From contig JAJZAI010000017.1 in assembly GCA_021799495.1 (NCBI GenBank), positions 1 to 63,315 on the forward strand: a DNA stretch of 63,315 nucleotides, read 5' to 3'. This document shows, piece after piece, positions 1-63,315 of the stretch (within the stretch, counting starts at the first letter, position 1; every line of letters begins with the position of its first letter). The notes beneath the pieces are model-generated. The model was not told the origin of the DNA and made no database searches. It saw only the letters and a list, made by a program, of their open reading frames with translations. The stretch is from Deltaproteobacteria bacterium. GTDB taxonomy: Bacteria; Desulfobacterota; Binatia; Binatales; Binataceae. Position numbers and translations under genes: made by a program.

Positions 1-1
1 G

Positions 2-943
2 CGCGCGCGCGCGCGCGGCGCCGCCGCCTACGTCTCGCTCGAACCGTGCGCCCATCGCGGCCAGACTCCGTCCTGCGCGAAAGCCCTTGTGGACGCGGGC
101 GTCGCGCGCGTGGCCGCCGGATGCCTCGATCCCTATCCGCCCGTGCGCGGCCGCGGCCTTGCGATTCTGCGCCGCGCCGGAATCGAGGTCGTCGCGGGCG
201 TGTGCGAAGACGAATGCCGCCGCATGAACGAAGGCTTCATCACGCGCGTCACGCGCGGACGGCCGTTCGTGACGCTCAAGCTCGCGATGACGCTCGACGG
301 AAGAATCGCCGCGGCCGGCGGGGACTCGCGATGGATCAGTTCGGAGGAATCGCGCGCGATCGTCCATCGCTGGCGCCGCGAAGCGGACGTCGTGATGGTC
401 GGCGCGGCGACCGTCGCGGCGGATAATCCGCGCCTGAATTGCCGAATCGAGGGCGGCCGCGATCCGGCGCGGGTGGTCGTCGATGGCCGTTTGCGGGTTT
501 CGCCAGCGGCGAACGTTTTTCATCTACGCTCCGCGGCCCCGACGATTCTCGCGACCACGGCCGCGAATCTGGCGCGGGCGCGGCGGCGTTATCGCGCCGG
601 CGCCGCCGGACCGGAACTGGATTTCATTGGTCTGCCCGCGGCCGACGGACAAATCGATTTGGCGGCGCTGATGCGCGAACTGGGGCGGCGTGGATACGCG
701 CGGGCGCTGCTTGAAGGCGGCGCGCATCTGGCCGGCGCGGCGCTGGCGGCGGGCGTGGTCGATCGCGTGGCGTTCTTCGCCGCGCCGAAAATCCTCGGAG
801 CGGGAACGCCGGCCGTCGCCGGTCTGGATGTGCGCCGGGTGGCCGGCGCGGTCGAGCTTGCCAGCCTGCGCGCCACGCCGGTCGGTGGAGATTTGCTGAT
901 CGAAGCGGAAGTCGCGCCGCGCAAAGGCCGGCGCATCCGCTGA
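2..943 (+). CDS. ribD: Bifunctional riboflavin deaminase/reductase RibD, 5' end cut by window
   Basis: RibD deaminates the diaminopyrimidine intermediate of riboflavin synthesis and then reduces its ribose side chain. The frame is open from base 2, so the start lies outside the window. The deaminase remnant shows the second zinc motif PCAHRGQTPSC at fragment residues 15-25; the HAE half of the site is cut off. The reductase domain begins near base 269 (VTLKLAMTLDGRIA) and continues to the TGA at 941-943. The opening (gc)8 run reads in frame as Arg/Ala just before the zinc motif and looks like normal coding sequence. ribBA follows 80 bases downstream on the same strand, so co-transcription is likely. 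Identification is firm. Confidence 0.93.
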   Translation, partial: RARARGAAAYVSLEPCAHRGQTPSCAKALVDAGVARVAAGCLDPYPPVRGRGLAILRRAGIEVVAGVCEDECRRMNEGFITRVTRGRPFVTLKLAMTLDGRIAAAGGDSRWISSEESRAIVHRWRREADVVMVGAATVAADNPRLNCRIEGGRDPARVVVDGRLRVSPAANVFHLRSAAPTILATTAANLARARRRYRAGAAGPELDFIGLPAADGQIDLAALMRELGRRGYARALLEGGAHLAGAALAAGVVDRVAFFAAPKILGAGTPAVAGLDVRRVAGAVELASLRATPVGGDLLIEAEVAPRKGRRIR

Positions 944-1023
944 GCCGGCCGCCGACGGCCGCCGTACCGCTCCGCAAACAATTTTGCGAGCGGCGGACGC
1001 GATGGTACTATTCCGAGCGGAGT

Positions 1024-2244
1024 ATGGACACGGTGGCCGGCAATTCCCTGGAAGATGCATTTCGCCAGATTCGCGCGGGCAAGATGGTCGTCATGATTTC
1101 CGACGACAGCGAAAATGGCGATGGCGATTTGGTGATGGCGGCGGAGAAAGTCACGCCCGCGCACGTCAATTTCATGGTGATTCACGGGCGCGGAGTGGTT
1201 TCGGTCGCGCTGCCGGAGAAGCGGATGCGCGAGCTTGGCATCCCGCTGGTGCCGTCGAGCCAGGGCGACGATTTCGCCGAACCGGCCGGCGCGCTGGTGG
1301 AAGCGCGCGAGGGCGTGACCACCGGAATTTCGGCGAGCGATCGGGCGCGCACGATTCAGGTGCTGGCGTCGGACAAATCGGGTCCGGAAGACTTGGTGAT
1401 GCCCGGCCATGTATTGCCGCTGATGGCGCTGAGCGGCGGCGTGATGATGCGGGTGGGGCGGGCCGAAGGCGCGGTCGATTTGACGCGCGCCGCCGGGATG
1501 AGGCCGGTCGCCGCCAGTTGCGCGATTCTGCGCGAGGACGGCGAGGCGGCGCGGATGGCGGAATTGCGCGACTTCGCCGCGACGCACGATTTGCCGGTCT
1601 GCTTTATCCGCGACCTTGTGTCATACCGGCTCAAGCATGAGATTCTTGTGCAGCGCGTCGGCGAAAGCCCCTTCGCGCTTGCGGGCGGCGAGTTGCAGGC
1701 GATCGTTTTCCGCAACGTGGTGGACGGCCGCGAGCATCTGGCGCTGGTCAAGGGCGCCGTCGGCAACGGGCGTCCGGCGCTCGTGCGAATCCATTCGGAA
1801 TGCCTGACCGGCGACGTGTTCGGATCGAACCGATGCGACTGCGGCGCGCAGCTTGCGGAATCGATTCAGCGCATTCTGGCCGCCGAGGCCGGCGTGATAA
1901 TTTATTTGCATCAGGAAGGGCGCGGCATCGGCCTCGGCAACAAGCTGCGCGCGTATGCGCTGCAGGATCAGGGACTCGACACGGTCGAGGCGAATCTGGA
2001 GCTGGGATTCAAGGAAGACCTGCGCGACTACGGCATCGGGGCGCAGATCCTACGCGACCTGGGCGTCGGCGAAGTCCGCTTGCTGACCAACAATCCGCAC
2101 AAGATCGACAGTCTCCAGCGCTACGGCGTGACGGTCGCGCGCGAACCGCTCGAGGTGCCGGCGCATCGGGGCAATATCGAATATCTCAGAACCAAGAAGG
2201 AAAAACTTGGCCATCTGTTCACCCAGCTCAAGGTCGTTACCTGA
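1024..2244 (+). CDS. ribBA: RibBA: GTP cyclohydrolase II with a degraded DHBP-synthase half
   Basis: A 406-aa protein with the RibB-RibA two-domain layout. The C-terminal half (about residues 205-406) is an intact GTP cyclohydrolase II: zinc cysteines in CLTGDVFGSNRCDCG (C260, C271, C273), QEGRGIG, and LTNNP. This half opens the GTP imidazole ring to start riboflavin synthesis. The N-terminal half is homologous to DHBP synthase over its whole length, but its acidic active-site loop, normally DDEDRENEGD, reads SDDSENGDGD (residues 26-35). The normally invariant GHTEA motif reads GRAEG (145-149). The catalytic Arg-Glu pair and His therefore appear lost, so I infer that only the RibA activity remains. 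ATG at 1024 is the only plausible start. It sits between ribD and a small orphan gene. Confidence 0.93.
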   Translation: MDTVAGNSLEDAFRQIRAGKMVVMISDDSENGDGDLVMAAEKVTPAHVNFMVIHGRGVVSVALPEKRMRELGIPLVPSSQGDDFAEPAGALVEAREGVTTGISASDRARTIQVLASDKSGPEDLVMPGHVLPLMALSGGVMMRVGRAEGAVDLTRAAGMRPVAASCAILREDGEAARMAELRDFAATHDLPVCFIRDLVSYRLKHEILVQRVGESPFALAGGELQAIVFRNVVDGREHLALVKGAVGNGRPALVRIHSECLTGDVFGSNRCDCGAQLAESIQRILAAEAGVIIYLHQEGRGIGLGNKLRAYALQDQGLDTVEANLELGFKEDLRDYGIGAQILRDLGVGEVRLLTNNPHKIDSLQRYGVTVAREPLEVPAHRGNIEYLRTKKEKLGHLFTQLKVVT

Positions 2245-2299
2245 GGGTTGCGCGGCGCCGCCCGTTTGCGCCGCGGCGCTGACGACAGGGCCCGGAATC

Positions 2300-2578
2300 A
2301 TGAAGCTTGTCGAAATGGATGAAGACGCGCGGACCGAACTGTTCGATGAGGTTGCGACGCTTGGCGCGATTTGCGCGTTGCGCGCATGGGACCGCTCGCA
2401 TCGGGTTCCGGCGCTGTTGTACCGACGGATGACCGACGAGGACGAACGCGATTTCAACGAAGTGCTTGCGGCCTACGGCGTCGAGTACGATCCGATGCTG
2501 AAGGCGGTGTTTTGGGCCGGAGCGGCGGGCGAAGACGAAGGATTGGCGGCGCTGATTCAGCGCGAGCGCGGCAACTGA
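2300..2578 (+). CDS. Small acidic hypothetical protein between ribBA and nusB
   Basis: A 92-aa open frame starting MKLVEMDEDARTELFDE, rich in Asp, Glu, Ala and Arg, with no signal peptide, membrane segment or cysteine pair. I do not recognise a family. It fills the position where ribH (and often ribE) is usually found in ribD-ribBA-nusB clusters, but shows no lumazine-synthase features. An upstream in-frame start at 2207 would overlap ribBA by 38 bases, so the ATG at 2300 is preferred. Good codon bias, and 30 bases to nusB on the same strand, suggest a real gene in the same transcript. Confidence 0.6.
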   Translation: MKLVEMDEDARTELFDEVATLGAICALRAWDRSHRVPALLYRRMTDEDERDFNEVLAAYGVEYDPMLKAVFWAGAAGEDEGLAALIQRERGN

Positions 2579-2608
2579 AGATTTCCGGAGCGAGGACCTC
2601 GAATCGTC

Positions 2609-3061
2609 ATGGGCGCCCGGCATAGCGGACGTGAAATTGCGCTGCAGGCGCTCTATCAGATCGACCTGAGCGGCGGCGCGTCGAACGACGATCTGGCGCT
2701 TTTTTTCGAGGCGTTCGCCGGCGACGACGGGGTGCGCAGGTTCGCTCGCGAACTGGTCGACGGAGTGCGCGGGCAACGCGCGGCGCTTGATCGGGAAATC
2801 GCCGCCGATCTCGAGCACTGGTCGATCGGCAGGCTCTCGCGCATCGATCACAACATTCTGCGGCTTGCGCTTTACGAACTGCTCCATATCGACGATGTGC
2901 CGGCGCGGGTGTCGATCGACGAGGCGATCGAACTGGCCAAGACCTACGGCGATCGCGACTCGGGCCGCTTCGTCAACGGCGTGCTCGATCATCTGGCGGC
3001 GCGGCTCAAGCTCAAGGACAAAGGTGAAGAGAGCAATCCGGCGAAAATCGGCGCGGTCTGA
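2609..3061 (+). CDS. nusB: Transcription antitermination factor NusB
   Basis: A 150-aa all-helical protein of normal NusB length. The N-terminal signature SGREIALQALYQIDLSG and the central SIGRLSRIDHNILRLALYEL, followed by a conserved stretch from about residue 108 with DEAIELAKTYG and the Ser-Gly-Arg-Phe-Val-Asn-Gly-Val motif, are diagnostic. NusB pairs with NusE (S10) on boxA RNA during rRNA antitermination. It lies just after the riboflavin genes, a common arrangement. The ATG at 2609 gives the canonical N-terminus. The stop is followed at once by an lptE remnant in another frame, which is abnormal (see next entry). Confidence 0.93.
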   Translation: MGARHSGREIALQALYQIDLSGGASNDDLALFFEAFAGDDGVRRFARELVDGVRGQRAALDREIAADLEHWSIGRLSRIDHNILRLALYELLHIDDVPARVSIDEAIELAKTYGDRDSGRFVNGVLDHLAARLKLKDKGEESNPAKIGAV

Positions 3062-3101
3062 GCGCGCCGCGCGCCGCGCGTTCGGCTCTATTGCCGCCGC
3101 C

Positions 3102-3353
3102 GCGCTAACCGACGAGCATACGCACAAGGTGCTCTGGAGCTCGCACGGAATCAGCGCGTCGCAAAATTTCCCGGTGGTCGCCGGCTCCGCGATTACGACC
3201 TCGCCCTATTTTTTGCAGCAGAACCTGCGCTCCCAGGATATCGCGCAGATGCCCGACATCCAGGTGGCGCAGACTCAGGAGGCGACCGCGCAGAATCAGC
3301 AGATGCGGCTTCTGGCGCAAAACCTCTACGACTCGATGAGCGAAGGCTTTTAG
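3102..3353 (+). pseudogene. lptE: 5'-truncated remnant of LPS-assembly lipoprotein gene lptE
   Basis: About 83 codons resembling the C-terminal end of LptE: LTDEHTHKVLWSS (beta strand ending in K-V-L-W), then a strand ending in Tyr-Phe, a helix with many Gln residues, and the terminal LLAQNLYDSMSEGF. LptE anchors and plugs the outer-membrane LPS translocon LptD. The lipoprotein signal, the lipobox Cys and the first half of the fold are missing: the recognisable frame begins only about 40 bases after the nusB stop and has no ATG start with a ribosome site. The position directly before holA is the usual one for lptE. I read it as a fragment left by a deletion or a mis-join, not as a functional gene. 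A short independent protein starting at GTG 3129 is a weaker alternative. Confidence 0.6.
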
Positions 3354-3395
3354 GCCTCGCCTCCTGACATAACATCCCGACGCTGCTGGCGAACG

Positions 3396-4457
3396 ATGGC
3401 TTCCGAAAATGCGCTGGGTTTTTTGCGCGCCGCCGATCGCGAGGCGCCGGCGGTGGCGCTGATCGCCGGCCCTCAGGAGTTCCTGCGCGAATATGTGCTT
3501 GACCTGCTGCGCGAACGCGCCGCGCGCGACGGCTTCGGCGCGCGCTCGTTTCAAATCGCGGGCGGCGACGGCTTCGGCGCGGCGGTGGCGGAGCTCGAAA
3601 GCGCTGATCTGTTCGCGCCGCGCCGCTTCGTCGCGGGCCGGGTGATGCGCGCGTATCGCGAGCGCGCCAGCGACGGCGACGGCGAAGAAGCGTCGGAAGC
3701 GTCAGGCGGGCGGGCGGGGCGCGCCGGCGGCGAGGCCGCGCTTGGCGCCGCGCTCGAACGGATTTCCGCCAACGTGCGCGCGGCGATTCTGTACGAACGC
3801 GACACGATGCCGGCGAAACTCAAGCGCGTGGTCGAGAAGCTGGGGCTGACGATCAATTGTCCGCGGCCGTTCGACAATCAGCTTGGCCAATATGCGGAGT
3901 TGTTCGCGCGGCGGATCGGGCTCAGGCTCGCGCCCGATGCGATCGACTTGCTGGTCGGGCGGCACGGCGCGGATTTGTCGGGGATCGCCAACGCGCTCGC
4001 GCGCGCGGCGATTCATGCGGAAAAGGGCGGTCGGATTGACGGGTCGGCGTTGGGCGAGGCGGCGGGCCGCCGCGCGCCGGAACCGTTCGAGCTGGCCGAG
4101 AGTATCGCGCGCGGGCGCGGCGCCGAAGCGGTCGCGATTTTCGATCGGGCGGTGGCGTCGGGCCGCGATCCGATCGAATTGTTGGGCGTCGAGATCATTC
4201 CCACGATGCGCCGGATACTGGCGGCGGCGTCAATTCTCGAACAGCGCAAGAATGCGGCCGAAGTCGCCCATGTCCTGGGCCTGCCGCCGTCGAGTCCGCT
4301 GGTGACGCGCGCGATCGACGGCGCTCGCCGCTTCGGCGCGCAGCGGCTCTTCGCGGCGCATCGCCGCGCCTGTCAGCTCGACGCCGGTTTCAAGAATGGA
4401 ACGCTGCGGGAACGGGAAGCGGCGATCGGCGGATTGTTGCTCGAACTGGGAGCATAG
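3396..4457 (+). CDS. holA: DNA polymerase III delta subunit HolA
   Basis: A 353-aa protein with the delta-subunit pattern. The N-terminal AAA-like domain contains the characteristic ALIAGPQEFLREYVLDLL opening and a region around SADLFAPRRFVAGR (residues ~68-85). A collar domain follows, with repeated leucine-rich helices and a basic C-terminus ending GGLLLELGA. Delta opens the beta sliding clamp during loading. There is no Walker A motif, as expected for delta. ATG at 3396 is supported by the family N-terminus. It sits between the lptE remnant and the convergent rpsT gene, an order common in Desulfobacterota-type genomes. An acidic/Gly insert at residues ~89-110 is lineage-specific. Confidence 0.88.
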   Translation: MASENALGFLRAADREAPAVALIAGPQEFLREYVLDLLRERAARDGFGARSFQIAGGDGFGAAVAELESADLFAPRRFVAGRVMRAYRERASDGDGEEASEASGGRAGRAGGEAALGAALERISANVRAAILYERDTMPAKLKRVVEKLGLTINCPRPFDNQLGQYAELFARRIGLRLAPDAIDLLVGRHGADLSGIANALARAAIHAEKGGRIDGSALGEAAGRRAPEPFELAESIARGRGAEAVAIFDRAVASGRDPIELLGVEIIPTMRRILAAASILEQRKNAAEVAHVLGLPPSSPLVTRAIDGARRFGAQRLFAAHRRACQLDAGFKNGTLREREAAIGGLLLELGA

Positions 4458-4495
4458 GCGGCGCGCGCGCCGCGAAAATCAATGCCGGGAATTTT

Positions 4496-4798
4496 TCAGG
4501 CGCCCGGTTGCGCCGCCGGAGCGGCATGATGCGCTTTGTGAAGCTGGCGGGAAAGCCGGGCGATTTTGCGCGACGCGGTGTTTTTCGGCATCGCGCCCTT
4601 GGTCGCGGCTTTGTTGAGCGCTTTCATCGCCTGGCGCAGGGCGGCCTCGGCGGCCTGCGCGTCGCTTCCCGCGATCGCTTCCTGAGCGTTCTTGGCGGCC
4701 GTGCGCATGCGCGTTTTGATCGCCCGGTTGCGCGCCTGGCGCTTGAGGCTCTGGCGATGACGCTTGCGGGCCGACGGATGGTCTGGAATATGCGGCAT
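4496..4798 (-). CDS. rpsT: 30S ribosomal protein S20
   Basis: A 100-aa highly basic protein with the S20 signature: HPSARKRHRQSLKRQARNRA near the N-terminus, then KTRMRTAAKNAQEAI, and a C-terminal helix with NTASRKIARLSRQLHK. S20 binds 16S rRNA in the 30S body. Normal S20 is 85-90 aa; the extra residues form an Ala/Pro-rich tail. It converges on holA with a 38-base gap. A GC-rich stem-loop lies in its leader and an IS-end repeat begins about 65 bases upstream, so its promoter region has been remodelled. Confidence 0.95.
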   Translation of the reverse strand: MPHIPDHPSARKRHRQSLKRQARNRAIKTRMRTAAKNAQEAIAGSDAQAAEAALRQAMKALNKAATKGAMPKNTASRKIARLSRQLHKAHHAAPAAQPGA

Positions 4799-4813
4799 AA
4801 CCAGAATTAACTA

Positions 4814-4854
4814 ACAGCCGGTTCGCGCCCGGTCAACCGGGCCGGAACGGCTGT
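4814..4854 (-). promoter_or_regulatory. rpsT leader: Stem-loop in the rpsT leader
   Basis: An inverted repeat, ACAGCCG (4814-4820) with CGGCTGT (4848-4854), encloses a second stem, CCCGG with CCGGG, around a TCAA loop. It lies 16-56 bases before the rpsT start on the transcribed strand. S20 is known in some bacteria to control its own translation, so a leader control element is possible. The sequence does not prove this, and the hairpin could instead be part of the IS junction. Confidence 0.35.
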
Positions 4855-4862
4855 TGCTGCCT

Positions 4863-4897
4863 GAATTAAGCCACTCTTCATTTCAAATTAAGCCACT
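4863..4897 (+). repeat. IS21-like end: two copies of a 13-bp gaattaagccact-type motif
   Basis: The motif gaattaagccact (4863-4875) recurs as aaattaagccact (4885-4897) with a 22-base period. Multiple 20-22-base spaced copies of such a motif are typical of IS21-family ends, where they serve as IstA binding sites. The same motif occurs three times at 6478-6532 in the same orientation. No istA or istB gene is present between them. This end abuts and truncates an IS1-type transposase remnant. Confidence 0.55.
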
Positions 4898-5203
4898 TAG
4901 CGCGGCTTGCTCGCTTTACCGCCGCGAACAGCCGCGCATCCCCGCATTCTTCGGGATCGCCAGTCTGAACGTGGCGCTGTTTCTTCGCGATGAAATTCCA
5001 CTGTTCGTCCAGCTCGATCAGGTCCACCTGAAGACCCGCATCATGCGGTCATGTAGCCCAGCGCAGCCATCGCCGACGCGGAGGCCAAGGCTCATAATCG
5101 TGTTGCGATTGACGCCCGTAAAACGCTCAGTGGAGCGAATCGAGCAACCTTCGGTCAGCGCCGCAACTACTTGGACCTGTTTCTCAAATGGTAGAACGTT
5201 CAT
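4893..5203 (-). pseudogene. IS1-family transposase remnant, frameshifted and truncated
   Basis: The N-terminus MNVLPFEKQVQVVAALTEG with the helix-turn-helix stretch STERFTGVNRNTIM and GLHDRMMR matches the N-terminal DNA-binding part of IS1-type transposases. The frame breaks around 5034 (one base lost) and stops as FRWT. After a one-base shift the homology continues as LQVDLIELDEQWNFIAKKQ and GDARLFAAVKRAS down to about 4893, where it runs into the IS21-like end. The first catalytic Asp region is present but the rest of the DDE domain is gone. It cannot make an active transposase. Confidence 0.8.
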
Positions 5204-5282
5204 CGAATCGTCTCTTCTGAAGCCATCGCGAACGTGCTACGCTTTGGTTGCTGGCCTTGCGCGGAGCTATTCGCGTGGGGTT

Positions 5283-5323
5283 AAGGCCCTGTTCGGGATT
5301 GCCGTCTCGGGCAGGGCCGCTTA
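5283..5323. other. Strong hairpin upstream of the zinc-ribbon gene
   Basis: GGCCCTG (5285-5291) pairs perfectly with CAGGGCC (5312-5318), and flanking TAAG/CTTA extends the stem with a two-base bulge. There is no T-tract, so it is not a standard terminator. It lies between the IS1 remnant and the zinc-ribbon gene and may be a relic of an element end. Just beyond it is the perfect palindrome TTACTGATTAGTAA core (5321-5334). Confidence 0.4.
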
Positions 5324-5379
5324 CTGATTAGTAATATACTTCTAGGGAGGCGCATTGTCAATACCCTCCGGTGATATAC

Positions 5380-5408
5380 TTGACGTAATATTGCGTTCGT
5401 ACCATACC
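5380..5408 (+). promoter_or_regulatory. Possible promoter of the zinc-ribbon gene
   Basis: TTGACG (5380-5385) resembles a -35 box and is followed after 17 bases by CATACC (5403-5408), a weak -10 box. Transcription would then start almost at the ATG at 5416, giving a leaderless or nearly leaderless mRNA. No Shine-Dalgarno sequence precedes the ATG, which agrees with that reading. Confidence 0.35.
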
Positions 5409-5419
5409 ATTACGTATGG
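5402..5419. promoter_or_regulatory. Operator-like palindrome over the start codon
   Basis: CCATAC (5402-5407) and GTATGG (5414-5419) form a perfect 6-bp inverted repeat with a 6-base spacer. It covers the presumed -10 region and the ATG of the zinc-ribbon gene. A protein bound here would block transcription or ribosome access. The small protein itself is an obvious candidate for autoregulation, but that is inference. Confidence 0.4.
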
Positions 5420-5553
5420 CACGAGTTAAATTGTCGGGCTTTAGATGCGAGCGTTGCGGGCACGAATGGGTGCCGCGCAACCCCAACGAAGAACCGCGAG
5501 TTTGCCCGAAATGCAAATCGCCCTATTGGAATAAACCTCGGCAAAAGGCATAG
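5416..5553 (+). CDS. 45-aa zinc-ribbon protein
   Basis: A microprotein, MARVKLSGFRCERCGHEW at the start, then a short spacer and VCPKCKSPYWNKPR. Two CxxC knuckles (C11/C14 and C31/C34) spaced by 16 residues make a single zinc ribbon. The Tyr-Trp-Asn-Lys-Pro tail is basic. Similar stand-alone ribbons are common in archaea and scattered in bacteria, mostly without known function; nucleic-acid or protein binding is the usual guess. The codons are less GC-biased than those of its neighbours (ttg, ttt, aga, aaa), suggesting a transferred gene. It lies in the accessory island and converges on the tRNA-like gene 7 bases away. It has an operator-like palindrome at its start. Confidence 0.72.
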   Translation: MARVKLSGFRCERCGHEWVPRNPNEEPRVCPKCKSPYWNKPRQKA

Positions 5554-5560
5554 AAGAGAT

Positions 5561-5638
5561 TGGCGGGCTCGGCCAGATTTGAACTGGCGACCATCCAGGT
5601 TCGAGCCGGGCGCTCTGTCCAGACTGAGCTACGAGCCC
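5561..5638 (-). tRNA. tRNA-Arg-like gene with an abnormal anticodon arm
   Basis: A full tRNA outline: acceptor GGGCTCG/CGAGCCC, discriminator G, encoded CCA, D arm GCTC/GAGC, and T arm GCCAG-TTCAAAT-CTGGC. The body resembles tRNA-Arg, but the anticodon arm is odd. With stem CCCGG/CCTGG the loop is only six bases (CTCGAA), one T short of the CTTCGAA loop of tRNA-Arg(TCG), and the stem has a C-T mismatch. With a seven-base loop (CTCGAAC) the anticodon would be CGA (Ser), with a C-A mismatch and no serine-type long variable arm. It may be a decayed tRNA-Arg or a specialised one. A TATAAG box lies upstream. Confidence 0.65.
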
Positions 5639-5654
5639 GCCGATTTTCTTGCTC

Positions 5655-5660
5655 CTTATA
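5655..5660 (-). promoter_or_regulatory. -10 box of the tRNA-Arg-like gene
   Basis: On the minus strand the hexamer reads TATAAG, one base from consensus, and ends 16 bases before the tRNA 5' end, a suitable distance for a short leader. A recognisable -35 box 17 bases upstream is poor (TTACTG). The presence of a -10 box suggests that the tRNA-like gene can still be transcribed. Confidence 0.4.
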
Positions 5661-5849
5661 GAATGTGCGTACTAATCCAGTAACAGAGCGCGCGATCTTC
5701 TTGCGCGGTCGCCATAAAACCGCACAGATACACCTCACCACCGGCTCGCGCCCCCGATCAGCGCAAACCGGAATTGTTGCGGGCTGGGGATCAATCCGGT
5801 AGGCTCAATCTGTCCTAAACGGAGCCTGCCATCAGGCAGCCAACTCTGA

Positions 5850-5881
5850 AACCGGGTCGTTAGCGCGACCCGGTTTTCTTT
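5850..5881. terminator. Rho-independent terminator, possibly bidirectional
   Basis: AACCGGGTCG (5850-5859) and CGACCCGGTT (5866-5875) form a perfect 10-bp stem with a 6-base loop. On the plus strand it is followed by TTCTTTC. It sits directly after the stop codon of the winged-helix gene on the minus strand, where it would also act, with a shorter T run. Confidence 0.75.
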
Positions 5882-6297
5882 CAGTTCATTACGGGCACTA
5901 TCTTTCCATTCTCTCCAAAACTCCCAACGTATTGCGCTGCTCGCCGCCCTTTTCCGACCACCGCCTGTTTAGCGCGACCGGCTTTAATCAAACGCTGGAG
6001 AGCGCCCCATACAGTTGAGCGATTACTGATCTCCAGTTGCGCCGCCAAAATCGGGACGGTCCAGCGTTTCTCGGGATGCTGGCGGAACAAAGCTTCGATC
6101 CGGTTATCTATTGTGTCGGTATCGCCGCCCCCGACGGGCACAACGACAGGCGGCTGTTCTGGAGAATCATGGGGCACATGCGGTTGTGCCGGAGTTGCTT
6201 CTGCGAGCATTTCCTCGACCAGTTCGATGGCCTGGAGCTTCCGCTCGTAATCCGTACGTAGCCTTTCTTTCAGTCGAGCCACTTCATTTTTGTCCAT
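5881..6297 (-). CDS. Winged-helix DNA-binding protein of unknown role
   Basis: A 138-aa protein in three parts. Residues 1-33 are a charged helix (KERLRTDYERKLQAIELVEE), likely coiled coil. Residues 34-58 are a Pro/Val linker. Residues 64-125 look like a winged helix (DNRIEALFRQHP, then ILAAQLEISNRSTVWGALQR, then a basic wing). The layout suits a small dimeric DNA-binding regulator. ATG at 6297 has GGAG 12 bases upstream and is preferred over the longer ATG at 6330. It ends at a strong terminator and lies within the IS-bounded island. I do not recognise the exact family. A transposition or plasmid-type accessory regulator is possible. Confidence 0.6.
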   Translation of the reverse strand: MDKNEVARLKERLRTDYERKLQAIELVEEMLAEATPAQPHVPHDSPEQPPVVVPVGGGDTDTIDNRIEALFRQHPEKRWTVPILAAQLEISNRSTVWGALQRLIKAGRAKQAVVGKGRRAAQYVGSFGENGKIVPVMN

Positions 6298-6477
6298 CGC
6301 GCGCTCCACTTGATGGACATTATGGCGCAAGTGGCGCTACGCTGGATAGTGGGGCGCCGCTCGGGTCGTTTTGTTTATCCACAGGGGGCGCGACCAATAG
6401 CGAACCGCTGAAGCTCAAGGCGAATTGACCCTGACCCCGCGCGAGATCAGCTAGGAACACCCAATTAAAGCATCGCC

Positions 6478-6532
6478 GAATTAAGCCACTCACGGATCCA
6501 AATTCAGTCACTCGGCCTCAAACTAAGCCACT
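6478..6532 (+). repeat. IS21-like end: three copies of the gaattaagccact-type motif
   Basis: gaattaagccact (6478-6490), aaattcagtcact (6500-6512) and aaactaagccact (6520-6532) repeat with 20-22-base spacing, as at 4863-4897 and in the same orientation. The last copy encodes the final residues and stop of MazG on the minus strand, so the element end is fused to the mazG 3' end. Because the two ends are direct rather than inverted copies, they are not the two tips of one simple IS. Confidence 0.55.
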
Positions 6533-7348
6533 ACCGGATGGCGGTGGATCTGCGGTTTCGGCGCGTTTCGCTTCGTTCCAGAGCGCGTCGAGTTGTTCGG
6601 GCGGGAGCGTGCGTAAATCGAGTCCGCGCGCGGCCGCGATGCGTTCGACCCGGCCGAAGCGGGCGGTGAACTTGTCGCAGGAGCGGCGCAGCGTCTCTTC
6701 GGCGCGATGGCCGATGAACCGGGGCGCGTTCGCCAGCGCCAGCATCATGTCGCCGATTTCGGCCGCGGCGCCGGCCAGATCGTCGGCGGCAAGGGCGCCT
6801 TCGACCTCGTCCATCTCTTCGCGCACCTTCGCGAGCACCTCGTGGATATCCCGCCAATCCATTCCGGCTTCACGCGCACGCGCCCCCAATTTTTCGGCTC
6901 GGGCGGCGGCTGGCAACGACCGCGCGACGCCGTCGAGGGCGGATTTGGCGCCGGCGGCCGCGCGTTCGGCCTGTTTGATCCGCTCCCAATTCGCGACGAC
7001 CTCGGACGGCGTTCCGGCTTGCGCGTCCGCGTACACGTGCGGATGGCGCCGCACGAGCTTGTCCGCCGCCGCGCGCATCACCTGCGCGATGGTGAAGCGT
7101 GCGCCCTCCTCGGCGATCGCGCCGATCGCGAGCGCCTGCGCGATGACGTCGCCCAGTTCGTCAACGATCGCCGGCGTGGAGTCGCGCTCGATCGCGTCGA
7201 GGGCTTCATAAGCCTCTTCGACCAGATGGCGGCCGAGGCTTGCGATGGTCTGCTCGCGATCCCACGGGCAGCGGCGGCGCAGTTCGCGGATAATGCCGAA
7301 AAGAAGGGAGAATTCGCGCGCGGCGCCGTCGTCAGCATGGTCGGCCAT
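6518..7348 (-). CDS. mazG: Nucleoside triphosphate pyrophosphohydrolase MazG
   Basis: A 276-aa protein with two MazG-type helical repeats. The first carries CPWD (27-30) and the metal-binding EEAYE (44-48) with DELGD (63-67). The second repeats a similar EEMDEVEGAL ... EIGDMML pattern. MazG hydrolyses (d)NTPs to NMP and pyrophosphate, which clears non-canonical nucleotides and can lower (p)ppGpp. ATG at 7348 gives the typical short N-terminus. The last codons (SGLV and stop) lie inside an IS21-like end repeat, so the native C-terminal residues were probably replaced. The active sites are far upstream and unaffected. An esterase gene follows upstream on the same strand. Confidence 0.9.
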   Translation of the reverse strand: MADHADDGAAREFSLLFGIIRELRRRCPWDREQTIASLGRHLVEEAYEALDAIERDSTPAIVDELGDVIAQALAIGAIAEEGARFTIAQVMRAAADKLVRRHPHVYADAQAGTPSEVVANWERIKQAERAAAGAKSALDGVARSLPAAARAEKLGARAREAGMDWRDIHEVLAKVREEMDEVEGALAADDLAGAAAEIGDMMLALANAPRFIGHRAEETLRRSCDKFTARFGRVERIAAARGLDLRTLPPEQLDALWNEAKRAETADPPPSGSGLV

Positions 7349-7389
7349 AGCCGCAAAATAGCATGGCGGGCGCGGCGAAAAAGCGCCGT

Positions 7390-8046
7390 CTAATCGCGGC
7401 GGCGCATCACGCGTTCTTCGAGGAAGCGCGAGAGGTCGCGGATGCCGTCGGCGGAGACCTCGTGACCGCAATCATATTCGCGCGCGGTCACGTCGATGCC
7501 GAGGCCGCGCAACGCCTCGACCGATTTGCGCGCACGCGCGATTTCGATCGCCTGATCGGCGCGGCCATGCTGCACCAGCGCCGGCATCCGGCCCAGCGCG
7601 TCGCGGTCGCCGGCCAGTGCGGTCAGCCGGTCGGGGAACGCCGTGGCGATGCCGACCAGGGCGGCGAACCGCTCCGGCCATCGCACGGCGAGGCTGTACG
7701 CCATCATCCCGCCCTGACTGAAACCGGCGGCGACGACGCGCGCGCGATCGACAGGGTAGCGCGCGCACGCTTCGTCGATAAATTCGCTCAATGTGGCGAC
7801 GGCGGCGTCAACTTTGTCGGGATCGGGCTGCGACCCGGGCCGCATCGAGTACCATCCGTAGCCGTTGATCGCGCCGATTTCGACCTCCACCGCTCCCTGC
7901 GGACAGATTACCAGGAAGCTGCCGCCCGCGATGAAAGGCGCAAGCCCCTGCAAGTCCATCGCGTTGGAGCCCCATCCGTGCATCGCGAAAATGGTCGGAA
8001 AAGGTCCGCTCCCCGCGGGTTCATAGGCGCAGTGGACAAGTTTCAT
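7390..8046 (-). CDS. Alpha/beta-hydrolase, carboxylesterase or phospholipase type
   Basis: A 218-aa esterase of the short carboxylesterase/dienelactone-hydrolase type. It has the oxyanion segment FAMHGWGSNAMDL near residue 20, the nucleophile elbow GFSQGG (Ser110), an acid at HGRADQ (Asp164) and CGHEVS (His195), a complete Ser-Asp-His triad. No signal peptide is visible, so it is probably cytoplasmic. The substrate cannot be told from sequence; small carboxylic esters or lysophospholipids are usual. ATG at 8046 begins the recognisable fold; longer in-frame starts upstream lack homology. It lies 41 bases before mazG on the same strand and is divergent from the glycosyltransferase fusion gene. 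Confidence 0.82.
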   Translation of the reverse strand: MKLVHCAYEPAGSGPFPTIFAMHGWGSNAMDLQGLAPFIAGGSFLVICPQGAVEVEIGAINGYGWYSMRPGSQPDPDKVDAAVATLSEFIDEACARYPVDRARVVAAGFSQGGMMAYSLAVRWPERFAALVGIATAFPDRLTALAGDRDALGRMPALVQHGRADQAIEIARARKSVEALRGLGIDVTAREYDCGHEVSADGIRDLSRFLEERVMRRRD

Positions 8047-8156
8047 CGGAAGAAGCCTCCGGGAGCGCATCTTAGACCCGGCTTGGCCAAATCCGCCAGC
8101 GAAACGATCGCGAATCGTCACGCTGGACGGCGGCCGGCGTTCATCTACGCTGGGCG

Positions 8157-11100
8157 GTGCGCTACCCTGCCCGGAGCGTCTCGGCGTTGATGCGCGAATG
8201 CGGCGCGAAAGGCGGCGTGAGCCGGAAGAAAATTTCAACGGTGTTCGCACGGAATCGATTGGCGCGGCGATCGGCGCGGGTTGGCCTGTTAATCGCTGGC
8301 GGGATCGTCGCGTCAGCGGCGAAGGCGCTCGCGGATGGCGGAGATCCTGATGCCGCCGTCACGGGCAAGAGCGCCGGGGTCGCCGCGGGCCTAATCCTCG
8401 CCGCGCTGATTCTTTACGGATTATGGCTGCTGGCCGCTCCGTTGCTTCGGGCCGACGATCGCGGGCCGTATCGGGCGTTGGCGGTGCTGGCCGCGTTGTT
8501 CGCGATCAAGGCGCCGATGCTGTTTCTTACGCACGGCTTCGCCACCGATATCGGCACGTTCGAGTCGTGGGCGCTCAGAATCGCGACACTCGGTCCCGCC
8601 CAGACTTATTCGCAAGGCTATTTCCTCGATTATCCGCCCGGCTATCTCTATTGGTTGTGGGCGGCGGGCGCGGCGGCGCGGGCCTTCGGCGCGACCGATG
8701 GCGCTTGGCTAAAGGTTTGGATCGAGACGCCGCCGCTGGTCGGCGACCTGCTGCTGGCGTTGGCCGTTTTTCTTTTCGTGCGCCGGATGAATCGGCCGCG
8801 CTCGGCATGGGCCGCGATGCTGCTGATCGCGCTTAACCCGGCGTTCCTGTTCGATTCGGTGGTATGGGGCGAGAACGACGCTCCGTTGGCGCTCGCGATG
8901 TTTCTCAGCGCGGCGTTAATGGCGGACGGCGAATTTGAAATCGGATGGGGCGTCGCGGCGCTGGCGGCGCTGATGAAGCCGCAGGGGCTGATGTTGCTGC
9001 CGGTGCTGGGAATCTGGACGCTGCCGCATTTCGAGGTGCGGCGATGGTGGCGGGCGGCGCTGGCCTTCGGAGCGGTTGTCGCAATCGGCGTGGCGCCGTT
9101 CCAGTTCGGCCATGGATGGGATCTGCTGCCGCAACTCTACCTATCCGGCGCCGCCTATTACCATGAGACTTCGGTTAATGCTTTCAATCTGATGGCGTTG
9201 CTGGGCGGGCTGCGCAGGCCGGATTCGACGCTCGTGTTCGGCGTGTCGTGTTTCAAGCTGGGGATGGCGCTGCTGGTTCCGCTTTATCTTTACGCCGCCT
9301 GGATTGTTTGGCGTTCGCCTAATCAGCGAAATCTGCTCTTCGCCAGCTTCATGACGATCTTCGGATGTTTCGTGCTGGCGCCGCGGATGCACGAGCGGTA
9401 TCAGTATGCGGCGCTCGCCTTTGCCGCGCCGCTGGCGATAGCGGAACCGGCGATGCTCGCGATCTTCGGACTGTTGACGGTCACTTGCTTAGTAAATCTT
9501 GCCTATGTCCTGCATATTCTGAACACCGTGGTTTTTATGAACCCCAGGGATGCCGTCGCGATGATCACCGCCGTGGCGAACGTGGCGATTTTTGCCGGTG
9601 CGATCGTTTATGACTCGCGCCGCCATCGCCGGACGGCCAATGCCAATGCTCCGGTGCGGAGCGGCGCCGGCGCGGCGGCCGATCCGGGCGCATCAGGCGG
9701 CGCCAGCGGCGTCGAAGATTGGCTCGATGCGCGCTTCGGCTGGCTCAAACGCGGCCTCGATTTGCCGCCGCCGACAAGCGAATTTATGGCGCCGTTCGCA
9801 TGGCGTACGCTCGATTCATTGCTTTTGTTCGTGCTTGTCGCCGGCGCCGGCCTCCTGCGTTTCTGGCATCTCGGTCATCCGCGGGAACTCGTGTTCGACG
9901 AAGTGCATTTCGTCGGTCAGGCGCGCCATTACCTGCACCATGAGCGCTTTCTGGATCCCCATCCGCCGCTCGCGAAGCTGCTTACCGCCGTCGGTATCCT
10001 GATCTTCGGCGACCATTCGTGGGCGTGGCGGCTGGGCACGGCGACGCTGGGCACGGCGATGGCCGGCGTCACCTACCTGCTGGCGCGGCGGATGTTCAAA
10101 TCGCGGCTGGCGGCGACCCTCGCCGCGAGTTTCATCGCGCTCGACGGGTTTTTTATCGTCGATTCGCGGATCGCGGTAATCGATATCGTTTATCTGACCT
10201 TTGCCGCATTTTCCTATTTATTCTTGTTCCGCCTGATGCAGGATCCGCAGCCGAACCGACGGCTCTGCAACCTGCTTTTCATGGGGGTCGCGCTCGGTCT
10301 CTGTTTGGGATCGAAGCTGTACGTGCCGGGAATCGTCTTTCTCCTGACCGGCGGCTTTGCGCTGTTCGCCGTGATGCGCCCGGACGGTCCCGGCGCGCCC
10401 ACGCTCGCGCCGGCTGTGCGCAACCGGCGGGCGCTAGGCGCCGCGTTTATCCTTGGTTCGCTCGGCGGAATTTTCTATCTGGCCTGCTTTATTCCGCATT
10501 ACACGCTCGGATGGTGGGGCGGGATCAGCGACCTGTTCCACTACTACAAGGACGTGATGTGGTACGAAAAGAGCGTCGCCACGGCGACCCATCCGTACGC
10601 CTCGCCGTGGTGGAGCTGGCCGCTGATGCTGCGGCCGGTCGCGTACTGGCAGAACTTTCCCGCCCATGGAAACATCGTCGCGACCATCTGGGGCGCGGGG
10701 AATCCGGTGCTGTGGTGGGGCGTGATTCCGGCGATCACGATCGCGCTGATTCGCGTGCTCGAGCGGCCCGATATCGTCCGCGCGTTTGTCGTCGCCGGCT
10801 ATTTCGCTTTTTGGGTTATCTGGATTCCGATCGGGCGGATATTGTTCCTCTATCATTACATGCCGTCGGTCTATTTCGGCTATCTGGCGCTGGCTGGAAG
10901 CATGACCGACTGCTGGCGCGGCGATGCGGAGTGGTGGGAAACGATCGCATTTTTGTTCGCGTTGTTCGCGCCGATCGTGATTGGGCTTGGCCATATCGCG
11001 TCGGTGATGGAGCCCGCGTTCATTCCGGTACGCTATCGGTTGCTGGCCGGCGTTCCGATTTGGATCGCGCTCGCGCTCGGATGGGCGGTCACGGCGCGCA

Positions 11101-11261
11101 ATCGCAAAGCCTGCGGCCGGCTGACTTGTATCGCGTATTTGGGCTGCGCGGCGGCGGCGACTGTTTATTTCATGCCGGTATGGCTTGGCACGCCGATCAC
11201 GCGCGCCGGCTACTACGCACGGATGTGGTTCCAGGGGCCGGGGCTGAGAAACTGGATTTGA
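8157..11261 (+). CDS. Two-module GT-C glycosyltransferase fusion (GT57/87-like plus GT39/PMT)
   Basis: A 1034-aa polytopic membrane protein made of two GT-C modules. The N-terminal module (about residues 40-480) has ~10 membrane segments and an acidic loop motif DIGTFESW (near 131) with DYPPGYLYWL, as in dolichol/polyprenyl-phosphate-dependent mannosyl- or glucosyltransferases. An Ala/Gly-rich linker (~485-545) follows. The second module is a PMT-type enzyme with VFDEVHF (~578) and DPHPPLAK (~598), then a HYMPS segment. PMT enzymes move a sugar from a lipid phosphate to Ser/Thr of secreted proteins. GTG 8157 or ATG 8190 could be the start. The next gene overlaps its stop. Such modules normally come as separate proteins; I infer sequential or paired glycosyl transfer on the periplasmic side. 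Confidence 0.8.
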   Translation: MRYPARSVSALMRECGAKGGVSRKKISTVFARNRLARRSARVGLLIAGGIVASAAKALADGGDPDAAVTGKSAGVAAGLILAALILYGLWLLAAPLLRADDRGPYRALAVLAALFAIKAPMLFLTHGFATDIGTFESWALRIATLGPAQTYSQGYFLDYPPGYLYWLWAAGAAARAFGATDGAWLKVWIETPPLVGDLLLALAVFLFVRRMNRPRSAWAAMLLIALNPAFLFDSVVWGENDAPLALAMFLSAALMADGEFEIGWGVAALAALMKPQGLMLLPVLGIWTLPHFEVRRWWRAALAFGAVVAIGVAPFQFGHGWDLLPQLYLSGAAYYHETSVNAFNLMALLGGLRRPDSTLVFGVSCFKLGMALLVPLYLYAAWIVWRSPNQRNLLFASFMTIFGCFVLAPRMHERYQYAALAFAAPLAIAEPAMLAIFGLLTVTCLVNLAYVLHILNTVVFMNPRDAVAMITAVANVAIFAGAIVYDSRRHRRTANANAPVRSGAGAAADPGASGGASGVEDWLDARFGWLKRGLDLPPPTSEFMAPFAWRTLDSLLLFVLVAGAGLLRFWHLGHPRELVFDEVHFVGQARHYLHHERFLDPHPPLAKLLTAVGILIFGDHSWAWRLGTATLGTAMAGVTYLLARRMFKSRLAATLAASFIALDGFFIVDSRIAVIDIVYLTFAAFSYLFLFRLMQDPQPNRRLCNLLFMGVALGLCLGSKLYVPGIVFLLTGGFALFAVMRPDGPGAPTLAPAVRNRRALGAAFILGSLGGIFYLACFIPHYTLGWWGGISDLFHYYKDVMWYEKSVATATHPYASPWWSWPLMLRPVAYWQNFPAHGNIVATIWGAGNPVLWWGVIPAITIALIRVLERPDIVRAFVVAGYFAFWVIWIPIGRILFLYHYMPSVYFGYLALAGSMTDCWRGDAEWWETIAFLFALFAPIVIGLGHIASVMEPAFIPVRYRLLAGVPIWIALALGWAVTARNRKACGRLTCIAYLGCAAAATVYFMPVWLGTPITRAGYYARMWFQGPGLRNWI

Positions 11262-12019
11262 TTCGCGACAGAGTCATCCGCAACGCCGCCGCGATGGCGA
11301 TTGTCGCCGCGGCGCTCGCTTGCGCCTGCGCCAGCGCGCGCGCCGGGTCGCGCAATCTCCTCGCCAACGGCGACTTCCGGCGCGGCTCCGGGGCCACCTG
11401 CGACGGCTGGCGCACCGATGCATGGATTCTCGATCCGACGGCCACCACTTACGCCTGGATCGCGCCGCAAAACGGCGAGCCGGCGGAACTCGAAATCGAT
11501 ACCCGCCGCGACAATGACGCGCGCTGGCTGCAAACCGTGCCGTTGGGACCGGGATGGTATTACGCGAGCGTCGAGGCGCGCACCGAGGACGCATCCCAAT
11601 ATTTCACCGGCGCGACGATTAGCGCGATGGAAGACGGGATCATGTCGCCCGATCTGCGCGAAACCACCGACTGGCGGCGAATCGGCTTTTATTTGAAGAT
11701 CGGCCCGCACGGCGCAGACGTCGATTTCGCGCTGCGGCTCGGCGGCTATATGAATCTCACGCGCGGCAAGGCGTTTTTCCGCGCCGCGCGAATCGAACGG
11801 ATCGCGGCGCCGCCGCCCGGCGCGACGCCCATCTACGACCTCGACGCGATTCGGCGCGCGGAAGTCACGGGTCCGATCGGACATGCGTGGTCGCTCGTCG
11901 CCACCTTCATGGGATTCGCGCTGATGGGCGTCTGGGGATGGAATATTTTCCGGCGCACGATTCCAACCCGGGCGGAGGCGTCCAGACGGCCCTGGCGCGC
12001 TAATCGGCGGAGGGTTTGA
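11258..12019 (+). CDS. Membrane-anchored secreted protein with a carbohydrate-binding-like jelly roll
   Basis: A 253-aa protein. With the TTG start at 11258 it begins MIRDRVIRNAAAMAIVAAA and ends its signal at ASARA, a normal signal peptide with a positive N-region; ATG 11294 would lose those charges. The mature part opens NLLANGDFRRGSGATCDGW, the typical start of galactose-binding/CBM4_9-like beta-sandwich domains, and runs to about residue 190. A single membrane helix near the C-terminus (SLVATFMGFALMGVWGW) and a basic tail follow. The start overlaps the stop of the GT-C fusion gene, so translation is coupled. I infer a glycan- or glycoprotein-handling partner of that enzyme. Confidence 0.7.
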   Translation: MIRDRVIRNAAAMAIVAAALACACASARAGSRNLLANGDFRRGSGATCDGWRTDAWILDPTATTYAWIAPQNGEPAELEIDTRRDNDARWLQTVPLGPGWYYASVEARTEDASQYFTGATISAMEDGIMSPDLRETTDWRRIGFYLKIGPHGADVDFALRLGGYMNLTRGKAFFRAARIERIAAPPPGATPIYDLDAIRRAEVTGPIGHAWSLVATFMGFALMGVWGWNIFRRTIPTRAEASRRPWRANRRRV

Positions 12020-12536
12020 AGCTCGGACGATGTTCGAGCTTCGCCTGCTTCTCGATCTGTTTCAGCAGAGCCGCTTCGGCGACGCCGCGCGAAACGCATC
12101 GCTCGGCCGTCAACGGCCTGATCGGCACGTGCAATTGCGACGTATAGGCGGCCTGCACGGCTACCGTGCTGGCTTCGTCGCCGGCGGGCTTGACCGTGAA
12201 ATTGTAAACTGCGGTCGCGTCGTCGTTGGGCTCGGCGTTGTATTTCGCCGCCACCGTGCGCAGCTTGCCGCAATCGGCCTGCTTGAGGCTGAATCCGCCG
12301 GGCGCCTCGCTCTCGATCACGCCGTTATTCGGGTCTTCGGCGATGATCCTGAAATCGTTGCGGGTAATCACGGAGTGGACGGCATTCCACGCCAGATCGA
12401 AGGGTATCGCTATTTGCGCCCGACGATCGGACGCGGGCGGCGGCGCGGCCGTCGGCGGATAGAAACATCCGCTTGCCGGCAGCGCGAAAACGAACGCCAT
12501 GGCGATTCGGAATTTGCTCACGCAATCTCGAAGCAT
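12000..12536 (-). CDS. Lipoprotein of unknown function (BamC-like in form)
   Basis: A 178-aa protein with a lipoprotein signal: MLRDCVSKFRIAMAFVFALP then ASGC (lipobox, Cys near residue 24). A short Pro-rich linker follows, then a domain with IPFDLAWNAVHSVITRNDF and DPNNGVIESEAPG, which resembles the repeat fold of BamC-type and other outer-membrane assembly lipoproteins. A conserved Cys pair may form a disulphide. The C-terminal helix is basic. It overlaps the convergent upstream gene by 20 bases and is divergent from yebC. Its role is not recognised beyond envelope location. Confidence 0.68.
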   Translation of the reverse strand: MLRDCVSKFRIAMAFVFALPASGCFYPPTAAPPPASDRRAQIAIPFDLAWNAVHSVITRNDFRIIAEDPNNGVIESEAPGGFSLKQADCGKLRTVAAKYNAEPNDDATAVYNFTVKPAGDEASTVAVQAAYTSQLHVPIRPLTAERCVSRGVAEAALLKQIEKQAKLEHRPSFKPSAD

Positions 12537-12669
12537 AGCAGAATAGGGCGTCAAAGCCGCGTTTTTGACCGTTCCTGAGCGCGCGGGCGACTCCCAACGC
12601 CTGCGCCCGATGTGCTAACCTCGCATTGATTCAGGGGCGCGGCCGGTGCGCGCTCCGGAGGCTTAAGCG

Positions 12670-13422
12670 ATGTCCGGTCATTCCAAGTGGAGCTCAATCA
12701 AGCATAAGAAGGCGGCGCGCGACGCCAAGCGCGGCAAGGTCTTCACCAAGCTGATCAAGGAAATCACCATCGCCGCGCGGCTTGGGGGCGGCGACCCGGG
12801 AGCGAATCCGCGCCTGCGCACGGCGATTGCGGCCGCCAAGGCCCAATCGATGCCCAACGACAATATCGATCGCGCGATCAAAAAGGGCACCGGCGAGCTG
12901 GGCGGCGGCACGCTTGAAGAAATCACCTACGAAGGTTACGGGCCGGCCGGCGTCGCGATTATCGCAGACGTCTTCACCGATAACCGCAACCGCGTGGTCG
13001 CCGAACTGCGCCACATGTTCTCGCGGCACGGCGGGAACCTGGGCGAATCGGGATGCGTCGCGTGGATGTTCAAAAAGCGCGGCGTGATCGCGATCGACAA
13101 GGGCGCCGCCGACGAGGACAGGCTGCTCGAACTCGCGCTCGAGGCCGGCGCCGACGACGTCGTTAGCGAAGACGATGGCTTTCAGGTCCTGACCGGGACG
13201 GAGAGCTTCAGCGCCGTGCGCGACGCGATCGAAAAGGCGGGAATCCCGATCGCCAGCGCCGAGATCGCCAAGTTGCCCGAGAACACCGTCAAGGTATCGG
13301 GCAACGCCGCCGAGCAGGTGCTTAAGCTGATGGAGGAGCTCGAAGATCACGACGACGTGCAGGGCGTCGCGGCCAACTTCGAGATGGACACCGACGAGAT
13401 GGCGCGGCTCTCCGCCGCATAA
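12670..13422 (+). CDS. yebC: YebC/PmpR family protein
   Basis: A 250-aa protein of exact family length. It opens [20 protein letters not shown], then [18 protein letters not shown] and [20 protein letters not shown], all diagnostic, and has the [20 protein letters not shown] segment. YebC proteins were long called transcription regulators; recent work shows that members aid ribosomes at proline stretches. ATG at 12670 has a weak GGAGG 11 bases upstream. It directly precedes ruvC-ruvA-ruvB, a widely conserved order. Confidence 0.96.
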
Positions 13423-13477
13423 AATTTTCCGGAAACACGCCGGGCGGCCCGCGGCGAATGCAGGGCGGCGGCGGGGG

Positions 13478-14020
13478 ATGAGGATGCGGGTGCTGGGAAT
13501 CGATCCCGGAAATGCGGTTTGCGGATGGGGGTTGATCGAGCGCGCGGGCGCGCCGCGATTCCTGGCGGCGGGTACGATCCGGCCGCGCGCCGCGATGCGC
13601 GGCCCGGCCCGGCTCAAGGAAATTCACGACCGGCTGCTTGAACTGCTCGACCGCTATCGGCCCGATGCCGTCAGCCTCGAGCGCAGTTTCGCGGCGCTCA
13701 ACGTGCATAGCGCGTTCAAGCTCGGCGAGGCGCGCGCGATGGCGATGCTGGCGGCGGCGGAGCGCGCTCTCGAACTGTTCGAATACAATCCGACCGACGT
13801 CAAGCTCACGATCGCCGGCTTCGGCCGCGCCGACAAGCGCCAGGTCAAAGACATGGTGCGCCGCACGCTCGGTCTCGATGAGCGCGTCGCGCTTGCCGAC
13901 GACGCTTCGGACGCGCTCGCGATCGCGCTCTGCCACGCCTTTCGCGCCCGCGCGCCCCGGCCCGAACCGCCGCCCCGCGCGCGGCCGGTCCGGCGAGCGA
14001 AGGCGGCAACCGCGCCATGA
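13478..14020 (+). CDS. ruvC: Holliday junction resolvase RuvC
   Basis: A 180-aa RuvC with all four acidic catalytic positions: Asp9 (LGIDPG), Glu68 (SLERSFAA), and the Asp pair in ADDASDALAIALCH (Asp142 and Asp145), followed by His153. It cuts four-way junctions in the RuvABC complex. The Arg/Pro-rich tail after residue 155 is longer than in E. coli. The stop overlaps the ruvA start as ATGA, so the genes are translationally coupled. ATG 13478 and ATG 13484 are both possible. Confidence 0.95.
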   Translation: MRMRVLGIDPGNAVCGWGLIERAGAPRFLAAGTIRPRAAMRGPARLKEIHDRLLELLDRYRPDAVSLERSFAALNVHSAFKLGEARAMAMLAAAERALELFEYNPTDVKLTIAGFGRADKRQVKDMVRRTLGLDERVALADDASDALAIALCHAFRARAPRPEPPPRARPVRRAKAATAP

Positions 14021-14631
14021 TCGCCTCGATCGCGGGCCGCGTGCGTAGCCGCGGGGCGGGCCGGATCGTGCTCGAAGCGGCCGGCGTCGGCTACGAAATT
14101 TTCGTGCCGCTGACGACCTATTACCGGGTTCCCGGCGTGGGCGCGGCGGCCGAGCTCGAGATTCGCCAGGTGGTGCGCGAAGACGCGATCACGCTGTACG
14201 GATTCGCGACGCCGGCGGAAAAGCAGGCGTTCGATCTGCTGCTCGGCGTGCAGCACGTCGGCCCGCGCCTGGCGCTCGCGATCCTGTCGGTGCTTCCGCC
14301 CGACGAGCTGGCGGGGGCGGTCGCCGACGGCGACGTCGATCGAATCGACGCGGCGCCCGGCGTCGGGCCGAAAGTCGCCGAGCGGGTGGTGCGCGAATTG
14401 CGCGACAAAATCGGCGACCTGGCGCTGCATGCCGCCGAACGTCCTGCGGCGGACCGCGCGACCGGCCACGCCAACGGAATCGCGGACGACGCGCTCTCGG
14501 CGCTGGTCAATCTGGGCTACAAGCCGGTCGAGGCGCGGCGCGCGCTCGACCGTGTCGCGTCCGCTTCGGCCGCTGACGGAATCGAAGGGCTGATCAGAAA
14601 AGCGCTGGCGGTGCTGCTCGGTGAAAAATAA
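14017..14631 (+). CDS. ruvA: Holliday junction DNA helicase subunit RuvA
   Basis: A 204-aa protein. Domain I is an OB fold ([11 protein letters not shown] ... GVGYEIFVP). Domain II has two helix-hairpin-helix motifs ([16 protein letters not shown] and [16 protein letters not shown]). A variable linker follows, then domain III ([20 protein letters not shown]), which contacts RuvB. RuvA holds the junction in a square form for branch migration. It overlaps ruvC by four bases and ruvB by eleven, so all three are one operon. Confidence 0.96.
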
Positions 14632-15712
14632 ACGTGCGAAAGAGAATGTCGCTCCGCCGTCAGAAGAAATCGCCGACGGCGACGGCGCCGAACGACTCGA
14701 AGCGGACGAAACGCGGCTCGCGGCGCCTCACGAAGACGAGGGCGAACGCGCTTTCGATCTCTCGCTGCGGCCGCGCACGCTGGGCGACTTCGTCGGCCAG
14801 GAGCGGCTCAAGCGCGTGCTCGGGATGTCGATCGAGGCGGCGCGCCAGCGCGGCGAAGTGCTCGACCATGTGCTGTTCTCCGGGCCGCCGGGGCTTGGCA
14901 AGACTTCGCTCGCGCATATTATCGCGCGCGAACTGGGCGTGAACCTGCGCGCGACTTCCGGTCCCGCGATCGAGCGGGCCGGCGACCTCGCCGCGATCGT
15001 CAACGATCTTGACGGCGGCGACGTGCTGTTTATCGACGAGATTCATCGCCTCGCCCGGCCGGTCGAGGAGGTGCTCTATCCGGCGATGGAGGATTTCGAG
15101 CTCAATATCGTCGTCGGCAAAGGTCCCGGAGCGCGCTCGATGCGGCTGGCGGTAAAGCCGTTCACGCTGGTCGGCGCGACCACGCGCTCGGGCCTGTTGA
15201 GCGCGCCGCTGCGCGATCGCTTCGGCCAGCATTACCATCTCGATTTCTACCGCCGCGAGGATTTGACCGAAATCGTGAGCCGCTCCGCGAGCCTGCTCAA
15301 TGTGCGTCTGGCTGGCGACGGCGCCGACGAAATCGCCGGCCGCTCGCGCGGCACCCCGCGCATCGCGAACCGCCTGCTCAGGCGGGTGCGCGATTACGCG
15401 CAGGTCAACGGCGCCGCGGCGATCGCGCGCGAGGTCGCGCTGGGCGCGCTCGAGCTGCTCGAGATCGACGCCTGCGGCTTCGACCGGATGGATCGCGCGA
15501 TTCTCGCGGCGATTATCGACAAGTTCGACGGCGGTCCGGTCGGCGTCGAAAGCCTTGCCGCCGCGGTCGGCGAAGAGGCCGACACGATCGGCGAAGTTTA
15601 CGAACCCTACCTTTTGCAGGAGGGCTTCGTCGCGCGCACCGCGCGCGGCCGGGTCGCGACGCCGCGCGCCTACGCGCATCTGGGGCGCGTCCGGCGCGGC
15701 GCGCTGCTGTGA
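14621..15712 (+). CDS. ruvB: Holliday junction branch migration ATPase RuvB
   Basis: A 363-aa AAA+ motor. It has the Walker A GPPGLGKT (residues 88-95), Walker B with DEIH (139-142), sensor 1 [18 protein letters not shown] with the arginine finger region, and a C-terminal winged helix ([26 protein letters not shown]). RuvB hexamers pull DNA through the RuvA-held junction. The first ~45 residues are a long acidic extension, more than most RuvB have. The start is GTG at 14621, overlapping ruvA. Confidence 0.96.
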
Positions 15713-15792
15713 GGCGGCGCGCGGGTTTGGCGAATGATTCCCGCCCAAATACGATGTAATCTGGCCGCTTTACACAATTCACGAAACCGCCG

Positions 15793-16488
15793 ATGAGCGC
15801 CGCGCAACCCACTGTTCGTTCAGCTTTCGATCTGACCGCGACCGAGTACGATCGCGCGCGCCGGCAGCTCGTCCCCTGCTTCGACGGATTCTATCGCGCC
15901 GCCGTCGCGGCGCTGGATTTTCCGCGCGAGGCGCCGCTCGACGCGCTCGATCTCGGCGCGGGAACCGGGTTGATGGCGGGGTTTGTCGCGGCGGCGTTTC
16001 CGGTCGCCCGGATTACGCTAATCGATCTCGCGCCGGCGATGCTGGCGCAGGCGCAAGCGCGGCTCGCGCCGGTAATCGATCGTATCCGGGTTATCGAGGC
16101 CGATTATGCCCAGGCGCCACTCGGCGGGCCTTTCGACGCGATCGTTTCGGCCCTGTCGATCCATCATCTGGAGGATTCGGACAAGCGCGGCCTGTTCGGA
16201 CGAATTTTCGGCGCGCTCAAGCCGGGAGGAATTTTCGTAAACGCCGATCAGGTGGCCGGCGCGACGCCGGCGCTCGAAGGCCGCAACAAGGACGAATGGC
16301 TCGCGCGCGCCCGCGCGCTCGGCGTGATCGAGGACGACCTGGCCGGCGCGATCGACCGGATGAGATTCGATCGGCCTGCGACCGTCGCGGCGCAGTTGCG
16401 ATGGCTTGCGGAAGCGGGCTTCGCGAGTGTGGATTGCGCGTTCAAGGACGGGATGTTCGCGGTATTTGGCGGATATAAGCCGGTTTAG
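15793..16488 (+). CDS. Class I SAM-dependent methyltransferase
   Basis: A 231-aa methyltransferase. SAM motif I is LDLGAGTGLMAG (residues ~52-63), followed by an acidic residue at the end of beta 2 (LIDLAPAMLAQA), motif II around EADYAQAPLGGPFDAIVSAL, and a Rossmann C-terminus. The SIHHLEDSDKRGLFGRIF and LKPGGIFVNADQV stretches are typical of small-molecule or lipid methyltransferases of the UbiE/methyltransf_25 kind. The substrate is unknown. It follows ruvB by 80 bases on the same strand, but no functional link is evident. Confidence 0.82.
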   Translation: MSAAQPTVRSAFDLTATEYDRARRQLVPCFDGFYRAAVAALDFPREAPLDALDLGAGTGLMAGFVAAAFPVARITLIDLAPAMLAQAQARLAPVIDRIRVIEADYAQAPLGGPFDAIVSALSIHHLEDSDKRGLFGRIFGALKPGGIFVNADQVAGATPALEGRNKDEWLARARALGVIEDDLAGAIDRMRFDRPATVAAQLRWLAEAGFASVDCAFKDGMFAVFGGYKPV

Positions 16489-16606
16489 ACCGCAAGCAGT
16501 GGCCGCGCGGTTTCTCTAGCGGCAAATTATCATTTTATGCTAATTGCGTTGCGCAAGGGCCGGAAGCGCCGATTGCGGCTGGCGCGCCCGTTTCGACGGC
16601 GGTGCG

Positions 16607-17557
16607 ATGAGCGTGCGAGTGCGATTGAAACGATGCTTTTTCGGCGCCGCCGGGCTGGCCGGCGCGATCGCATTGTTGCTTGCGAGCGCCTTTCCCGCCG
16701 GCGGTTTTGTGCGCAAGCCTCCGCCGCTGCCGCTGATCGTCTCTACGTCGATTACCGAATGCGGACGCATCACGCATCCGGGCTACTACGAAGTCGATAG
16801 TCCGCTGACGGCGGGTTCCGATCCGGCCGACTGTATCCAGATCAGCGCCGCGAACGTCTTGTTGAACCTGAACGGGCAAACGATTACCGGCGTCAAAGCC
16901 GGATCGGGCGTGCATGCGATGCGATCCGGGGCGCAGGCCTATATCGAAGGCGGGGGCGCGACGATCGCGGATTTTATGGACGGCGTCGAGATCGACGGAG
17001 TGGGCGCGAACGCTGAAAATTTCATCGCGTCCGACAATTTCGACGCAGGCGTGTTGCTGAACCATGCGCGCCTCGCGACGGTCTCGAATTTTGCCGTGAA
17101 CATCACCAGCGGCGGCGCCGGATTGGACGGCGTGCGGTTGGACGGCGCCGCGCAAAATTCGATCGAGTCGTTCAGCGCAAGCCATCTAAACCGCTTCGGG
17201 GTCTGGCTGCTGGGATCAAGCCACAACTCGATTTCCGGTTTCACGATTACCTACAATGGAATAGCGGGAATCTACCTCGGATGCTCGATGACCGGACCGG
17301 ACGGATCCTGCAAGCCGGCTTCGCCGAAAAGCATGTTCAACGCGGTTTTCAACGGCGTCTCGTCCGATAATTCGTCCGGACAGGCGGGCTACGGCGTCGC
17401 GGCCGATGTTGGCGATATCTCGAACCGCTTCTCGAATATAACGGCGAAGGAAAACGCCACCGACGACGTTTTCGACGCCAACGACGTCTGCGGCAAGAAC
17501 GCGTGGTTCGCGCTCACGTTCGGGAGCTCCCAAGTCCCCGCCCCATGCACGGATTGA
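16607..17557 (+). CDS. Secreted right-handed beta-helix protein
   Basis: A 316-aa exported protein. ATG at 16607 gives a signal peptide (basic MSVRVRLKR, hydrophobic AAGLAGAIALLLAS). The mature part has repeated short strands typical of parallel beta-helices: ISAANVLLNLNGQTITG, then NSIESFSASHLNRFGVWLLG and NSISGFTITYNGIAGIYLG. Many NosD-like and pectate-lyase-like proteins begin with a Cys-bearing cap such as TSITECGRITHPGYYEV. Cysteines are paired in the later loops (LGCSMTGPDGSC) and near the end. No catalytic triad is visible, so binding of glycans or a surface role is as likely as enzymatic cleavage. It is flanked by unrelated genes on the same strand. Confidence 0.72.
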   Translation: MSVRVRLKRCFFGAAGLAGAIALLLASAFPAGGFVRKPPPLPLIVSTSITECGRITHPGYYEVDSPLTAGSDPADCIQISAANVLLNLNGQTITGVKAGSGVHAMRSGAQAYIEGGGATIADFMDGVEIDGVGANAENFIASDNFDAGVLLNHARLATVSNFAVNITSGGAGLDGVRLDGAAQNSIESFSASHLNRFGVWLLGSSHNSISGFTITYNGIAGIYLGCSMTGPDGSCKPASPKSMFNAVFNGVSSDNSSGQAGYGVAADVGDISNRFSNITAKENATDDVFDANDVCGKNAWFALTFGSSQVPAPCTD

Positions 17558-17694
17558 AACTCGCGCCGCTTTAGATTTGTTTGCGCATTAATCCGGCGAG
17601 CGCTAATAGTCGCGAAGCGTGAGGCGGCGGTTCCGGCCGCCGCCGCGAGTCGCGATGCGCGCGTCGCGCGCGAACTTTCCATGGAGGGCCGCGG

Positions 17695-18807
17695 ATGTCT
17701 GACTATCGCTTGATTTCAGCCGATTCCCATTTCGTCGAGCCGCCCACTATGTGGGCCGAACGGATCGACCGGCGCTTTCGCGATCGCGCGCCGCATACGG
17801 TCAGAAACCTCAAGGGCCGCGAAGGCGAATTTTTCGTCTGCGAAAATATCACGCCGATGACGGTCGCGGGTTTTTTCGGCGCGGGCGTGCCGTCGGCGGA
17901 GTTGCCCGAGCATAACAAGCGCGGCTTCGACGCAGCGCCGAAAAGCGTCTGGGACGCGGCCTATCGAATCAAGGACCAGGATCGCGACGGGGTCGCGGCC
18001 GAAGTGATTTACACCTCGATGGGGATGCCGCTGTTCGGGCTCGACGACGCCGAATTGCGCGCGGCCTGCTTCCGCGCCTTCAACGATTGGGCGGCGGAAT
18101 ATTGCGGCTATGATATGAAGCGGCTCGTGCCGCTCGGCTTGATCACGCTCGAGGATGTTCCGCGGGCGGTCGCGGAACTGGAGCGGATCGCGAAGCTCGG
18201 GATGCGCGGCGCGATGATTTGGGCCGAGGCGCCCGCCGACCGTCCCTACGACCATCCGGATTACGAACCCTTCTGGGCCGCCGCCCAGGCCAACGATATG
18301 CCGCTCTCGCTGCATATCCTGACCGCGCGGCAGGGCACCGGCGCGAATCCGGGCGCGGGCCGCGGCTTTCTGCTCGCGCTCGCGAACCTGCATCACCAGA
18401 TCGAACGTTCGCTGTCGGTTTTGGTTTATGGCGGCGTGCTCGAAAAATTTCCCGGCCTGCGGATCGTCTCGGCGGAAAACGACGTCGGCTGGATGCCGTA
18501 TTTCATGTACCGGCTCGACACCGTGCAGAACCGGCTCGGCGCGGTCGGCGGGATGAAGCTGCCGATGCGCGCGAGCGACTATATCAAGCGGCAGGTTTAC
18601 GCGACCTTTATCGCCGATCCGGTTTTCGTCGATTCGCTGGCGCGTTACGGGGCGGACAACGTGATGTGGTCGTCGGACTATCCGCACACCGCGGCGACAT
18701 TTCCGCGTTCGCAGGAGATCGTGGCGAAGCGTTTCGGCGCGCTCCCCGACGAACAGCGGCGCAAGATCGTCCACGACACGGCGGCGCGCGTCTATCGCCT
18801 GGATTGA
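17695..18807 (+). CDS. Amidohydrolase-2 family metal-dependent hydrolase
   Basis: A 370-aa TIM-barrel hydrolase of the amidohydrolase 2 (ACMSD-like) group. The N-terminal ISADSHFVEPPTMW holds the first metal-site motif (D-x-H). Later come SLHILTAR (His after strand 5), SAENDVGWMPYF, and MWSSDYPH with the conserved Asp that activates water. The C-terminal NAARVY-like helix is present as DTAARVYRLD. These enzymes decarboxylate or hydrolyse aromatic and cyclic acids. A strong GGAGGG precedes the ATG at 17695. Three minus-strand redox/VOC genes follow, suggesting a catabolic neighbourhood, but the substrate is unknown. Confidence 0.85.
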   Translation: MSDYRLISADSHFVEPPTMWAERIDRRFRDRAPHTVRNLKGREGEFFVCENITPMTVAGFFGAGVPSAELPEHNKRGFDAAPKSVWDAAYRIKDQDRDGVAAEVIYTSMGMPLFGLDDAELRAACFRAFNDWAAEYCGYDMKRLVPLGLITLEDVPRAVAELERIAKLGMRGAMIWAEAPADRPYDHPDYEPFWAAAQANDMPLSLHILTARQGTGANPGAGRGFLLALANLHHQIERSLSVLVYGGVLEKFPGLRIVSAENDVGWMPYFMYRLDTVQNRLGAVGGMKLPMRASDYIKRQVYATFIADPVFVDSLARYGADNVMWSSDYPHTAATFPRSQEIVAKRFGALPDEQRRKIVHDTAARVYRLD

Positions 18808-18891
18808 GTTGCGGCGCCGGCCGCCCACGACGCGGCCGGCGCGAATCACCCGCATGCTTCCGCCGGCTTCGCGCGTGCGAGCGCGGCGCGA

Positions 18892-20133
18892 TCACCAGTG
18901 CAGTTCCTCGTACAGAAGATTGCCGGCGGCGAACCGTTCCCGCCCAAGGCCGCGAACTTCCGGATTGCGCAAGCGGCCGTTGACGATCAGTTCCGCGAGT
19001 TCCTGTCCCGCCGCATAGGACTGCATCACGCCGTGCGCGCTGAACGAGTGCGCTTCGAAGATGCGCGGCGCGGCGCGTCCGAGGATGCCGCTGCGGTCGG
19101 GCGTCATTTCATACAGGCCGGCCCATCCGGAGATGAATCGCAAGCGTTCGAAACAGCTCGCCCGCGCGTACATCCGCGGCCAGATTTCGCGCGTGAAAAA
19201 TTCCTCGCCGTCGAATTTGAAGCTGTAACCGGGCGGTTCCGCGGGCGGCGAGTAGCCGGCGAGGATATGCGGCCCGTCGTTGTGAAAATAGACGCCCGAG
19301 GTATCGAAAATCATCCCGTAATTTTCGAGCGTGACCGAACGGCTGCCGATGACGCAGAGCTGGCGTCGAACGGCGGCGGTTGGACTGTCGAGGCCGATGA
19401 GCCTGAGGATGTTCGGCGCCCATGCGCCGGCGGCGATCGCGATCGCGCCGGCGCGGATTTCGAGCGACCGTCCGAAGGCGGGCGCGCCGTTGTCGTCTTG
19501 CGTGAGCAGCCGCGCGACCTGCGCGTCGGTCATCGCGGCGCCGGCCTGCCAGCCGAACAAGCGCGCTTCGCTCGCTCCGGCTTCAATTCCGTGAACAAAG
19601 ACGCGGTCGATCAAACGGACGCGATACGCCCGCGCCTTTTCGCGATAGTGCGCCTTGAGCAGATTGGAATTGATCAGACCGTCGCCGGCGGAAAATGTCG
19701 CGCCCGCGATTCCGTCGAGCCGGTCGATTTCGGGAACCCGCGCGGCGACCGCGCGCGGCGTCAGCGCTTCGATCGGATGGTCGAGGTCGCGCTGGATCGG
19801 CATCATCCGCAGCGCCTCGGCCCATCGCGCGTCGTCGTACAGGATCAAATAACCCTTCTGGCGGAAGCCGATTTCGGCGCGAATCGATTCATAGTAGCGA
19901 ATCGATTCGCGGCTGAGCGCGATATTGACCGGCTGCCACCAGGTCGCGCGGACCCCGCCCGCGTTGCGTTCGCTCGAACTCATCCGGCCGCTCAGATCGA
20001 GGTCGATCAAAGCGGCGCTCAAGCCGCGCTCGCCGAGCGCCATCGCGGCCGCGCTGCCGATTATGCCGGCGCCGATGATCGCGACGTCGAAATGGCCGCC
20101 CGCCCCGGCGTTGTCGGTTCGATGCTTCGCCAT
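18892..20133 (-). CDS. FAD-dependent oxidoreductase of the DAO/glycine-oxidase group
   Basis: A 413-aa flavoprotein. It opens with the dinucleotide fold VAIIGAGIIGSAAAMALGERG (about residues 17-37) and an acidic ribose-binding residue (LIDLD). A loop SSERNAGGVRATWW follows the FAD site, and a second FAD contact is IAAGAWAPNIL. The C-terminus has SGWAGLYEMTPDRSGILG and FSAHGVMQSYAAGQ, typical of sarcosine/dimethylglycine oxidases and related DAO enzymes. It would oxidise an amino- or hydroxy-acid type C-N or C-O bond. ATG at 20133 is preferred to the GTG three bases upstream. A nitroreductase gene lies immediately upstream on the same strand. Confidence 0.87.
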   Translation of the reverse strand: MAKHRTDNAGAGGHFDVAIIGAGIIGSAAAMALGERGLSAALIDLDLSGRMSSSERNAGGVRATWWQPVNIALSRESIRYYESIRAEIGFRQKGYLILYDDARWAEALRMMPIQRDLDHPIEALTPRAVAARVPEIDRLDGIAGATFSAGDGLINSNLLKAHYREKARAYRVRLIDRVFVHGIEAGASEARLFGWQAGAAMTDAQVARLLTQDDNGAPAFGRSLEIRAGAIAIAAGAWAPNILRLIGLDSPTAAVRRQLCVIGSRSVTLENYGMIFDTSGVYFHNDGPHILAGYSPPAEPPGYSFKFDGEEFFTREIWPRMYARASCFERLRFISGWAGLYEMTPDRSGILGRAAPRIFEAHSFSAHGVMQSYAAGQELAELIVNGRLRNPEVRGLGRERFAAGNLLYEELHW

Positions 20134-20160
20134 CACGCGATTGCCGCGCCGGCCGCGCCG

Positions 20161-20802
20161 CTATTCCCAGCGATTATTCCAGCGATCGAGAAAAACCACC
20201 TTGGCGACCGGTTCGCGCGTGACCGGCCCGAACCGGCCCGCCGGATAACCGATCGGAATGACCGCGAACGATTCCGCGTTATCGGGCATCCCGAGCGCCT
20301 CGTTGACCTCTTTTTCGTAGAGCAGATGGCGGGTGGTGAGCGTCGCGCCCAAACCGAGCGCGCGGGCGGCCAGCAGCATGTTCTGCACGGCGGGGTAGAT
20401 CGACGCGCCCGACATTTTTTCGAGCCCGACTGATTTGGCGAAATCGCCGACCAGGCAGCATACGATCAGCACGGGCGCCTCGTGCAGATGGTTGGTCAGA
20501 TATTCGACCGCGGCGAGCATCCGCAGTTTTTGCGCTTCGGTCTTGCCGGGCGGCGGCGGAGCTGCCCGGTAGCGCGGAAGCAGCTTGTCGAGGGCGCGGC
20601 GGTACGGGATCTGGATCTTGCGTTTGGTCTCCGGATCCTTGACCACCACAAAGCGCCAATGCTGAACATCGCCGCCCGAAGGCGCGCATAGCCCGGCCTC
20701 GATTATCCGGCGGACAAGCGCGTCCGGAACCGGATCGGGCTTCAGCCGGCGCATCGCGCGCATCGTATGGATCGCTTCGAACAGTCCGATTTCGTCGGCC
20801 AT
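20161..20802 (-). CDS. Nitroreductase family FMN oxidoreductase
   Basis: A 213-aa flavoprotein. It has the nitroreductase opening (LFEAIHTMRAMRRLKPDPVP) with the FMN-binding Arg-rich helix, APSGGDVQHWRFVVV contacting FMN, YPAVQNMLLAARALGLGATL, and a C-terminal IPIGYPAGRFGPV. Such enzymes use NAD(P)H to reduce nitro, quinone or enone groups. A central Pro-rich stretch (~residues 80-88) is a loop insertion. It lies 28 bases upstream of the FAD oxidoreductase gene in the same direction, probably in one operon with the VOC gene. Confidence 0.87.
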   Translation of the reverse strand: MADEIGLFEAIHTMRAMRRLKPDPVPDALVRRIIEAGLCAPSGGDVQHWRFVVVKDPETKRKIQIPYRRALDKLLPRYRAAPPPPGKTEAQKLRMLAAVEYLTNHLHEAPVLIVCCLVGDFAKSVGLEKMSGASIYPAVQNMLLAARALGLGATLTTRHLLYEKEVNEALGMPDNAESFAVIPIGYPAGRFGPVTREPVAKVVFLDRWNNRWE

Positions 20803-20841
20803 GGTTTTCGCTCCTCGATGATTATGCGCGGGCGGAAAGGC

Positions 20842-21288
20842 TTAAACCTGGATCAGCTCGATCACCGTGCCGTCCGGATCGGTACAACATACAAAGCCTT
20901 CCTCGCGTCCGTCCTTTCCGCCGAAGATCTGCGGCTCAGACCAGAATTCGACGCCCTTGGCCTTCAGTTCCTCATAATCCTTGCGCAACGTGCGCGTTCG
21001 CAGGGCGATACGGCACATCCCCGCATGCCAAAGATGCGGATAGGGCTTGCCGTCGGTGGGAGGATTTTTCCACTCGATCAAATCGAGGCGGGTCGCGCGC
21101 GGATTATCGCCGAGGATCATCAGCACCGCGCGTCCGCGGCAATCTGGAATGCGCAGGCCGACGCTGAGTTTTTCGTTGCCGCCTTCTTTGAGATCGCGAA
21201 TCACCTTAAAGCCGAGCAACTGATAAAAAGCGAGCGAGCGCTCGAAATCGGTAACGTTGACATTGATATGAAAGATGCTTTCCAGCAT
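20842..21288 (-). CDS. VOC/glyoxalase-family protein
   Basis: A 148-aa single VOC module. It begins ESIFHINVNVTDFERSLAFYQ, where His7 is the first metal ligand and FY the usual helix cap. The second half gives the C-terminal strand CTDPDGTVIELIQV with Glu as a further metal ligand. Enzymes of this fold include lactoylglutathione lyases, ring-cleaving dioxygenases and epimerases. Which one this is cannot be said. It sits 40 bases before the nitroreductase start on the same strand. It faces the plus-strand HAD gene across a shared promoter region. Confidence 0.82.
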   Translation of the reverse strand: MLESIFHINVNVTDFERSLAFYQLLGFKVIRDLKEGGNEKLSVGLRIPDCRGRAVLMILGDNPRATRLDLIEWKNPPTDGKPYPHLWHAGMCRIALRTRTLRKDYEELKAKGVEFWSEPQIFGGKDGREEGFVCCTDPDGTVIELIQV

Positions 21289-21463
21289 GGCCGAGTCCTT
21301 CCGAAGGCCGTAAGCCGGCCGCGAGTTGGCGCGATCCGAACGCTACCAAGAACCACGCGCGGGCAACAAACGGCTTGGTATGGACGCGCTCGTTTACTGG
21401 AACGCGGCATCCGCCGATAATCATCTCGGCGCGATTCCGCGCCGGCTCCGGGAGTTACGATCG

Positions 21464-22135
21464 ATGGCGACCGCAAAAACCGCGTTCCTGTTTGACGTTG
21501 ACAATACGCTGATCGACAACGATCGCGTGCAGGCCGACCTGATGCGCCATCTGGAGCGCGATGTCGGCGCCGAATCCAACCGGGAGTATTGGAAAATTTT
21601 CGAGGAATTGCGGTCGGAGCTGGGGTATGCCGATTACCTCGGAGCGTTGCAGCGCTATCGCGTGCGCAATCCGCGCGACTTCCGCATCCTCGCGGTCAGC
21701 GATTTTCTTATCAACTATCCCTTCGCCAACCGGCTTTATCCCGCTTCGCTTGACGTAATCGAGGCATGCGGTGAAATCGGCGATCTCGCGATCGTCTCAG
21801 ACGGCGACGTCGTTTTCCAGCCGCTGAAGGTCCGTCGGTCGGGGCTTTACGAGACCTTCAACGGCAACGTGCTCATTTATATCCACAAGGAACAGGAGCT
21901 CGACGATATCGCGGCGCGTTATCCGGCCGGCCATTACGTATTTATCGACGACAAGGTGCGGATTTTGACCGCCATAAAGAAAATTTGGGGCGCCAAGGTT
22001 ACGACAGTTTTCCCCCGTCAGGGCCATTACGCGCTCGACCGCGACGAAGTCGCGAAATACCCCGCGCCCGACGTGACGATCGAACGAATCAACGACCTGC
22101 TCGCGCTGGATTTGCGGGCGCTTGCTCGCGGCTAG
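21464..22135 (+). CDS. HAD-superfamily hydrolase
   Basis: A 223-aa haloacid-dehalogenase-type phosphatase. Motif I is FDVDNTLIDND (the nucleophile Asp and D-x-D near residue 10), motif II is IVSDGDVVF (Ser/Asp), motif III a Lys in the IYIHKEQELDD region, and motif IV FIDDKVRILTAIK. A helical cap lies between motifs I and II. The KIWGAKVTTVFPRQGHYA segment is typical of a soil-bacterial HAD group with unknown substrate. ATG at 21464 is preceded by GGGAG. It is divergent from the VOC gene. Confidence 0.8.
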   Translation: MATAKTAFLFDVDNTLIDNDRVQADLMRHLERDVGAESNREYWKIFEELRSELGYADYLGALQRYRVRNPRDFRILAVSDFLINYPFANRLYPASLDVIEACGEIGDLAIVSDGDVVFQPLKVRRSGLYETFNGNVLIYIHKEQELDDIAARYPAGHYVFIDDKVRILTAIKKIWGAKVTTVFPRQGHYALDRDEVAKYPAPDVTIERINDLLALDLRALARG

Positions 22136-22336
22136 AAGCATATTGTGACGAAAGTCCGCGTCGCGGCCGGCGGGCGCGAGGGCGATGCGCCACAACGCCG
22201 CGGGACTTAAAAATCGCGACCATGGCGCACATGGCGCCGCACTAACGCAACCTCGTCCGAATTGCTGAAACTATTGACGACTGTCGCTCAGCCGCACCGC
22301 CGATGGATTCGGCGTATAATCGCGATCGGTGCGGCT

Positions 22337-22933
22337 ATGAGAACGTCATTCGTTCCGGCGCTGATTCTGGCGGTCGCGATTGGCGCCGCCGGATGCGCGA
22401 TTCAGCAGGCGACTCCGCCGCCGGCGCCGCCCGCGGTCGCTCTGGCGCATCCGCTGCCCTTCAAAGGCTGTCTGCTCTCGGGCGATCCGAATGAGCTTCC
22501 GCCCGCGGTTGCGATGTCTCTGACGAAAGATTCGCCGGTAACGTTCATCTATCGCGAAGAGTTATCCCACGACGATTATCACGAGCCGCTGGCCTTTACG
22601 GCGCTCGATCCGGTCACCTACGCTGGCGCGCCGGTGGGAGATATGGGAGTGACGGCGTTCGCCTCGCTCGCGATAACCGACGGCGAGCGCGTGCTCGGCG
22701 ACTACACGGCCAAGGTGCGGGTGTCGAAGTCCTACACCATATACAACGAGCCGACCCACAAGGAGGTCGAAGCAGCGGCGCGCGCCGCCGTCCGCGACAA
22801 GATCGATCAGAAGCTTTATCGCGACGAGGCGCGGCTGGCGCAGGAGGTTGCGGCCGCAAATTCAAAGCGTCAGGCGCCGGTTCCCGATGCGTCGGAGAAT
22901 GCGCCGGACGCGCGCACGGACGCCGGCAAATGA
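22337..22933 (+). CDS. Lipoprotein of unknown function
   Basis: A 198-aa protein with a clear lipoprotein signal: MRTSFVPALILAVAIG then AAGC, so lipidation at Cys20. The mature part has a Pro/Ala-rich linker and a beta-rich domain (GCLLSGDPNELPPAV, VTFIYREELSHDDY). It ends in an Ala/Glu-rich helix (EVEAAARAAVRDKIDQKLY) and a disordered tail. I do not recognise the family. The stop overlaps the start of the next lipoprotein gene as AAATGA, so the two are translated together and probably act together in the envelope. Confidence 0.7.
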   Translation: MRTSFVPALILAVAIGAAGCAIQQATPPPAPPAVALAHPLPFKGCLLSGDPNELPPAVAMSLTKDSPVTFIYREELSHDDYHEPLAFTALDPVTYAGAPVGDMGVTAFASLAITDGERVLGDYTAKVRVSKSYTIYNEPTHKEVEAAARAAVRDKIDQKLYRDEARLAQEVAAANSKRQAPVPDASENAPDARTDAGK

Positions 22934-23367
22934 TTCGCCGCGTTGCCGCGATCCTTGCCGTCGCGGGCATATTCGCCTCGGGATGTGCGATGCAGGGGGC
23001 GCCTTTCGAGAAAGCGGCCGCGCCGCCGGACAATGTCGTGATCTACGTATACCGGCCGTATCATTATGGTTCGTCGCTGTTGCGGCCGGCGGTGACCTGC
23101 GGTGGCGACAGCGCGCGAATCGGGCCGGGCGGCTATCACGCCTTCGTCGTGCCGGCGGATTCGGGCGAGATCGATTGCGGCGTGCAGGGCGCAGAATCGT
23201 CGGACGAGGTCGCGCTCGATCCGCACACCCGCGTCTATTACATCCGCGAAGAATTCGTATGGGGCCTGATGAGCGGCCATCCGCATCTGAATCCGGTCGA
23301 CGCCGATAAAGCCAATTCGGAGATCCAGGCCTGCTGCGTCGATGACTCCGCTTCCGGCAAATCATAG
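22930..23367 (+). CDS. DUF2846-like lipoprotein, intact copy
   Basis: A 145-aa lipoprotein: MIRRVAAILAVAGIFASGC gives a lipobox (Cys19). The mature domain opens VVIYVYRPYHYG and contains FVVPADSGEIDCGVQG, YYIREEFVWGL and HLNPVDADKANSEI, the pattern of DUF2846-type small beta-sandwich lipoproteins. Cysteines at CGG, DCG and CC could form disulphides. Its last ~70 codons are repeated almost exactly at 24912-25142. It is translationally coupled to the preceding lipoprotein gene. Confidence 0.75.
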   Translation: MIRRVAAILAVAGIFASGCAMQGAPFEKAAAPPDNVVIYVYRPYHYGSSLLRPAVTCGGDSARIGPGGYHAFVVPADSGEIDCGVQGAESSDEVALDPHTRVYYIREEFVWGLMSGHPHLNPVDADKANSEIQACCVDDSASGKS

Positions 23368-23416
23368 TGCCCGTCGTGGGCGATGATTTGCTCCGCGAAT
23401 CCACAGCCAAACGAAT

Positions 23417-23451
23417 GCTCCGCGCTCGGGCTGAAGCCTCGAACGCGGAGC
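23417..23451. terminator. Hairpin between convergent genes
   Basis: GCTCCGCG (23417-23424) and CGCGGAGC (23444-23451) form a perfect 8-bp stem; a smaller GGCT/AGCC pair sits in the loop. It lies between the stop of the DUF2846-like gene and the convergent stop of the tandem-repeat gene. There is no T-tract, so termination, if any, would rely on the strong stem or Rho. Confidence 0.45.
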
Positions 23452-23484
23452 GAATAGGGCGAAACCGAAATCGAAAATTCCGGT

Positions 23485-24492
23485 TTAACGCACTAAATAG
23501 CCCAAGACGCCGGGATCGGAGATTGTGTCGCCATTCCCGTCCACCAGGTTTGAATTGGTGCTTACCAATACGAGACCGCCATTGCCCTGGTAGAGATTGA
23601 ACGTCAGCGAGTTGCCGCTGTTGCTTATCGGAGTCCCGGAGCCACTGTACGTGCTGTAACAGGCATCATTTGCGCCGACGGTCGGGGTGAACGTGCCCAT
23701 CTTGTTCTTGCTCACGAACGAGTAGGCGACATCCGCAGGGTCAGTCAGATGGCACGTTTCAGCAGATCCATAATAAGAATTGTCCGAATAGACGGGCGTG
23801 ACATCGAGGGCCGATGCGCCGCCCTTGCGAGTCAGTTTCACGCTGCCCGCAAGGCTTTCGTGGCCGAATCTGCCGCTAGCATTAGTCGTCTGACCGGTTC
23901 CATTCAGGAGCATCTGGCCAGACGGACGCACGGGCGTGAGCCGCTTCATTTGACCGGCCATGGTTGGGCCAAAAATGACTTCCCCGTTGCTGGACGTGTT
24001 GACTGCTAGCAAAGTCGCTGACGTGCTGACCAAACGCGCCTGATTGGCGCCGGCGTAAAGAACGAAGGATATCGATTTGCCCGTTTCGATGGTGACAGCG
24101 TCGGAAGAATTTCCGTAGTTGTTGCCGGGGTAACACACGTCGTCGGCGGCAACCGTAAGCGTCATCGTTCCGATTCCAGTGCTTTTGGCGAAGCTGTAGG
24201 TCAAATCCGCTGGGTTCGTAAGCAGGCACGTGGGTCCGTCATTGTCTTCGTCGTCGTCCTGATAAGCCACGGTCAGATTGAGCGCAGTCGCGCCTCCTTT
24301 GCCGTCCAGTACGGCAAAGCCGGCCACGTCCATATGCCCATCGTCAAAAGGTTGATTGGTTTCCGTACCTCCTCCATGCGCAGTAATCGAATACCCGCCT
24401 TTTGCGAGCGTCGCGGCCCTTGCGGTTCCTACCGCAAAAACGCTTCCGAATAGTATCGCTCCCACAGTCGCCAAGAACTTTCCTGGTTTCAT
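23485..24492 (-). CDS. Secreted protein with two tandem ~140-residue repeats
   Basis: A 335-aa exported protein. MKPGKFLATVGAILFGSVFAV with TARA gives a signal peptide cleaved before ATLAKGG. The mature part is two homologous domains. Each has a Lys-Gly-Gly-Ala-(T/S)-Ala-Leu strand, a Cys in (T)C(L/H)LT-(N/D)PAD followed by (L/V)xYSF, a second Cys in D(D/A)CY, a Gly/Asn/Ser-rich loop, and a closing LYxG...L(V)ST strand. The two Cys of each repeat may pair. There is no membrane anchor. The ribosome site is excellent (GGAGGGGAGAAGG). Codon use is less GC-rich than its neighbours, and the upstream region is AT-rich. I do not recognise the family; an extracellular beta-sandwich adhesin or binding protein would fit. 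Confidence 0.72.
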   Translation of the reverse strand: MKPGKFLATVGAILFGSVFAVGTARAATLAKGGYSITAHGGGTETNQPFDDGHMDVAGFAVLDGKGGATALNLTVAYQDDDEDNDGPTCLLTNPADLTYSFAKSTGIGTMTLTVAADDVCYPGNNYGNSSDAVTIETGKSISFVLYAGANQARLVSTSATLLAVNTSSNGEVIFGPTMAGQMKRLTPVRPSGQMLLNGTGQTTNASGRFGHESLAGSVKLTRKGGASALDVTPVYSDNSYYGSAETCHLTDPADVAYSFVSKNKMGTFTPTVGANDACYSTYSGSGTPISNSGNSLTFNLYQGNGGLVLVSTNSNLVDGNGDTISDPGVLGYLVR

Positions 24493-24520
24493 GTCCTTCT
24501 CCCCTCCTATTTTCAACAAT

Positions 24521-24530
24521 CGCAATTGCG
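24521..24530. promoter_or_regulatory. Palindrome CGCAATTGCG upstream of the repeat protein
   Basis: A perfect 10-bp palindrome, 29-38 bases before the ATG of the tandem-repeat secreted protein and just upstream of its ribosome site. Its position suits an operator or a leader element. No matching regulator is identifiable in the window. Confidence 0.3.
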
Positions 24531-24552
24531 CAAATTTCGCTGGAGTTTGCAC

Positions 24553-24911
24553 GCCTTTACCGGAGCCATTATCTTACGCCACGATTTTATTGTTTTTATA
24601 AGCAATGGCATGCTATACGGCGGGCTTCGTTCGTATGGTCCGGATTCGAATTTGCTCGTCATTCCAGTGCTCCGGATTGAATCAAGTTCCAAAACGATCC
24701 GACTGATATCTAACGTGAAATCTATATAAAATAATAAAAACTGACATTCAATAAAATTAACTTAAGTTAAACGGTGTGCGTTAATTTAACGATTCATTTC
24801 TAGTCAAAGCCGATTATGAAGAATAATCGCCTGAAAGCATCGAATAACGGCTATCATCATCTCTAAAACTTAATTAAGAATGACGGCACTAACATTTCTC
24901 TAACTGGCGAT
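24553..24911. other. Non-coding AT-rich stretch with several perfect palindromes
   Basis: About 360 bases with no credible gene and a sharp drop in GC compared with the rest of the window, strongest at 24700-24880. Perfect palindromes: TTAACTTAAGTTAA (24757-24770), GTTAATTTAAC core (24780-24790), CTTAATTAAG (24869-24878). CGATTAT/ATAATCG (24811-24829) is a 7-bp stem with a 5-base loop. It ends exactly where homology to the DUF2846-like gene begins at 24912. It may be the promoter and operator region of the divergent secreted-protein gene, or the edge of an inserted segment. Confidence 0.6.
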
Positions 24912-25142
24912 GGCGCCTTCGTCGTGCCGGTGGATTCGGGCGAGATCGATTGCGGCGTGCAGGGAGCGGAATCATCCGACGAGGTCGCGCTCGATCCGCG
25001 CACCCATGCCTATTACATCCGCGAAGAATTCGTATGGGGCCTGATGAGCGGCCATCCGCATCTGAATCCGGTCGACGCCGACAAGGCCAATTCGGAGATC
25101 CAGACCTGCTGCATCGATGAGACGCCCGCGAGCCACTCTTAG
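24912..25142 (+). pseudogene. 5'-truncated second copy of the DUF2846-like lipoprotein gene
   Basis: From gccttcgtcgtgcc (24912) the sequence matches the 3' part of the gene at 22930-23367, with about 13 mismatches in ~207 bases (roughly 94 percent). Most changes are silent; amino-acid changes are few (for example HTRV to RTHA). The signal peptide and first half are absent, and upstream DNA is unrelated and AT-rich. A GTG at 24924 opens a 72-aa frame but has no ribosome site. The remaining frame is intact, which suggests a recent duplication or gene conversion. Confidence 0.75.
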
Positions 25143-25176
25143 ACCGGCGGTGCTATCAATTTTTGCGGAAATTTTT

Positions 25177-25252
25177 TGGTGGGCAGGGAGTGAATCGAAC
25201 ACTCGACACGAAGATTTTCAGTCTTCTGCTCTACCGACTGAGCTACCTGCCC
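25177..25252 (-). tRNA. tRNA-Phe (GAA)
   Basis: A complete cloverleaf on the minus strand: acceptor GGGCAGG/CCTGCCC, D arm GCTC/GAGC, anticodon arm GAAGA-CTGAAAA-TCTTC (anticodon GAA), T arm GAGTG-TTCGATT-CACTC, discriminator A and an encoded CCA. All stems pair perfectly. It lies between the truncated lipoprotein copy and gshB; tRNA genes often mark the edge of acquired DNA. Confidence 0.95.
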
Positions 25253-25375
25253 ACCGCGCCTGACGGCGTCTCGCGCCGGCCGTGGAGGTCCGCGCGAAAC
25301 ATTATTCGTACCGATCCGGCCGCGCCGTTGCAAGGCGGCCCTTCCGCCGCCGCGTGCGGAGCCACGAGGTTGGAG

Positions 25376-26332
25376 CTAGCGCATCGCGGCGATCCGCGCC
25401 TCGACGAAATCGATCACGCGCGCTTCCAGATTGACGCCGTTGAGGCGGTCGATCTCCTGGATTCCAGTCGGACTGGTGACGTTCACCTCGGTCAGGTAGT
25501 CGCCGATGATGTCGAGGCCGACGAAATAGAGACCGTCGCGTTCCAGCCGCGGCCGCAGCATCCGGCAAATCTCCCGATCGCGCGGCGTGATATCGGCCTT
25601 CACGCAATTCCCGCCGACATGGATATTGCCGCGATTTTCGTCGTCGCGCGGCACCCTCAGAGTGCATCCGAGCGGCTCGCCGCCCAGCACGATCAGCCGC
25701 TTGTCGCCGTTGCGAATCTCGGGAATATAGCGCTGGCCCATGATCGGCCGGCTTTCAAAGTGCGTGACGGCTTCCAGAATCGCGTTCAGGTTCCGGTCGC
25801 CCATCCGCGCCAGAAAGATGCTTTCGCCGCCGTGCCCGTCGAGCGGCTTGACGATCATTTCGCCGCCCTGATCGGTCATGAAACGCTTCAGCCGCGCGAT
25901 CTCGTAGGTGACGATCGTGGGCGGAATCGCGCCGGGAAAATTCAGGGCGTAGAGCTTTTCGTTCGCCTCGCGCAGGCCGGCCGGTTCATTGAGCACGAAG
26001 GTGCGCGAACGATCGGCGAGGCTCAGGATCATCGTGGCGTAGAGATAGGGCGCGTCGGCGGGCGGGTCCTTGCGCATGAAGATCGCGTCGAATGCCTCCA
26101 GCGGATATTGCGCGCCGTTGTCGAGAAAACGGTGATGCGGCGCTGTGCGCGCCACCTCGCAGCGGCGGGCGAAGGCGAAGCCGCGATGGCCCTCGGCATG
26201 CAAGCCCTTCAAGCCGAGATGGTAAAGCTCGTGCCCGCGCGCCAGCGCTTCGAGCATGAAAACGAAGGTCGTGTCCTTGTCGGGCAGCACGGCCTCCAGC
26301 GGATCCATCACAAACGCGAACCTGTATCCCAC
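25376..26332 (-). CDS. gshB: Glutathione synthase
   Basis: A 318-aa ATP-grasp enzyme of normal GshB length. It opens with FAFVMDPLEAVLPDKDTTF, has the conserved FMRKDPPADAPYLYAT, the ATP-grasp segment MIVKPLDGHGGESIF, and near the C-terminus FVGLDIIGDYLTEVNVTSPTGIQE with the metal ligands. It joins gamma-glutamylcysteine and glycine. The start GTG at 26332 lies 4 bases from the rsmE stop, so it is co-transcribed with prmA and rsmE upstream. gshA is not in the window. Confidence 0.95.
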   Translation of the reverse strand: MGYRFAFVMDPLEAVLPDKDTTFVFMLEALARGHELYHLGLKGLHAEGHRGFAFARRCEVARTAPHHRFLDNGAQYPLEAFDAIFMRKDPPADAPYLYATMILSLADRSRTFVLNEPAGLREANEKLYALNFPGAIPPTIVTYEIARLKRFMTDQGGEMIVKPLDGHGGESIFLARMGDRNLNAILEAVTHFESRPIMGQRYIPEIRNGDKRLIVLGGEPLGCTLRVPRDDENRGNIHVGGNCVKADITPRDREICRMLRPRLERDGLYFVGLDIIGDYLTEVNVTSPTGIQEIDRLNGVNLEARVIDFVEARIAAMR

Positions 26333-26335
26333 GGC

Positions 26336-27073
26336 TCAACTTCCTTGTTCGATTTCGCCGAGCGCATCCGCGGCGATCGCGGCCGCCGCCAGCGCCGCGG
26401 TCTCGCTGCGCATCCGGTTCGGTCCGAGGCCTGCGGCGACAAACCCGGCCGCGCGCATCGCGGCCGTTTCCTCGTCGTCAAAGCCGCCCTCAGGGCCGCA
26501 GGCGATCAAAAGCGCGCGCGGCTTGCGGTGCCGGATCAACGCGCCGAGCGGAGCCGCGCCGGCCTCGCAGGCCACGGCGAAGGTATCTTTTGCCATCGCG
26601 GCCACGGCCGCGGCAACCGTCGCGGGCGGCAGGATTTCCATCGGCGACCGGCCAAGGCTCTGCTTGGCCGCCGCGCTTGCCAGCCGCCGCCATCGTTCGG
26701 TTCGCGTGGATCCGGGGTCGCGGACGACCGAGCGCGCGCACGTGAGCGGCCTGAGCGCGCGCACGCCGAGTTCCGCCGCCTTTTCGATCAGGAAATCCAT
26801 CCGCGGCCCCTTGATAATCGCCGCCGCGAGCGTAATCGGGCAATCTTCGCCGGCGGCGGGCGCGGCGCCGGTTATTTCAACCACCGCGGCGTCGCGTTCA
26901 ATCCGCGCGATGCGCCCGGCATACTCGCGGCCAACGCCGTCCCAAAGCGCGACTTCGGCGCCGCGGCCGAGCCGCATCACGTCGCGCAGGTGATGCAATT
27001 CCGCGCCGCGCACGCGCACGATATCGCCGTCGAAATCGGCGGCATCGATCGCGAAACGGGGCGCGCGCTTCAT
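26336..27073 (-). CDS. rsmE: 16S rRNA m3U1498 methyltransferase RsmE
   Basis: A 245-aa protein with an N-terminal PUA-like domain (RGAELHHLRDVMRLGRGAEV) and a C-terminal SPOUT domain. The SPOUT knot is shown by LIACGPEGGFDDEE and GLGPNRMRSETAALAA, matching the family's GPEGG and LG-x-R-x-L-R-x-ETA. RsmE methylates N3 of U1498 in the decoding region of 16S rRNA. The ATG at 27073 overlaps the prmA stop as ATGA. A prmA-rsmE pair is common. It lies upstream of gshB in the same direction. Confidence 0.93.
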   Translation of the reverse strand: MKRAPRFAIDAADFDGDIVRVRGAELHHLRDVMRLGRGAEVALWDGVGREYAGRIARIERDAAVVEITGAAPAAGEDCPITLAAAIIKGPRMDFLIEKAAELGVRALRPLTCARSVVRDPGSTRTERWRRLASAAAKQSLGRSPMEILPPATVAAAVAAMAKDTFAVACEAGAAPLGALIRHRKPRALLIACGPEGGFDDEETAAMRAAGFVAAGLGPNRMRSETAALAAAAIAADALGEIEQGS

Positions 27074-28002
27074 CGGCCCATCACCAGCGTCGTCCATCCC
27101 CGCTCCGTGCGTCGGCTGAGGCATCGCAGCGCCGGACGATAGGCGGCGATTACGCGCCGCGCCTCGCGCTCGAGAATTCCGGAGAGCGCCAGGCGGCCTT
27201 CGGGGGCGAGCAGTTTGATCAGCCGCGGCGCCATCTCGATCAGCGTGCCGGAAAGTATGTTGGCGGTGATCAGATCGAAATGATGGCGCAGCGAGGAGAG
27301 CGGCACGATCGAGAAGCGCACGTCCCGCCCGACGCCGTTGAGGTCGGCGTTCTCGCGCGCATTCTCCAGCGCGATCGGGTCGATGTCGATCGCGACCACA
27401 TCTTCGGCGCCCAGCAAACGCATCGCGATCGCCAATATGCCCGAACCCGTGCCGACGTCGAGCGCGCGGGCGAAGCTGCGCTTGCGCCACAGCCCGTCGA
27501 GCGCGCGCAGCATTCCGGCGGTCGTCGCGTGATGGCCGGTGCCGAAGCCTTGCGCGGGTTGAATAATGATGCGGACGAAGCCCTCGCGATGAACGCGGTT
27601 CCACGGCGGCACGATCAGGAAGCGGCCGACCGTGAACGGCTCGAAACGATCCATCCACGCGGTCGCCCAGCCGGGGTCGGAAATCGCTTCGGTCTCGAAC
27701 CGCGCGTCCGGCGCGATCGCGCCGGCGGCCGCGAGCGCGGCGCGCAGGCGCGCGGCGCCGCGCGCGGAAAGACGATCGAAATAGCATTTGAGCAGAGCGC
27801 GGCGCGGCGCGCGTTTGGTCGCGTCCGCGCGGCGCGGCGCGGCGGCGGTTTCGCATCCGAGTCCGCCATGCGCGACGACGATCGCGGCCGCCTCGTCGGC
27901 GCGCGCCGCGGGCAGTTCAAAGGTCAGGCGGACGAAGCGGGCGCGCGCGCGGATGCGCGGGGCGGGCCGTTCCGGACGCTTCAGCGTTTGCGCTTGGCTC
28001 AT
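27070..28002 (-). CDS. prmA: Ribosomal protein L11 methyltransferase PrmA
   Basis: A 310-aa protein. The N-terminal part resembles the substrate-recognition domain of PrmA. The catalytic domain has the family-specific QGFGTGHHATTAGMLRAL segment and SAM motif I, LDVGTGSGILAIA, followed by an acidic AIDIDPIALENARENADLN. NILSGTL is motif IV (NI instead of the usual NP/NIL). PrmA trimethylates ribosomal protein L11. A poly-basic stretch lies at residues 12-26. ATG at 28002 gives a normal start; a longer reading to 28050 is less likely. Confidence 0.9.
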   Translation of the reverse strand: MSQAQTLKRPERPAPRIRARARFVRLTFELPAARADEAAAIVVAHGGLGCETAAAPRRADATKRAPRRALLKCYFDRLSARGAARLRAALAAAGAIAPDARFETEAISDPGWATAWMDRFEPFTVGRFLIVPPWNRVHREGFVRIIIQPAQGFGTGHHATTAGMLRALDGLWRKRSFARALDVGTGSGILAIAMRLLGAEDVVAIDIDPIALENARENADLNGVGRDVRFSIVPLSSLRHHFDLITANILSGTLIEMAPRLIKLLAPEGRLALSGILEREARRVIAAYRPALRCLSRRTERGWTTLVMGR

Positions 28003-28239
28003 CGTGGCGCCGCTGCGCGCCCAATCATTCCGGCGCGCGCGTTGCGTCATCTAGGATAGGCGATATGCGCAGGTCATTGCATCACGCCATCCATTTGACC
28101 GTTCGGCGTTTGCAGTCGGCCGGCGGGTGGATTTCCTGTTGAAGGAAAGCGCGGCGGTTAATTGCCACAGGCGCAGGGGCGTGATTTCATCGGGATCGAA
28201 GATTGATGTATCAGTTCGCAAAGCGGTCCCGCGGGCCGC

Positions 28240-28977
28240 GTGGCCGTGGCGGAGGCGGTGAGGGCGCGAGTGCTTAACATTGCGCATCGCGGCGCGAGCG
28301 GCCGATTCCCTGAAAATACGCTGGCGGCGTTCGGCGCGGCGATCGCGGCCGGGGCGCGGATGTGCGAGCTGGACGTGCAGCTTTCGCGCGACGGCGCGCT
28401 GGTCGTGATGCATGACGATACCGTTGACCGCACCACAGACGGCTGCGGCGCGGTGCGCGACTTGACGCTGGCGGAACTGAAGCGGCTCGACGCCGGCGTG
28501 CGCTTTGGCGCGGGCTTCGCGGGCGAACGGATTCCGACGCTCGGCGAGGTGCTGGATTTTGCCGGCGAACGCTGCGCGCTCAATATCGAAATCAAGGCCG
28601 GCGGCGTGGAACCGGCGTTGTGCGCGGCGCTCCGCGCCCATCGCGCGCTGGGGACCGCGCTGGTTTCGAGTTTCGATTGGCCGGCGCTCGAAGTGATGCG
28701 CCATCTGGAGCCGCGCGCGCGGCTCGCGCCGCTCGCCAGCCAATGGCCGGCGCGGCTGCTCGGAGCGGCCACCGAGATGGGCGCGGCGGCGATCAATCCG
28801 CGCGCCGATCTCGTCACCGAAGACTTGTGTATTGCCGCGCACGAACGCAACCTGAGCGTTTACGTCTGGACCGTTGACGACGCCGGCGAGATGCGCCGGA
28901 TGATCGCGTTCGGCGTGGACGGCGTCATGACCAACTACCCGGAGCGGCTGCAGGCGTTGATCGGAGATTGGGAATGA
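28240..28977 (+). CDS. Glycerophosphodiester phosphodiesterase
   Basis: A 245-aa TIM-barrel phosphodiesterase. Catalytic and metal-binding residues are all seen: IAHRGASGRFPENT (His and Arg near residue 15), ELDVQLSRDGALVVMHDDT (Glu-x-Asp and the second catalytic His), and NIEIK. The C-terminal VYVWTVDDAGEMRRMIAFGV and GVMTNYPER are typical. It cleaves deacylated phospholipids to glycerol-3-phosphate and an alcohol. No signal peptide is seen, so it is cytoplasmic. The start is GTG at 28240. Its stop overlaps the dnaG start (ATGA). Confidence 0.93.
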   Translation: MAVAEAVRARVLNIAHRGASGRFPENTLAAFGAAIAAGARMCELDVQLSRDGALVVMHDDTVDRTTDGCGAVRDLTLAELKRLDAGVRFGAGFAGERIPTLGEVLDFAGERCALNIEIKAGGVEPALCAALRAHRALGTALVSSFDWPALEVMRHLEPRARLAPLASQWPARLLGAATEMGAAAINPRADLVTEDLCIAAHERNLSVYVWTVDDAGEMRRMIAFGVDGVMTNYPERLQALIGDWE

Positions 28978-30734
28978 CGCGCGAGGGCGGCGACAAAATC
29001 GAAGAGGTGCGCGCCCGCGCCGATCTCGTCGAGATCATCGGCGCGCACGTGCGGCTCAAGCGGGCGGGGCGCAACTTCGTCGGCCTCTGCCCGTTCCACA
29101 ACGAAAAAACGCCCTCGTTTTCGGTCAATCCCGAACGCGGGTTTTTCCATTGTTTCGGATGCGGCGCCGGCGGCTCGGCGTTCGACTTCGTGATGCGGAT
29201 CGAGGGGCTCAATTTCGGCGAGGCGCTGCGCTCGCTCGCGCGGCGTTACGGCGTCGAGCTGCCCGAGCGCGGAGCCGGCGGCGGCGTTGCGGCGGGCGAA
29301 CGCGAAGCGCTGGCGGCGGCGAATCAGGTCGCGGCGGATTTCTTCGCCCATGTGCTGTGGAAAACGCATGACGGCGCGATGGCGCGCGACTACCTGAAGT
29401 CGCGCGGCGTCACGGTCGAAACGGCGCGCGCGTTCAGTCTCGGCTTCGCGCCGGCGCGGCCGGCGAATCTCGCGGCCGTGATGGCGAAACGCGGGATGCT
29501 CGACGCGGCAGTGCGCGCCGGACTGGTGCGGCGCGACGGCGCGAAGCCGCCGCACGACATGTTCCGCGCGCGGCTGATTTTTCCGATTCGCGACGTCGCC
29601 GGGCGCACACTGGCGTTCGGCGGCCGCGTGCTCGATCAGCGCCTGCCGAAATATATCAATTCGCCGGAATCGCCGATCTACTCCAAAGCGCGCACGCTCT
29701 ACGGATTGTTCGAGGCGCGCCAGGCAATCGGTCAGGCCGACCGCACGATCGTTGTCGAAGGCTACCTCGACGCGATCATCCTCTGGCAGGCCGGGTTCAA
29801 AGAGACCGTCGCGAGCCTCGGCACCGCGCTCACGGTCGAGCAACTGCGCCTGGCGGCGCGCTACAGCAAGAACGTGATCGCCTGCTTCGACGGTGACGCC
29901 GCCGGCCGCAAGGCGTCGCTGCGCGCGCTTGAAATTTTCCTTGCGGCTGGGCTGCTCGGGCGCGGCGCGTTTCTTCCGGCGGGGCACGATCCGGACACGC
30001 TCGTGCGCGATCGGGGCGCGCCAGCCTTCGCCGAATTGATCGACGGCGCCGAACTGCTGGCCGATTATTTTCTGCGCGAGCAGGCCGCCGCCGCGGGCGG
30101 CTCGATGGCGGCGCGGGCGCAAGCCGCGGCGCGGGTCGCCGAGGTGCTGCGGATGGCGGCGAATCCGTTCGAGTTCGACCTGCTGGCGCGCAAAGCGGCC
30201 GGAATGCTGGGCGTGAGCGAGGATTTGCTGCGGCGCGAGGCGCGCCGCGCGTCCGCACCGGGCGCTTCCAGCCGCGGTGCGGCGCTGAAGCCAGCCGAGC
30301 CGGCGAATCGCGCCGATGCGATCGCGCAGGCCGAGCTGGGCCTGTTGGCGATCGCGATGGCCTATCCGGATCTGCGCGAAGAGATTGCCAGCGCGGCGCG
30401 GCCGGCGGAGTTTCGCGACGCGCTGCTGGGAGCGCTGCTTGAGGAAGCCGCGCTTTCGGAAGAATCTAAAGCATCGCTTGAAGTTTCGATTATGGCCGCG
30501 CTCGACGAGGCGCAGCGCGATCGGCTGAGCGCGATGATGGTCGGACCGATGCCGGCGGACGCCGAGAGCGCGCGCCGATTCGTTGCCGAATACGCGAGCG
30601 CGCTGGAGCGCGGCCGGCGCCGCCGCGAAGTGGAGCAGTTGCGGCGGGCTGCGGCGCAAGCGGGCGGCGCGGACGCGGCGGCGGCGGCGCAGGAGCTGAT
30701 TGCCCTGCGCCGGCAGGCCCATCATGGCGGCTGA
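28974..30734 (+). CDS. dnaG: DNA primase DnaG
   Basis: A 586-aa primase. The N-terminal CHCC zinc domain is CPFHNEKTPSFSV ... HCFGCGAGG. Then come the RNA-polymerase-like catalytic core with the ARLIFPIRDVAGR and KYINSPESPIYSK blocks, and a TOPRIM domain with VEGYLDAI and CFDGDAAGRKA. A C-terminal helicase-interaction domain rich in Ala/Glu/Arg follows. It primes lagging-strand synthesis. The ATG at 28974 overlaps the upstream gene. The usual downstream rpoD is absent here; a tRNA-Met follows instead. Confidence 0.96.
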   Translation: MTREGGDKIEEVRARADLVEIIGAHVRLKRAGRNFVGLCPFHNEKTPSFSVNPERGFFHCFGCGAGGSAFDFVMRIEGLNFGEALRSLARRYGVELPERGAGGGVAAGEREALAAANQVAADFFAHVLWKTHDGAMARDYLKSRGVTVETARAFSLGFAPARPANLAAVMAKRGMLDAAVRAGLVRRDGAKPPHDMFRARLIFPIRDVAGRTLAFGGRVLDQRLPKYINSPESPIYSKARTLYGLFEARQAIGQADRTIVVEGYLDAIILWQAGFKETVASLGTALTVEQLRLAARYSKNVIACFDGDAAGRKASLRALEIFLAAGLLGRGAFLPAGHDPDTLVRDRGAPAFAELIDGAELLADYFLREQAAAAGGSMAARAQAAARVAEVLRMAANPFEFDLLARKAAGMLGVSEDLLRREARRASAPGASSRGAALKPAEPANRADAIAQAELGLLAIAMAYPDLREEIASAARPAEFRDALLGALLEEAALSEESKASLEVSIMAALDEAQRDRLSAMMVGPMPADAESARRFVAEYASALERGRRRREVEQLRRAAAQAGGADAAAAAQELIALRRQAHHGG

Positions 30735-30834
30735 GCCAGCGCCGGCCGCGGATCGCGCCTTCGAGATCATAAGAAGCACTTAAACTGGACCGCCAAAGTT
30801 GATAAGATTGGTTCTCACGCGGATGCGCTCGTTC

Positions 30835-30910
30835 GGGCCCATAGCTCAGCACGGTTCAGAGCTGCCGGCTCATAACCGGCTGGTCCCAGGTTCAAATCCT
30901 GGTGGGCCCA
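30835..30910 (+). tRNA. tRNA with CAT anticodon (Met, or Ile2)
   Basis: A complete cloverleaf: acceptor GGGCCCA/TGGGCCC, D arm GCTC/GAGC with an 11-base loop, anticodon arm GCCGG-CTCATAA-CCGGC, T arm CCAGG-TTCAAAT-CCTGG, discriminator A. CCA is not encoded (TAC follows), unlike the other tRNAs in the window. The acceptor-end pairing excludes initiator tRNA; elongator Met is likelier than lysidine-modified Ile2. Confidence 0.93.
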
Positions 30911-31033
30911 TACCTTTAGTCAATCGCAACCAATCGTGGCCGGAGACGGCCGCAGCGCGCGGCGGATCAACCGCTGACGCTTCGGCGCGCCCGCGCGGCG
31001 CCGAAGCGGAGCGCGTTTCCAGCGGAGGATGCT

Positions 31034-31750
31034 TTGCGTGAAGAGATAGCCCGGCTGATGAGCTTGCAGGCCATCGATCGCGAACTGCGTGAGCTCGAAC
31101 AGACCCTGTCGTCGATCGCCGGAAAAGTCGATTCCCTGCGCCAGGAGACCGAATCCTATCGCGCCGAACTAACCCGCCTGAGCGAAGAAGAGCAGCACAG
31201 CGCGCTTGAACGCCGCCGCCTCGAAAAAGAATTCGCCGAGGGCGAAGCGCGCGTGCGCAACAAGCGGATGCGCATGAACCAGGTGCGCAGCGACAAGGAG
31301 TCGCTGGCGGTCAGCCACGAGCTCGACGCGCTGCGCGAAAATAATCAGCGGCTTGAAAGCGAACTGCTGGCGCTGATGGAATCGGCGGATCCGCGCGCGG
31401 CGCGGCTCCAAGAACTGGGCGCGCTGATCGAGGCGAAAGCCGCCGAACTGTCGGCCGCCGAAAAGGATATCGCCGCGCAGGTCGAGGACCTGAAGGTGTC
31501 GATCGCCAAGCAAAAGGTCGATCGCGACCTCATGTCGCGCGATATCGCGCCGCCGCTGTTGCAGCGCTACGAGATGATCTTCAGCCGCCGCGGCGGGCTG
31601 GCCGTTTCGGAGGCGCGCGAAGGCGCCTGTCAGGGCTGCCGGATGAAGCTGCCGCCGCAGCTCTTCAACGAAATCCAGAAGCATCTGCAGATTCATTTCT
31701 GCCCGAACTGCCAGCGGATTCTCTACTTCGACGCTGCGGCCCGCGAATAG
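31034..31750 (+). CDS. Coiled-coil protein with C-terminal C4 zinc ribbon
   Basis: A 238-aa protein of the C4-type zinc-ribbon (DUF164/CT398-like) family. Residues 1-180 form a long antiparallel coiled coil rich in Glu, Arg and Leu, including the conserved NKRMRMNQVRSDKESLAVSHEL loop region. The C-terminus holds two CxxC pairs, GACQGCRMKLPPQLF and HFCPNCQRILYF. Members bind nucleic acids or act in envelope and motility functions; the role here is unknown. TTG at 31034 is the only start in frame and has GCGGAGG 7 bases upstream. It directly precedes rnpB, as in many related genomes. Confidence 0.85.
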   Translation: MREEIARLMSLQAIDRELRELEQTLSSIAGKVDSLRQETESYRAELTRLSEEEQHSALERRRLEKEFAEGEARVRNKRMRMNQVRSDKESLAVSHELDALRENNQRLESELLALMESADPRAARLQELGALIEAKAAELSAAEKDIAAQVEDLKVSIAKQKVDRDLMSRDIAPPLLQRYEMIFSRRGGLAVSEAREGACQGCRMKLPPQLFNEIQKHLQIHFCPNCQRILYFDAAARE

Positions 31751-31790
31751 CGCGCGGCGTCGGCCGTGGCTTCCTGCTACAATCGCGGAG

Positions 31791-32134
31791 GCCGGAGCGG
31801 GCCGGGCGACCGCCTCGCGCAAGCGGGGAGGAAAGTCCGGGCTCCACAGGGCAGGGTGGCCGCTAACGGCGGCGCGGAGCGATCCGCGGAAAGTGGCACA
31901 GAAAACATACCGCCCGCATGGGTAAGGGTGAAAAGGCGGGGTAAGAGCCCACCGGCGCGCGAGCGATCGCGCGCGCACGCCAAACCCCACCCGGTGCAAG
32001 ACCAAATAGGAGGGAGAGCGGCCCGCTCTTAATCCCTCGGGTATGGTCGCTGGAGCCGCCGAGCAATCGCGCGGCGCAGACGAATGGTCGCCGCCCGCAA
32101 GGGCACAGAACCCGGCTTACAGGCCCGCTCCGGC
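31791..32134 (+). ncRNA. rnpB: RNase P RNA, bacterial class A
   Basis: All hallmark segments of the catalytic RNA are present. They are GAGGAAAGTCCGGGCTCC near the 5' end, the ACAGAAAACATACCGCC block, GGTAAGGGTGAAAAGG with the GGTAAGAGCCCACCG segment, and AGAACCCGGCTTACAGG near the 3' end. The ends pair perfectly over 13 bases (31791-31803 with 32122-32134), forming helix P1 and fixing the limits to a few bases. RNase P trims tRNA 5' leaders. It follows the zinc-ribbon gene and converges on the ArsA-like gene. Confidence 0.96.
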
Positions 32135-32157
32135 TTCGTGAAAATCTGGAATCGCGG

Positions 32158-33414
32158 CTACGCGCGGCGCGCGCCGCTGCCGGCGAAACGCTTACGGCCG
32201 GGCGCGCCGCCATCGGCCGTCGCGATCATCGCGTCGGCGAGAAAGCGGCGGCCCGAACCGCTCTCCGCGAGGATCGCGGCGATTCTGCCAAGCCCGCCAA
32301 GGTCGCGCACTCCCGCCTCAAGCTCCGGTGCCAGCGTCAGTTCGACCCGCGCGGGCAGGGTCCGGGCGAAGGCGCTGGCGCGTTCGATTATCGCGCGTTG
32401 ATCCGCGCGGTAATCTTCAAGATAAGCGGCAAGCTCCGCGACGCGGCCGTTGCCCGCGCCCTCCGGACCGAGCGCCGCGCGCAGCTTTGCGATTTTCCGC
32501 AGATGCGGCGGCTCGCGCCGCGGCGCTTCGGCCAGCGCCCGATACGTCCGTTCGTCGAGAAAACGATTGATCACGACAGCGCGCAGGCGAAAGCCTTCGC
32601 GCGCCATCCGCTCGACCAGCGCGCGGGCCTCGATCAGCCGGTCGGCTTCGGGAGTGGTCACGAGCACGAAATTCGTCGCCGGCTCATGGAGCATCCCTTC
32701 GACCTTGCGGAACTGATCGCCGATCGAGCCGGCGGCGCCGGCGAGCGCCGCGAAGAATTCGCCGATCGCGGCGAGCGCGCCAGCGCCGGCGAAGCGTTCG
32801 AGCTGGCCCGCGACGAACCGCGCGGCGCGGCTCGCCAGTCCGAGCAGACCGCGGTCGGCCGCGGCGGACGGCGCAACCAGCCATCGCACGCCCTGGGAAT
32901 CCAGCAATCGCACGATATGAGCGGGGGCCTCGAGGAACTCGAAGGCGTGCGCGGCGGGCGGCGTATCGACGACTTCGAGGTCGAAACGTCCGCTGGCGTG
33001 GAGGTCGTAAAGTTGTTCCAGCGCGGCGTAGGCTTCGGCGCCCGCGAATTGTTCGGTCAGTGAGCGGTAGAACGAGTTTTCGAGCACCCGGCGGCGCGTC
33101 TCAGGCGATTTGACGAAGCGCTCGATCAGGCCGTCCCAGGCGCCTTTCACGTCTAAGACCATCGCGGAGAGCCGCAGGTCCGACGCAAGACCGGCGCGGC
33201 GCAGGCGGCGCGCGTCGAGCCGGGTCGGGCGCGCGCTCAGCCGTTCCAGGCCCAGCGCGTCGCGCAGCCGCCGGGCGGGATCGACGGTGATCACGCCGGT
33301 GTCGAGGCCAGCTTCGGCGGCGGCCAGGGCGAGCGCCGCGGCGATGGTGGTCTTGCCGACGCCGCCCGTGCCGAGCATCACGAGCGTCGCGCCCTTGTTG
33401 AGGAGATGCTTCAC
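32158..33414 (-). CDS. ArsA/GET3-like anion-transporting ATPase
   Basis: A 418-aa P-loop ATPase of the ArsA/GET3 branch. The deviant Walker A is LGTGGVGKTTIAAAL (residues ~15-29), the A' region follows (VITVDPARRLRDALGL), and switch II is VVDTPPAAHAFEFLEAP. The metal- or client-binding cysteines of arsenite pumps are absent, and there is a single ATPase half, so a role in arsenic export is unlikely. Related bacterial proteins are probably membrane-protein or small-molecule-linked ATPases of unknown client. The start is GTG at 33414. It ends 23 bases from rnpB on the opposite strand. Confidence 0.82.
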   Translation of the reverse strand: MKHLLNKGATLVMLGTGGVGKTTIAAALALAAAEAGLDTGVITVDPARRLRDALGLERLSARPTRLDARRLRRAGLASDLRLSAMVLDVKGAWDGLIERFVKSPETRRRVLENSFYRSLTEQFAGAEAYAALEQLYDLHASGRFDLEVVDTPPAAHAFEFLEAPAHIVRLLDSQGVRWLVAPSAAADRGLLGLASRAARFVAGQLERFAGAGALAAIGEFFAALAGAAGSIGDQFRKVEGMLHEPATNFVLVTTPEADRLIEARALVERMAREGFRLRAVVINRFLDERTYRALAEAPRREPPHLRKIAKLRAALGPEGAGNGRVAELAAYLEDYRADQRAIIERASAFARTLPARVELTLAPELEAGVRDLGGLGRIAAILAESGSGRRFLADAMIATADGGAPGRKRFAGSGARRA

Positions 33415-33556
33415 GAAATCCGTCCGCGCGCAACGATAGCATCGCGCGCCGCCTCGCGCATTCGGGGTTTCCCGCGATTTTCTTGTGGAAAACCGGGTCG
33501 CCGCGGGTTACGGCGCGCCGGCTTTGCAAGTAAAATGATAATTGGGCCGGGCGCCA

Positions 33557-34963
33557 ATGTTATTGCCTGTATTACTTGCCGCAAACCTGATTCTGACCGC
33601 CGTCGTGGTGATGCTGGTGTTCGCCTTCCGGTCGCGCGCCGGAGCCGATCCGTTGGTCGCCGCAGAAAGGATAGAAGCTCGGATTGGCAAGGTTGAGGAG
33701 GTGCTGCTCGGACGCTTTGCCGACGCTCGGGCGGATATGGCGCAGCGGCTTGAAAATGCCAAGGGCGACCTCAGGCAGGAAATCGCCGATCGGCTGGCGA
33801 GCGCGTTTGGCGAGATGCGCGAGGCGGTCGAGGCGCAACTTCGGCAGGGACGAACAGAACAATCAACGACGCTGAGCGAAGCGCTGGGGCGGCTCGAGAC
33901 GCGCGTCGGCGATTTGCGGCTCGCGACCGAAGAGCGGCTCGAAGGTTTCGCGGACAAGCAGGCTGTATCGCTTGGCGAGGCGCGGCGCGAGTTGAGCGAC
34001 GCGCTCGCGACGAACGAAAAATCTTTGCGGGAGCAGTTGATATCGTTGTCCGAGCGGACTGAAAAAAGCCTCGACACGATTCGCGTTGTGGTCGATGGCA
34101 AACTCGCTGAAATCAGCGGTCAAGTCTCGGCGAAGCTCGAAGAAAATATCAAAGAGGGGTTCAAGCAATTCGAGAAGGTGCAGGAGCATCTGAAGGCGGC
34201 GGAGGAGCAGCTACGCAACGTCAATACGATCGGCGCCTCGATCAATGATTTGAACAATCTGCTCAAACTGCCGCATCTGCGCGGTCGTTTCGGCGAGGCG
34301 AGTTTGGCGCGGTTGCTCGAAGATTTCCTGCCGGCGCATATGTACGAATTGCAGGCGGCGGCGGGCGAAAACGGACAGGGGCGGGCCGACGCGATTATCA
34401 AGTTTCCGGAACGCAACCTTCCAATCGACGCGAAATTTCCTCGCGAGCAAGTGTTGCCGCTCTTCGAAAGCTCCGATCCGGCGCAACTGGCCGCCGCGCG
34501 CGAGCAGTTCGTCCGCGTGATCAAAGAGCAAGCGCGCCGCATCGCCGGCTATATCCATCCTGAGAACGGCACTACCGACATGGCGTTGATGTACCTGCCG
34601 AGCGAAACGCTCTATATGGAGGCGGTGCTGAACGGCGAACTCAGCGAATGGCTCAACAGTCAGAAAATTTTTCCGGTTTCGCCCAATACGCTGATCGTTA
34701 CGCTTCAATCAATCCAGATGGTTTTCAAGATGTACGAGTTCGCCAAGAATTTTGAAAACGCGACGCAGGAACTGGCGAAGGCGCAGAAGTTGTTCGGTCA
34801 GTTCGAGCACAAGTTCGATGATATCGGCAAGTCGCTCGACAAGGCGCAAAACGCATACGGCACCGCGCGGCGCCATCTCGGAACCTATCGCCGGCGCGTC
34901 ACAGACCTGACCGGCGAGCAGGTTCCGGAACTTGAAGCGGCCGCTGGCGGCGAAGAGAATTGA
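33557..34963 (+). CDS. rmuC: DNA recombination protein RmuC
   Basis: A 468-aa protein. One N-terminal membrane helix (LLAANLILTAVVVMLVFAF) is followed by a long coiled coil (to about residue 220). The RmuC nuclease-like domain has LPHLRGRFGEASLARLLED, NLPIDAKFPREQ and MALMYLPSETLYMEA. RmuC limits inversions at short repeats and has a PD-(D/E)XK-type core. The ATG at 33557 is preferred to the TTG at 33542. It is divergent from the ArsA-like gene and convergent with the acyltransferase gene. Confidence 0.92.
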   Translation: MLLPVLLAANLILTAVVVMLVFAFRSRAGADPLVAAERIEARIGKVEEVLLGRFADARADMAQRLENAKGDLRQEIADRLASAFGEMREAVEAQLRQGRTEQSTTLSEALGRLETRVGDLRLATEERLEGFADKQAVSLGEARRELSDALATNEKSLREQLISLSERTEKSLDTIRVVVDGKLAEISGQVSAKLEENIKEGFKQFEKVQEHLKAAEEQLRNVNTIGASINDLNNLLKLPHLRGRFGEASLARLLEDFLPAHMYELQAAAGENGQGRADAIIKFPERNLPIDAKFPREQVLPLFESSDPAQLAAAREQFVRVIKEQARRIAGYIHPENGTTDMALMYLPSETLYMEAVLNGELSEWLNSQKIFPVSPNTLIVTLQSIQMVFKMYEFAKNFENATQELAKAQKLFGQFEHKFDDIGKSLDKAQNAYGTARRHLGTYRRRVTDLTGEQVPELEAAAGGEEN

Positions 34964-34972
34964 CGCCCGACG

Positions 34973-36187
34973 CTATTCCGTTTCCACGTTCGAAGGGGTG
35001 GGCGGTTTGAGCTGGCTGCGCTCGCGGCCCTCGGCGATCCACGCTTCGACTTCGCGCCGTTCGTGGACCAGGAAATTCGCGACCGCGCGCTTCAGGCCCG
35101 GATGCGCGACGTAGTGCAGGCTGCGCGTGAAGGCCGGATCGAAACCGCGCAGCCATTTGTATTCTCCGCCGGCGCCCGGCTCGAAGCGCGCGTTGCCGCG
35201 CGCGATGCAGTGCTCGATCGCGGCGTAATAGCAGACATTGAAGTGCAGGAAGCGCACTTCCTCGAAGGAGCCCCAGTAGCGGCCGTAGAGGACGCCCGCT
35301 TTTTCGACGTTGAAGGTGCCGGCGATCAATTCGCCGCCGCGGTAGGCGCAAACGAAACACAGATGGCGGCGAAAGTTCTCGCGCATCAGGTCAAAAAACT
35401 GGCGCGTCAAATACTGCCGGCCCCAGTACAGCTTTTCGATCGTCGAGAGGTAGATTTTGAACATCGCGGCGAAGGCGGCGTCGGGAATTTCGCCGTCGCG
35501 GAGCGCGCGGATTTCGACGCCCTGCCCCGCCAGCGCCGCCCGTTCGTGGCGCACGGCGTACCGGCGCTTGCTTTTGAGCTGCGCAAGGTAATCGTCGAAC
35601 GATTCATAGCCGCCGTTTTGCCAGTGGTACTGATAGCCGAGACGTTCCATGAAGCCGATTTCGCCGAGCGCCTGGGCTTCATCCGGCGCGCAGAAATTGA
35701 CATGGACGGACGAGAGCCGGTTGTCGTCGCAGAGCTTGATCAAGGCGCGGCCGAGCGCGCGCACGATCGCCGGCCGATCGGCGCCCGGCGCGGCCAGAAA
35801 GCGCCGACCGGTATGGGGCGTGAAGGGAACGCCCGCGAGCAATTTTGGATAATACTTCAGGCCGGACCGTTCGGCCGCGTCGGCCCATCCGTGATCGAAG
35901 ACAAATTCGCCCTGGCTGTGGCTCTTTAGATAAAGCGGGCAGGCGCCGGTGATACGCCGTTGCGGGCCGAGCCGCAAAACCAGATGGCAAGGCGCCCATC
36001 CGGTGGCGCGCGCCGCGCTCTTCGACTCTTCCATCGCCGCGAGCCAATCCCAGTCGAGAAAGGGCGAGTCGTCAGGCGCGAGCAGGGCGTTCCAGTCTTC
36101 GCGAGGGATATCGGTCAGGCGGTCGTGGACCGAAATTTCGACTTCGTTCGCCGCCGGCGATTTGGCTTTGTCGTTTTTGGACGTCAT
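34973..36187 (-). CDS. GNAT acyltransferase of the DUF482/FemAB-like family
   Basis: A 404-aa protein of the COG3146 (DUF482) family. It begins with DRLTDIPREDWNALLAPDDSPFLDWDWLAAME, seen here in part at residues ~20-50, followed by a GNAT half with LKSKRRYAVRHERAAL and GGELIAGTFNVEKAGVLYGRYWG. The C-terminal FEPGAGGEYKWLRGFDP motif is characteristic. The fold is that of peptidoglycan-bridge or N-acyltransferases; the substrate is unknown. ATG at 36187 starts the conserved part. It lies 88 bases from the reductase gene on the same strand. Confidence 0.85.
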   Translation of the reverse strand: MTSKNDKAKSPAANEVEISVHDRLTDIPREDWNALLAPDDSPFLDWDWLAAMEESKSAARATGWAPCHLVLRLGPQRRITGACPLYLKSHSQGEFVFDHGWADAAERSGLKYYPKLLAGVPFTPHTGRRFLAAPGADRPAIVRALGRALIKLCDDNRLSSVHVNFCAPDEAQALGEIGFMERLGYQYHWQNGGYESFDDYLAQLKSKRRYAVRHERAALAGQGVEIRALRDGEIPDAAFAAMFKIYLSTIEKLYWGRQYLTRQFFDLMRENFRRHLCFVCAYRGGELIAGTFNVEKAGVLYGRYWGSFEEVRFLHFNVCYYAAIEHCIARGNARFEPGAGGEYKWLRGFDPAFTRSLHYVAHPGLKRAVANFLVHERREVEAWIAEGRERSQLKPPTPSNVETE

Positions 36188-36275
36188 TTCGCGGACGCAT
36201 CGGCGCCGGAGCAATCGAGCTTAGTCGGCGCGCCGCGCTGAGCAAAGCGCGCAGTTCGCGCGCCGGTTCCGGCGA

Positions 36276-37361
36276 TCATCGCGGCGGCAGCAACCGCTTT
36301 TCACGCATCCGCGCGAACCACTTGTGGAACATGTCCTCGGTGTCGACGCAGTCGTGAAAGCCGTACTGGCGGGCCTTGATCGTACTGACGATCACGGGCG
36401 CGGCGTCGGCGCCGAAGGCGAAGATCGAGTCGGCGAATTCAAACGATTCACCGACGAACGCATTTATGTCCGCGGGCGCCGCAAGGCGGTATTTCGCGAC
36501 GATCGCCGCCCACTCGGCGGCCCGTTTCGGCATCTCGACCTGCAACCGCATCGGGATGTCCGGCCCGGGCCGCATGCCGAGTGCGTCGGCGATGGCGGGC
36601 CACACATCTTTCCAAACGAAGACGTCGCCGTTGGCGATATTGAAGATTTCATTGGCGCATCGCGGTTCCGTCGCCGCCCATTCCATCGCGCGCGCCAGCA
36701 AATCGGCGTCAACAGCTTCGAAGACGAACGGCTTGCCGCCGGGGAAGGCCAGCGGCCGCCCGGCTTCCTTCAGCAACGCTCCATAGACGCCGAGCGCCGG
36801 AATCACGTTGAGGTTGCCGCCGATCGCCTCTCCGACAACGAGTTGCGGACGCAGGATCGTCCAGTTCCAGCGCTGGCGGGCCTGTTTGGCGCGCAAGTAG
36901 TCCTCTTGCAGCCAGTAGAAATTTTCGTGCTGATGGCGCGGGTTGCGCTCGCGCGCCGGAATCGGGATCGGGCCGAGATGGGCGCCGTAGGCTTTCGTCC
37001 CCTGCAGCAGCGTGACGTGGCGCAGGTTTTTGGCGGCGGCGCTGAGCGGCTCGAACAGGTTCCGCAGCATCGTGCGGTTGGTTTCCATCTGGTCGCGATC
37101 GCGCCATCCCTGAATCAGGTTGGGTTTTTCGTAGAGCGCGGCGTAAGCGAGATGCGTCACGTCGTCCATCGCGCCGAAAACTTCGGCGCAGCGGGCGGCG
37201 TCGGTCAAATCAACCGAGATAAAGCGCGCGTTCGGCACGTCGGAGGGAATACGACGCGAAACGCCGATTACCTCCCAATTCGGCAGCGAAGAAAAATGGC
37301 GCACAGCGGCGTAACCGACGAGGCCGGTCGCGCCAGCGACGAGAATCTTGTTGCGGGCCAT
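36276..37361 (-). CDS. SDR reductase of the PRISE (progesterone 5beta-reductase/iridoid synthase-like) group
   Basis: A 361-aa atypical short-chain dehydrogenase. It has the N-terminal NADP motif VAGATGLVGYAAVRHF, a basic residue after strand 2 (VSRRIP) favouring NADPH, LLQGTKAYGAHLGP with the conserved Lys, and ENFYWLQEDYL where PRISE enzymes carry the catalytic Tyr. The C-terminal FNIANGDVFVWKDVWPAIA is also typical. Such enzymes reduce activated C=C bonds of enones. The motif here reads FYW rather than the plant FYY. It is divergent from clpS-clpA. Confidence 0.82.
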   Translation of the reverse strand: MARNKILVAGATGLVGYAAVRHFSSLPNWEVIGVSRRIPSDVPNARFISVDLTDAARCAEVFGAMDDVTHLAYAALYEKPNLIQGWRDRDQMETNRTMLRNLFEPLSAAAKNLRHVTLLQGTKAYGAHLGPIPIPARERNPRHQHENFYWLQEDYLRAKQARQRWNWTILRPQLVVGEAIGGNLNVIPALGVYGALLKEAGRPLAFPGGKPFVFEAVDADLLARAMEWAATEPRCANEIFNIANGDVFVWKDVWPAIADALGMRPGPDIPMRLQVEMPKRAAEWAAIVAKYRLAAPADINAFVGESFEFADSIFAFGADAAPVIVSTIKARQYGFHDCVDTEDMFHKWFARMREKRLLPPR

Positions 37362-37535
37362 CGCGAGATACCTCGCGGCGAATCGTAGAACGGAGCCGCG
37401 GCGAGTGAAAGCCGAAGCGGTGCGCGGCGCGGGTTGCCGGAATTCGCGCCAGATTCGAATCCGCCAGATTGCCGTGCCTGACGGATGCGTTTTCTGATAA
37501 AATGGAGCCAGCGACCGAAAGCGAGCGGCGATCGG

Positions 37536-37913
37536 ATGGATGACGACGCGAAAATCCTGAACCTTGAAGCGCGCAAGCGCGACGGCGCGGGTTCGAACGG
37601 CGGCGGCGATCAGGGCGGGATCGTCACCGAGCGGCGCACGCGCGAGCAAACGCGCACGAAGCGTCCGCCGCTCTACAAATGTATCCTGCTCAACGACGAT
37701 TACACGCCGATGGAGTTCGTCGTCGAAATTCTGAAGTCGATATTCCACAAGGCGCACGCCGAAGCGACGCGCATCATGCTGCATGTGCATCAGAACGGCA
37801 TGGGCGTGGCGGGAGTTTATCCGTACGAAATCGCCGAGACGAAAATCAAGAGCGTTGAAGAGCTGGCGCGCGAAAACCAGTTTCCGCTCAAGTGCGTGAT
37901 GGAGAAGGAATGA
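37536..37913 (+). CDS. clpS: ATP-dependent Clp protease adaptor ClpS
   Basis: A 125-aa adaptor. A flexible N-terminal stretch (residues 1-50) precedes the core PPLYKCILLNDDYTPMEFVV, which contains the N-degron pocket (LNDD and TPMEF). Helix 2 has HKAHAEATRIMLHVHQNGMG, and the C-terminus is ENQFPLKCVMEKE. ClpS brings proteins with bulky N-terminal residues to ClpA. The ATG at 37536 starts the conserved protein. clpA follows 67 bases downstream, so the pair forms a unit. Confidence 0.95.
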   Translation: MDDDAKILNLEARKRDGAGSNGGGDQGGIVTERRTREQTRTKRPPLYKCILLNDDYTPMEFVVEILKSIFHKAHAEATRIMLHVHQNGMGVAGVYPYEIAETKIKSVEELARENQFPLKCVMEKE

Positions 37914-37980
37914 ATCGCGCCGTCCGGCGCGCGTCCGGCAAGCCGGCGCGGGCGGAACGGACGCGACCAATGAGGCCGCG

Positions 37981-40320
37981 ATGCCATCCTCAGGCGTGAT
38001 GATCAGCCGCGAACTGCAGATAACGCTGCAGCTTGCGATGACCGAGGCGCTCAACCGGCGCCACGAATACGTATGCCTGGAGCATCTGCTGTACGCGATG
38101 CTGCATGACGTGACGACGAGCAACGTGCTCAAGCACTGCGGCGCCAACCTTGAGGCGCTGCGCAAGCAGTTGCAGGCGTATCTCGACGGCGAACTGGAGC
38201 GGCTGCCGCGCGGCGAGAACCTGCAGCCGCATTACGCTTCCGGCGTGCAGCGCGCGCTGCAGCGGGCGGCGATGCACGCGCAATCGGCGGGCAAAACCGA
38301 AATCAACGGGTCGCAGGTGCTGGTCGCGATGTTCCATGAGACCGAATCGCATGCGATCCGCCTGCTGGAGGAGCAGGGCGTCACCCGATTCGACGCGATC
38401 AATTTCATCTCGCACGGCGTTTCGAAAGCGGGCGCGGACGAGGATCGCGAAGCGCGCGGCGCGGCCGAAGAGGAAGATCACGATCACGACGGCGACGCCG
38501 AAGCCGACGCGGACGGCGAAGAAGGCGCGCCCAGGGTGTCGCCGGCGAAGGCGCTCAAGACCTACGCGGTCAATCTCAACGCGCGGGCGCGCGAGGGCAA
38601 GATCGATCCGCTGATCGGGCGCGAGCGCGAAATCGAGCGCGCGATCCACGTCCTGCTGCGGCGGCGCAAGAACAATCCGGTGTTCGTGGGCGAAGCGGGG
38701 GTGGGCAAAACCGCACTGGCCGAAGGGCTGGCGCTGGCGATTCACGAGGGGCGCGTGCCGCCCGCGCTGAAAGAGGTGGAGATTTTCGCGCTCGACATGG
38801 GCGCGCTGCTGGCCGGCACCCGGTTTCGGGGAGATTTCGAGCAGCGGCTCAAAGCGGTCATCAAGGCCGCGAGCGGCAATCCGCGGATCGTGCTGTTTAT
38901 CGACGAAATCCACACGATCGTGGGCGCGGGATCGGCGTCGGGTTCGACGATGGACGCGTCGAACCTGCTCAAGCCGGCGCTGGCGTCGGGCGACTTGCGC
39001 TGTATCGGCTCGACGACCTACCAGGAATACAAGCGCTCGTTCGATCGCGACAAGGCGCTGGCGCGGCGTTTTCAGCGGATCGACGTGCAGGAGCCGACGC
39101 GCGAAGAAGCCGTGCAGATCCTGAACGGCCTCAAGGCGCAGTACGAAAAGCATCATAATGTGCGCTACACCGCGCCCGCGATTCGCGCGGCGGTGGAGCT
39201 TTCGGCGCGCTATATCAACGATCGCTATTTGCCGGACAAGGCGATCGACGTGATGGACGAGGCGGGCGTCGCCGGCCATCTGCGCGCCAAACGCGGCGAA
39301 ACGATCACGGTCGGCGCGCGCGACGCGGAACGCACGGTCGCGCGGATGGCGAAAATTCCCGAGCGGACGGTGTCGTCGTCCGATCGCTCGCGCCTGCAAA
39401 ATCTTGAAATCGACCTCAAAGATGCGGTTTTCGGACAGGACGCGGCGCTCGCGGCCGTATGCCGGGCGATCAAGCTCGCGCGCTCGGGACTGGCGCATCC
39501 CGACCGGCCGGTCGGCGCGTTTTTGTTCGCCGGACCGACGGGGGTGGGCAAGACCGAGGTCGCGCGCCAGCTCGCGAAGACGATGGGCGTCGAGTTCATC
39601 CGCTTCGACATGAGCGAGTATATGGAGCGGCATACGGTGTCGCGGCTGATCGGCGCGCCGCCGGGATATGTCGGATTCGATCAGGGCGGATTGTTGACCG
39701 ATGCGATCAACAAGACGCCGCATTGCGTGCTGCTGCTGGATGAAATCGAAAAGGCGCATCCGGACCTGTTCAATATCCTGCTGCAGGTGATGGACCACGC
39801 CACCTTGACCGATAACAACGGGCGCAAGGCGGACTTCCGCAACGTGGTAATCGTGATGACCACCAACGCGGGCGCGCAGGAGTTGTCGCGCGCGATGATC
39901 GGCTTCGGCACGGACGTGGCGACGGGATCGCCGCGGGCGGTGATCGAGCGGATGTTCGCGCCGGAATTCCGCAACCGGCTCTCCGCGATAATCGAGTTCG
40001 CGCCGCTGCCGCCGCCAGTGATCGAGCGCGTGGTGGACAAATTCGTCGGCGAGCTGGCGGAGCGCTTGGCCGCCAATCGCGTGACGATCGAGGTTTCGCC
40101 GGCGGCGCGCAAATGGCTGGCGGAGAAGGGTTACGACACGCGCTTCGGCGCCCGCCCGCTGCATCGGCTGATCGAAAACGAAATCGCGCGGCCGCTCGCG
40201 GACGAATTGCTGTTCGGACGGCTGGCGAAGGGCGGCAAGGTCAAGGTCGATCTCGACGGCGACAAGCTGACGTTCGATTACCAAGACGCCGCCGCGTCGG
40301 CGCCCGTGGTTTCCGCGTGA
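37981..40320 (+). CDS. clpA: ATP-dependent Clp protease ATP-binding subunit ClpA
   Basis: A 779-aa unfoldase. The N-terminal Clp N domain begins [18 protein letters not shown] and binds ClpS. An acidic linker (~residues 145-180) follows, then two AAA+ domains with Walker A GEAGVGKT and GPTGVGKT. Walker B is FIDEIH in the first and [10 protein letters not shown] in the second. IGL-type loops for ClpP docking appear as [10 protein letters not shown]. With ClpP it degrades N-degron and other substrates. ATG at 37981 or 37999 could be the start. clpP itself is not in the window. Confidence 0.96.
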
Positions 40321-40359
40321 AGCCGACGCCACGACGGCCGATCGCGGGCGCGAATCAGG

Positions 40360-41967
40360 TCAATTGTCGCGGCGCAGGACGGTGTTGCGCAGCCAGCGCG
40401 CGTCGTCGCGATCGGGATAGTCAATAGTGTAATGGAGTCCGCGCGATTCCTTGCGCGTCATCGCGCAGCGCACGACCAATTCCGCGACGATCGCCAGATT
40501 GCGCAGCTCGATCAGGTCGGAATCGAGCAGATGATCCCAATAGTAACTGTGAATCTCCTCGCGCAGCATCTGGATGCGCCGTAAGGCGCGTTCGAGGCGG
40601 CGATCGCTGCGCACGATGCCGACGTAGTTCCACATCAGGCGGCGGATTTCGTCCCAGCTTTGCGTGATCAGCACGCGCTGTTCGCTCTGGATCGCGGCGC
40701 CGGGGTTCCATTCGGGAAACGCGGGCGGCGCGCCTTCGTCGTGCGCGAGACGCGCGCGCGCGTCGGCGAACGCCCGCCGGCCCATCACGGCCGCTTCGAG
40801 CAGCGAGTTGGAGGCGAGGCGGTTGGCGCCATGCAGGCCCGTCATCGCGACCTCGCCGGCGGCATAGAGCCGCGCGATCGGAGTGCGCGCGCTGAGATCG
40901 GTCATTACGCCGCCGCACATGTAATGGGCCGCCGGGACCACCGGAATCGGAGCGGCGGTCAAATCGAAACCGTAGCTGAGACAGCGCTGGTAGATGTTCG
41001 GAAAACGCGTGCGGATGTAGGCGGCGTCGCGATGGCTGATGTCGAGATAGACGCAGTCCAAGCCGAGGCGTTTCATCTCCGAATCGATCGCGCGGGCGAC
41101 AATATCGCGCGGCGCGAGTTCGGCGTCGGGATGATACCGCTTCATGAACGACGCGCCATCGGGCAGCCGCAGAATCGCGCCTTCGCCGCGCAGCGCCTCG
41201 GAAATCAGAAACGATTTGGCGGCGGGATGATACAGGCAGGTCGGATGGAACTGGTAGAACTCCATGTTGGCGATCGGCGCGCCCGCGCGATAGGCGATCG
41301 CGACGCCGTCGCCCGAGGCGATGTCGGGATTGGTCGTGTAAAGATAGACTTTGCCGGCGCCGCCGGTCGCGAGCAGGGTCGTGCGGGCGACGATTTTTCG
41401 GACCGACCGCGACGCCTTATCGAGCGCGTAGGCGCCCCAGCATTGGGCGGCGCCGCCGTTGGCGCCGCGCTCGACGAGAAGATCGACAGCGACATGATTT
41501 TCAAGCACGCGGAGATTCGCGCGGCTGCGTGCGGTCTCGCCCAGCGCGCGCATGATCTCGCGCCCGGTCAGGTCCTGCGCGTGGAGCACCCGGCGATGGC
41601 TGTGGCCGCCCTCGCGGCCAAGGTCGTACTCGTCCTCGCCGCCGCCCTCGATGCGCGTGAAGTTGGCGCCAAGCGCGATCAGATCGCGGACCGCCTCCGG
41701 CCCGTCGCGCACGATCGCTTCAACGGCGGCGCGGTCGCATAATCCGGCGCCGGCACGAAGCGTGTCTTCGATATGCGATTCGAAGGTGTCGTCCACGCTC
41801 CAGACGCTGGCGATTCCGCCCTGCGCATAGGCGGTGTTGGCTTCGTCGCTGGCGGCCTTGGTCAGGACGGTCACCGTTCCGGTCTCGGCGGCCTTGATCG
41901 CGAAAATGAGGCCGGCGATGCCGCCGCCGATGACGAGGAAATCAGTGTCGATGCTGGAATTACCCAT
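40360..41967 (-). CDS. nadB: L-aspartate oxidase NadB
   Basis: A 535-aa flavoenzyme of the succinate dehydrogenase family. It has DFLVIGGGIAGLIFAIKAAE (FAD motif), DEANTAYAQGGIASVW, GREGGHSHRRVLHAQDLTG with catalytic His/Arg, and VVPAAHYMCGGVMTDLSART. NadB oxidises aspartate to iminoaspartate, the first step of NAD synthesis. The ATG at 41967 (MGNSSIDTDF) gives the normal N-terminus. nadA and nadC are not in the window. It is divergent from pgsA. Confidence 0.95.
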   Translation of the reverse strand: MGNSSIDTDFLVIGGGIAGLIFAIKAAETGTVTVLTKAASDEANTAYAQGGIASVWSVDDTFESHIEDTLRAGAGLCDRAAVEAIVRDGPEAVRDLIALGANFTRIEGGGEDEYDLGREGGHSHRRVLHAQDLTGREIMRALGETARSRANLRVLENHVAVDLLVERGANGGAAQCWGAYALDKASRSVRKIVARTTLLATGGAGKVYLYTTNPDIASGDGVAIAYRAGAPIANMEFYQFHPTCLYHPAAKSFLISEALRGEGAILRLPDGASFMKRYHPDAELAPRDIVARAIDSEMKRLGLDCVYLDISHRDAAYIRTRFPNIYQRCLSYGFDLTAAPIPVVPAAHYMCGGVMTDLSARTPIARLYAAGEVAMTGLHGANRLASNSLLEAAVMGRRAFADARARLAHDEGAPPAFPEWNPGAAIQSEQRVLITQSWDEIRRLMWNYVGIVRSDRRLERALRRIQMLREEIHSYYWDHLLDSDLIELRNLAIVAELVVRCAMTRKESRGLHYTIDYPDRDDARWLRNTVLRRDN

Positions 41968-42225
41968 GATTTGAAAGGGCGGACCGGGCGTGGGTAAACG
42001 GGAAAGCCGAATCTTTCGCGCTGGCGGCGCCTGCTGAGTATCCCGCCTGACGTGACGGTATTTTAACGCGCCCGTCACAGTCAAACGATAGAATCGGCGA
42101 ACCGCGCCAGGGCGCGTTCAGGTTTCGTATTTGCTCGAACCCGGCCCATCGCCTACAGTCGAAGCAGGACCATTGACGCGCCGTTTGCGGACCGATCCCG
42201 ATCTGTTGGGGGATGAGTCATCGGC

Positions 42226-42813
42226 ATGACCTTCACCACGCCCAATCTTTTGACTTTCGCGCGGATGGCCGCGGCGCCGCTGCTGGTCTATCTGCTGACG
42301 TTGCCGCAGCCGCTGCCGTCGCTCGCCGCGGCCGGGGTGTTTTTCCTCGCGACGGTGACGGACTTCCTCGACGGCTATATCGCGCGCAGTTATGGATCGG
42401 GCAGCGATTTGGGCAAAATTCTCGACCCGCTGGCGGACAAGCTGCTGGTGGCGGCGGCGCTAATCATGCTTGCGGCGATTCCGCGCGAGCCGCGGGTGCC
42501 GGCATGGATCGTCGTGGTGATGGTGTCGCGGGAAATAATGGTGACCGGACTGCGCGCGGTCGCGGCGAGCCGCAGCCGGATTCTGGCGGCGGAAGAGCTT
42601 GGAAAGTACAAGATGGCGCTGCAATCGGTGGCGATCCACGGGTTGCTGATTCATTACGTCTGGCTCCATGTCGATTTTTTCGCGGCCGGGATGTTTGTGC
42701 TGTGGATTGCGATGATCGTCACCGTGTGGTCGGGAGTCGACTACTTTTACCGGCAATGGGACGTGATCGCGCCGCGGTCGCGGCCGTCGCTGGCGCGGCG
42801 CGCGGCGATGTGA
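42226..42813 (+). CDS. pgsA: CDP-diacylglycerol-glycerol-3-phosphate phosphatidyltransferase
   Basis: A 195-aa membrane enzyme with about five transmembrane helices. The CDP-alcohol phosphatidyltransferase motif D-G-x2-A-R-x8-G-x3-D-x3-D is seen as DGYIARSYGSGSDLGKILDPLAD (residues ~46-68). It opens TTPNLLTFARMAAAP, a typical PgsA N-terminus, and has SREIMVTGLRAVAA. It makes phosphatidylglycerol phosphate, the entry to PG and cardiolipin. ATG at 42226 is preceded by a GGGGATG stretch. tRNA-Gly follows. Confidence 0.92.
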   Translation: MTFTTPNLLTFARMAAAPLLVYLLTLPQPLPSLAAAGVFFLATVTDFLDGYIARSYGSGSDLGKILDPLADKLLVAAALIMLAAIPREPRVPAWIVVVMVSREIMVTGLRAVAASRSRILAAEELGKYKMALQSVAIHGLLIHYVWLHVDFFAAGMFVLWIAMIVTVWSGVDYFYRQWDVIAPRSRPSLARRAAM

Positions 42814-42899
42814 CCGGCGCGCACGAATGGCGCGGATAAAGCGCGAAATTCCGGTGTCGTTGACAAAGCCGGAAGATTGCGGCAGCGTGATTGGTCCGG

Positions 42900-42975
42900 G
42901 CGGGTGTAGCTCAGTTGGTAGAGCGCGTGCTTGCCAAGCACGAGGTCGTCGGTTCGAAACCGATCACCCGCTCCA
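42900..42975 (+). tRNA. tRNA-Gly (GCC)
   Basis: A complete cloverleaf: acceptor GCGGGTG/CACCCGC, D arm GCTC/GAGC, anticodon arm CGTGC-TTGCCAA-GCACG (anticodon GCC), T arm GTCGG-TTCGAAA-CCGAT, discriminator T and encoded CCA. It lies 240 bases upstream of the ATPase operon; that gap shows no credible gene. Confidence 0.95.
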
Positions 42976-43217
42976 TTAAGCTCCGGAAGCTCCGGCACAT
43001 CGCTAGTTTCGCCGACGGTAGTTGCGCCGCCGCGCGCTCCGTATCTGGCGAATCTCGGGACAATCCCGATAAATTGCGGCATTTCCATCGCGCGCCGTGT
43101 TATCTTGCGGCTGTAACTTGACGCTCGCCGCGACGGCGGCCACGGCCAGGGCGAAAGCCGGCAGCGGCCGCATCACGGAGTTGGCGTTCGCGCGGCGCGG
43201 CGGAAAGGCTAACCGGA

Positions 43218-43568
43218 TTGCCCGACGATCCAAAAGACGGCGTCGATACGCCTGATTTACGGCCCGCGGCGGCGATCGCGAGCCTGCTTGAGACCGAACG
43301 CGAAGCCGAACAAATCGTCGCGCAAGCTCGAAAAGAAGCTGCCGGGATTGTCGCGGACGCCAAGGCGCGCGCGCAAGGAATCCTGGCCGCGAGTCCGGCG
43401 AATCAAAACGACGCACCGGCAGAGCGCGCGCGCGAGGCCGCGCGGAAACAGATCGCGGCGCTGCAGGACGCGGAGCGCAGGCATAGCGAATGGATGCGCG
43501 CGACCGCCGCGCCGCGTCTGGACGAAGCGGCGCGCGCGATTCTCGAACTCCTGTTTGGCGTCTCGTGA
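43218..43568 (+). CDS. A/V-type ATPase peripheral-stalk subunit (G/H-like)
   Basis: A 116-aa helical protein. Residues ~18-65 are a coiled coil with SLLETEREAEQIVAQARKEA and many Ala/Lys/Glu, the pattern of V-type G and archaeal H subunits. It would pair with subunit E in the peripheral stalk. The start appears to be TTG at 43218 with GGAAAGG upstream; no ATG is in frame nearby. Its stop overlaps the GTG start of the C subunit (GTGA). It is short and low-complexity, so the name rests largely on position. Confidence 0.7.
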   Translation: MPDDPKDGVDTPDLRPAAAIASLLETEREAEQIVAQARKEAAGIVADAKARAQGILAASPANQNDAPAERAREAARKQIAALQDAERRHSEWMRATAAPRLDEAARAILELLFGVS

Positions 43569-44614
43569 TTCGGCGGGCTGTTCGATACGCCGGTCCGAGC
43601 GCATTGGCCCGCACGCTGTGCGGCGACCTCCTCGGCGCGCGCGAGTATTCGTTGCTCCTGAACGCGGCGGACGTCGGCGAGCTGCTGGCCGCGCTGCGCA
43701 CGACTTCATACGCCGCGGCGGTCAACGAAACAGGCCGAAGGTTCGATTACGCGATTCGCGATCGCTGGCGCGAAAACGTCGAAAAGATAGCGGCGCGCGC
43801 GCCCGGCGTGGCGCGAGAGTTGTGCCTGGCCTATCTGGCCAGGCTTGAACTTGAAGCGGTAAAGACGCTGCTGCGCGGAATCGTCGCCGGAGTGGAGCGG
43901 CGGCGGCTGCTCGCGATGCTGCCGCCGCTGCCTTCCGCGTCGTCGATACCGCTCGGTGCGATCGGCGCGGCCGCGGATTTTGAGCAGGCGGCGGCGGCGT
44001 TGAAGGACACGCCGTATCATGAGGCGATCGTCGCAGGAATCGAGGCGTCCGCCGCGCAATCTTCCGCGCGCGCGACGAGATTGTTTCCCGCAAGCGAAAC
44101 GGCGCTCGATCGGCAATATTTCGCGCGTCTGATAACGGCGGCCGGCCGATTCTCGGGTGGTGAGCGAGTGATGATTGAGCGGATGGTTGGAATGATGGCC
44201 GACGCCGAGAACCTGCTTGCCGTCGAGCGGCTGAAAAAAATCTTTCAGCTTTCGCCCGCAGACGCCGCGCTGTTTCTGATCCCTTTTGGCGCGCGGCTGG
44301 ACGCGTCGCGGCGGCGGGCGCTGCTGGCATGGAACGGCGAGCGGCCGGCGCCATACGGGCGCGATACGGGCGCGAGTCCAGCTGCGCTCAGGGTTGTGCT
44401 GATGCGGGCTTTGAATGCAGAAGCGCGGCGGCTGCTGTTCACGATTCCGTTCCACGCTGGGCTGCTGTTCGCATTCGCGATCATGTCCGACCATGAGGCC
44501 GCCGACTTGATCGCGATCCACGAAGCCAGGCGATGGGGCCTCGCGCGCAATGATGTTTTCGACCGCCTTATTCGCGTACCCGCGCACGAAGCTATTGGTG
44601 AGCCCGGTGTTTAA
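43565..44614 (+). CDS. ntpC: A/V-type ATPase subunit C (d)
   Basis: A 349-aa all-helical protein. It shows the three-fold repeated funnel pattern of V-type d/C subunits, each part with LLNAADVGELLAAL- or LEAVKTLLRGI-type helices. Subunit C sits on the membrane c ring and receives the central shaft. The GTG start at 43565 is coupled to the previous gene. Its 3' end overlaps the start of subunit I by about 17 bases. Identification rests on helical pattern plus operon position. Confidence 0.85.
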   Translation: MIRRAVRYAGPSALARTLCGDLLGAREYSLLLNAADVGELLAALRTTSYAAAVNETGRRFDYAIRDRWRENVEKIAARAPGVARELCLAYLARLELEAVKTLLRGIVAGVERRRLLAMLPPLPSASSIPLGAIGAAADFEQAAAALKDTPYHEAIVAGIEASAAQSSARATRLFPASETALDRQYFARLITAAGRFSGGERVMIERMVGMMADAENLLAVERLKKIFQLSPADAALFLIPFGARLDASRRRALLAWNGERPAPYGRDTGASPAALRVVLMRALNAEARRLLFTIPFHAGLLFAFAIMSDHEAADLIAIHEARRWGLARNDVFDRLIRVPAHEAIGEPGV

Positions 44615-46571
44615 GCCTGTCGAACTGGTCAGGGTCGATATTTTCGTTCTGAAGACGCACGTATCGCGCGTGACCTGGGCGCTCGCCCGGCTCCGGCTGG
44701 TTCATCTGGTGGACGTCCACGCGTCGGCGCCGCGCGACCTAATCGCGGCGGGCGATTCCGCTCATTCGGAGCAAGCCGAACGCCGGTACGCGGAGATCGC
44801 CGACCGCGCCCGACGCCTGATGGAAGCGCAGGCGCTCGGCTACGATCCGCTGGCGCTGGACGTGGAAATCGTTTCGGACGAAGAGGAGTCGGTCGCGCTC
44901 GGGCGGCAATTGGAGAACTATGAACGCACGCTGACCGAGCTTGCCGATCGCTGCCGGAACCTTGAGAAAAGCGCCGCGCAAACGTCGCGGATGGCTGAAT
45001 TCTTGCGGCTTGTGGCCGCGGCGCGAATCGATTTATCCGAACTCGCGAAGTCCGGACGCTTGACGGTCAAAGGCGGGATTTTGCCGGCCGAAGAAGCCGC
45101 GACCTTCCAGAACAAACTCTCGGCGATGCCGAATCTGTTTCAGCGGATCGGCGAAATCGACGGCGCCGCGGCGATTATCGCGGCGACTCTCGCCTCTGAG
45201 GGCGAGCGGATGGCGGAGGCGCTTCGCGAGGCGCGGTTCGAGGAGATAGCGATCCCGAGCCAGCGGATTTCCGATGCGGCTGCGGAGGCGAGCCGTCGCG
45301 ACGCTGAGATGGCTGCGGAACTGCGCATGGTGCGCGAGACGCTGCGCCGCGCCGCCGCGCAAGCGAATCGACCGATCGCGGCGATCAGGCGCAAGGCCGA
45401 GATCGGAGGCGGCCTGATCCGCGCGAGCCGCGGCTTCGCGGCCGTCGGCCATACGATGGTCATTTCCGGATGGGCGCCGAAGGAGCGGCTCGACGAGGTC
45501 AGGCGGGTGGTGCGGGAAGAGGCCGCCGGTGCGGCGTACGTCGAGGTCGCCGACCCCTCCGAGCTGCGGCGCGCCGGGCGGAGTTTTTCGGCGATACCGG
45601 TGCTGTTCAATAATCCCCTGCTGTTGAAGCCGTTCGAGAAAATCACCGCCGCCTACGGAATTCCGCAATATCGGGAGGTCGAACCGACGGCGTTTCTGGC
45701 CGTGAGTTTCCTGATCATGTTCGGCGTCATGTTCGGAGACGCCGGGCAGGGCGCCGTGCTGGCGATTTTCGGTTATGCGTTGTTTCGCACTTCCTATCGC
45801 TACACCGATGTCGGCGTCCTGCTGATCGAGTGCGGCGCGGCTTCTGCGATCTTCGGCCTGCTTTACGGAAGCGTTTTTGGCTCCGAGCGGGTGATTCGGC
45901 CAATATGGTTCAATCCGATGCGCAATGTATCCACGTCGATCGAGGTGGCGCTTTTCTTCGGCGCGGCGCTAATCAGCGTTGGGTTGGTATTGAACATCGT
46001 CAACGGTCTGCGCGCGGGCGACATTTCCGCGGCGATTTTCGGCGAACGCGGCCTGATGGGCGCGTTCATGTATTGGGTATGCCTGGCGATAGCGACCAAA
46101 TATATTTTGACCGGGAAAGCCGGATTGGCGGGAGCCGCCTTGTTGTTTTTGCTTGGAATACCCGCGATCACGATTCTGCTGCGCCGGCCGGTCGAGGAAT
46201 TTTTCCGGCGACGGCGCGCCCAGCAGCCGCCTCCGTGGAAGCGCGCGCCGGCGATTTTTCTGGAATCGCTGATGGAGCTGTGCGATACGTTTCTATCCTA
46301 TCTCGCGAATACCGTTTCCTTTATCCGGCTTGCGGCGTTTTCGCTGGCGCATATCGGATTATTCGCCGCGGTGTTCGCGCTCGCCGACAGCCTGTCGCGG
46401 ATGAGCGGCGGCGGGATATTTTACTGGCTGATGTTAATCGCGGGGAACGCGGCGATTATCGTGCTTGAAGGAATGGTCGCTTCGATCCAGGCGATTCGGC
46501 TCGAGTACTATGAAATTTTCAGCAAATTCTTCAAAGGCGGCGGGGAAGCGTTCCGGCCGCTCGAGGTGTAG
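44598..46571 (+). CDS. ntpI: A/V-type ATPase membrane subunit I (a)
   Basis: About 657 aa. The N-terminal cytoplasmic half has long helices and the RVDIFVLKTHVSRV opening. The C-terminal half has about seven membrane segments, with FLIMFGVMFGDAGQGAVLA and the essential Arg in NTVSFIRLAAFSLAHIGLF. This subunit forms the ion half-channels beside the c ring. GTG 44598 or GTG 44607 is the likely start, overlapping subunit C. PTAFLAVSF and RLAAFSLAH are diagnostic of this family. Confidence 0.93.
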   Translation: MSPVFKPVELVRVDIFVLKTHVSRVTWALARLRLVHLVDVHASAPRDLIAAGDSAHSEQAERRYAEIADRARRLMEAQALGYDPLALDVEIVSDEEESVALGRQLENYERTLTELADRCRNLEKSAAQTSRMAEFLRLVAAARIDLSELAKSGRLTVKGGILPAEEAATFQNKLSAMPNLFQRIGEIDGAAAIIAATLASEGERMAEALREARFEEIAIPSQRISDAAAEASRRDAEMAAELRMVRETLRRAAAQANRPIAAIRRKAEIGGGLIRASRGFAAVGHTMVISGWAPKERLDEVRRVVREEAAGAAYVEVADPSELRRAGRSFSAIPVLFNNPLLLKPFEKITAAYGIPQYREVEPTAFLAVSFLIMFGVMFGDAGQGAVLAIFGYALFRTSYRYTDVGVLLIECGAASAIFGLLYGSVFGSERVIRPIWFNPMRNVSTSIEVALFFGAALISVGLVLNIVNGLRAGDISAAIFGERGLMGAFMYWVCLAIATKYILTGKAGLAGAALLFLLGIPAITILLRRPVEEFFRRRRAQQPPPWKRAPAIFLESLMELCDTFLSYLANTVSFIRLAAFSLAHIGLFAAVFALADSLSRMSGGGIFYWLMLIAGNAAIIVLEGMVASIQAIRLEYYEIFSKFFKGGGEAFRPLEV

Positions 46572-46583
46572 CGAGGAGGCACA

Positions 46584-46925
46584 ATGAACCGGATCCGAAT
46601 CGGCGTCAGGCTTGCCGCTATTTCAGCGGCCGTAACGCTCGCTTCGATGCTTCTCCCGATCGTTCTGTTCGCGCAGGAAGGTTCCGCGCATGGCGCGCCG
46701 ATTGCGCCTGAAGTGATGAAATGGGGGTTAATCGCGGCGGCCGCGTCCGTGAGCGCAAGCACGATCGCCGGCGGAATCGCTGTCGGGATGGTGGGCGCCG
46801 CGGCCATGGGCGTGATTGGCGAGCGTCCGGAAGTCGCGCCGCGCGCGCTGGTGTTCGTCGGACTCGCCGAAGGCATCGCAATTTACGGATTGATTGTTTC
46901 GGTCATGATCCTGGGAAAAATCTGA
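46584..46925 (+). CDS. ntpK: A/V-type ATPase proteolipid subunit K (c)
   Basis: A 113-aa membrane protein. Residues 1-31 are a leader-like hydrophobic segment ending LFAQEGSA, then a two-helix hairpin: KWGLIAAAASVSASTIAGGI, then a loop with GERPE, and VFVGLAEGIAIYGLIVSVMI. The ion-binding Glu is in LAEGIAIYG. The Ser/Thr residues that follow Glu in sodium-binding c subunits are Gly and Ile here, so proton transport is likelier (inference). A strong AGGAGG precedes the ATG. The extra N-terminal segment could be cleaved or be an additional helix. Confidence 0.93.
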   Translation: MNRIRIGVRLAAISAAVTLASMLLPIVLFAQEGSAHGAPIAPEVMKWGLIAAAASVSASTIAGGIAVGMVGAAAMGVIGERPEVAPRALVFVGLAEGIAIYGLIVSVMILGKI

Positions 46926-47224
46926 TGACGCCTTTTGTCCTGGGCGAGGAGGAAGTGGTGCTCGGGTTCGCCCTGATCGGAATTCGCGGCTCCACGCCGG
47001 CCAATCGCGAAGAGGCGCTTCGTGAACTGGACGCGGCGCGTGCGCGGACGGCCCAGGCGATGCTTTTCGTCACCGAGGCCGTCGCCGATTTGATCCGATC
47101 GGAAATTCGCGATGCGATGCTGGGCGGAACCGTCATTCAGATAATTCCGGGCGTGCGGCCCGCCCGCGCCGTTGCTGAAGATTCGCAGGCGGCGTTGCTG
47201 GCGGCCCTGGGAATCAAACTCTGA
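46925..47224 (+). CDS. ntpG: A/V-type ATPase subunit F
   Basis: A 99-aa alpha/beta protein. It has VLGEEEVVLGFALIGIRG and a Rossmann-like core with MLFVTEAVADLIRSEI and IIPGVR. Subunit F joins D in the central rotor and modulates activity. The ATG overlaps the subunit K stop (TGATG), so translation is coupled. The length and the GFALIGI opening match the family. Confidence 0.88.
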   Translation: MTPFVLGEEEVVLGFALIGIRGSTPANREEALRELDAARARTAQAMLFVTEAVADLIRSEIRDAMLGGTVIQIIPGVRPARAVAEDSQAALLAALGIKL

Positions 47225-47230
47225 CCAAAA

Positions 47231-47863
47231 ATGCCCGAGACCGACGCCAAAGTTGGAAGTCTTGCCGGCGCGATCCTTGCGCAGGCCGTCGCCGAGGCGA
47301 AACAGATAATCGGCGCCGCGCGGGCGGAGGCGGAGCGAACGATCGCCGAAGCGAGCGAACAGGCGTCGCGGCAAAGCGAAGCGGCGCTTCTGGACGCGGA
47401 GGAGAACGCAAAGCGCGCAGGCGTTGTCGAAATAGCGGCGGCCAGCCTCGATTGCCGGCGGAAGCTCCTGCAAGCGCGCGAGGAATTGATCGACCGCGTT
47501 TTCGACAAGGTGAAAGAGCGCCTTGCGACGATACGTAACTCCGATGAGTACTGGAAAATCCTGCTCGACCTCATTCGCGAGGGCTGCCGCGCGATCGGGA
47601 AATCCAATTTGATTGTTGAAACCGCGGCCGCGGATCGCGAAGCGGCGATCAGGGCGGTCGCCGCGGCCGCGACTGAAAACATCTCAATCGAGGTTCAGGC
47701 GAACGATGAAATCAACCTCGGCGGCTGCGTCGTTTTGGATTCCGATCGGCGCGTAATTTTCGACAATACGTTCGAGGCGATTCTCGCGCGCCATCGCGCG
47801 CGCCTGCGCAAGCAGGTGGCCGAGGCGTTGTGGGGCAGGGAAGTCCGCTGGAACGATTTATGA
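47231..47863 (+). CDS. ntpE: A/V-type ATPase subunit E
   Basis: A 210-aa protein. Residues ~10-100 form a long Ala/Glu/Lys coiled coil (AVAEAKQIIGAARAEAERTI). The C-terminal globular part has NDEINLGGCVVLDSDRRVIF and DNTFEAILARHRARLR, as in the family. It makes the peripheral stalk that holds the catalytic head. The stop overlaps the subunit A start (ATGA). Confidence 0.9.
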   Translation: MPETDAKVGSLAGAILAQAVAEAKQIIGAARAEAERTIAEASEQASRQSEAALLDAEENAKRAGVVEIAAASLDCRRKLLQAREELIDRVFDKVKERLATIRNSDEYWKILLDLIREGCRAIGKSNLIVETAAADREAAIRAVAAAATENISIEVQANDEINLGGCVVLDSDRRVIFDNTFEAILARHRARLRKQVAEALWGREVRWNDL

Positions 47864-49668
47864 ACGATGCGAGCGCCACAGACGCGGCCGAACGCCGTCC
47901 CGAAACGGTTGGCCGGGCGGTATGGATCAGCGGGCCGGTCGTTCGCGCCGACCTGACGGCGAACGTTTTCATGGGCGAGCAGATGGAGGTCGGCGCCAGT
48001 CGCTTGATCGGCGAGATAATCGGAATTTCGGGGAAACAAGCGCTAATCCAGGTTTATGAGGAAACTGACGGAATGCAGCCCGGCGAACCGGTTTATGGGA
48101 CCGGTCTCGCGATGTACATCGAGCTTGGTCCCGGCCTGATTGGCGGCGTCTTCGACGGCGTTCAGCGTCCTCTGAATATCCTGCAGCGCAAGGGTCCGTT
48201 TGTGGAAAAAGGCGCCAAAGCCGATCCTCTCGACCCGGCCCGCCGATGGCGGTTTATTCCTGACGCAAAGCCGCCGGCGCGGATCCGCGGCGGTGAGGTG
48301 CTGGGCGTCGTGCCTGAAACGCCGGTGGTCGAGCATCGCGTGCTTGCTCCGCCGGATTGTAGCGGAGAGCTCGTCGCCGTTGCGCCCGAAGGCGATTATG
48401 CGGCCGGAGATCCGATCGCGACGATTCGTACCGACGGCCGTGAATTCACGGTGGCGATGGCGCAACGGTGGCCCGTGAAGCAAGCCCGCCCCTACCAGGA
48501 GCATCTCAGGCCGATTGTGCCGCTGATCACCGGCCAGCGCATATTCGACCTGTTTTTTCCGCTTGCAAAAGGCGGCTCGGCGGCGATTCCGGGCGGCTTC
48601 GGCACCGGCAAAACCGTCACACAGCATCAACTTTCCAAATGGGCGGAGGCGGACGTAATCGTTTACGTCGGATGCGGCGAGCGCGGGAATGAAATGGCCG
48701 AGGTGCTGATGGATTTTCCGAAGCTGGCCGATCCCCGCACCGGACGGCCGTTGATGGAAAAGACTGTGCTGATCGGAAACACCTCGAACATGCCGGTGGC
48801 GGCGCGCGAGGCGAGCATCTATACGGGAATCACGATTGCGGAATACTACCGCGATATGGGACATCACGTCGCGCTGATGGCGGACTCGACCTCGCGATGG
48901 GCGGAGGCGTTGCGTGAAGTCTCCGGACGTCTCGAGGAAATGCCGGCTGAAGAGGGTTTTCCCGCCTATCTCGCGACGCGCCTGGCGCAGTTTTATGAGC
49001 GAGCCGGCCGGGTGCGGACATTATCGGGACGCGAAGGTTCGGTTACGATCATCGGCGCGGTGTCGCCCGCCGGAGGCGATTTTTCGGAGCCGGTCACGCA
49101 GCATACCAAGCGCTTCACGCGATGCTTCTGGGCGCTCGACAAAGATCTCGCCGCGGCGCGTTACTTCCCGGCGATCAACTATCTCGAAAGCTACAGCGGT
49201 TATCTCGATGATGTTGCGGAGTGGTGGCGCGATCGCCACGACCCGCAATGGCGGGAGCTACGCGAGCAGGCGATGCGGTTGCTGCAAGAGGACGATCGGC
49301 TCCAGCGCATCGTCCGGCTGGTCGGAGAAGACGCGTTGCCCGACGAGCAACGGCTGATTATCGAGGGTTCGAGATTGTTGCAGGAGGGATGCCTGCAACA
49401 GAACGCGAACGATCCGGTCGATACTTTTTGCCGCCCTGAAAAACAGCTTGGACTGCTCAAGGCGATCCTGCATTTCGTCGTGCGGGCGAAAGAAATTATC
49501 AAGCGGGGCGCGCCGATCCATCGTATCCGCGAGATGCCCGCGCGCGAAAGCATCGTCAGGGCGAAGGATAAAATTCCCAACGACAAGCCGGAATTGCTGG
49601 ACGATCTGATGGCCGGGATCGATCGCGAAATGGATGCGCTATACGCGGAATTCCAGAAAGTCAGATGA
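47860..49668 (+). CDS. ntpA: A/V-type ATPase catalytic subunit A
   Basis: A 602-aa catalytic subunit. The Walker A reads [13 protein letters not shown] (usual GPFGSGKT), with [10 protein letters not shown] and [20 protein letters not shown] further on. The bulge domain specific to A subunits is present (about residues 110-200). It hydrolyses or makes ATP at the head of the complex. ATG at 47860 overlaps subunit E. The replacement of Pro by Gly in the P-loop is minor, and the essential Lys and Thr are retained. Confidence 0.96.
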
Positions 49669-51044
49669 GGAGCGAGAGCGGCAAAATCTATCGCGGATTG
49701 ACGGGCGTTTCCGGAGCGCTGGTTTTTCTTCGCGGAGACGGCGGCGTGGCCTACGGGGAAATGGTGGAAATAGTTGGCGATGACGGCCGCATCCGCGCGG
49801 GCCGGGTGTTGATCGCCAGCCGCGAGACGCTCGCGATCGAAGTTTATCAGGGAACCGACGGAATATCCCCGACGGGAGCGCGGATTCGATGCCTGGGACG
49901 GCCGCTGGAGACGCCGGTCGCGGCCGAGATGCTGGGGCGCACCTTCGACAGTTTTGGCCGCGCGCTCGACGGCGGACCGGATCCGCTCGCTGACGATTGG
50001 CGCAACGTTAACGGCGCGGCCATCAATCCCGCCGTCAGGGCTTATCCGCGTGATTTCCTGCAGACCGGAATTTCCGCAATCGACGGGCTGAACACTCTCG
50101 TTCGCGGACAAAAACTGCCGATTTTTTCGGGCAGCGGACTGCCGCATAACCAGCTTGCCGCGCAAATCGTGCGGCAGGCGCAAGCGCCCGGCGAAAGCGA
50201 AGGATTCGCGGTGATCTTCGCGATTATCGGCGCGAGCCGCGACGTCGCCGACCTCTTTCGGCGCAGCGTGGAGGAAAGCGGAGCGCTGCCGCGGGTCGCG
50301 ATGTTCGTGAACTTCGCGGACGATCCGGCGGTCGAAAGGCTGGTGACTCCCCGGTCCGCGCTGTCCCTCGCCGAGTATCTGGCGTTCGATTGCGGAATGC
50401 ACGTGCTGGTCGTGATGACTGACATCACGCAATATTGCGAGGCGCTGCGGGAGGTCGCGTCGGCGAAAGGCGAGGTGCCGAGCCGCAAGGGCTATCCAGG
50501 CTATCTGTACAGCGATTTGGCGTCGCTGTTCGAGCGCGCCGGCAGAATTCAGAATAAAGCCGGCTCGATTACGCAGGTGCCGATCCTGACGATGCCCAAC
50601 GACGATATCACCCATCCTATTCCCGACCTGAGCGGCTACATAACCGAAGGTCAAATAGTCCTCGAACGCGACCTCGATCGCGCGGGAATTTATCCGCCGA
50701 TCAACGTTTTGCCCTCGCTCTCGCGATTGATGAGCGACGGAATCGGCGAAGACCGGACACGCCCGGATCATGCGCATCTGTCGAGCCAGCTCTACAGCGC
50801 CTATGCGTACGCGCGGCGAATCAGGATGCTCGCCGCGATCGTCGGCGAAGAGGAGTTGGCCGGGCGCGATCGCAAATATCTCGATTTTGGACGGCGATTC
50901 GAGAGAGAATTTATCGCGCAGGCGATCGATGAGAATCGCACGATTGAACAGACGCTCGATCGCGGATGGCTGATGCTGCGCGAGCTTCCGGCGGCTGATT
51001 TGACCAGGGTAAGCGCCGAGGAAATCTCGCGGCATCTGAAATAA
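49665..51044 (+). CDS. ntpB: A/V-type ATPase non-catalytic subunit B
   Basis: A 459-aa protein. It opens KIYRGLTGVSGALVFLRGD and contains FLQTGISAIDGLNTLVRGQK, where the P-loop region is replaced by IFSGSGLPHNQLAAQI (no functional Walker A). Then come MFVNFADDPAVERLVTPR and SRKGYPGYLYSDLASLFERA. It alternates with A in the head and helps ADP/ATP control. The start overlaps subunit A (ATGA). Confidence 0.96.
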   Translation: MRSESGKIYRGLTGVSGALVFLRGDGGVAYGEMVEIVGDDGRIRAGRVLIASRETLAIEVYQGTDGISPTGARIRCLGRPLETPVAAEMLGRTFDSFGRALDGGPDPLADDWRNVNGAAINPAVRAYPRDFLQTGISAIDGLNTLVRGQKLPIFSGSGLPHNQLAAQIVRQAQAPGESEGFAVIFAIIGASRDVADLFRRSVEESGALPRVAMFVNFADDPAVERLVTPRSALSLAEYLAFDCGMHVLVVMTDITQYCEALREVASAKGEVPSRKGYPGYLYSDLASLFERAGRIQNKAGSITQVPILTMPNDDITHPIPDLSGYITEGQIVLERDLDRAGIYPPINVLPSLSRLMSDGIGEDRTRPDHAHLSSQLYSAYAYARRIRMLAAIVGEEELAGRDRKYLDFGRRFEREFIAQAIDENRTIEQTLDRGWLMLRELPAADLTRVSAEEISRHLK

Positions 51045-51046
51045 TT

Positions 51047-51694
51047 ATGCAACGTTTGCCGCTTCCGACGACCAAAACGAATCTCTTGCGCGTGAAAGAA
51101 GATTTGGCGCTGGCGCGGGAAGGACGGCAGCTTCTTGACGAAAAGCGTGACGTCATACTCCGCGAATTGTTCAGTCATATGGACGAAATGCGCCAAACGC
51201 GCAGGGAAGCGGCCGAGCTGCTCGCGCAGGCCTATCGCGCCCTTGCCGACGCATGTATCGCGCTGGGCCGCGATCAGGTCGCGCGCGCGGCTCTGGCGGC
51301 GCCCGCGCCGCCCGAGGTCGTGATGCACGAACGCAGCCTGTTTGGCGTGGTGTTGCCGCTGCTGAATTGGAATGTGGCCGGGACGGAACGGCTTTGGAGC
51401 TTGTTCGGCACGTCGATCGAACTCGATCTGGCGCGGCGAAATTTTCTCGCCGCGGCGCGCCGGCTGGTGCAGCTTGCGGAGCTTGAAGTGGCTTTTCAGC
51501 GGCTCGCGGTCGAGCTGCGCAAAACCCAGAAACGGGTCAACGCGCTGCAGAACTTGTTGATCCCGCAATATCGCGAGACCGCGGCGTACATGGAGGGAAG
51601 CCTCGAGGAGCGAGAACGCGAGGATATGTTTCAGCTCAAGCGGATGCGGGAACGGCAAAGCGGAGGATCAGGATGGAAACCTTCCGCCGCATAA
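51047..51694 (+). CDS. ntpD: A/V-type ATPase subunit D
   Basis: A 215-aa helical protein of normal D length. It begins LPLPTTKTNLLRVKEDLALA, then EGRQLLDEKRDVILREL (the usual LL-x-x-KR motif), and its C-terminal helix has QKRVNALQNLLIPQYRETAAY. D is the central rotor shaft. It overlaps the universal stress protein gene by 22 bases, and follows subunit B by two bases. Confidence 0.93.
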   Translation: MQRLPLPTTKTNLLRVKEDLALAREGRQLLDEKRDVILRELFSHMDEMRQTRREAAELLAQAYRALADACIALGRDQVARAALAAPAPPEVVMHERSLFGVVLPLLNWNVAGTERLWSLFGTSIELDLARRNFLAAARRLVQLAELEVAFQRLAVELRKTQKRVNALQNLLIPQYRETAAYMEGSLEEREREDMFQLKRMRERQSGGSGWKPSAA

Positions 51695-52110
51695 TGGTGG
51701 CGACCGATGGGTCCGATGTTTCGCTCAAGGCCGCGCGCACCGCCGTGACGCTCGCCATGCGTCTGGGAGCGGACCTGCTGGTGGCCCACGTCGTTGATGA
51801 GGAAGTGGTGAAGGAGATTTCCCGCGCGCTTGCCAAGGATGAAAAGGACGCGCGGCAAATCATGTGCGAGAAGGCCGAGAGATATCTCACTGAAGTCAAA
51901 AATATCGCGAATCAAAGTTCCGTCGCCGCGGAGGGTCGGATTGAATACGGCGCGCCTCACGAGGTCTTGCTGAGAATTGCGGAGAGGGAGAACCGGGACC
52001 TTCTGGTGATGGGCAAAACGGGACGGCGCGGACTCCGCCGCGCGTTGGCGGGAAGCGTCACGCGGCGCGTCATTGATTTGGCCGAAATTCCGATTTTGGT
52101 GGTTAAATAG
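51673..52110 (+). CDS. Universal stress protein (UspA family)
   Basis: A 145-aa UspA-fold protein. It opens RIMVATDGSDVSLKAARTA and has the ATP-binding pattern near the end, MGKTGRRGLRRALAGSVTRR (G-x2-G-x9-G-S). It therefore probably binds ATP. The ATG at 51673 lies inside the end of subunit D with CGGAGGATCAGG as ribosome site, so it is the last gene of the ATPase operon. Pairing a stress protein with an A/V-ATPase suggests control or energy sensing, but no mechanism is visible. Confidence 0.9.
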   Translation: METFRRIMVATDGSDVSLKAARTAVTLAMRLGADLLVAHVVDEEVVKEISRALAKDEKDARQIMCEKAERYLTEVKNIANQSSVAAEGRIEYGAPHEVLLRIAERENRDLLVMGKTGRRGLRRALAGSVTRRVIDLAEIPILVVK

Positions 52111-52172
52111 CTGGCGGCGCGAAGGCGCGTGCGCTGGATGCGGCGAGTCGAGCCGTTAACGGCCGGCCCTTA

Positions 52173-52200
52173 TTGACAGCGGAAAGGCCGTCGATAAAAC
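52173..52200 (+). promoter_or_regulatory. Candidate promoter of the SGNH-hydrolase gene
   Basis: TTGACA (52173-52178) is a perfect -35 box, followed after 16 bases by TAAAAC (52195-52200), a four-of-six -10 box. It lies about 75 bases upstream of the ATG and within a gap between the ATPase operon and this gene. Confidence 0.45.
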
Positions 52201-52277
52201 TGCGCAAAGCTCGTGCCGTGCGACGCGGAGACGACGGTTTATCCGCTGTGCGCCGCTCTCTGTGATGTAAACCATTG

Positions 52278-53501
52278 ATGAAGAAATTTATTGGCGCGGT
52301 TGCGCTGATCATGGTTGGCTTCGCGATCGCGCTTGGCCTTGCCGACGTCGGCATACGGATCGCCAACCACTGGTATCCGTATTTTTACTGCTACGATCAA
52401 TTCCGCGGATGGGGACTCGAACCTGGCGCGCACGGATGGTATCGGCGCGAGGGGTCTTCCTGGGTTCGGATCAATCGCGACGGATTTCGCGGTCCCGATT
52501 ACCCAAAGGCGAAACCGCCCGGCACGGTGCGGATCGCCGTTATCGGAGATTCATACGTGGAGGCGATTCAGGTCGCGGAAGATCAGACCTTCACGTCGGT
52601 GATTGGCCAACGCTTGAAGGACTGTCCCGCGCTGGCGGGCAAGAAGATCGAGGCGATGAATTTTGGCGTCGATGGATACGGCACGGCGCAGGAGTTGATC
52701 ACGCTGCGGCGGAAGGTATGGAATTATTCGCCCGACATCGTGGTGCTCGCGATATTTCTGGGCAACGACATTCGTAACAATTCGCCGGTGCTCGAAGGAG
52801 ATTTGTGCCGGCCCTTTTACGATTACGTAAACGGTTCGCTTGCGCTGACCGGACCGTTTGTCGATTCTACTTCGTTCAAGCTATGGTGCATGGCGCGGTT
52901 CGATTACCGGGACCTGCGGTTGCTCGATCTGTTCACGAATTCCTGGGACATTCTGCTTCACGGTTCTTCCACGCCCACCGCGGCGCATCCGGTGGAACGA
53001 GCGATTAATTACAGCATTTACGCTCCGCCGAACGAGGAATCATGGCGGAACGCGTGGTCGGTCACCGAAGCCATGATTGACGAGGCCAATCGCGAGGTCG
53101 CGCGGCATCACGCGATGTTTCTCGCGGTGACCGAGGACACCGGCATCCAGGTTTGGCCGAATCCTGCGGTTCGGCGCGCGTTCGAGAAGAAGCTGGGGAC
53201 GAGCGATCTTTTTTATCCGGACCGGCGCATCGCGGCGCTCGGCCAGCGCGACGGATTCGCGGTCCTGACGCTGGCCGAGCCGTTGCAGAAATTCGCCGAT
53301 GAGCACCATGTGTTTCTACACGGATTCAAAAACACGCCGATGGGTTTCGGCCATTGGAATGCCGCCGGCCATGCTCAAGCCGGGCGCCTGATCGCTGAAA
53401 AGCTTTGCCAGATGATTGCTTCGGGAGATTGTCCCGGCTGCGCAGCCGCCGCGAGTCATGATGCGGCCGCGAGCGCTTCCACGCCGAGCACTTCGCGATA
53501 A
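52278..53501 (+). CDS. Membrane-anchored SGNH/GDSL hydrolase-like protein
   Basis: A 407-aa protein. One N-terminal membrane helix (FIGAVALIMVGFAIALGLADV) places the rest outside the cytoplasm. The SGNH blocks are IAVIGDSYVEAI (Ser near residue 96), NFGVDGYGTAQE, AIFLGNDIRNN (block III Asn), and GHWNAAGHAQAG (block V His). It resembles acetyl-transfer or esterase proteins acting on surface polysaccharides. ATG at 52278 is chosen over the TTG three bases upstream. Its end overlaps the convergent glycosyltransferase gene by 46 bases. A link to the glycan made by that operon is plausible. Confidence 0.82.
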   Translation: MKKFIGAVALIMVGFAIALGLADVGIRIANHWYPYFYCYDQFRGWGLEPGAHGWYRREGSSWVRINRDGFRGPDYPKAKPPGTVRIAVIGDSYVEAIQVAEDQTFTSVIGQRLKDCPALAGKKIEAMNFGVDGYGTAQELITLRRKVWNYSPDIVVLAIFLGNDIRNNSPVLEGDLCRPFYDYVNGSLALTGPFVDSTSFKLWCMARFDYRDLRLLDLFTNSWDILLHGSSTPTAAHPVERAINYSIYAPPNEESWRNAWSVTEAMIDEANREVARHHAMFLAVTEDTGIQVWPNPAVRRAFEKKLGTSDLFYPDRRIAALGQRDGFAVLTLAEPLQKFADEHHVFLHGFKNTPMGFGHWNAAGHAQAGRLIAEKLCQMIASGDCPGCAAAASHDAAASASTPSTSR

Positions 53502-54688
53502 AGCTCCAGCGTTCGCCGCGCCATCAGGGCGACGCTGAACTCCTCTTCGGTGCGGCGTTTTCCCGCCGCTCCGTACTTTGCCGCCAGCTCCTTGTCCGCG
53601 AACAGGCGATTGATAGCGTCAGCGAGCGCGCTTGAATCACCCGGCGGAACGGTAATACCCGTCACGCCGTCGAGCGAAACAAAGGGGACGCCGGAATCGA
53701 TTCTGGTATTCACGACCGGCTTGCCGCACGCCATCGCTTCCAGTTGCGCGATGCCGAAGGCTTCGCTGCGTTCCGTCGAAGGCATCACGAAAACGTCCGC
53801 GGCATGAAAATAAGCGGCGACTTCCTCCTGCGAGACCCGGCCCAAAAATGTAATTCGATCGGCCGCGCCCAAAGCCAGCGCGGCGCGCTCCAGCTTCTGC
53901 CGCAGCGGTCCCTCGCCGACCATCAGCAAACGCCCGTCAATCCGCGGCATCGCGCGAATCAGATATTCGAAGCCCTTGTAATAAACCAGCCGGCCGACCG
54001 CGAGCGCGATGTTCGGCCCGTAGCGGGCGCGAATTTTAGCGACGGTTTCGGCGTCGCGCGGCCTGAGCGTGTCGGGATGGACGCCAAACGGAATCACCTT
54101 GCACCGGGAACGATTGCGCGAAAGCACGGGAGAGCTTTCGACGTAGTTGGGCGACGTCGCGATGATCATCGCAGCGCGCCCAAGCAGCGCGTCTTCGATC
54201 GGTTGCGCCAGGCGCGCGAGCGCACGCTGGCGCACTATGTCGCTGTGCCAGGTGATTACCAGGCGCGACCGGTCGCCGCTCAAAAGGTATGACAAAGAGG
54301 CCAGCGGGTTCGGCAAATGAAGATGAACGATGTCCGCGTTCGCACGGCGAATCTCGCGCGCCAGCGCCGGGCAAACCGGCATCGACCGCAGCCGGAACCA
54401 TCGCGGCAGCCGCCGAACTGGAACGCCGTCGATCTCCGACTCCATCCGCTGCCGCGTCTCGTTGGCGACAAGGGCGCTTACGCCGATCGATTTGCGCAGC
54501 TCGCCGCATAGCGTCTGCAGATGGCTCTCCATTCCGCCACGATACGGCGGATAGTATTTCCCGACATGAAGCACCCGCGGCGCGCCGTGGCCGCCGCTCG
54601 CCTCACTCGATTCCGGCGGATGCGAGAACGTGAATGCGAGCGGTTTTTTTCCGCTCACGCTGAAGATTTTAGGCCTGAAGTCGTTCAA
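53456..54688 (-). CDS. Family 4 glycosyltransferase
   Basis: A GT-B retaining glycosyltransferase of about 410 aa. The acceptor domain opens RVLHVGKYYPPYRGGMESHL (Gly-rich loop) and the donor domain has LAVGRLVYYKGFEYLIRAM with the E-x7-E motif SEAFGIAQLEAMACGKPVV. The donor is a nucleotide sugar of unknown kind. The TTG at 54688 or a later GTG near 54577 could be the start. It is the last gene of the minus-strand polysaccharide operon and overlaps the convergent SGNH gene by 46 bases. Confidence 0.88.
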   Translation of the reverse strand: MNDFRPKIFSVSGKKPLAFTFSHPPESSEASGGHGAPRVLHVGKYYPPYRGGMESHLQTLCGELRKSIGVSALVANETRQRMESEIDGVPVRRLPRWFRLRSMPVCPALAREIRRANADIVHLHLPNPLASLSYLLSGDRSRLVITWHSDIVRQRALARLAQPIEDALLGRAAMIIATSPNYVESSPVLSRNRSRCKVIPFGVHPDTLRPRDAETVAKIRARYGPNIALAVGRLVYYKGFEYLIRAMPRIDGRLLMVGEGPLRQKLERAALALGAADRITFLGRVSQEEVAAYFHAADVFVMPSTERSEAFGIAQLEAMACGKPVVNTRIDSGVPFVSLDGVTGITVPPGDSSALADAINRLFADKELAAKYGAAGKRRTEEEFSVALMARRTLELYREVLGVEALAAAS

Positions 54689-54744
54689 TTTAATTCACTC
54701 TGATGGATCCCGCGCGGCGCCAATCCAAGCTGACGGCGTCCGGA

Positions 54745-55959
54745 TTACGCGAGCATTTCGCGATAGAGCGCCGCGTACCGCCGCGCCGTCGCGTTCCACG
54801 TGAAACCTGCCGCGCGCGCCAAGGCCGCCGCCCGCCGGTCGGCCGCGATCGCCGCGCCGCGTTCGCCCAGCATCCGCAGCGCGGCGGCCGTCCAGGCTTC
54901 GATGTCGCCGACAGGAGCGTATTCGGCGGCGTCCCCGCCCACTTCGCGCAGCGCCGCGATAGCGCTCGCCAATACCGGCGCACCGCACGCCATCGCTTCC
55001 AGCACGGGCAGTCCGAAGCCCTCGTTTTCCGACGGCGCCATCACGATCGCGGCGCGGCGGTACAGCGCGGCAAGCGTCGCCCGTTCGACAAACGGCGCCT
55101 GCACGATCGCGCTCCCGACGCCGAGCGCGCGCGCCAACTCGTTCTGGGCCTTGGTGAACGGACCGCCGGCTCGAATCAGGCGCGCGGCCGGAACCTCGCG
55201 CCGAACAGCCGCGAAAACCTTGAGCAGCACGTCGATGCGTTTGCGCGGAATCGTGCTGCTGACGTGCAATATTTCTATTGACTCGGAGGTCTTCGATCCG
55301 GCGATAAAGGACGCCGCGCGATCGGCGCGTGCGTCCGGGTTCGGCGAAAATTCGGCCGCGACGCCGATCGGGATAACGCGTGAGCTGTCAGGACGGCACA
55401 GCCGGTGGCGCAAGATCTCTGAATGCGTCGCCTTGCTGTCACATCCGATTTTGGCCGCGGCGCGAAATCCGTTCAGGATGCGCCGCGTCATCATCCGAAA
55501 ACCGATCGATCGCCGCATCCGCGCGGGCTCCAGCACTGACTGAAACGCGTCGAGATCATGGCATGTAACGACTGTGCGGAGCGGAGCGAGAGTTTGGGTG
55601 AGATGAGCGTAGCTGTGATCCGCCACATGATAGAGATCGAATCGGCTTTTGATCGTATGCAGAAAGCGCGGGTAGTCGAAAAACCGATTTATTACGCGGT
55701 CGGCGTTGAAGAGTTTTCGCGCGAGCCGCTTTTTTCCCACGCCGCGTTTTGAAAAGCGCAATACCATCGGCGGACGGATCAATTCAGGTTCGAATTCGTC
55801 CGCGGCTGCGACTCTGAGGCATGACGTTATCATTTCGGCGACCAGGTCCATGCTCGGCCATCCCTCTTCGAGATAGTCGGCGACGATCGCGACGCGGCGG
55901 GCGCGCCCGTTGCGCGCCTGAAAACCGTTCAGGCTGGATTGATCCGGCTCTCGCGGCAT
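54745..55959 (-). CDS. Family 4 glycosyltransferase
   Basis: A 404-aa GT-B enzyme. The N-terminal half has VAIVADYLEEGWPSMDLVAE and VVTCHDLDAF; the donor half has LHVSSTIPRKRIDVLLKVFA and the E-x7-E motif NEGFGLPVLEAMACGAPVL. The PRKR lysine/arginine pair normally contacts the phosphates of the donor. ATG at 55959 overlaps the end of the next upstream gene by 31 bases, so expression is coupled. The acceptor is unknown. Confidence 0.88.
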   Translation of the reverse strand: MPREPDQSSLNGFQARNGRARRVAIVADYLEEGWPSMDLVAEMITSCLRVAAADEFEPELIRPPMVLRFSKRGVGKKRLARKLFNADRVINRFFDYPRFLHTIKSRFDLYHVADHSYAHLTQTLAPLRTVVTCHDLDAFQSVLEPARMRRSIGFRMMTRRILNGFRAAAKIGCDSKATHSEILRHRLCRPDSSRVIPIGVAAEFSPNPDARADRAASFIAGSKTSESIEILHVSSTIPRKRIDVLLKVFAAVRREVPAARLIRAGGPFTKAQNELARALGVGSAIVQAPFVERATLAALYRRAAIVMAPSENEGFGLPVLEAMACGAPVLASAIAALREVGGDAAEYAPVGDIEAWTAAALRMLGERGAAIAADRRAAALARAAGFTWNATARRYAALYREMLA

Positions 55960-57170
55960 GCGGAATCTCCGAGGTTTGCGAAAACCGCGTCGAGCGCCCG
56001 CAAATGCGCGGCCATCGAGTAACCCAGCGCGATCGCCCGCGCCGCCTTGCGCATCCGCGAATAGCGTTCGCTGTCAGCCAGACATTTCACGATCGCCTTG
56101 GCGAGCGATTCCGGGCCGGGAGGGTCGGCTGGCGCAAGATGGCCGTTGACGCCGTCGTCAAGCCATTCCGGGATGCCGCCGACCGCGAACGCGCAAGCCG
56201 GAACTTCGAAAATTCCCGCTTCGAGTCCGATCATCCCGAATGGTTCGGGCCAGATGCTTGGCGTCACGACGAGGTCGGTTGCGCGCAACCGCGCGGCGAG
56301 AGCGTCGGAATCGAGCCAGCCTTCAAAGTTGATTTTCAGCCTCGATTCGCGCGCCATCGCCGATCGCGCCAAAAATTCCAGTCGTGGCCGATCCTGGCCG
56401 TCGCCGACCATCGCGAGCGTGAGCGGACGATCGAGCAAGGCGGCCGCGCGCGCCGCCGCGCCGATCAGCAGATGGCCCCCTTTCACCCGCTCCATGCGTC
56501 CGGCGAAAAGCAGTCGAGAAGGTACGACGCGCGGATTGTCGCAGGCCGCCTTCCGTTCAATTTGTCGTTCGGCGATGGGATAGCTGGCGTAGAAGACCGT
56601 CTCCGCTGCGAATCCATGATTGAGCAATTCCGCGCGCATGTGGCGGGAGGCCGTGAGCACGGCGCGATAGCGCCTGATGGCCGCAAGGTTCGCCGCGGCG
56701 CGCCGGTAATCGGAAAGCATCGTCGATGGATTCAAACCGCCGCATCGCAGCGGAAAAAATCGCGGTAGACATCCGGGTCCGAAGCGCCGTGCGCAGGGTT
56801 GTTCGACCGGCGCCGCGAATCGCTTGAAGCCGCTGATGCACGTCGCGCGGTAGTCGTGCACGAAGTACGCCGCCGGCGCGATTTCCGCCGCCGCCGCCAG
56901 ATCGCCGGAACTCGCGAGACCGTGCGCGAAAATCACATCGGGACGCCATCGGCGGACTTCATCGATCGCCCGGCTTGAGCCGTGCGCGTTTGTTGACCAG
57001 CGCGGGATGCCGGTTTCCGCGGCGATTTCGGGCCTTTCGTATGGTTGATCGTAATCGAACAGCAGCGCGATATCGTCGCTGCGCGCCGAAAGCGCGTGCA
57101 GCAAGCGATCAAGGTAACTTTCAATGCCGCCGACCACGCGCGCGTTCGAGTTGAGTATCGCGATACGCAT
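55929..57170 (-). CDS. Family 4 glycosyltransferase
   Basis: A 413-aa GT-B enzyme. It opens MRIAILNSNARVVGGIESYL (Gly-Gly loop), then RRWRPDVIFAHGLASSG and YFVHDYRATC. The donor half has LFAGRMERVKGGHLLIGAA and PEPFGMIGLEAGIFEVPAC (E-x7-E). A Cys-rich stretch around GCLPRFFPLRCGG may bind metal or form a loop, as in several GT4 enzymes of capsule loci. The ATG at 57170 shares one base with the stop of the upstream gene. Confidence 0.87.
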   Translation of the reverse strand: MRIAILNSNARVVGGIESYLDRLLHALSARSDDIALLFDYDQPYERPEIAAETGIPRWSTNAHGSSRAIDEVRRWRPDVIFAHGLASSGDLAAAAEIAPAAYFVHDYRATCISGFKRFAAPVEQPCARRFGPGCLPRFFPLRCGGLNPSTMLSDYRRAAANLAAIRRYRAVLTASRHMRAELLNHGFAAETVFYASYPIAERQIERKAACDNPRVVPSRLLFAGRMERVKGGHLLIGAAARAAALLDRPLTLAMVGDGQDRPRLEFLARSAMARESRLKINFEGWLDSDALAARLRATDLVVTPSIWPEPFGMIGLEAGIFEVPACAFAVGGIPEWLDDGVNGHLAPADPPGPESLAKAIVKCLADSERYSRMRKAARAIALGYSMAAHLRALDAVFANLGDSACRESRINPA

Positions 57171-58333
57171 CAAAACGCTCGCAGCGCCGCGATCGTGTGC
57201 CGCGCATCGAACCTGTCGCGATAAAGCGCGGTCGCCGCCTGTCCCATCCGCTCGCGCCGGTCGTGGTCGTCCAGCAGCGCGCCAGCCGCGGCCCCAGGCG
57301 CGTCAATGTCCGCGACTGGCGTCATTTCCAGCGCCCGGCTCTCGTTCCATAGCGGTTCCGTCAAGGCGCCGGCCGTCGTCACGATGGCGCGGCCGTGCGC
57401 GAGCGCGGCAATCAGGCTCCCACGCCGCGTCGTCGCGCCATCCGGATACGGCTGCATCATCAGATCGCACGCCGAAATCGCGCACGACGCCTCCGCGGCG
57501 CCGAGTACGCCCGTCGCGGCAATCCTTTCCGCAAATTCGGGATATTTCGCGACGAAAGCGGCGCGCCATTTCGCTCCGTCTCCGCCGATCATCAGAGCCG
57601 ATAACCCCGCGCGGCTGCTCAAGAGGAACGGCATGACGCGATCGAGCGCGCTTCCGATTTCGCCGCCGCAAGTTCCGAAATGGCCCGCGATCAAGCTTTC
57701 GCCATGCGCGTACCGGCGGCGCGCATCCGCGATTTTGTCGCGGTTCTCGCACACGTCGATGTTGCTCGGCACCGGCGTCCAGATGATTTCTCCATCCGCC
57801 CGCATCCAGGGTTTGAGATGCGGCTCCCACGCCGGCGTGGCGATAAATACGCGCCGCGCCGCTCCGGCCGCCAATCGCGCCATCGCCGAGGTCGCCGCGG
57901 CGAGCGCCCGGTAGCGCAGCGGATGGCCACGAAGAAACGGGAAAAAAGCCTCGTGAAACATCACGTCGATTGTCGCGCCGCGCGCCGCCTGGCGCCGCAG
58001 CCAGGCGCAAAACGGCAAATTCATCGCCTTCATGCCGAACGCATGAGGCGCGTACTGAACCAGAATTCGCGTGCCGTCGGCGGCCGGCAATTCGCGGCTC
58101 ATCCGGGCCAGTGCGCGCGGTCCGAAATGTCCAGGCAGGCGGCGCACCGTCACGCCTTCGTCATCCGGCGCGGCTCCGCCATTTTCCGGCGTCCACACTT
58201 CGGCCTCATCGCCGGCCGCCGCCAGTCCTTTCGCCACGATGCGCGTATAATCCCCGACGCCGCCGCACGCTGGCGGATACTCGCCCGTGATGATTCGCCA
58301 AACGATCGGATGCTCCGCCGACGCCGCGTTCAT
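57170..58333 (-). CDS. Family 4-type glycosyltransferase
   Basis: A 387-aa GT-B enzyme. It begins IVWRIITGEYPPACGGVGDYT, with the Gly-rich acceptor loop, and later LIAGHFGTCGGEIGSAL. In place of E-x7-E it has DGATTRRGSLIAALAHGRAIV, a form seen in a GT4 subgroup. ILVQYAPHAFGMKAMNL is a typical acceptor-domain stretch. The ATG at 58333 overlaps the upstream stop (ATGA). The catalytic Glu of the usual donor motif is not evident, so activity details are uncertain. Confidence 0.82.
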   Translation of the reverse strand: MNAASAEHPIVWRIITGEYPPACGGVGDYTRIVAKGLAAAGDEAEVWTPENGGAAPDDEGVTVRRLPGHFGPRALARMSRELPAADGTRILVQYAPHAFGMKAMNLPFCAWLRRQAARGATIDVMFHEAFFPFLRGHPLRYRALAAATSAMARLAAGAARRVFIATPAWEPHLKPWMRADGEIIWTPVPSNIDVCENRDKIADARRRYAHGESLIAGHFGTCGGEIGSALDRVMPFLLSSRAGLSALMIGGDGAKWRAAFVAKYPEFAERIAATGVLGAAEASCAISACDLMMQPYPDGATTRRGSLIAALAHGRAIVTTAGALTEPLWNESRALEMTPVADIDAPGAAAGALLDDHDRRERMGQAATALYRDRFDARHTIAALRAF

Positions 58334-59424
58334 GTTCCGTTCCGGCCGTCCGCGGCCATCGCGTAAATCCGCAGGCATCGTTCAACCACGCGCGGCCAGG
58401 TGAATTTATCGAGCACGCGCCGCCGCCCCGCGGCGCCCATCGCCGCGGCTTCCTCGGGATGCGATCGGAGCCATGCGATTCGCTCGCCCAGCGCGCTCGG
58501 ATCGTTGGGCGGCACGACGAAGCCGGTCTCGCCGTCAGCGACGATTTCGGGCAGGCTCGCGACGCTGGTGCATATCGCGGGCGCGCCGCAGGCCATGCCT
58601 TCCAGCAGGGTTTGCCCGAGCAGCTCCGGCGCGCGCGATTCGTTGCCGTAGCGGTCGCGATAGACGCTCGGCAGGACGACGCACAGCGCGCGCCGGTAGG
58701 CCGCGATCAGTCCGGCGTCGTCAAGGTCGCGATGAAAGACCACGCGCTTGCCGGCCGCGAGCCGGCGCAGGTCGGTCAAATAGGCTTCATCCGCAACCCG
58801 GCCCGCGATCCAGACTTCGTCATCGCCATTGGCCGCTTCGATCAGGCAATCGACGCCCTTGTGCGGCAGGATGCGCCCCGCGTACATCGCGGCGCGGCCG
58901 CGTGCGACCGCAGAGTCTGGCGCGAATTTTTCCGCATCGACGCCGCCGAAGATGACGTGCGCGAAAGGTTCGCCCTCGTGCCCGCTCAGCCGCCGGCTGA
59001 AATCGCTGATATGCAAATGGCCGTGGAACCAGCGGTCGGTTCGCATCCATGCCGAGATATCCCATCCGCCGCCGCCGAGGTCGGAAACGAAAACCCGCCG
59101 CCCCGCAATCCGCGACGCCAGCGCCGCGACGCTCGCCGCGAGCAGATAACGCTGATGGCAGTGGACGACGTCGGCGCCGCGCAAAGCGGCGAGCATCCCG
59201 AGCGCGATCGGATTCGCGCGCTCGCCGCGCACATGCCATGGATTGCCGATCACGCGGATTTCCAGATTGCCGATCCGGTCGCGGCGGTCGCGCGGTCCGA
59301 ACGCGATCAGGACGGTTTCGGCTTCGTCGGCCATATGGCGCGCGAGTTCCAGGGCGTAGCGTTCGCCCCCGCCCCATACGCCGTCTTCGCCGAAAGTGGC
59401 CGGCGTTATATGCGCCACCCGCAT
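58330..59424 (-). CDS. Family 4 glycosyltransferase
   Basis: A 364-aa GT-B enzyme. The start MRVAHITPATFGEDGVWGGG carries the acceptor loop; DVVHCHQRYLLAASVAAL and VIFGGVDAEKFAPDSAVA follow. The donor half has MYAGRILPHKGVDCLIEAA and the E-x7-E motif APELLGQTLLEGMACGAPAI. ATG at 59424 is preferred to a GTG-type start 7 codons upstream. It lies 22 bases after the methyltransferase gene in the operon. Confidence 0.88.
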   Translation of the reverse strand: MRVAHITPATFGEDGVWGGGERYALELARHMADEAETVLIAFGPRDRRDRIGNLEIRVIGNPWHVRGERANPIALGMLAALRGADVVHCHQRYLLAASVAALASRIAGRRVFVSDLGGGGWDISAWMRTDRWFHGHLHISDFSRRLSGHEGEPFAHVIFGGVDAEKFAPDSAVARGRAAMYAGRILPHKGVDCLIEAANGDDEVWIAGRVADEAYLTDLRRLAAGKRVVFHRDLDDAGLIAAYRRALCVVLPSVYRDRYGNESRAPELLGQTLLEGMACGAPAICTSVASLPEIVADGETGFVVPPNDPSALGERIAWLRSHPEEAAAMGAAGRRRVLDKFTWPRVVERCLRIYAMAADGRNGT

Positions 59425-59446
59425 CGGAACCGCTTCGCCACGCAAG

Positions 59447-59968
59447 CTACTTCACGACTTCGAGGTCCACGCTCAGAAACCATGCCGGAAAGAGCCACGC
59501 CCAGCGCTGTTCGTATGCGCGCGGAAACTGATTCGCCATGCGCCAAACCAGTTTGTTCGCCATGGTTGGATGGAAAACAATTTGCGCGCGCCGTTTGCGA
59601 TATCGACGATCGGTATAAAATCCGAATTCATCGTCGCCGGTGAAATAATCGAAGCTGAAATAACTCAAATGTTGGCGATGGGTCGGATCGACGTAAGAGT
59701 TCGCCGAGGAAAAATGCGGCGTCGTGATATGCAATATGGAGCCGTTGGCCGATATCCGATGGATCTCGTTCATCGTCGCGACCAGATCGGCGCAATGCTC
59801 GATCACGTCGTAGGCGTGGATTTCCGTGAACTGATTTTCGGCGAACGGCCATGGCAACGAATCGAGATCGTGAACCACGTCCGGATTCACGTCCGCCGCC
59901 CGATCGACGTTCACCGCGCCGTCGATACGCTTGCGCCCGCACCCGAGATTAAGGATTTTCGCGGTCAA
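59447..59968 (-). CDS. SAM-dependent methyltransferase (type 11)
   Basis: A 173-aa methyltransferase. Motif I is KILNLGCGRKRIDGAVNVD (short SAM loop with acidic NVD), and EIHAYDVIEHCADLVATMNE gives the conserved D-V-I-E-H. Then LHITTPHFSSANSYVDPTH follows. It most likely methylates a sugar or polyprenyl-linked glycan, given its place in the operon. The start is TTG at 59968, overlapping the GT2 gene by 20 bases; no ATG fits better. Confidence 0.84.
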   Translation of the reverse strand: MTAKILNLGCGRKRIDGAVNVDRAADVNPDVVHDLDSLPWPFAENQFTEIHAYDVIEHCADLVATMNEIHRISANGSILHITTPHFSSANSYVDPTHRQHLSYFSFDYFTGDDEFGFYTDRRYRKRRAQIVFHPTMANKLVWRMANQFPRAYEQRWAWLFPAWFLSVDLEVVK

Positions 59969-60898
59969 GTTCCGGTTTAATAATCGAGGACAGCCGTTTC
60001 AGGTTGTGCGCGTTGAAGATGCGGGAAATGAAATATGGCTTCAGCAGAAACTGCGGACGATAGGCGATCAACCGGCCAAACGTGCGGAACGAATTTCCGT
60101 ATTCGCCATGGTCGATTTCTCGCAGGGCTTTGGCGAGCAATCCATGAGCAATGTAAGTTCGCGTTGATCTGATGATTCGCTTTGCTCTGCGGCCGTATCG
60201 TTTTCTGACCAGCCTCTCGAATATCGCCGCGTTCGGCCCATATTTATCCGCGAAATCCGCGATATCGGGATCATGATAAGTAACGAGCGCATCCGCGACG
60301 TACTCGAACGGTCCGTATTCGCGTGCGAGCAACCATAAGTACGGATCTTCTCCGCCGCAGCGGGTAAATTCCTCACAGAATCCGCCGCATGAATCGAAAA
60401 CCGACCTCCTCATCACCACCATGGTTGGTACGATCTTCCATCGCGCATCAATTATTTCATCGAAATCGGGACCGCGACCTTCTGCCGAGGCGGTCGCGCG
60501 TACTACTCGTCCGTCGATAGTGGTTAGGTAATCCGAGAAAGCGAGGACGGCGTGAGGATTGTTTTCTAATGCCGGTACAACTTTGAAAAGCTTTCCGGGC
60601 AGCCACGTATCGTCGGCATCCAGAAATGCCAAATATTTTCCGTGAGCAAGCGCCGCTCCGGCGTTGCGCGCAGCGGAGACGCCTCCGTTCTTCTGATGAA
60701 TCACACGGATGTTGTCGCCGTAGCGAGATAGTACTTCCGCAGTATTATCGGTTGAACCGTCGTTCACGACGATAATTTCCTGACCCTCGAAGTCCTGTGA
60801 CAACGCGCTGTCTATCGCTCGCGCCACAGTTGGCGCACCGTTGTACACGGGGATGATTGTTGAAACCCAAACAAACGATCCCGTTTCCGCACTAACGA

Positions 60899-60902
<4 letters not shown>
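59949..60902 (-). CDS. Family 2 glycosyltransferase
   Basis: A 317-aa GT-A inverting glycosyltransferase. It has VSTIIPVYNGAPTVARAIDS, EIIVVNDGSTDNTAEVLSRY, the acceptor-side GGVSAARNAGAALAHGKYLAF, and the DAD-type DADDTWLPGK metal motif. The C-terminal part is basic with aromatic residues and may touch the membrane. ATG at 60902 overlaps the Wzt stop (ATGA). It would add a sugar to a lipid-linked glycan; the donor is unknown. Confidence 0.9.
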
Positions 60903-62203
<1,301 letters not shown>

Positions 62204-62362
62204 GCAGACCGTAGAAATATCTGTTTGAAACAAGAACAATTGTCTCCAGAGATTTGAACTTTATTCAACGCAATGGTTCCGATTGGCACACCCGAGAGCG
62301 GTGATACGACGCGGCGTCCGGTGTTTATCCGAGTCACAGTGAATCCTAAGAGCATCGTGGAG

Positions 62363-63184
62363 CTACCTCCGGCGAACCAACAAAAGATTAGTGATCCCCC
62401 GATCGAATGCCGATCCACAATTGACGTCACCTGTCGGTTGGAAACCGAAATGCATCAGCGTTTTCAGAAGCGTCTGCGAAGAGCTCCCGTTAGCTCTGAG
62501 CCAATAGCCGTTGAACTCGCATAAAATTGCGCCAATCCGGCCCGACGCTAGCGCTCGAGAAGCTCCGGCGACTACTCTCGGTTCCCATCCCTCGACATCG
62601 ATTTTCAATAAATCGACGTGGCGTATCCGCCAGTCGTCGAGGCAATCATCGAGGCTCCGAACTTCCACGGTCGTCATCGGTGAAAGACCGCCGTGCGCAA
62701 CCATAGTCGGAGTGTCGTTGCTAGAGTCAGGCGATTGATAGATTCCCTCCTTACCGGATTTTTCTCCCAAGCCAAAATTAAATGCGCGGGCCGTCAGATG
62801 ATTTTTGACGATCATGTCTTTGAGTCGCGCGAACGGACGCGGCGCAGGCTCGACCGCTATTACATTGCCATCAAAACCAACCTTTGAAGAGGCTAGCGCG
62901 GTGTAATAACCGACATTTGCACCTACGTCGATTACCGTCATACCGGGGGAAAGGAAGCTAGCGACGACACGGGTCTCAAATGGCTCAAATGTTCCGAGAT
63001 AAATAGAGCGCTGAATTAGATCCTTGAGGTCTAATTCCATTTGGCATCCGAAAACCTTCGCTGTTCTTGTTCCGTGGCGAGGAATTATCTTGTTGAGGAG
63101 CCTAAATTTTCCTTTAAACCAGAATGGGCGAAAGGCGGATATAGCCCAATCGATTGATGAACCAGCTGCGGCACTATTCGGCAT
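62363..63184 (-). CDS. FkbM family methyltransferase
   Basis: A 273-aa methyltransferase. It has VIDVGANVGYYTALAS (motif I), VIAVEPAPRPFARLKDMI (acidic motif II), and HVDLLKIDVEGWEPRVVAGA with the conserved D-V-E-G-x-E. FkbM enzymes O-methylate sugars and natural products, so it probably modifies the polysaccharide. ATG at 63184 gives a normal length. It is the first gene of the operon visible here. The 131 bases upstream contain no clear gene and the operon may extend beyond the window. Confidence 0.9.
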   Translation of the reverse strand: MPNSAAAGSSIDWAISAFRPFWFKGKFRLLNKIIPRHGTRTAKVFGCQMELDLKDLIQRSIYLGTFEPFETRVVASFLSPGMTVIDVGANVGYYTALASSKVGFDGNVIAVEPAPRPFARLKDMIVKNHLTARAFNFGLGEKSGKEGIYQSPDSSNDTPTMVAHGGLSPMTTVEVRSLDDCLDDWRIRHVDLLKIDVEGWEPRVVAGASRALASGRIGAILCEFNGYWLRANGSSSQTLLKTLMHFGFQPTGDVNCGSAFDRGITNLLLVRRR

Positions 63185-63315
63185 AAAGACTAGCAGGCTG
63201 TTGACGAAAGCGTTTGATTACTCAGTTTCATAGTTCTCGGCGGTGCGGCGGCGGCGGGTTCAGAGTTGCGGTTCGGCTGCCTTCGCCGACAGCGGTCGCG
63301 AACGGAGGTCCGCGG

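Follow-up and report, generated by a model that had tools for sequence, protein, structure and literature searches.

Can a single polypeptide carry two complete GT-C glycosyltransferases, and what would such a protein make? The question is raised by one gene in a 63,315-nucleotide stretch of DNA (the window), for which a sequence-only reading had claimed that one chain holds two complete GT-C modules. An uninterrupted frame runs on the plus strand from 8157 to 11261 and translates into 1034 residues that include DIGTFESW, DYPPGY, an Ala/Gly-rich linker, DEVHF, and DPHPPLAK (Table 1). This intact frame, together with the profile evidence for both halves given below, bears out the claim. A minus-strand frame over the span of the gene was rejected, being interrupted by several stops. 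Near full-length relatives with 58-92% identity were present in five named records. The start codon common to the window and L002 to L006 is GTG at 8241 (ATG in L002). In the close relative L006, the third codon of the stretch matching 8157 is an in-frame stop, and L003 has a stop immediately 5' of the aligned GTG. Judged from these stops and the shared codon, GTG 8241 is the likelier start, which would give a protein of 1006 residues. Residue numbers are counted from 8157 throughout, despite this preference. In the organism's own genome, a draft of 89 contigs, no second copy of the whole protein was found in a search to E 0.01, and no second N-terminal module was found with the profile of that module at E up to 0.01.

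Table 1. Features of the two-module gene and of the gene downstream of it in the window.
Feature	Position	Strand	Basis
Whole open frame, two-module GT-C protein, 1034 aa	8157..11261	+	translation
Gene from the likelier GTG start; GTG or ATG at the aligned site in five relatives	8241..11261	+	alignment
Signal-peptide-like segment, residues 42-60	8280..8336	+	hydropathy; putative
N-terminal GT-C module, residues about 74-484	8376..9608	+	sequence profiles
TM segment 79-97 preceding the N-module	8391..8447	+	hydropathy
D131, putative catalytic base, 63/63 fused proteins	8547..8549	+	alignment; role putative
DYPPGY 158-163, pairs with LDYPP of yeast Alg6	8628..8645	+	profile alignment
KPQ 274-276, putative phosphate-binding lysine	8976..8984	+	alignment; role putative
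RMHERY 410-415, pairs with QVHEK of yeast Alg6	9384..9401	+	profile alignment
Linker 485-548, starts near RRHRR, Ala/Gly-rich, length-variable, fast-evolving	9609..9800	+	hydropathy, dN/dS
C-terminal PMT/GT39 module, residues 549-1034	9801..11258	+	Pfam, PDB sequence matches
DEVHF 581-585, first-loop PMT acidic motif; DE in 63/63 fused proteins	9897..9911	+	alignment
DPHPPLAK 600-607; H602, P603, P604, K607 in 63/63 fused proteins	9954..9977	+	alignment
Next gene, with a signal peptide, one TM helix and a CBM-fold domain; its probable TTG start shares bases with the GT stop (TTGA)	11258..12019	+	
CBM-like beta-sandwich domain	11345..11872	+	model pLDDT 86.7

The C-terminal module is a PMT (GT39), as had been proposed, and both Pfam domains exceeded their curated cut-offs. 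PMT (PF02366) gave E 3.1e-23 and 83 bits against a cut-off of 22.7, with the best stretch at residues 619-781, and PMT_4TMC (PF16192) gave E 9.1e-19 and 68.2 bits against 32.4, with the best stretch at 795-1026. The module also matched four PMT sequences of the PDB, and D581 and E582 aligned with the DE of 9i5k. The NCBIfam equivalog for bacterial PMTs (NF058602) reached 62.5 bits against a cut-off of 800, and thus the module belongs to the PMT family outside that equivalog. Motif counts and trees exclude the duplicate loci L009-L012, L014, L039-L043, L045, L048, L075, L099, L100, and L109, and also the fragment L007 and L058; in L058 a local profile found a weak PMT-like frame of 49 bits. D581, E582, H602, P603, P604, and K607 are invariant in all 63 fused proteins. 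The candidate for the second acidic residue (D176 in MtPMT) is D676, which was placed by position, MtPMT itself not being in the alignment; 38 of the 63 have D there and 25 have E. In MtPMT, the D176E mutant is described as retaining only weak activity. The module resembles MtPMT (GT39) in its PMT and PMT_4TMC domains, DE motif, HPP, and late conserved arginine. Unlike the single-module MtPMT, the protein has a further GT-C module joined ahead of the PMT and is accompanied by a CBM-like protein.

The N-terminal module is more divergent. A profile of 48 N-modules matched GPI mannosyltransferase 1 (23gf) among the PDB sequences at 1.4e-5, over the middle of the module only. The same profile matched yeast Alg6 (6snh, GT57) over almost the whole length with a chain E of 0.012, and the columns of the D after TM1, LDYPP, K, and HE were in register; the i-E of the stretch, 0.023, falls under the HMMER inclusion mark. 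A narrower profile of 29 N-modules had no match among PDB sequences. The window's own N-module reached no curated Pfam cut-off, neither that of PF03155 (ALG6/ALG8, GT57) nor that of PF09594 (GT87), and matched neither family. At E up to 0.01, 9 of the 48 N-modules matched PF03155 (best 1.5e-5) and 26 matched PF09594, for which L008 scored 22.1 bits with a cut-off of 25. NCBIfam gave scattered matches only, the best at 1.7e-7 in one of the 48. The families matched by the N-module sequence profiles are almost exclusively GT-C. By these weak profile scores, the N-module is probably related, distantly, to GPI mannosyltransferase 1 and Alg6, which agrees with the earlier description of it as ALG6/8- or GT87-like. 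Unlike the fused protein, both enzymes are single-module proteins. D131, D158, K274, H412, and E413 are invariant in the 63 fused proteins, so that no key residue is lost by alignment in either half and the claim that both acidic motifs are kept also stands. In WGQxD, the Q of most relatives is replaced by E239 in the window. Some standalone N-modules are without D158 or Y163, which suggests that the N-module can change its job. A full-length AlphaFold2 model from a seven-row alignment (pLDDT 42.7, pTM 0.30) was too low in confidence to show the N-module fold or the spacing of the two sites.

Purifying selection acts on both modules and much less on the linker. Over nine pairs, dN/dS was 0.075-0.26 for the N-module, 0.06-0.29 for the C-module, and 0.24-1.95 for the linker. 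An even number of TM helices has been proposed for ALG6, ALG8, PIGM, and ALG3, and an odd number for POMT (PMC6801728). An ALG6-type module with even TM number followed by a PMT with an odd one would place both sites on one side of the membrane. From this predicted topology, the linker, with RRHRR at its start, would be cytoplasmic, so both sites would face the periplasm.

The fusion was found in 40 of the 41 listed genomes of the organism's own family and in two further families of the class, a total of 60 genomes in three families. Of 148 genomes sampled from a second bacterial phylum, at least 98 have it. The 26 second-phylum rows that we analyzed are the 20 best loci and six from other contigs, a sample skewed to good matches. 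Split orthologues were sought among relatives, as had been suggested, and are present at L047, L046, L050, and L051. Standalone N-modules occur at L044, L046, L047, L052, L097, and L098, and by the trees most of these copies look derived. Midpoint-rooted trees of the N-module and the C-module (the latter a quick tree) each separate Binatia from the second phylum; the split L047 genes sit close to the root, on very long branches.

The protein encoded by the downstream gene had no Pfam match at E 1 or below. The model of its CBM-like domain superimposed on 4d0q, a hyaluronan-binding module, with Z 17.5 and 2.6 A over 144 residues, and on CBM4-2 and CBM16 with Z about 15. It thus has a predicted CBM4/16-type beta-sandwich fold, which is also found in cyclases, tailspikes, and other proteins. 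The fold is like that of CBM4, CBM16, CBM61, and 4d0q; unlike these, with which identity is 12-20%, the putative carbohydrate binder is membrane-tethered beside a glycosyltransferase. Among the 33 family loci, the contigs of L027, L033, and L049 end before the position of the CBM gene, and in the 30 assessable loci the gene is always directly 3' of the GT gene. The CBM-like domain is fused ahead of the GT pair at four loci in two sister families. At L047, it is fused to the split PMT, and a GT2 gene separates this PMT from the standalone N-module. The CBM domain was found in none of the 26 second-phylum loci, and thus it is not a universal partner. The long N-terminal stretches of L102 and L105 were rejected as an extra domain, since they match no CBM and appear to be overhang between stops. 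Further downstream, the frame 12030-12578 (+) (P0003) was judged spurious. A minus-strand frame at 12000-12554 looks like a small lipoprotein and has relatives in neighbouring genomes.

We give about an even chance to the protein being a two-site O-glycosyltransferase of the inner membrane, acting on the periplasmic side, in which the PMT adds the first sugar and the N-module the second; the sugars, the acceptors, and the order of steps are our inference. The PMT module would move a sugar, most likely mannose, from polyprenyl phosphate to Ser/Thr of exported proteins on the periplasmic side. The N-module, which is like ALG6, GPI mannosyltransferase, and PimE, would then use a second lipid-P-sugar to place a second sugar on the first. 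The membrane-anchored CBM-like protein may work with the GT pair, perhaps to hold the glycan or the acceptor in place. PimE is a member of GT87, a single module with a glycolipid acceptor, and unlike it the window N-module has no match to PF09594. It is a bacterial periplasmic user of polyprenyl-P-mannose, as proposed for the N-module, and it is reported to require the base D58 and K195, with H321 and H322 mutants weakened (PMC12041525).

The two halves might instead be GT-C enzymes that work independently and are joined for the sake of co-expression or localisation, the PMT acting on proteins and the N-module on lipid or on an envelope polysaccharide. ALG6 and GPI mannosyltransferase 1, the nearest solved relatives of the N-module, have lipid-linked acceptors, and N-modules do occur standalone (six loci). 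The acceptor of PimE is described as a glycolipid (PMC12041525), and SccM and SccQ of S. mutans as acting on polysaccharide (PMC11754754). We still consider independence rather unlikely, since the fusion is retained in the three families and the second phylum while most standalone copies look derived; this favours coupled action, short of proof. Less probable again is a role of the N-module as a scaffold without catalysis, or as an acceptor-binding part of the PMT. PMTs are reported to act as dimers (PMC7759382), which would leave room for a structural role of a fused GT-C partner, and PIGU is given as a GT-C-like subunit with another role (PMC12041525). However, D131, D158, K274, and H412 have no exception in the fused proteins, and dN/dS of the N-module is nearly as low as that of the PMT module.

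The sequence-only reading had also suggested that one of the modules supplies the donor used by the other. The presence of both modules in one chain would suit this, but we regard it as very improbable and the suggestion was not upheld. GT39 and GT57 are described as consuming lipid-P-monosaccharides (PMC10920833), and such donors as being made by GT-A/GT2 enzymes (PMC11754754). The own genome has 19 places matching PF00535 (GT2), 18 of them above the cut-off. In some relatives a GT2 gene is adjacent to the GT genes or close to them. Counting against the two-step reading, no GT2 donor synthase is adjacent to the window GT gene, and with two GT2 queries one was found in only 5 of the 26 second-phylum loci and in neither of the two f6 loci. 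An assembly or frameshift artefact that fused two genes has next to no probability. Draft assembly of the own genome and the MAG origin of the named relatives would allow it, but the gene is a single open frame in each of 30 distinct rows on the Binataceae side (two of these are cut at contig ends, and L008 was counted separately) and again in the second phylum. These single frames refute an artefact, and no frameshift joining two genes was found. The fusion is real and conserved, in two phyla.

Fusion of a GT-C-fold enzyme to a second glycosyltransferase is known from WadA, a GT25-GT121 O-antigen ligase, whose authors read coupled action (PMC10920833). As described there, the partner in WadA is a globular GT25, whereas here both partners are GT-C. 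The preferred two-step reading also resembles SccM and SccQ with SccN and SccP of S. mutans, in which GT-C steps on the periplasm side use lipid-P-sugar from GT-A enzymes; unlike here, these are reported as separate proteins, and they act on polysaccharide (PMC11754754). We found no description of a PMT fused to another GT-C in the open-access literature searched. In a 2024 study of actinobacterial PMTs, the enzymes that elongate mannoglycans were described as not currently known, with GT-4 members suspected (PMC11727336). A chain of a PMT and a second GT-C is a testable candidate for the extension step in other bacteria, of another kind than the suspected GT-4. Tentatively, this may be a widespread enzyme of bacterial O-glycoprotein assembly, in at least two phyla, in which one chain starts (PMT) and extends (ALG6/PimE-like) the glycans, and in one lineage a fused or tethered CBM-like domain would hold the growing glycan. 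In that case, one chain would carry out steps that elsewhere fall to separate enzymes. The link to a CBM fold in Binatia also hints that the additional luminal domains of eukaryotic PMTs may have a parallel in bacteria.

The fused gene, which joins an N-terminal GT-C module (N-module) to a PMT module, is real and conserved. Translation of its uninterrupted frame (see table; residues are counted from 8157) gives a single chain with all the motifs named in the sequence-only reading. Among the 57 genomes of the relatives set, 40 have a match to the fused gene; in the class, Binatia, the figure is 60 of 148. All 60 belong to three families, namely the window's family (40 of 41) and two others, f6 (14 of 14) and f7 (6 of 6), where the denominators are listed genomes and another 68 genomes of the class without a match fall outside the listing. 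All 60 genomes have a junction-crossing frame, as judged from match ranges and the length of the frame, and some of these frames are cut by contig ends (e.g., G011, G022, G029, G391, and G040). Within the window's family, G009 alone among the listed genomes has no match. In an even sample of the phylum, 7 of 297 genomes matched, six of them from the window's family. A fused relative with about 31% identity (locus L008) comes from a second phylum; when it was used as the query, 128 of 148 genomes of its own phylum matched, many weakly, with a single match or frame spanning both modules in at least 98. The own genome is a draft of 3.43 Mb in 89 contigs, and the frame in a same-genus genome (L005, G004) is of identical length. 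An assembly or frameshift artefact is ruled out by the junction-crossing frames across three Binatia families and the second phylum; the two separate genes that a frameshift correction might have revealed are contradicted by the recurrence of the fusion.

Genes and frames around the fused gene, in window coordinates
Feature	Position	Strand	Description
Hydrolase-like frame	7390-8250	-	upstream and divergent; secreted esterase/PHB-depolymerase-like by eye
Fused gene	8157-11261	+	1034 residues; N-module ~74-484, linker 485-548, PMT module 549-1034
CBM gene	11258-12019	+	signal peptide, beta-sandwich, one TM helix; directly behind fused gene
Lipoprotein-like frame	12000-12554	-	small; convergent with CBM gene; related frames occur in neighbouring genomes; Pfam gives nothing above cut-off
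YebC- and Ruv-like genes	12670-15712	+	downstream; identified by eye

In L006, a close relative (92-93% identical), the third codon of the matching frame is a stop, and a GTG/ATG at window position 8241 is a start candidate common to the window and L002-L006. The protein probably starts at 8241.

The conservation counts cover 63 distinct fused proteins, of which 37 are from Binatia and 26 from the second phylum. In the N-module, D131, D158, Y163, W237, D241, K274, R410, H412, E413, R414, and Y415 are invariant, P161 is found in 62 and Q276 in 55. D581, E582, H602, P603, P604, and K607 are invariant in the PMT half, R894 is present in all 59 proteins reaching that position and R671 in 61, and position 676 carries D in 38 proteins and E in 25. 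D131, D158, D581, and E582 thus bear out the claim that both modules keep their acidic motifs. Standalone N-modules are less constrained (D158 in 3/6, Y163 in 4/6). The window protein has E239, which is Q in most relatives. By a simple counting method, dN/dS over nine pairs was 0.075-0.26 for the N-module, 0.06-0.29 for the PMT module, and 0.24-1.95 for the linker, which offers few sites. Both modules are intact and the fused protein is active-looking.

The PMT and PMT_4TMC domains matched within residues 602-1026, far over the curated Pfam cut-offs, and the sequence matches in the PDB were all PMTs and all in the second half. The first half of the window protein had nothing above a Pfam cut-off, nor was any of 48 N-modules scanned singly seen over one. 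With E up to 0.01, these 48 matched GT87 (26), ALG3 (15), Alg6_Alg8 (9), PMT_2 (7), and STT3, PIG-U, and DUF6427 (one each); all except DUF6427 are GT-C or GT-C-like families. A 48-row N-module profile matched GPI mannosyltransferase 1 over positions 122-258 only (1.4e-5) and yeast Alg6 over positions 57-363 (0.012). The Alg6 stretch is under the HMMER inclusion mark, and in it the columns for D, LDYPP, K, and HE are in register. In PimE, D58 is the base and K195 and H322 are at the phosphate (PMC12041525); D131, K274, and H412 may be their counterparts. With no Pfam match above cut-off and weak profile matches, the N-module is named by likeness as ALG6/GPI-MT/PimE-like and assigned to none of these families.

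The CBM gene has a probable TTG start that overlaps the stop codon of the fused gene in the window, L002, and L006. Of 33 family loci, 30 have it after the fused gene; the remaining three end short of that position. Its domain model (pLDDT 86.7) has a predicted CBM4/16/61-type fold, with Z 17.5 to a hyaluronan-binding module and about 15 to CBM4-2 and CBM16, at 12-20% identity. Since cyclases, phage tailspikes, and portions of other proteins share this fold, the downstream protein is a candidate carbohydrate binder. In f7 (L053, L055) and f6 (L107, L108), the GT chain itself starts with the CBM domain; the f6 loci encode a triple fusion, CBM-N-PMT, and then a second CBM copy as its own gene. 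By hydropathy, the window protein retains two segments ahead of the first GT-C loop, one signal-peptide-like (residues 42-60) and one TM (79-97), with no CBM domain between them. Split versions, proposed as a check on the fusion, do exist: L047 (1487-6723), from another class (G331), encodes a CBM-PMT gene, a GT2 gene, and then the N-module alone, and in the window's family a PMT-only copy (L050) and an N-only copy (L046) also adjoin or carry a CBM domain. The L047 CBM-PMT protein has an additional weak F5/8-type match (E 0.019). Because the same parts are reshuffled within Binatia and its phylum, there is good evidence that CBM, N-module, and PMT cooperate there. None of the 26 second-phylum loci yielded a CBM domain; that phylum does without it or uses another part in its stead. 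Standalone copies from either phylum are nested among its fused ones in both the N and the C tree and thus look like later separations, except for the L047 pair, which is on long branches of unsure placement.

The proposed number of TM helices is even in ALG6, ALG8, ALG3, and PIGM and odd in POMTs (PMC6801728). With an even-helix module first and a PMT second, both first loops would be on the same side, a layout predicted for the window protein from parity in these related families; the hydropathy plot is too coarse for helix counts. The linker starts with an arginine run, as would fit a cytoplasmic loop.

GT2 proteins are candidate makers of the lipid-P-sugar donor, and those scanned look like lipid-P-sugar synthases, though below NCBIfam cut-offs. 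L008 and L076-L078 have a GT2 gene next to the fused gene (L079 has a fragment); in f7 the distance is about 3 kb, and in L047 a GT2 gene is between the split PMT and N-module genes. Two GT2 queries found none in the remaining 21 loci of the second phylum, many of which had a flank of only 1.5 kb, nor in the f6 loci. L008 also has a YebC-like gene after the fused gene and GT2. There is no GT2 alongside the window gene, and the only PF00535 place on the contig is near 60.5 kb. The own genome has 19 PF00535 places, and the best match to the L008 GT2 (41.6% over 219 residues) is on another contig and resembles dolichol-P-mannose synthase and undecaprenyl-P formamido-arabinose transferase. At the locus of a GT2 gene in this genome (L058) there is a weak second PMT-like frame (49 bits).

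The most likely reading, at roughly even odds, is that the fused protein is a periplasmic two-step O-glycosyltransferase, with a CBM-like helper in Binatia. The nearest published fusion found is WadA, in which a GT-C ligase is joined to a globular GT25 (PMC10920833), whereas the partner in the window protein is a second GT-C. The open-access literature searched, a limited collection, yielded no description of a PMT joined to another GT-C in one chain. The fused protein is a clean, testable variant on known enzymes.
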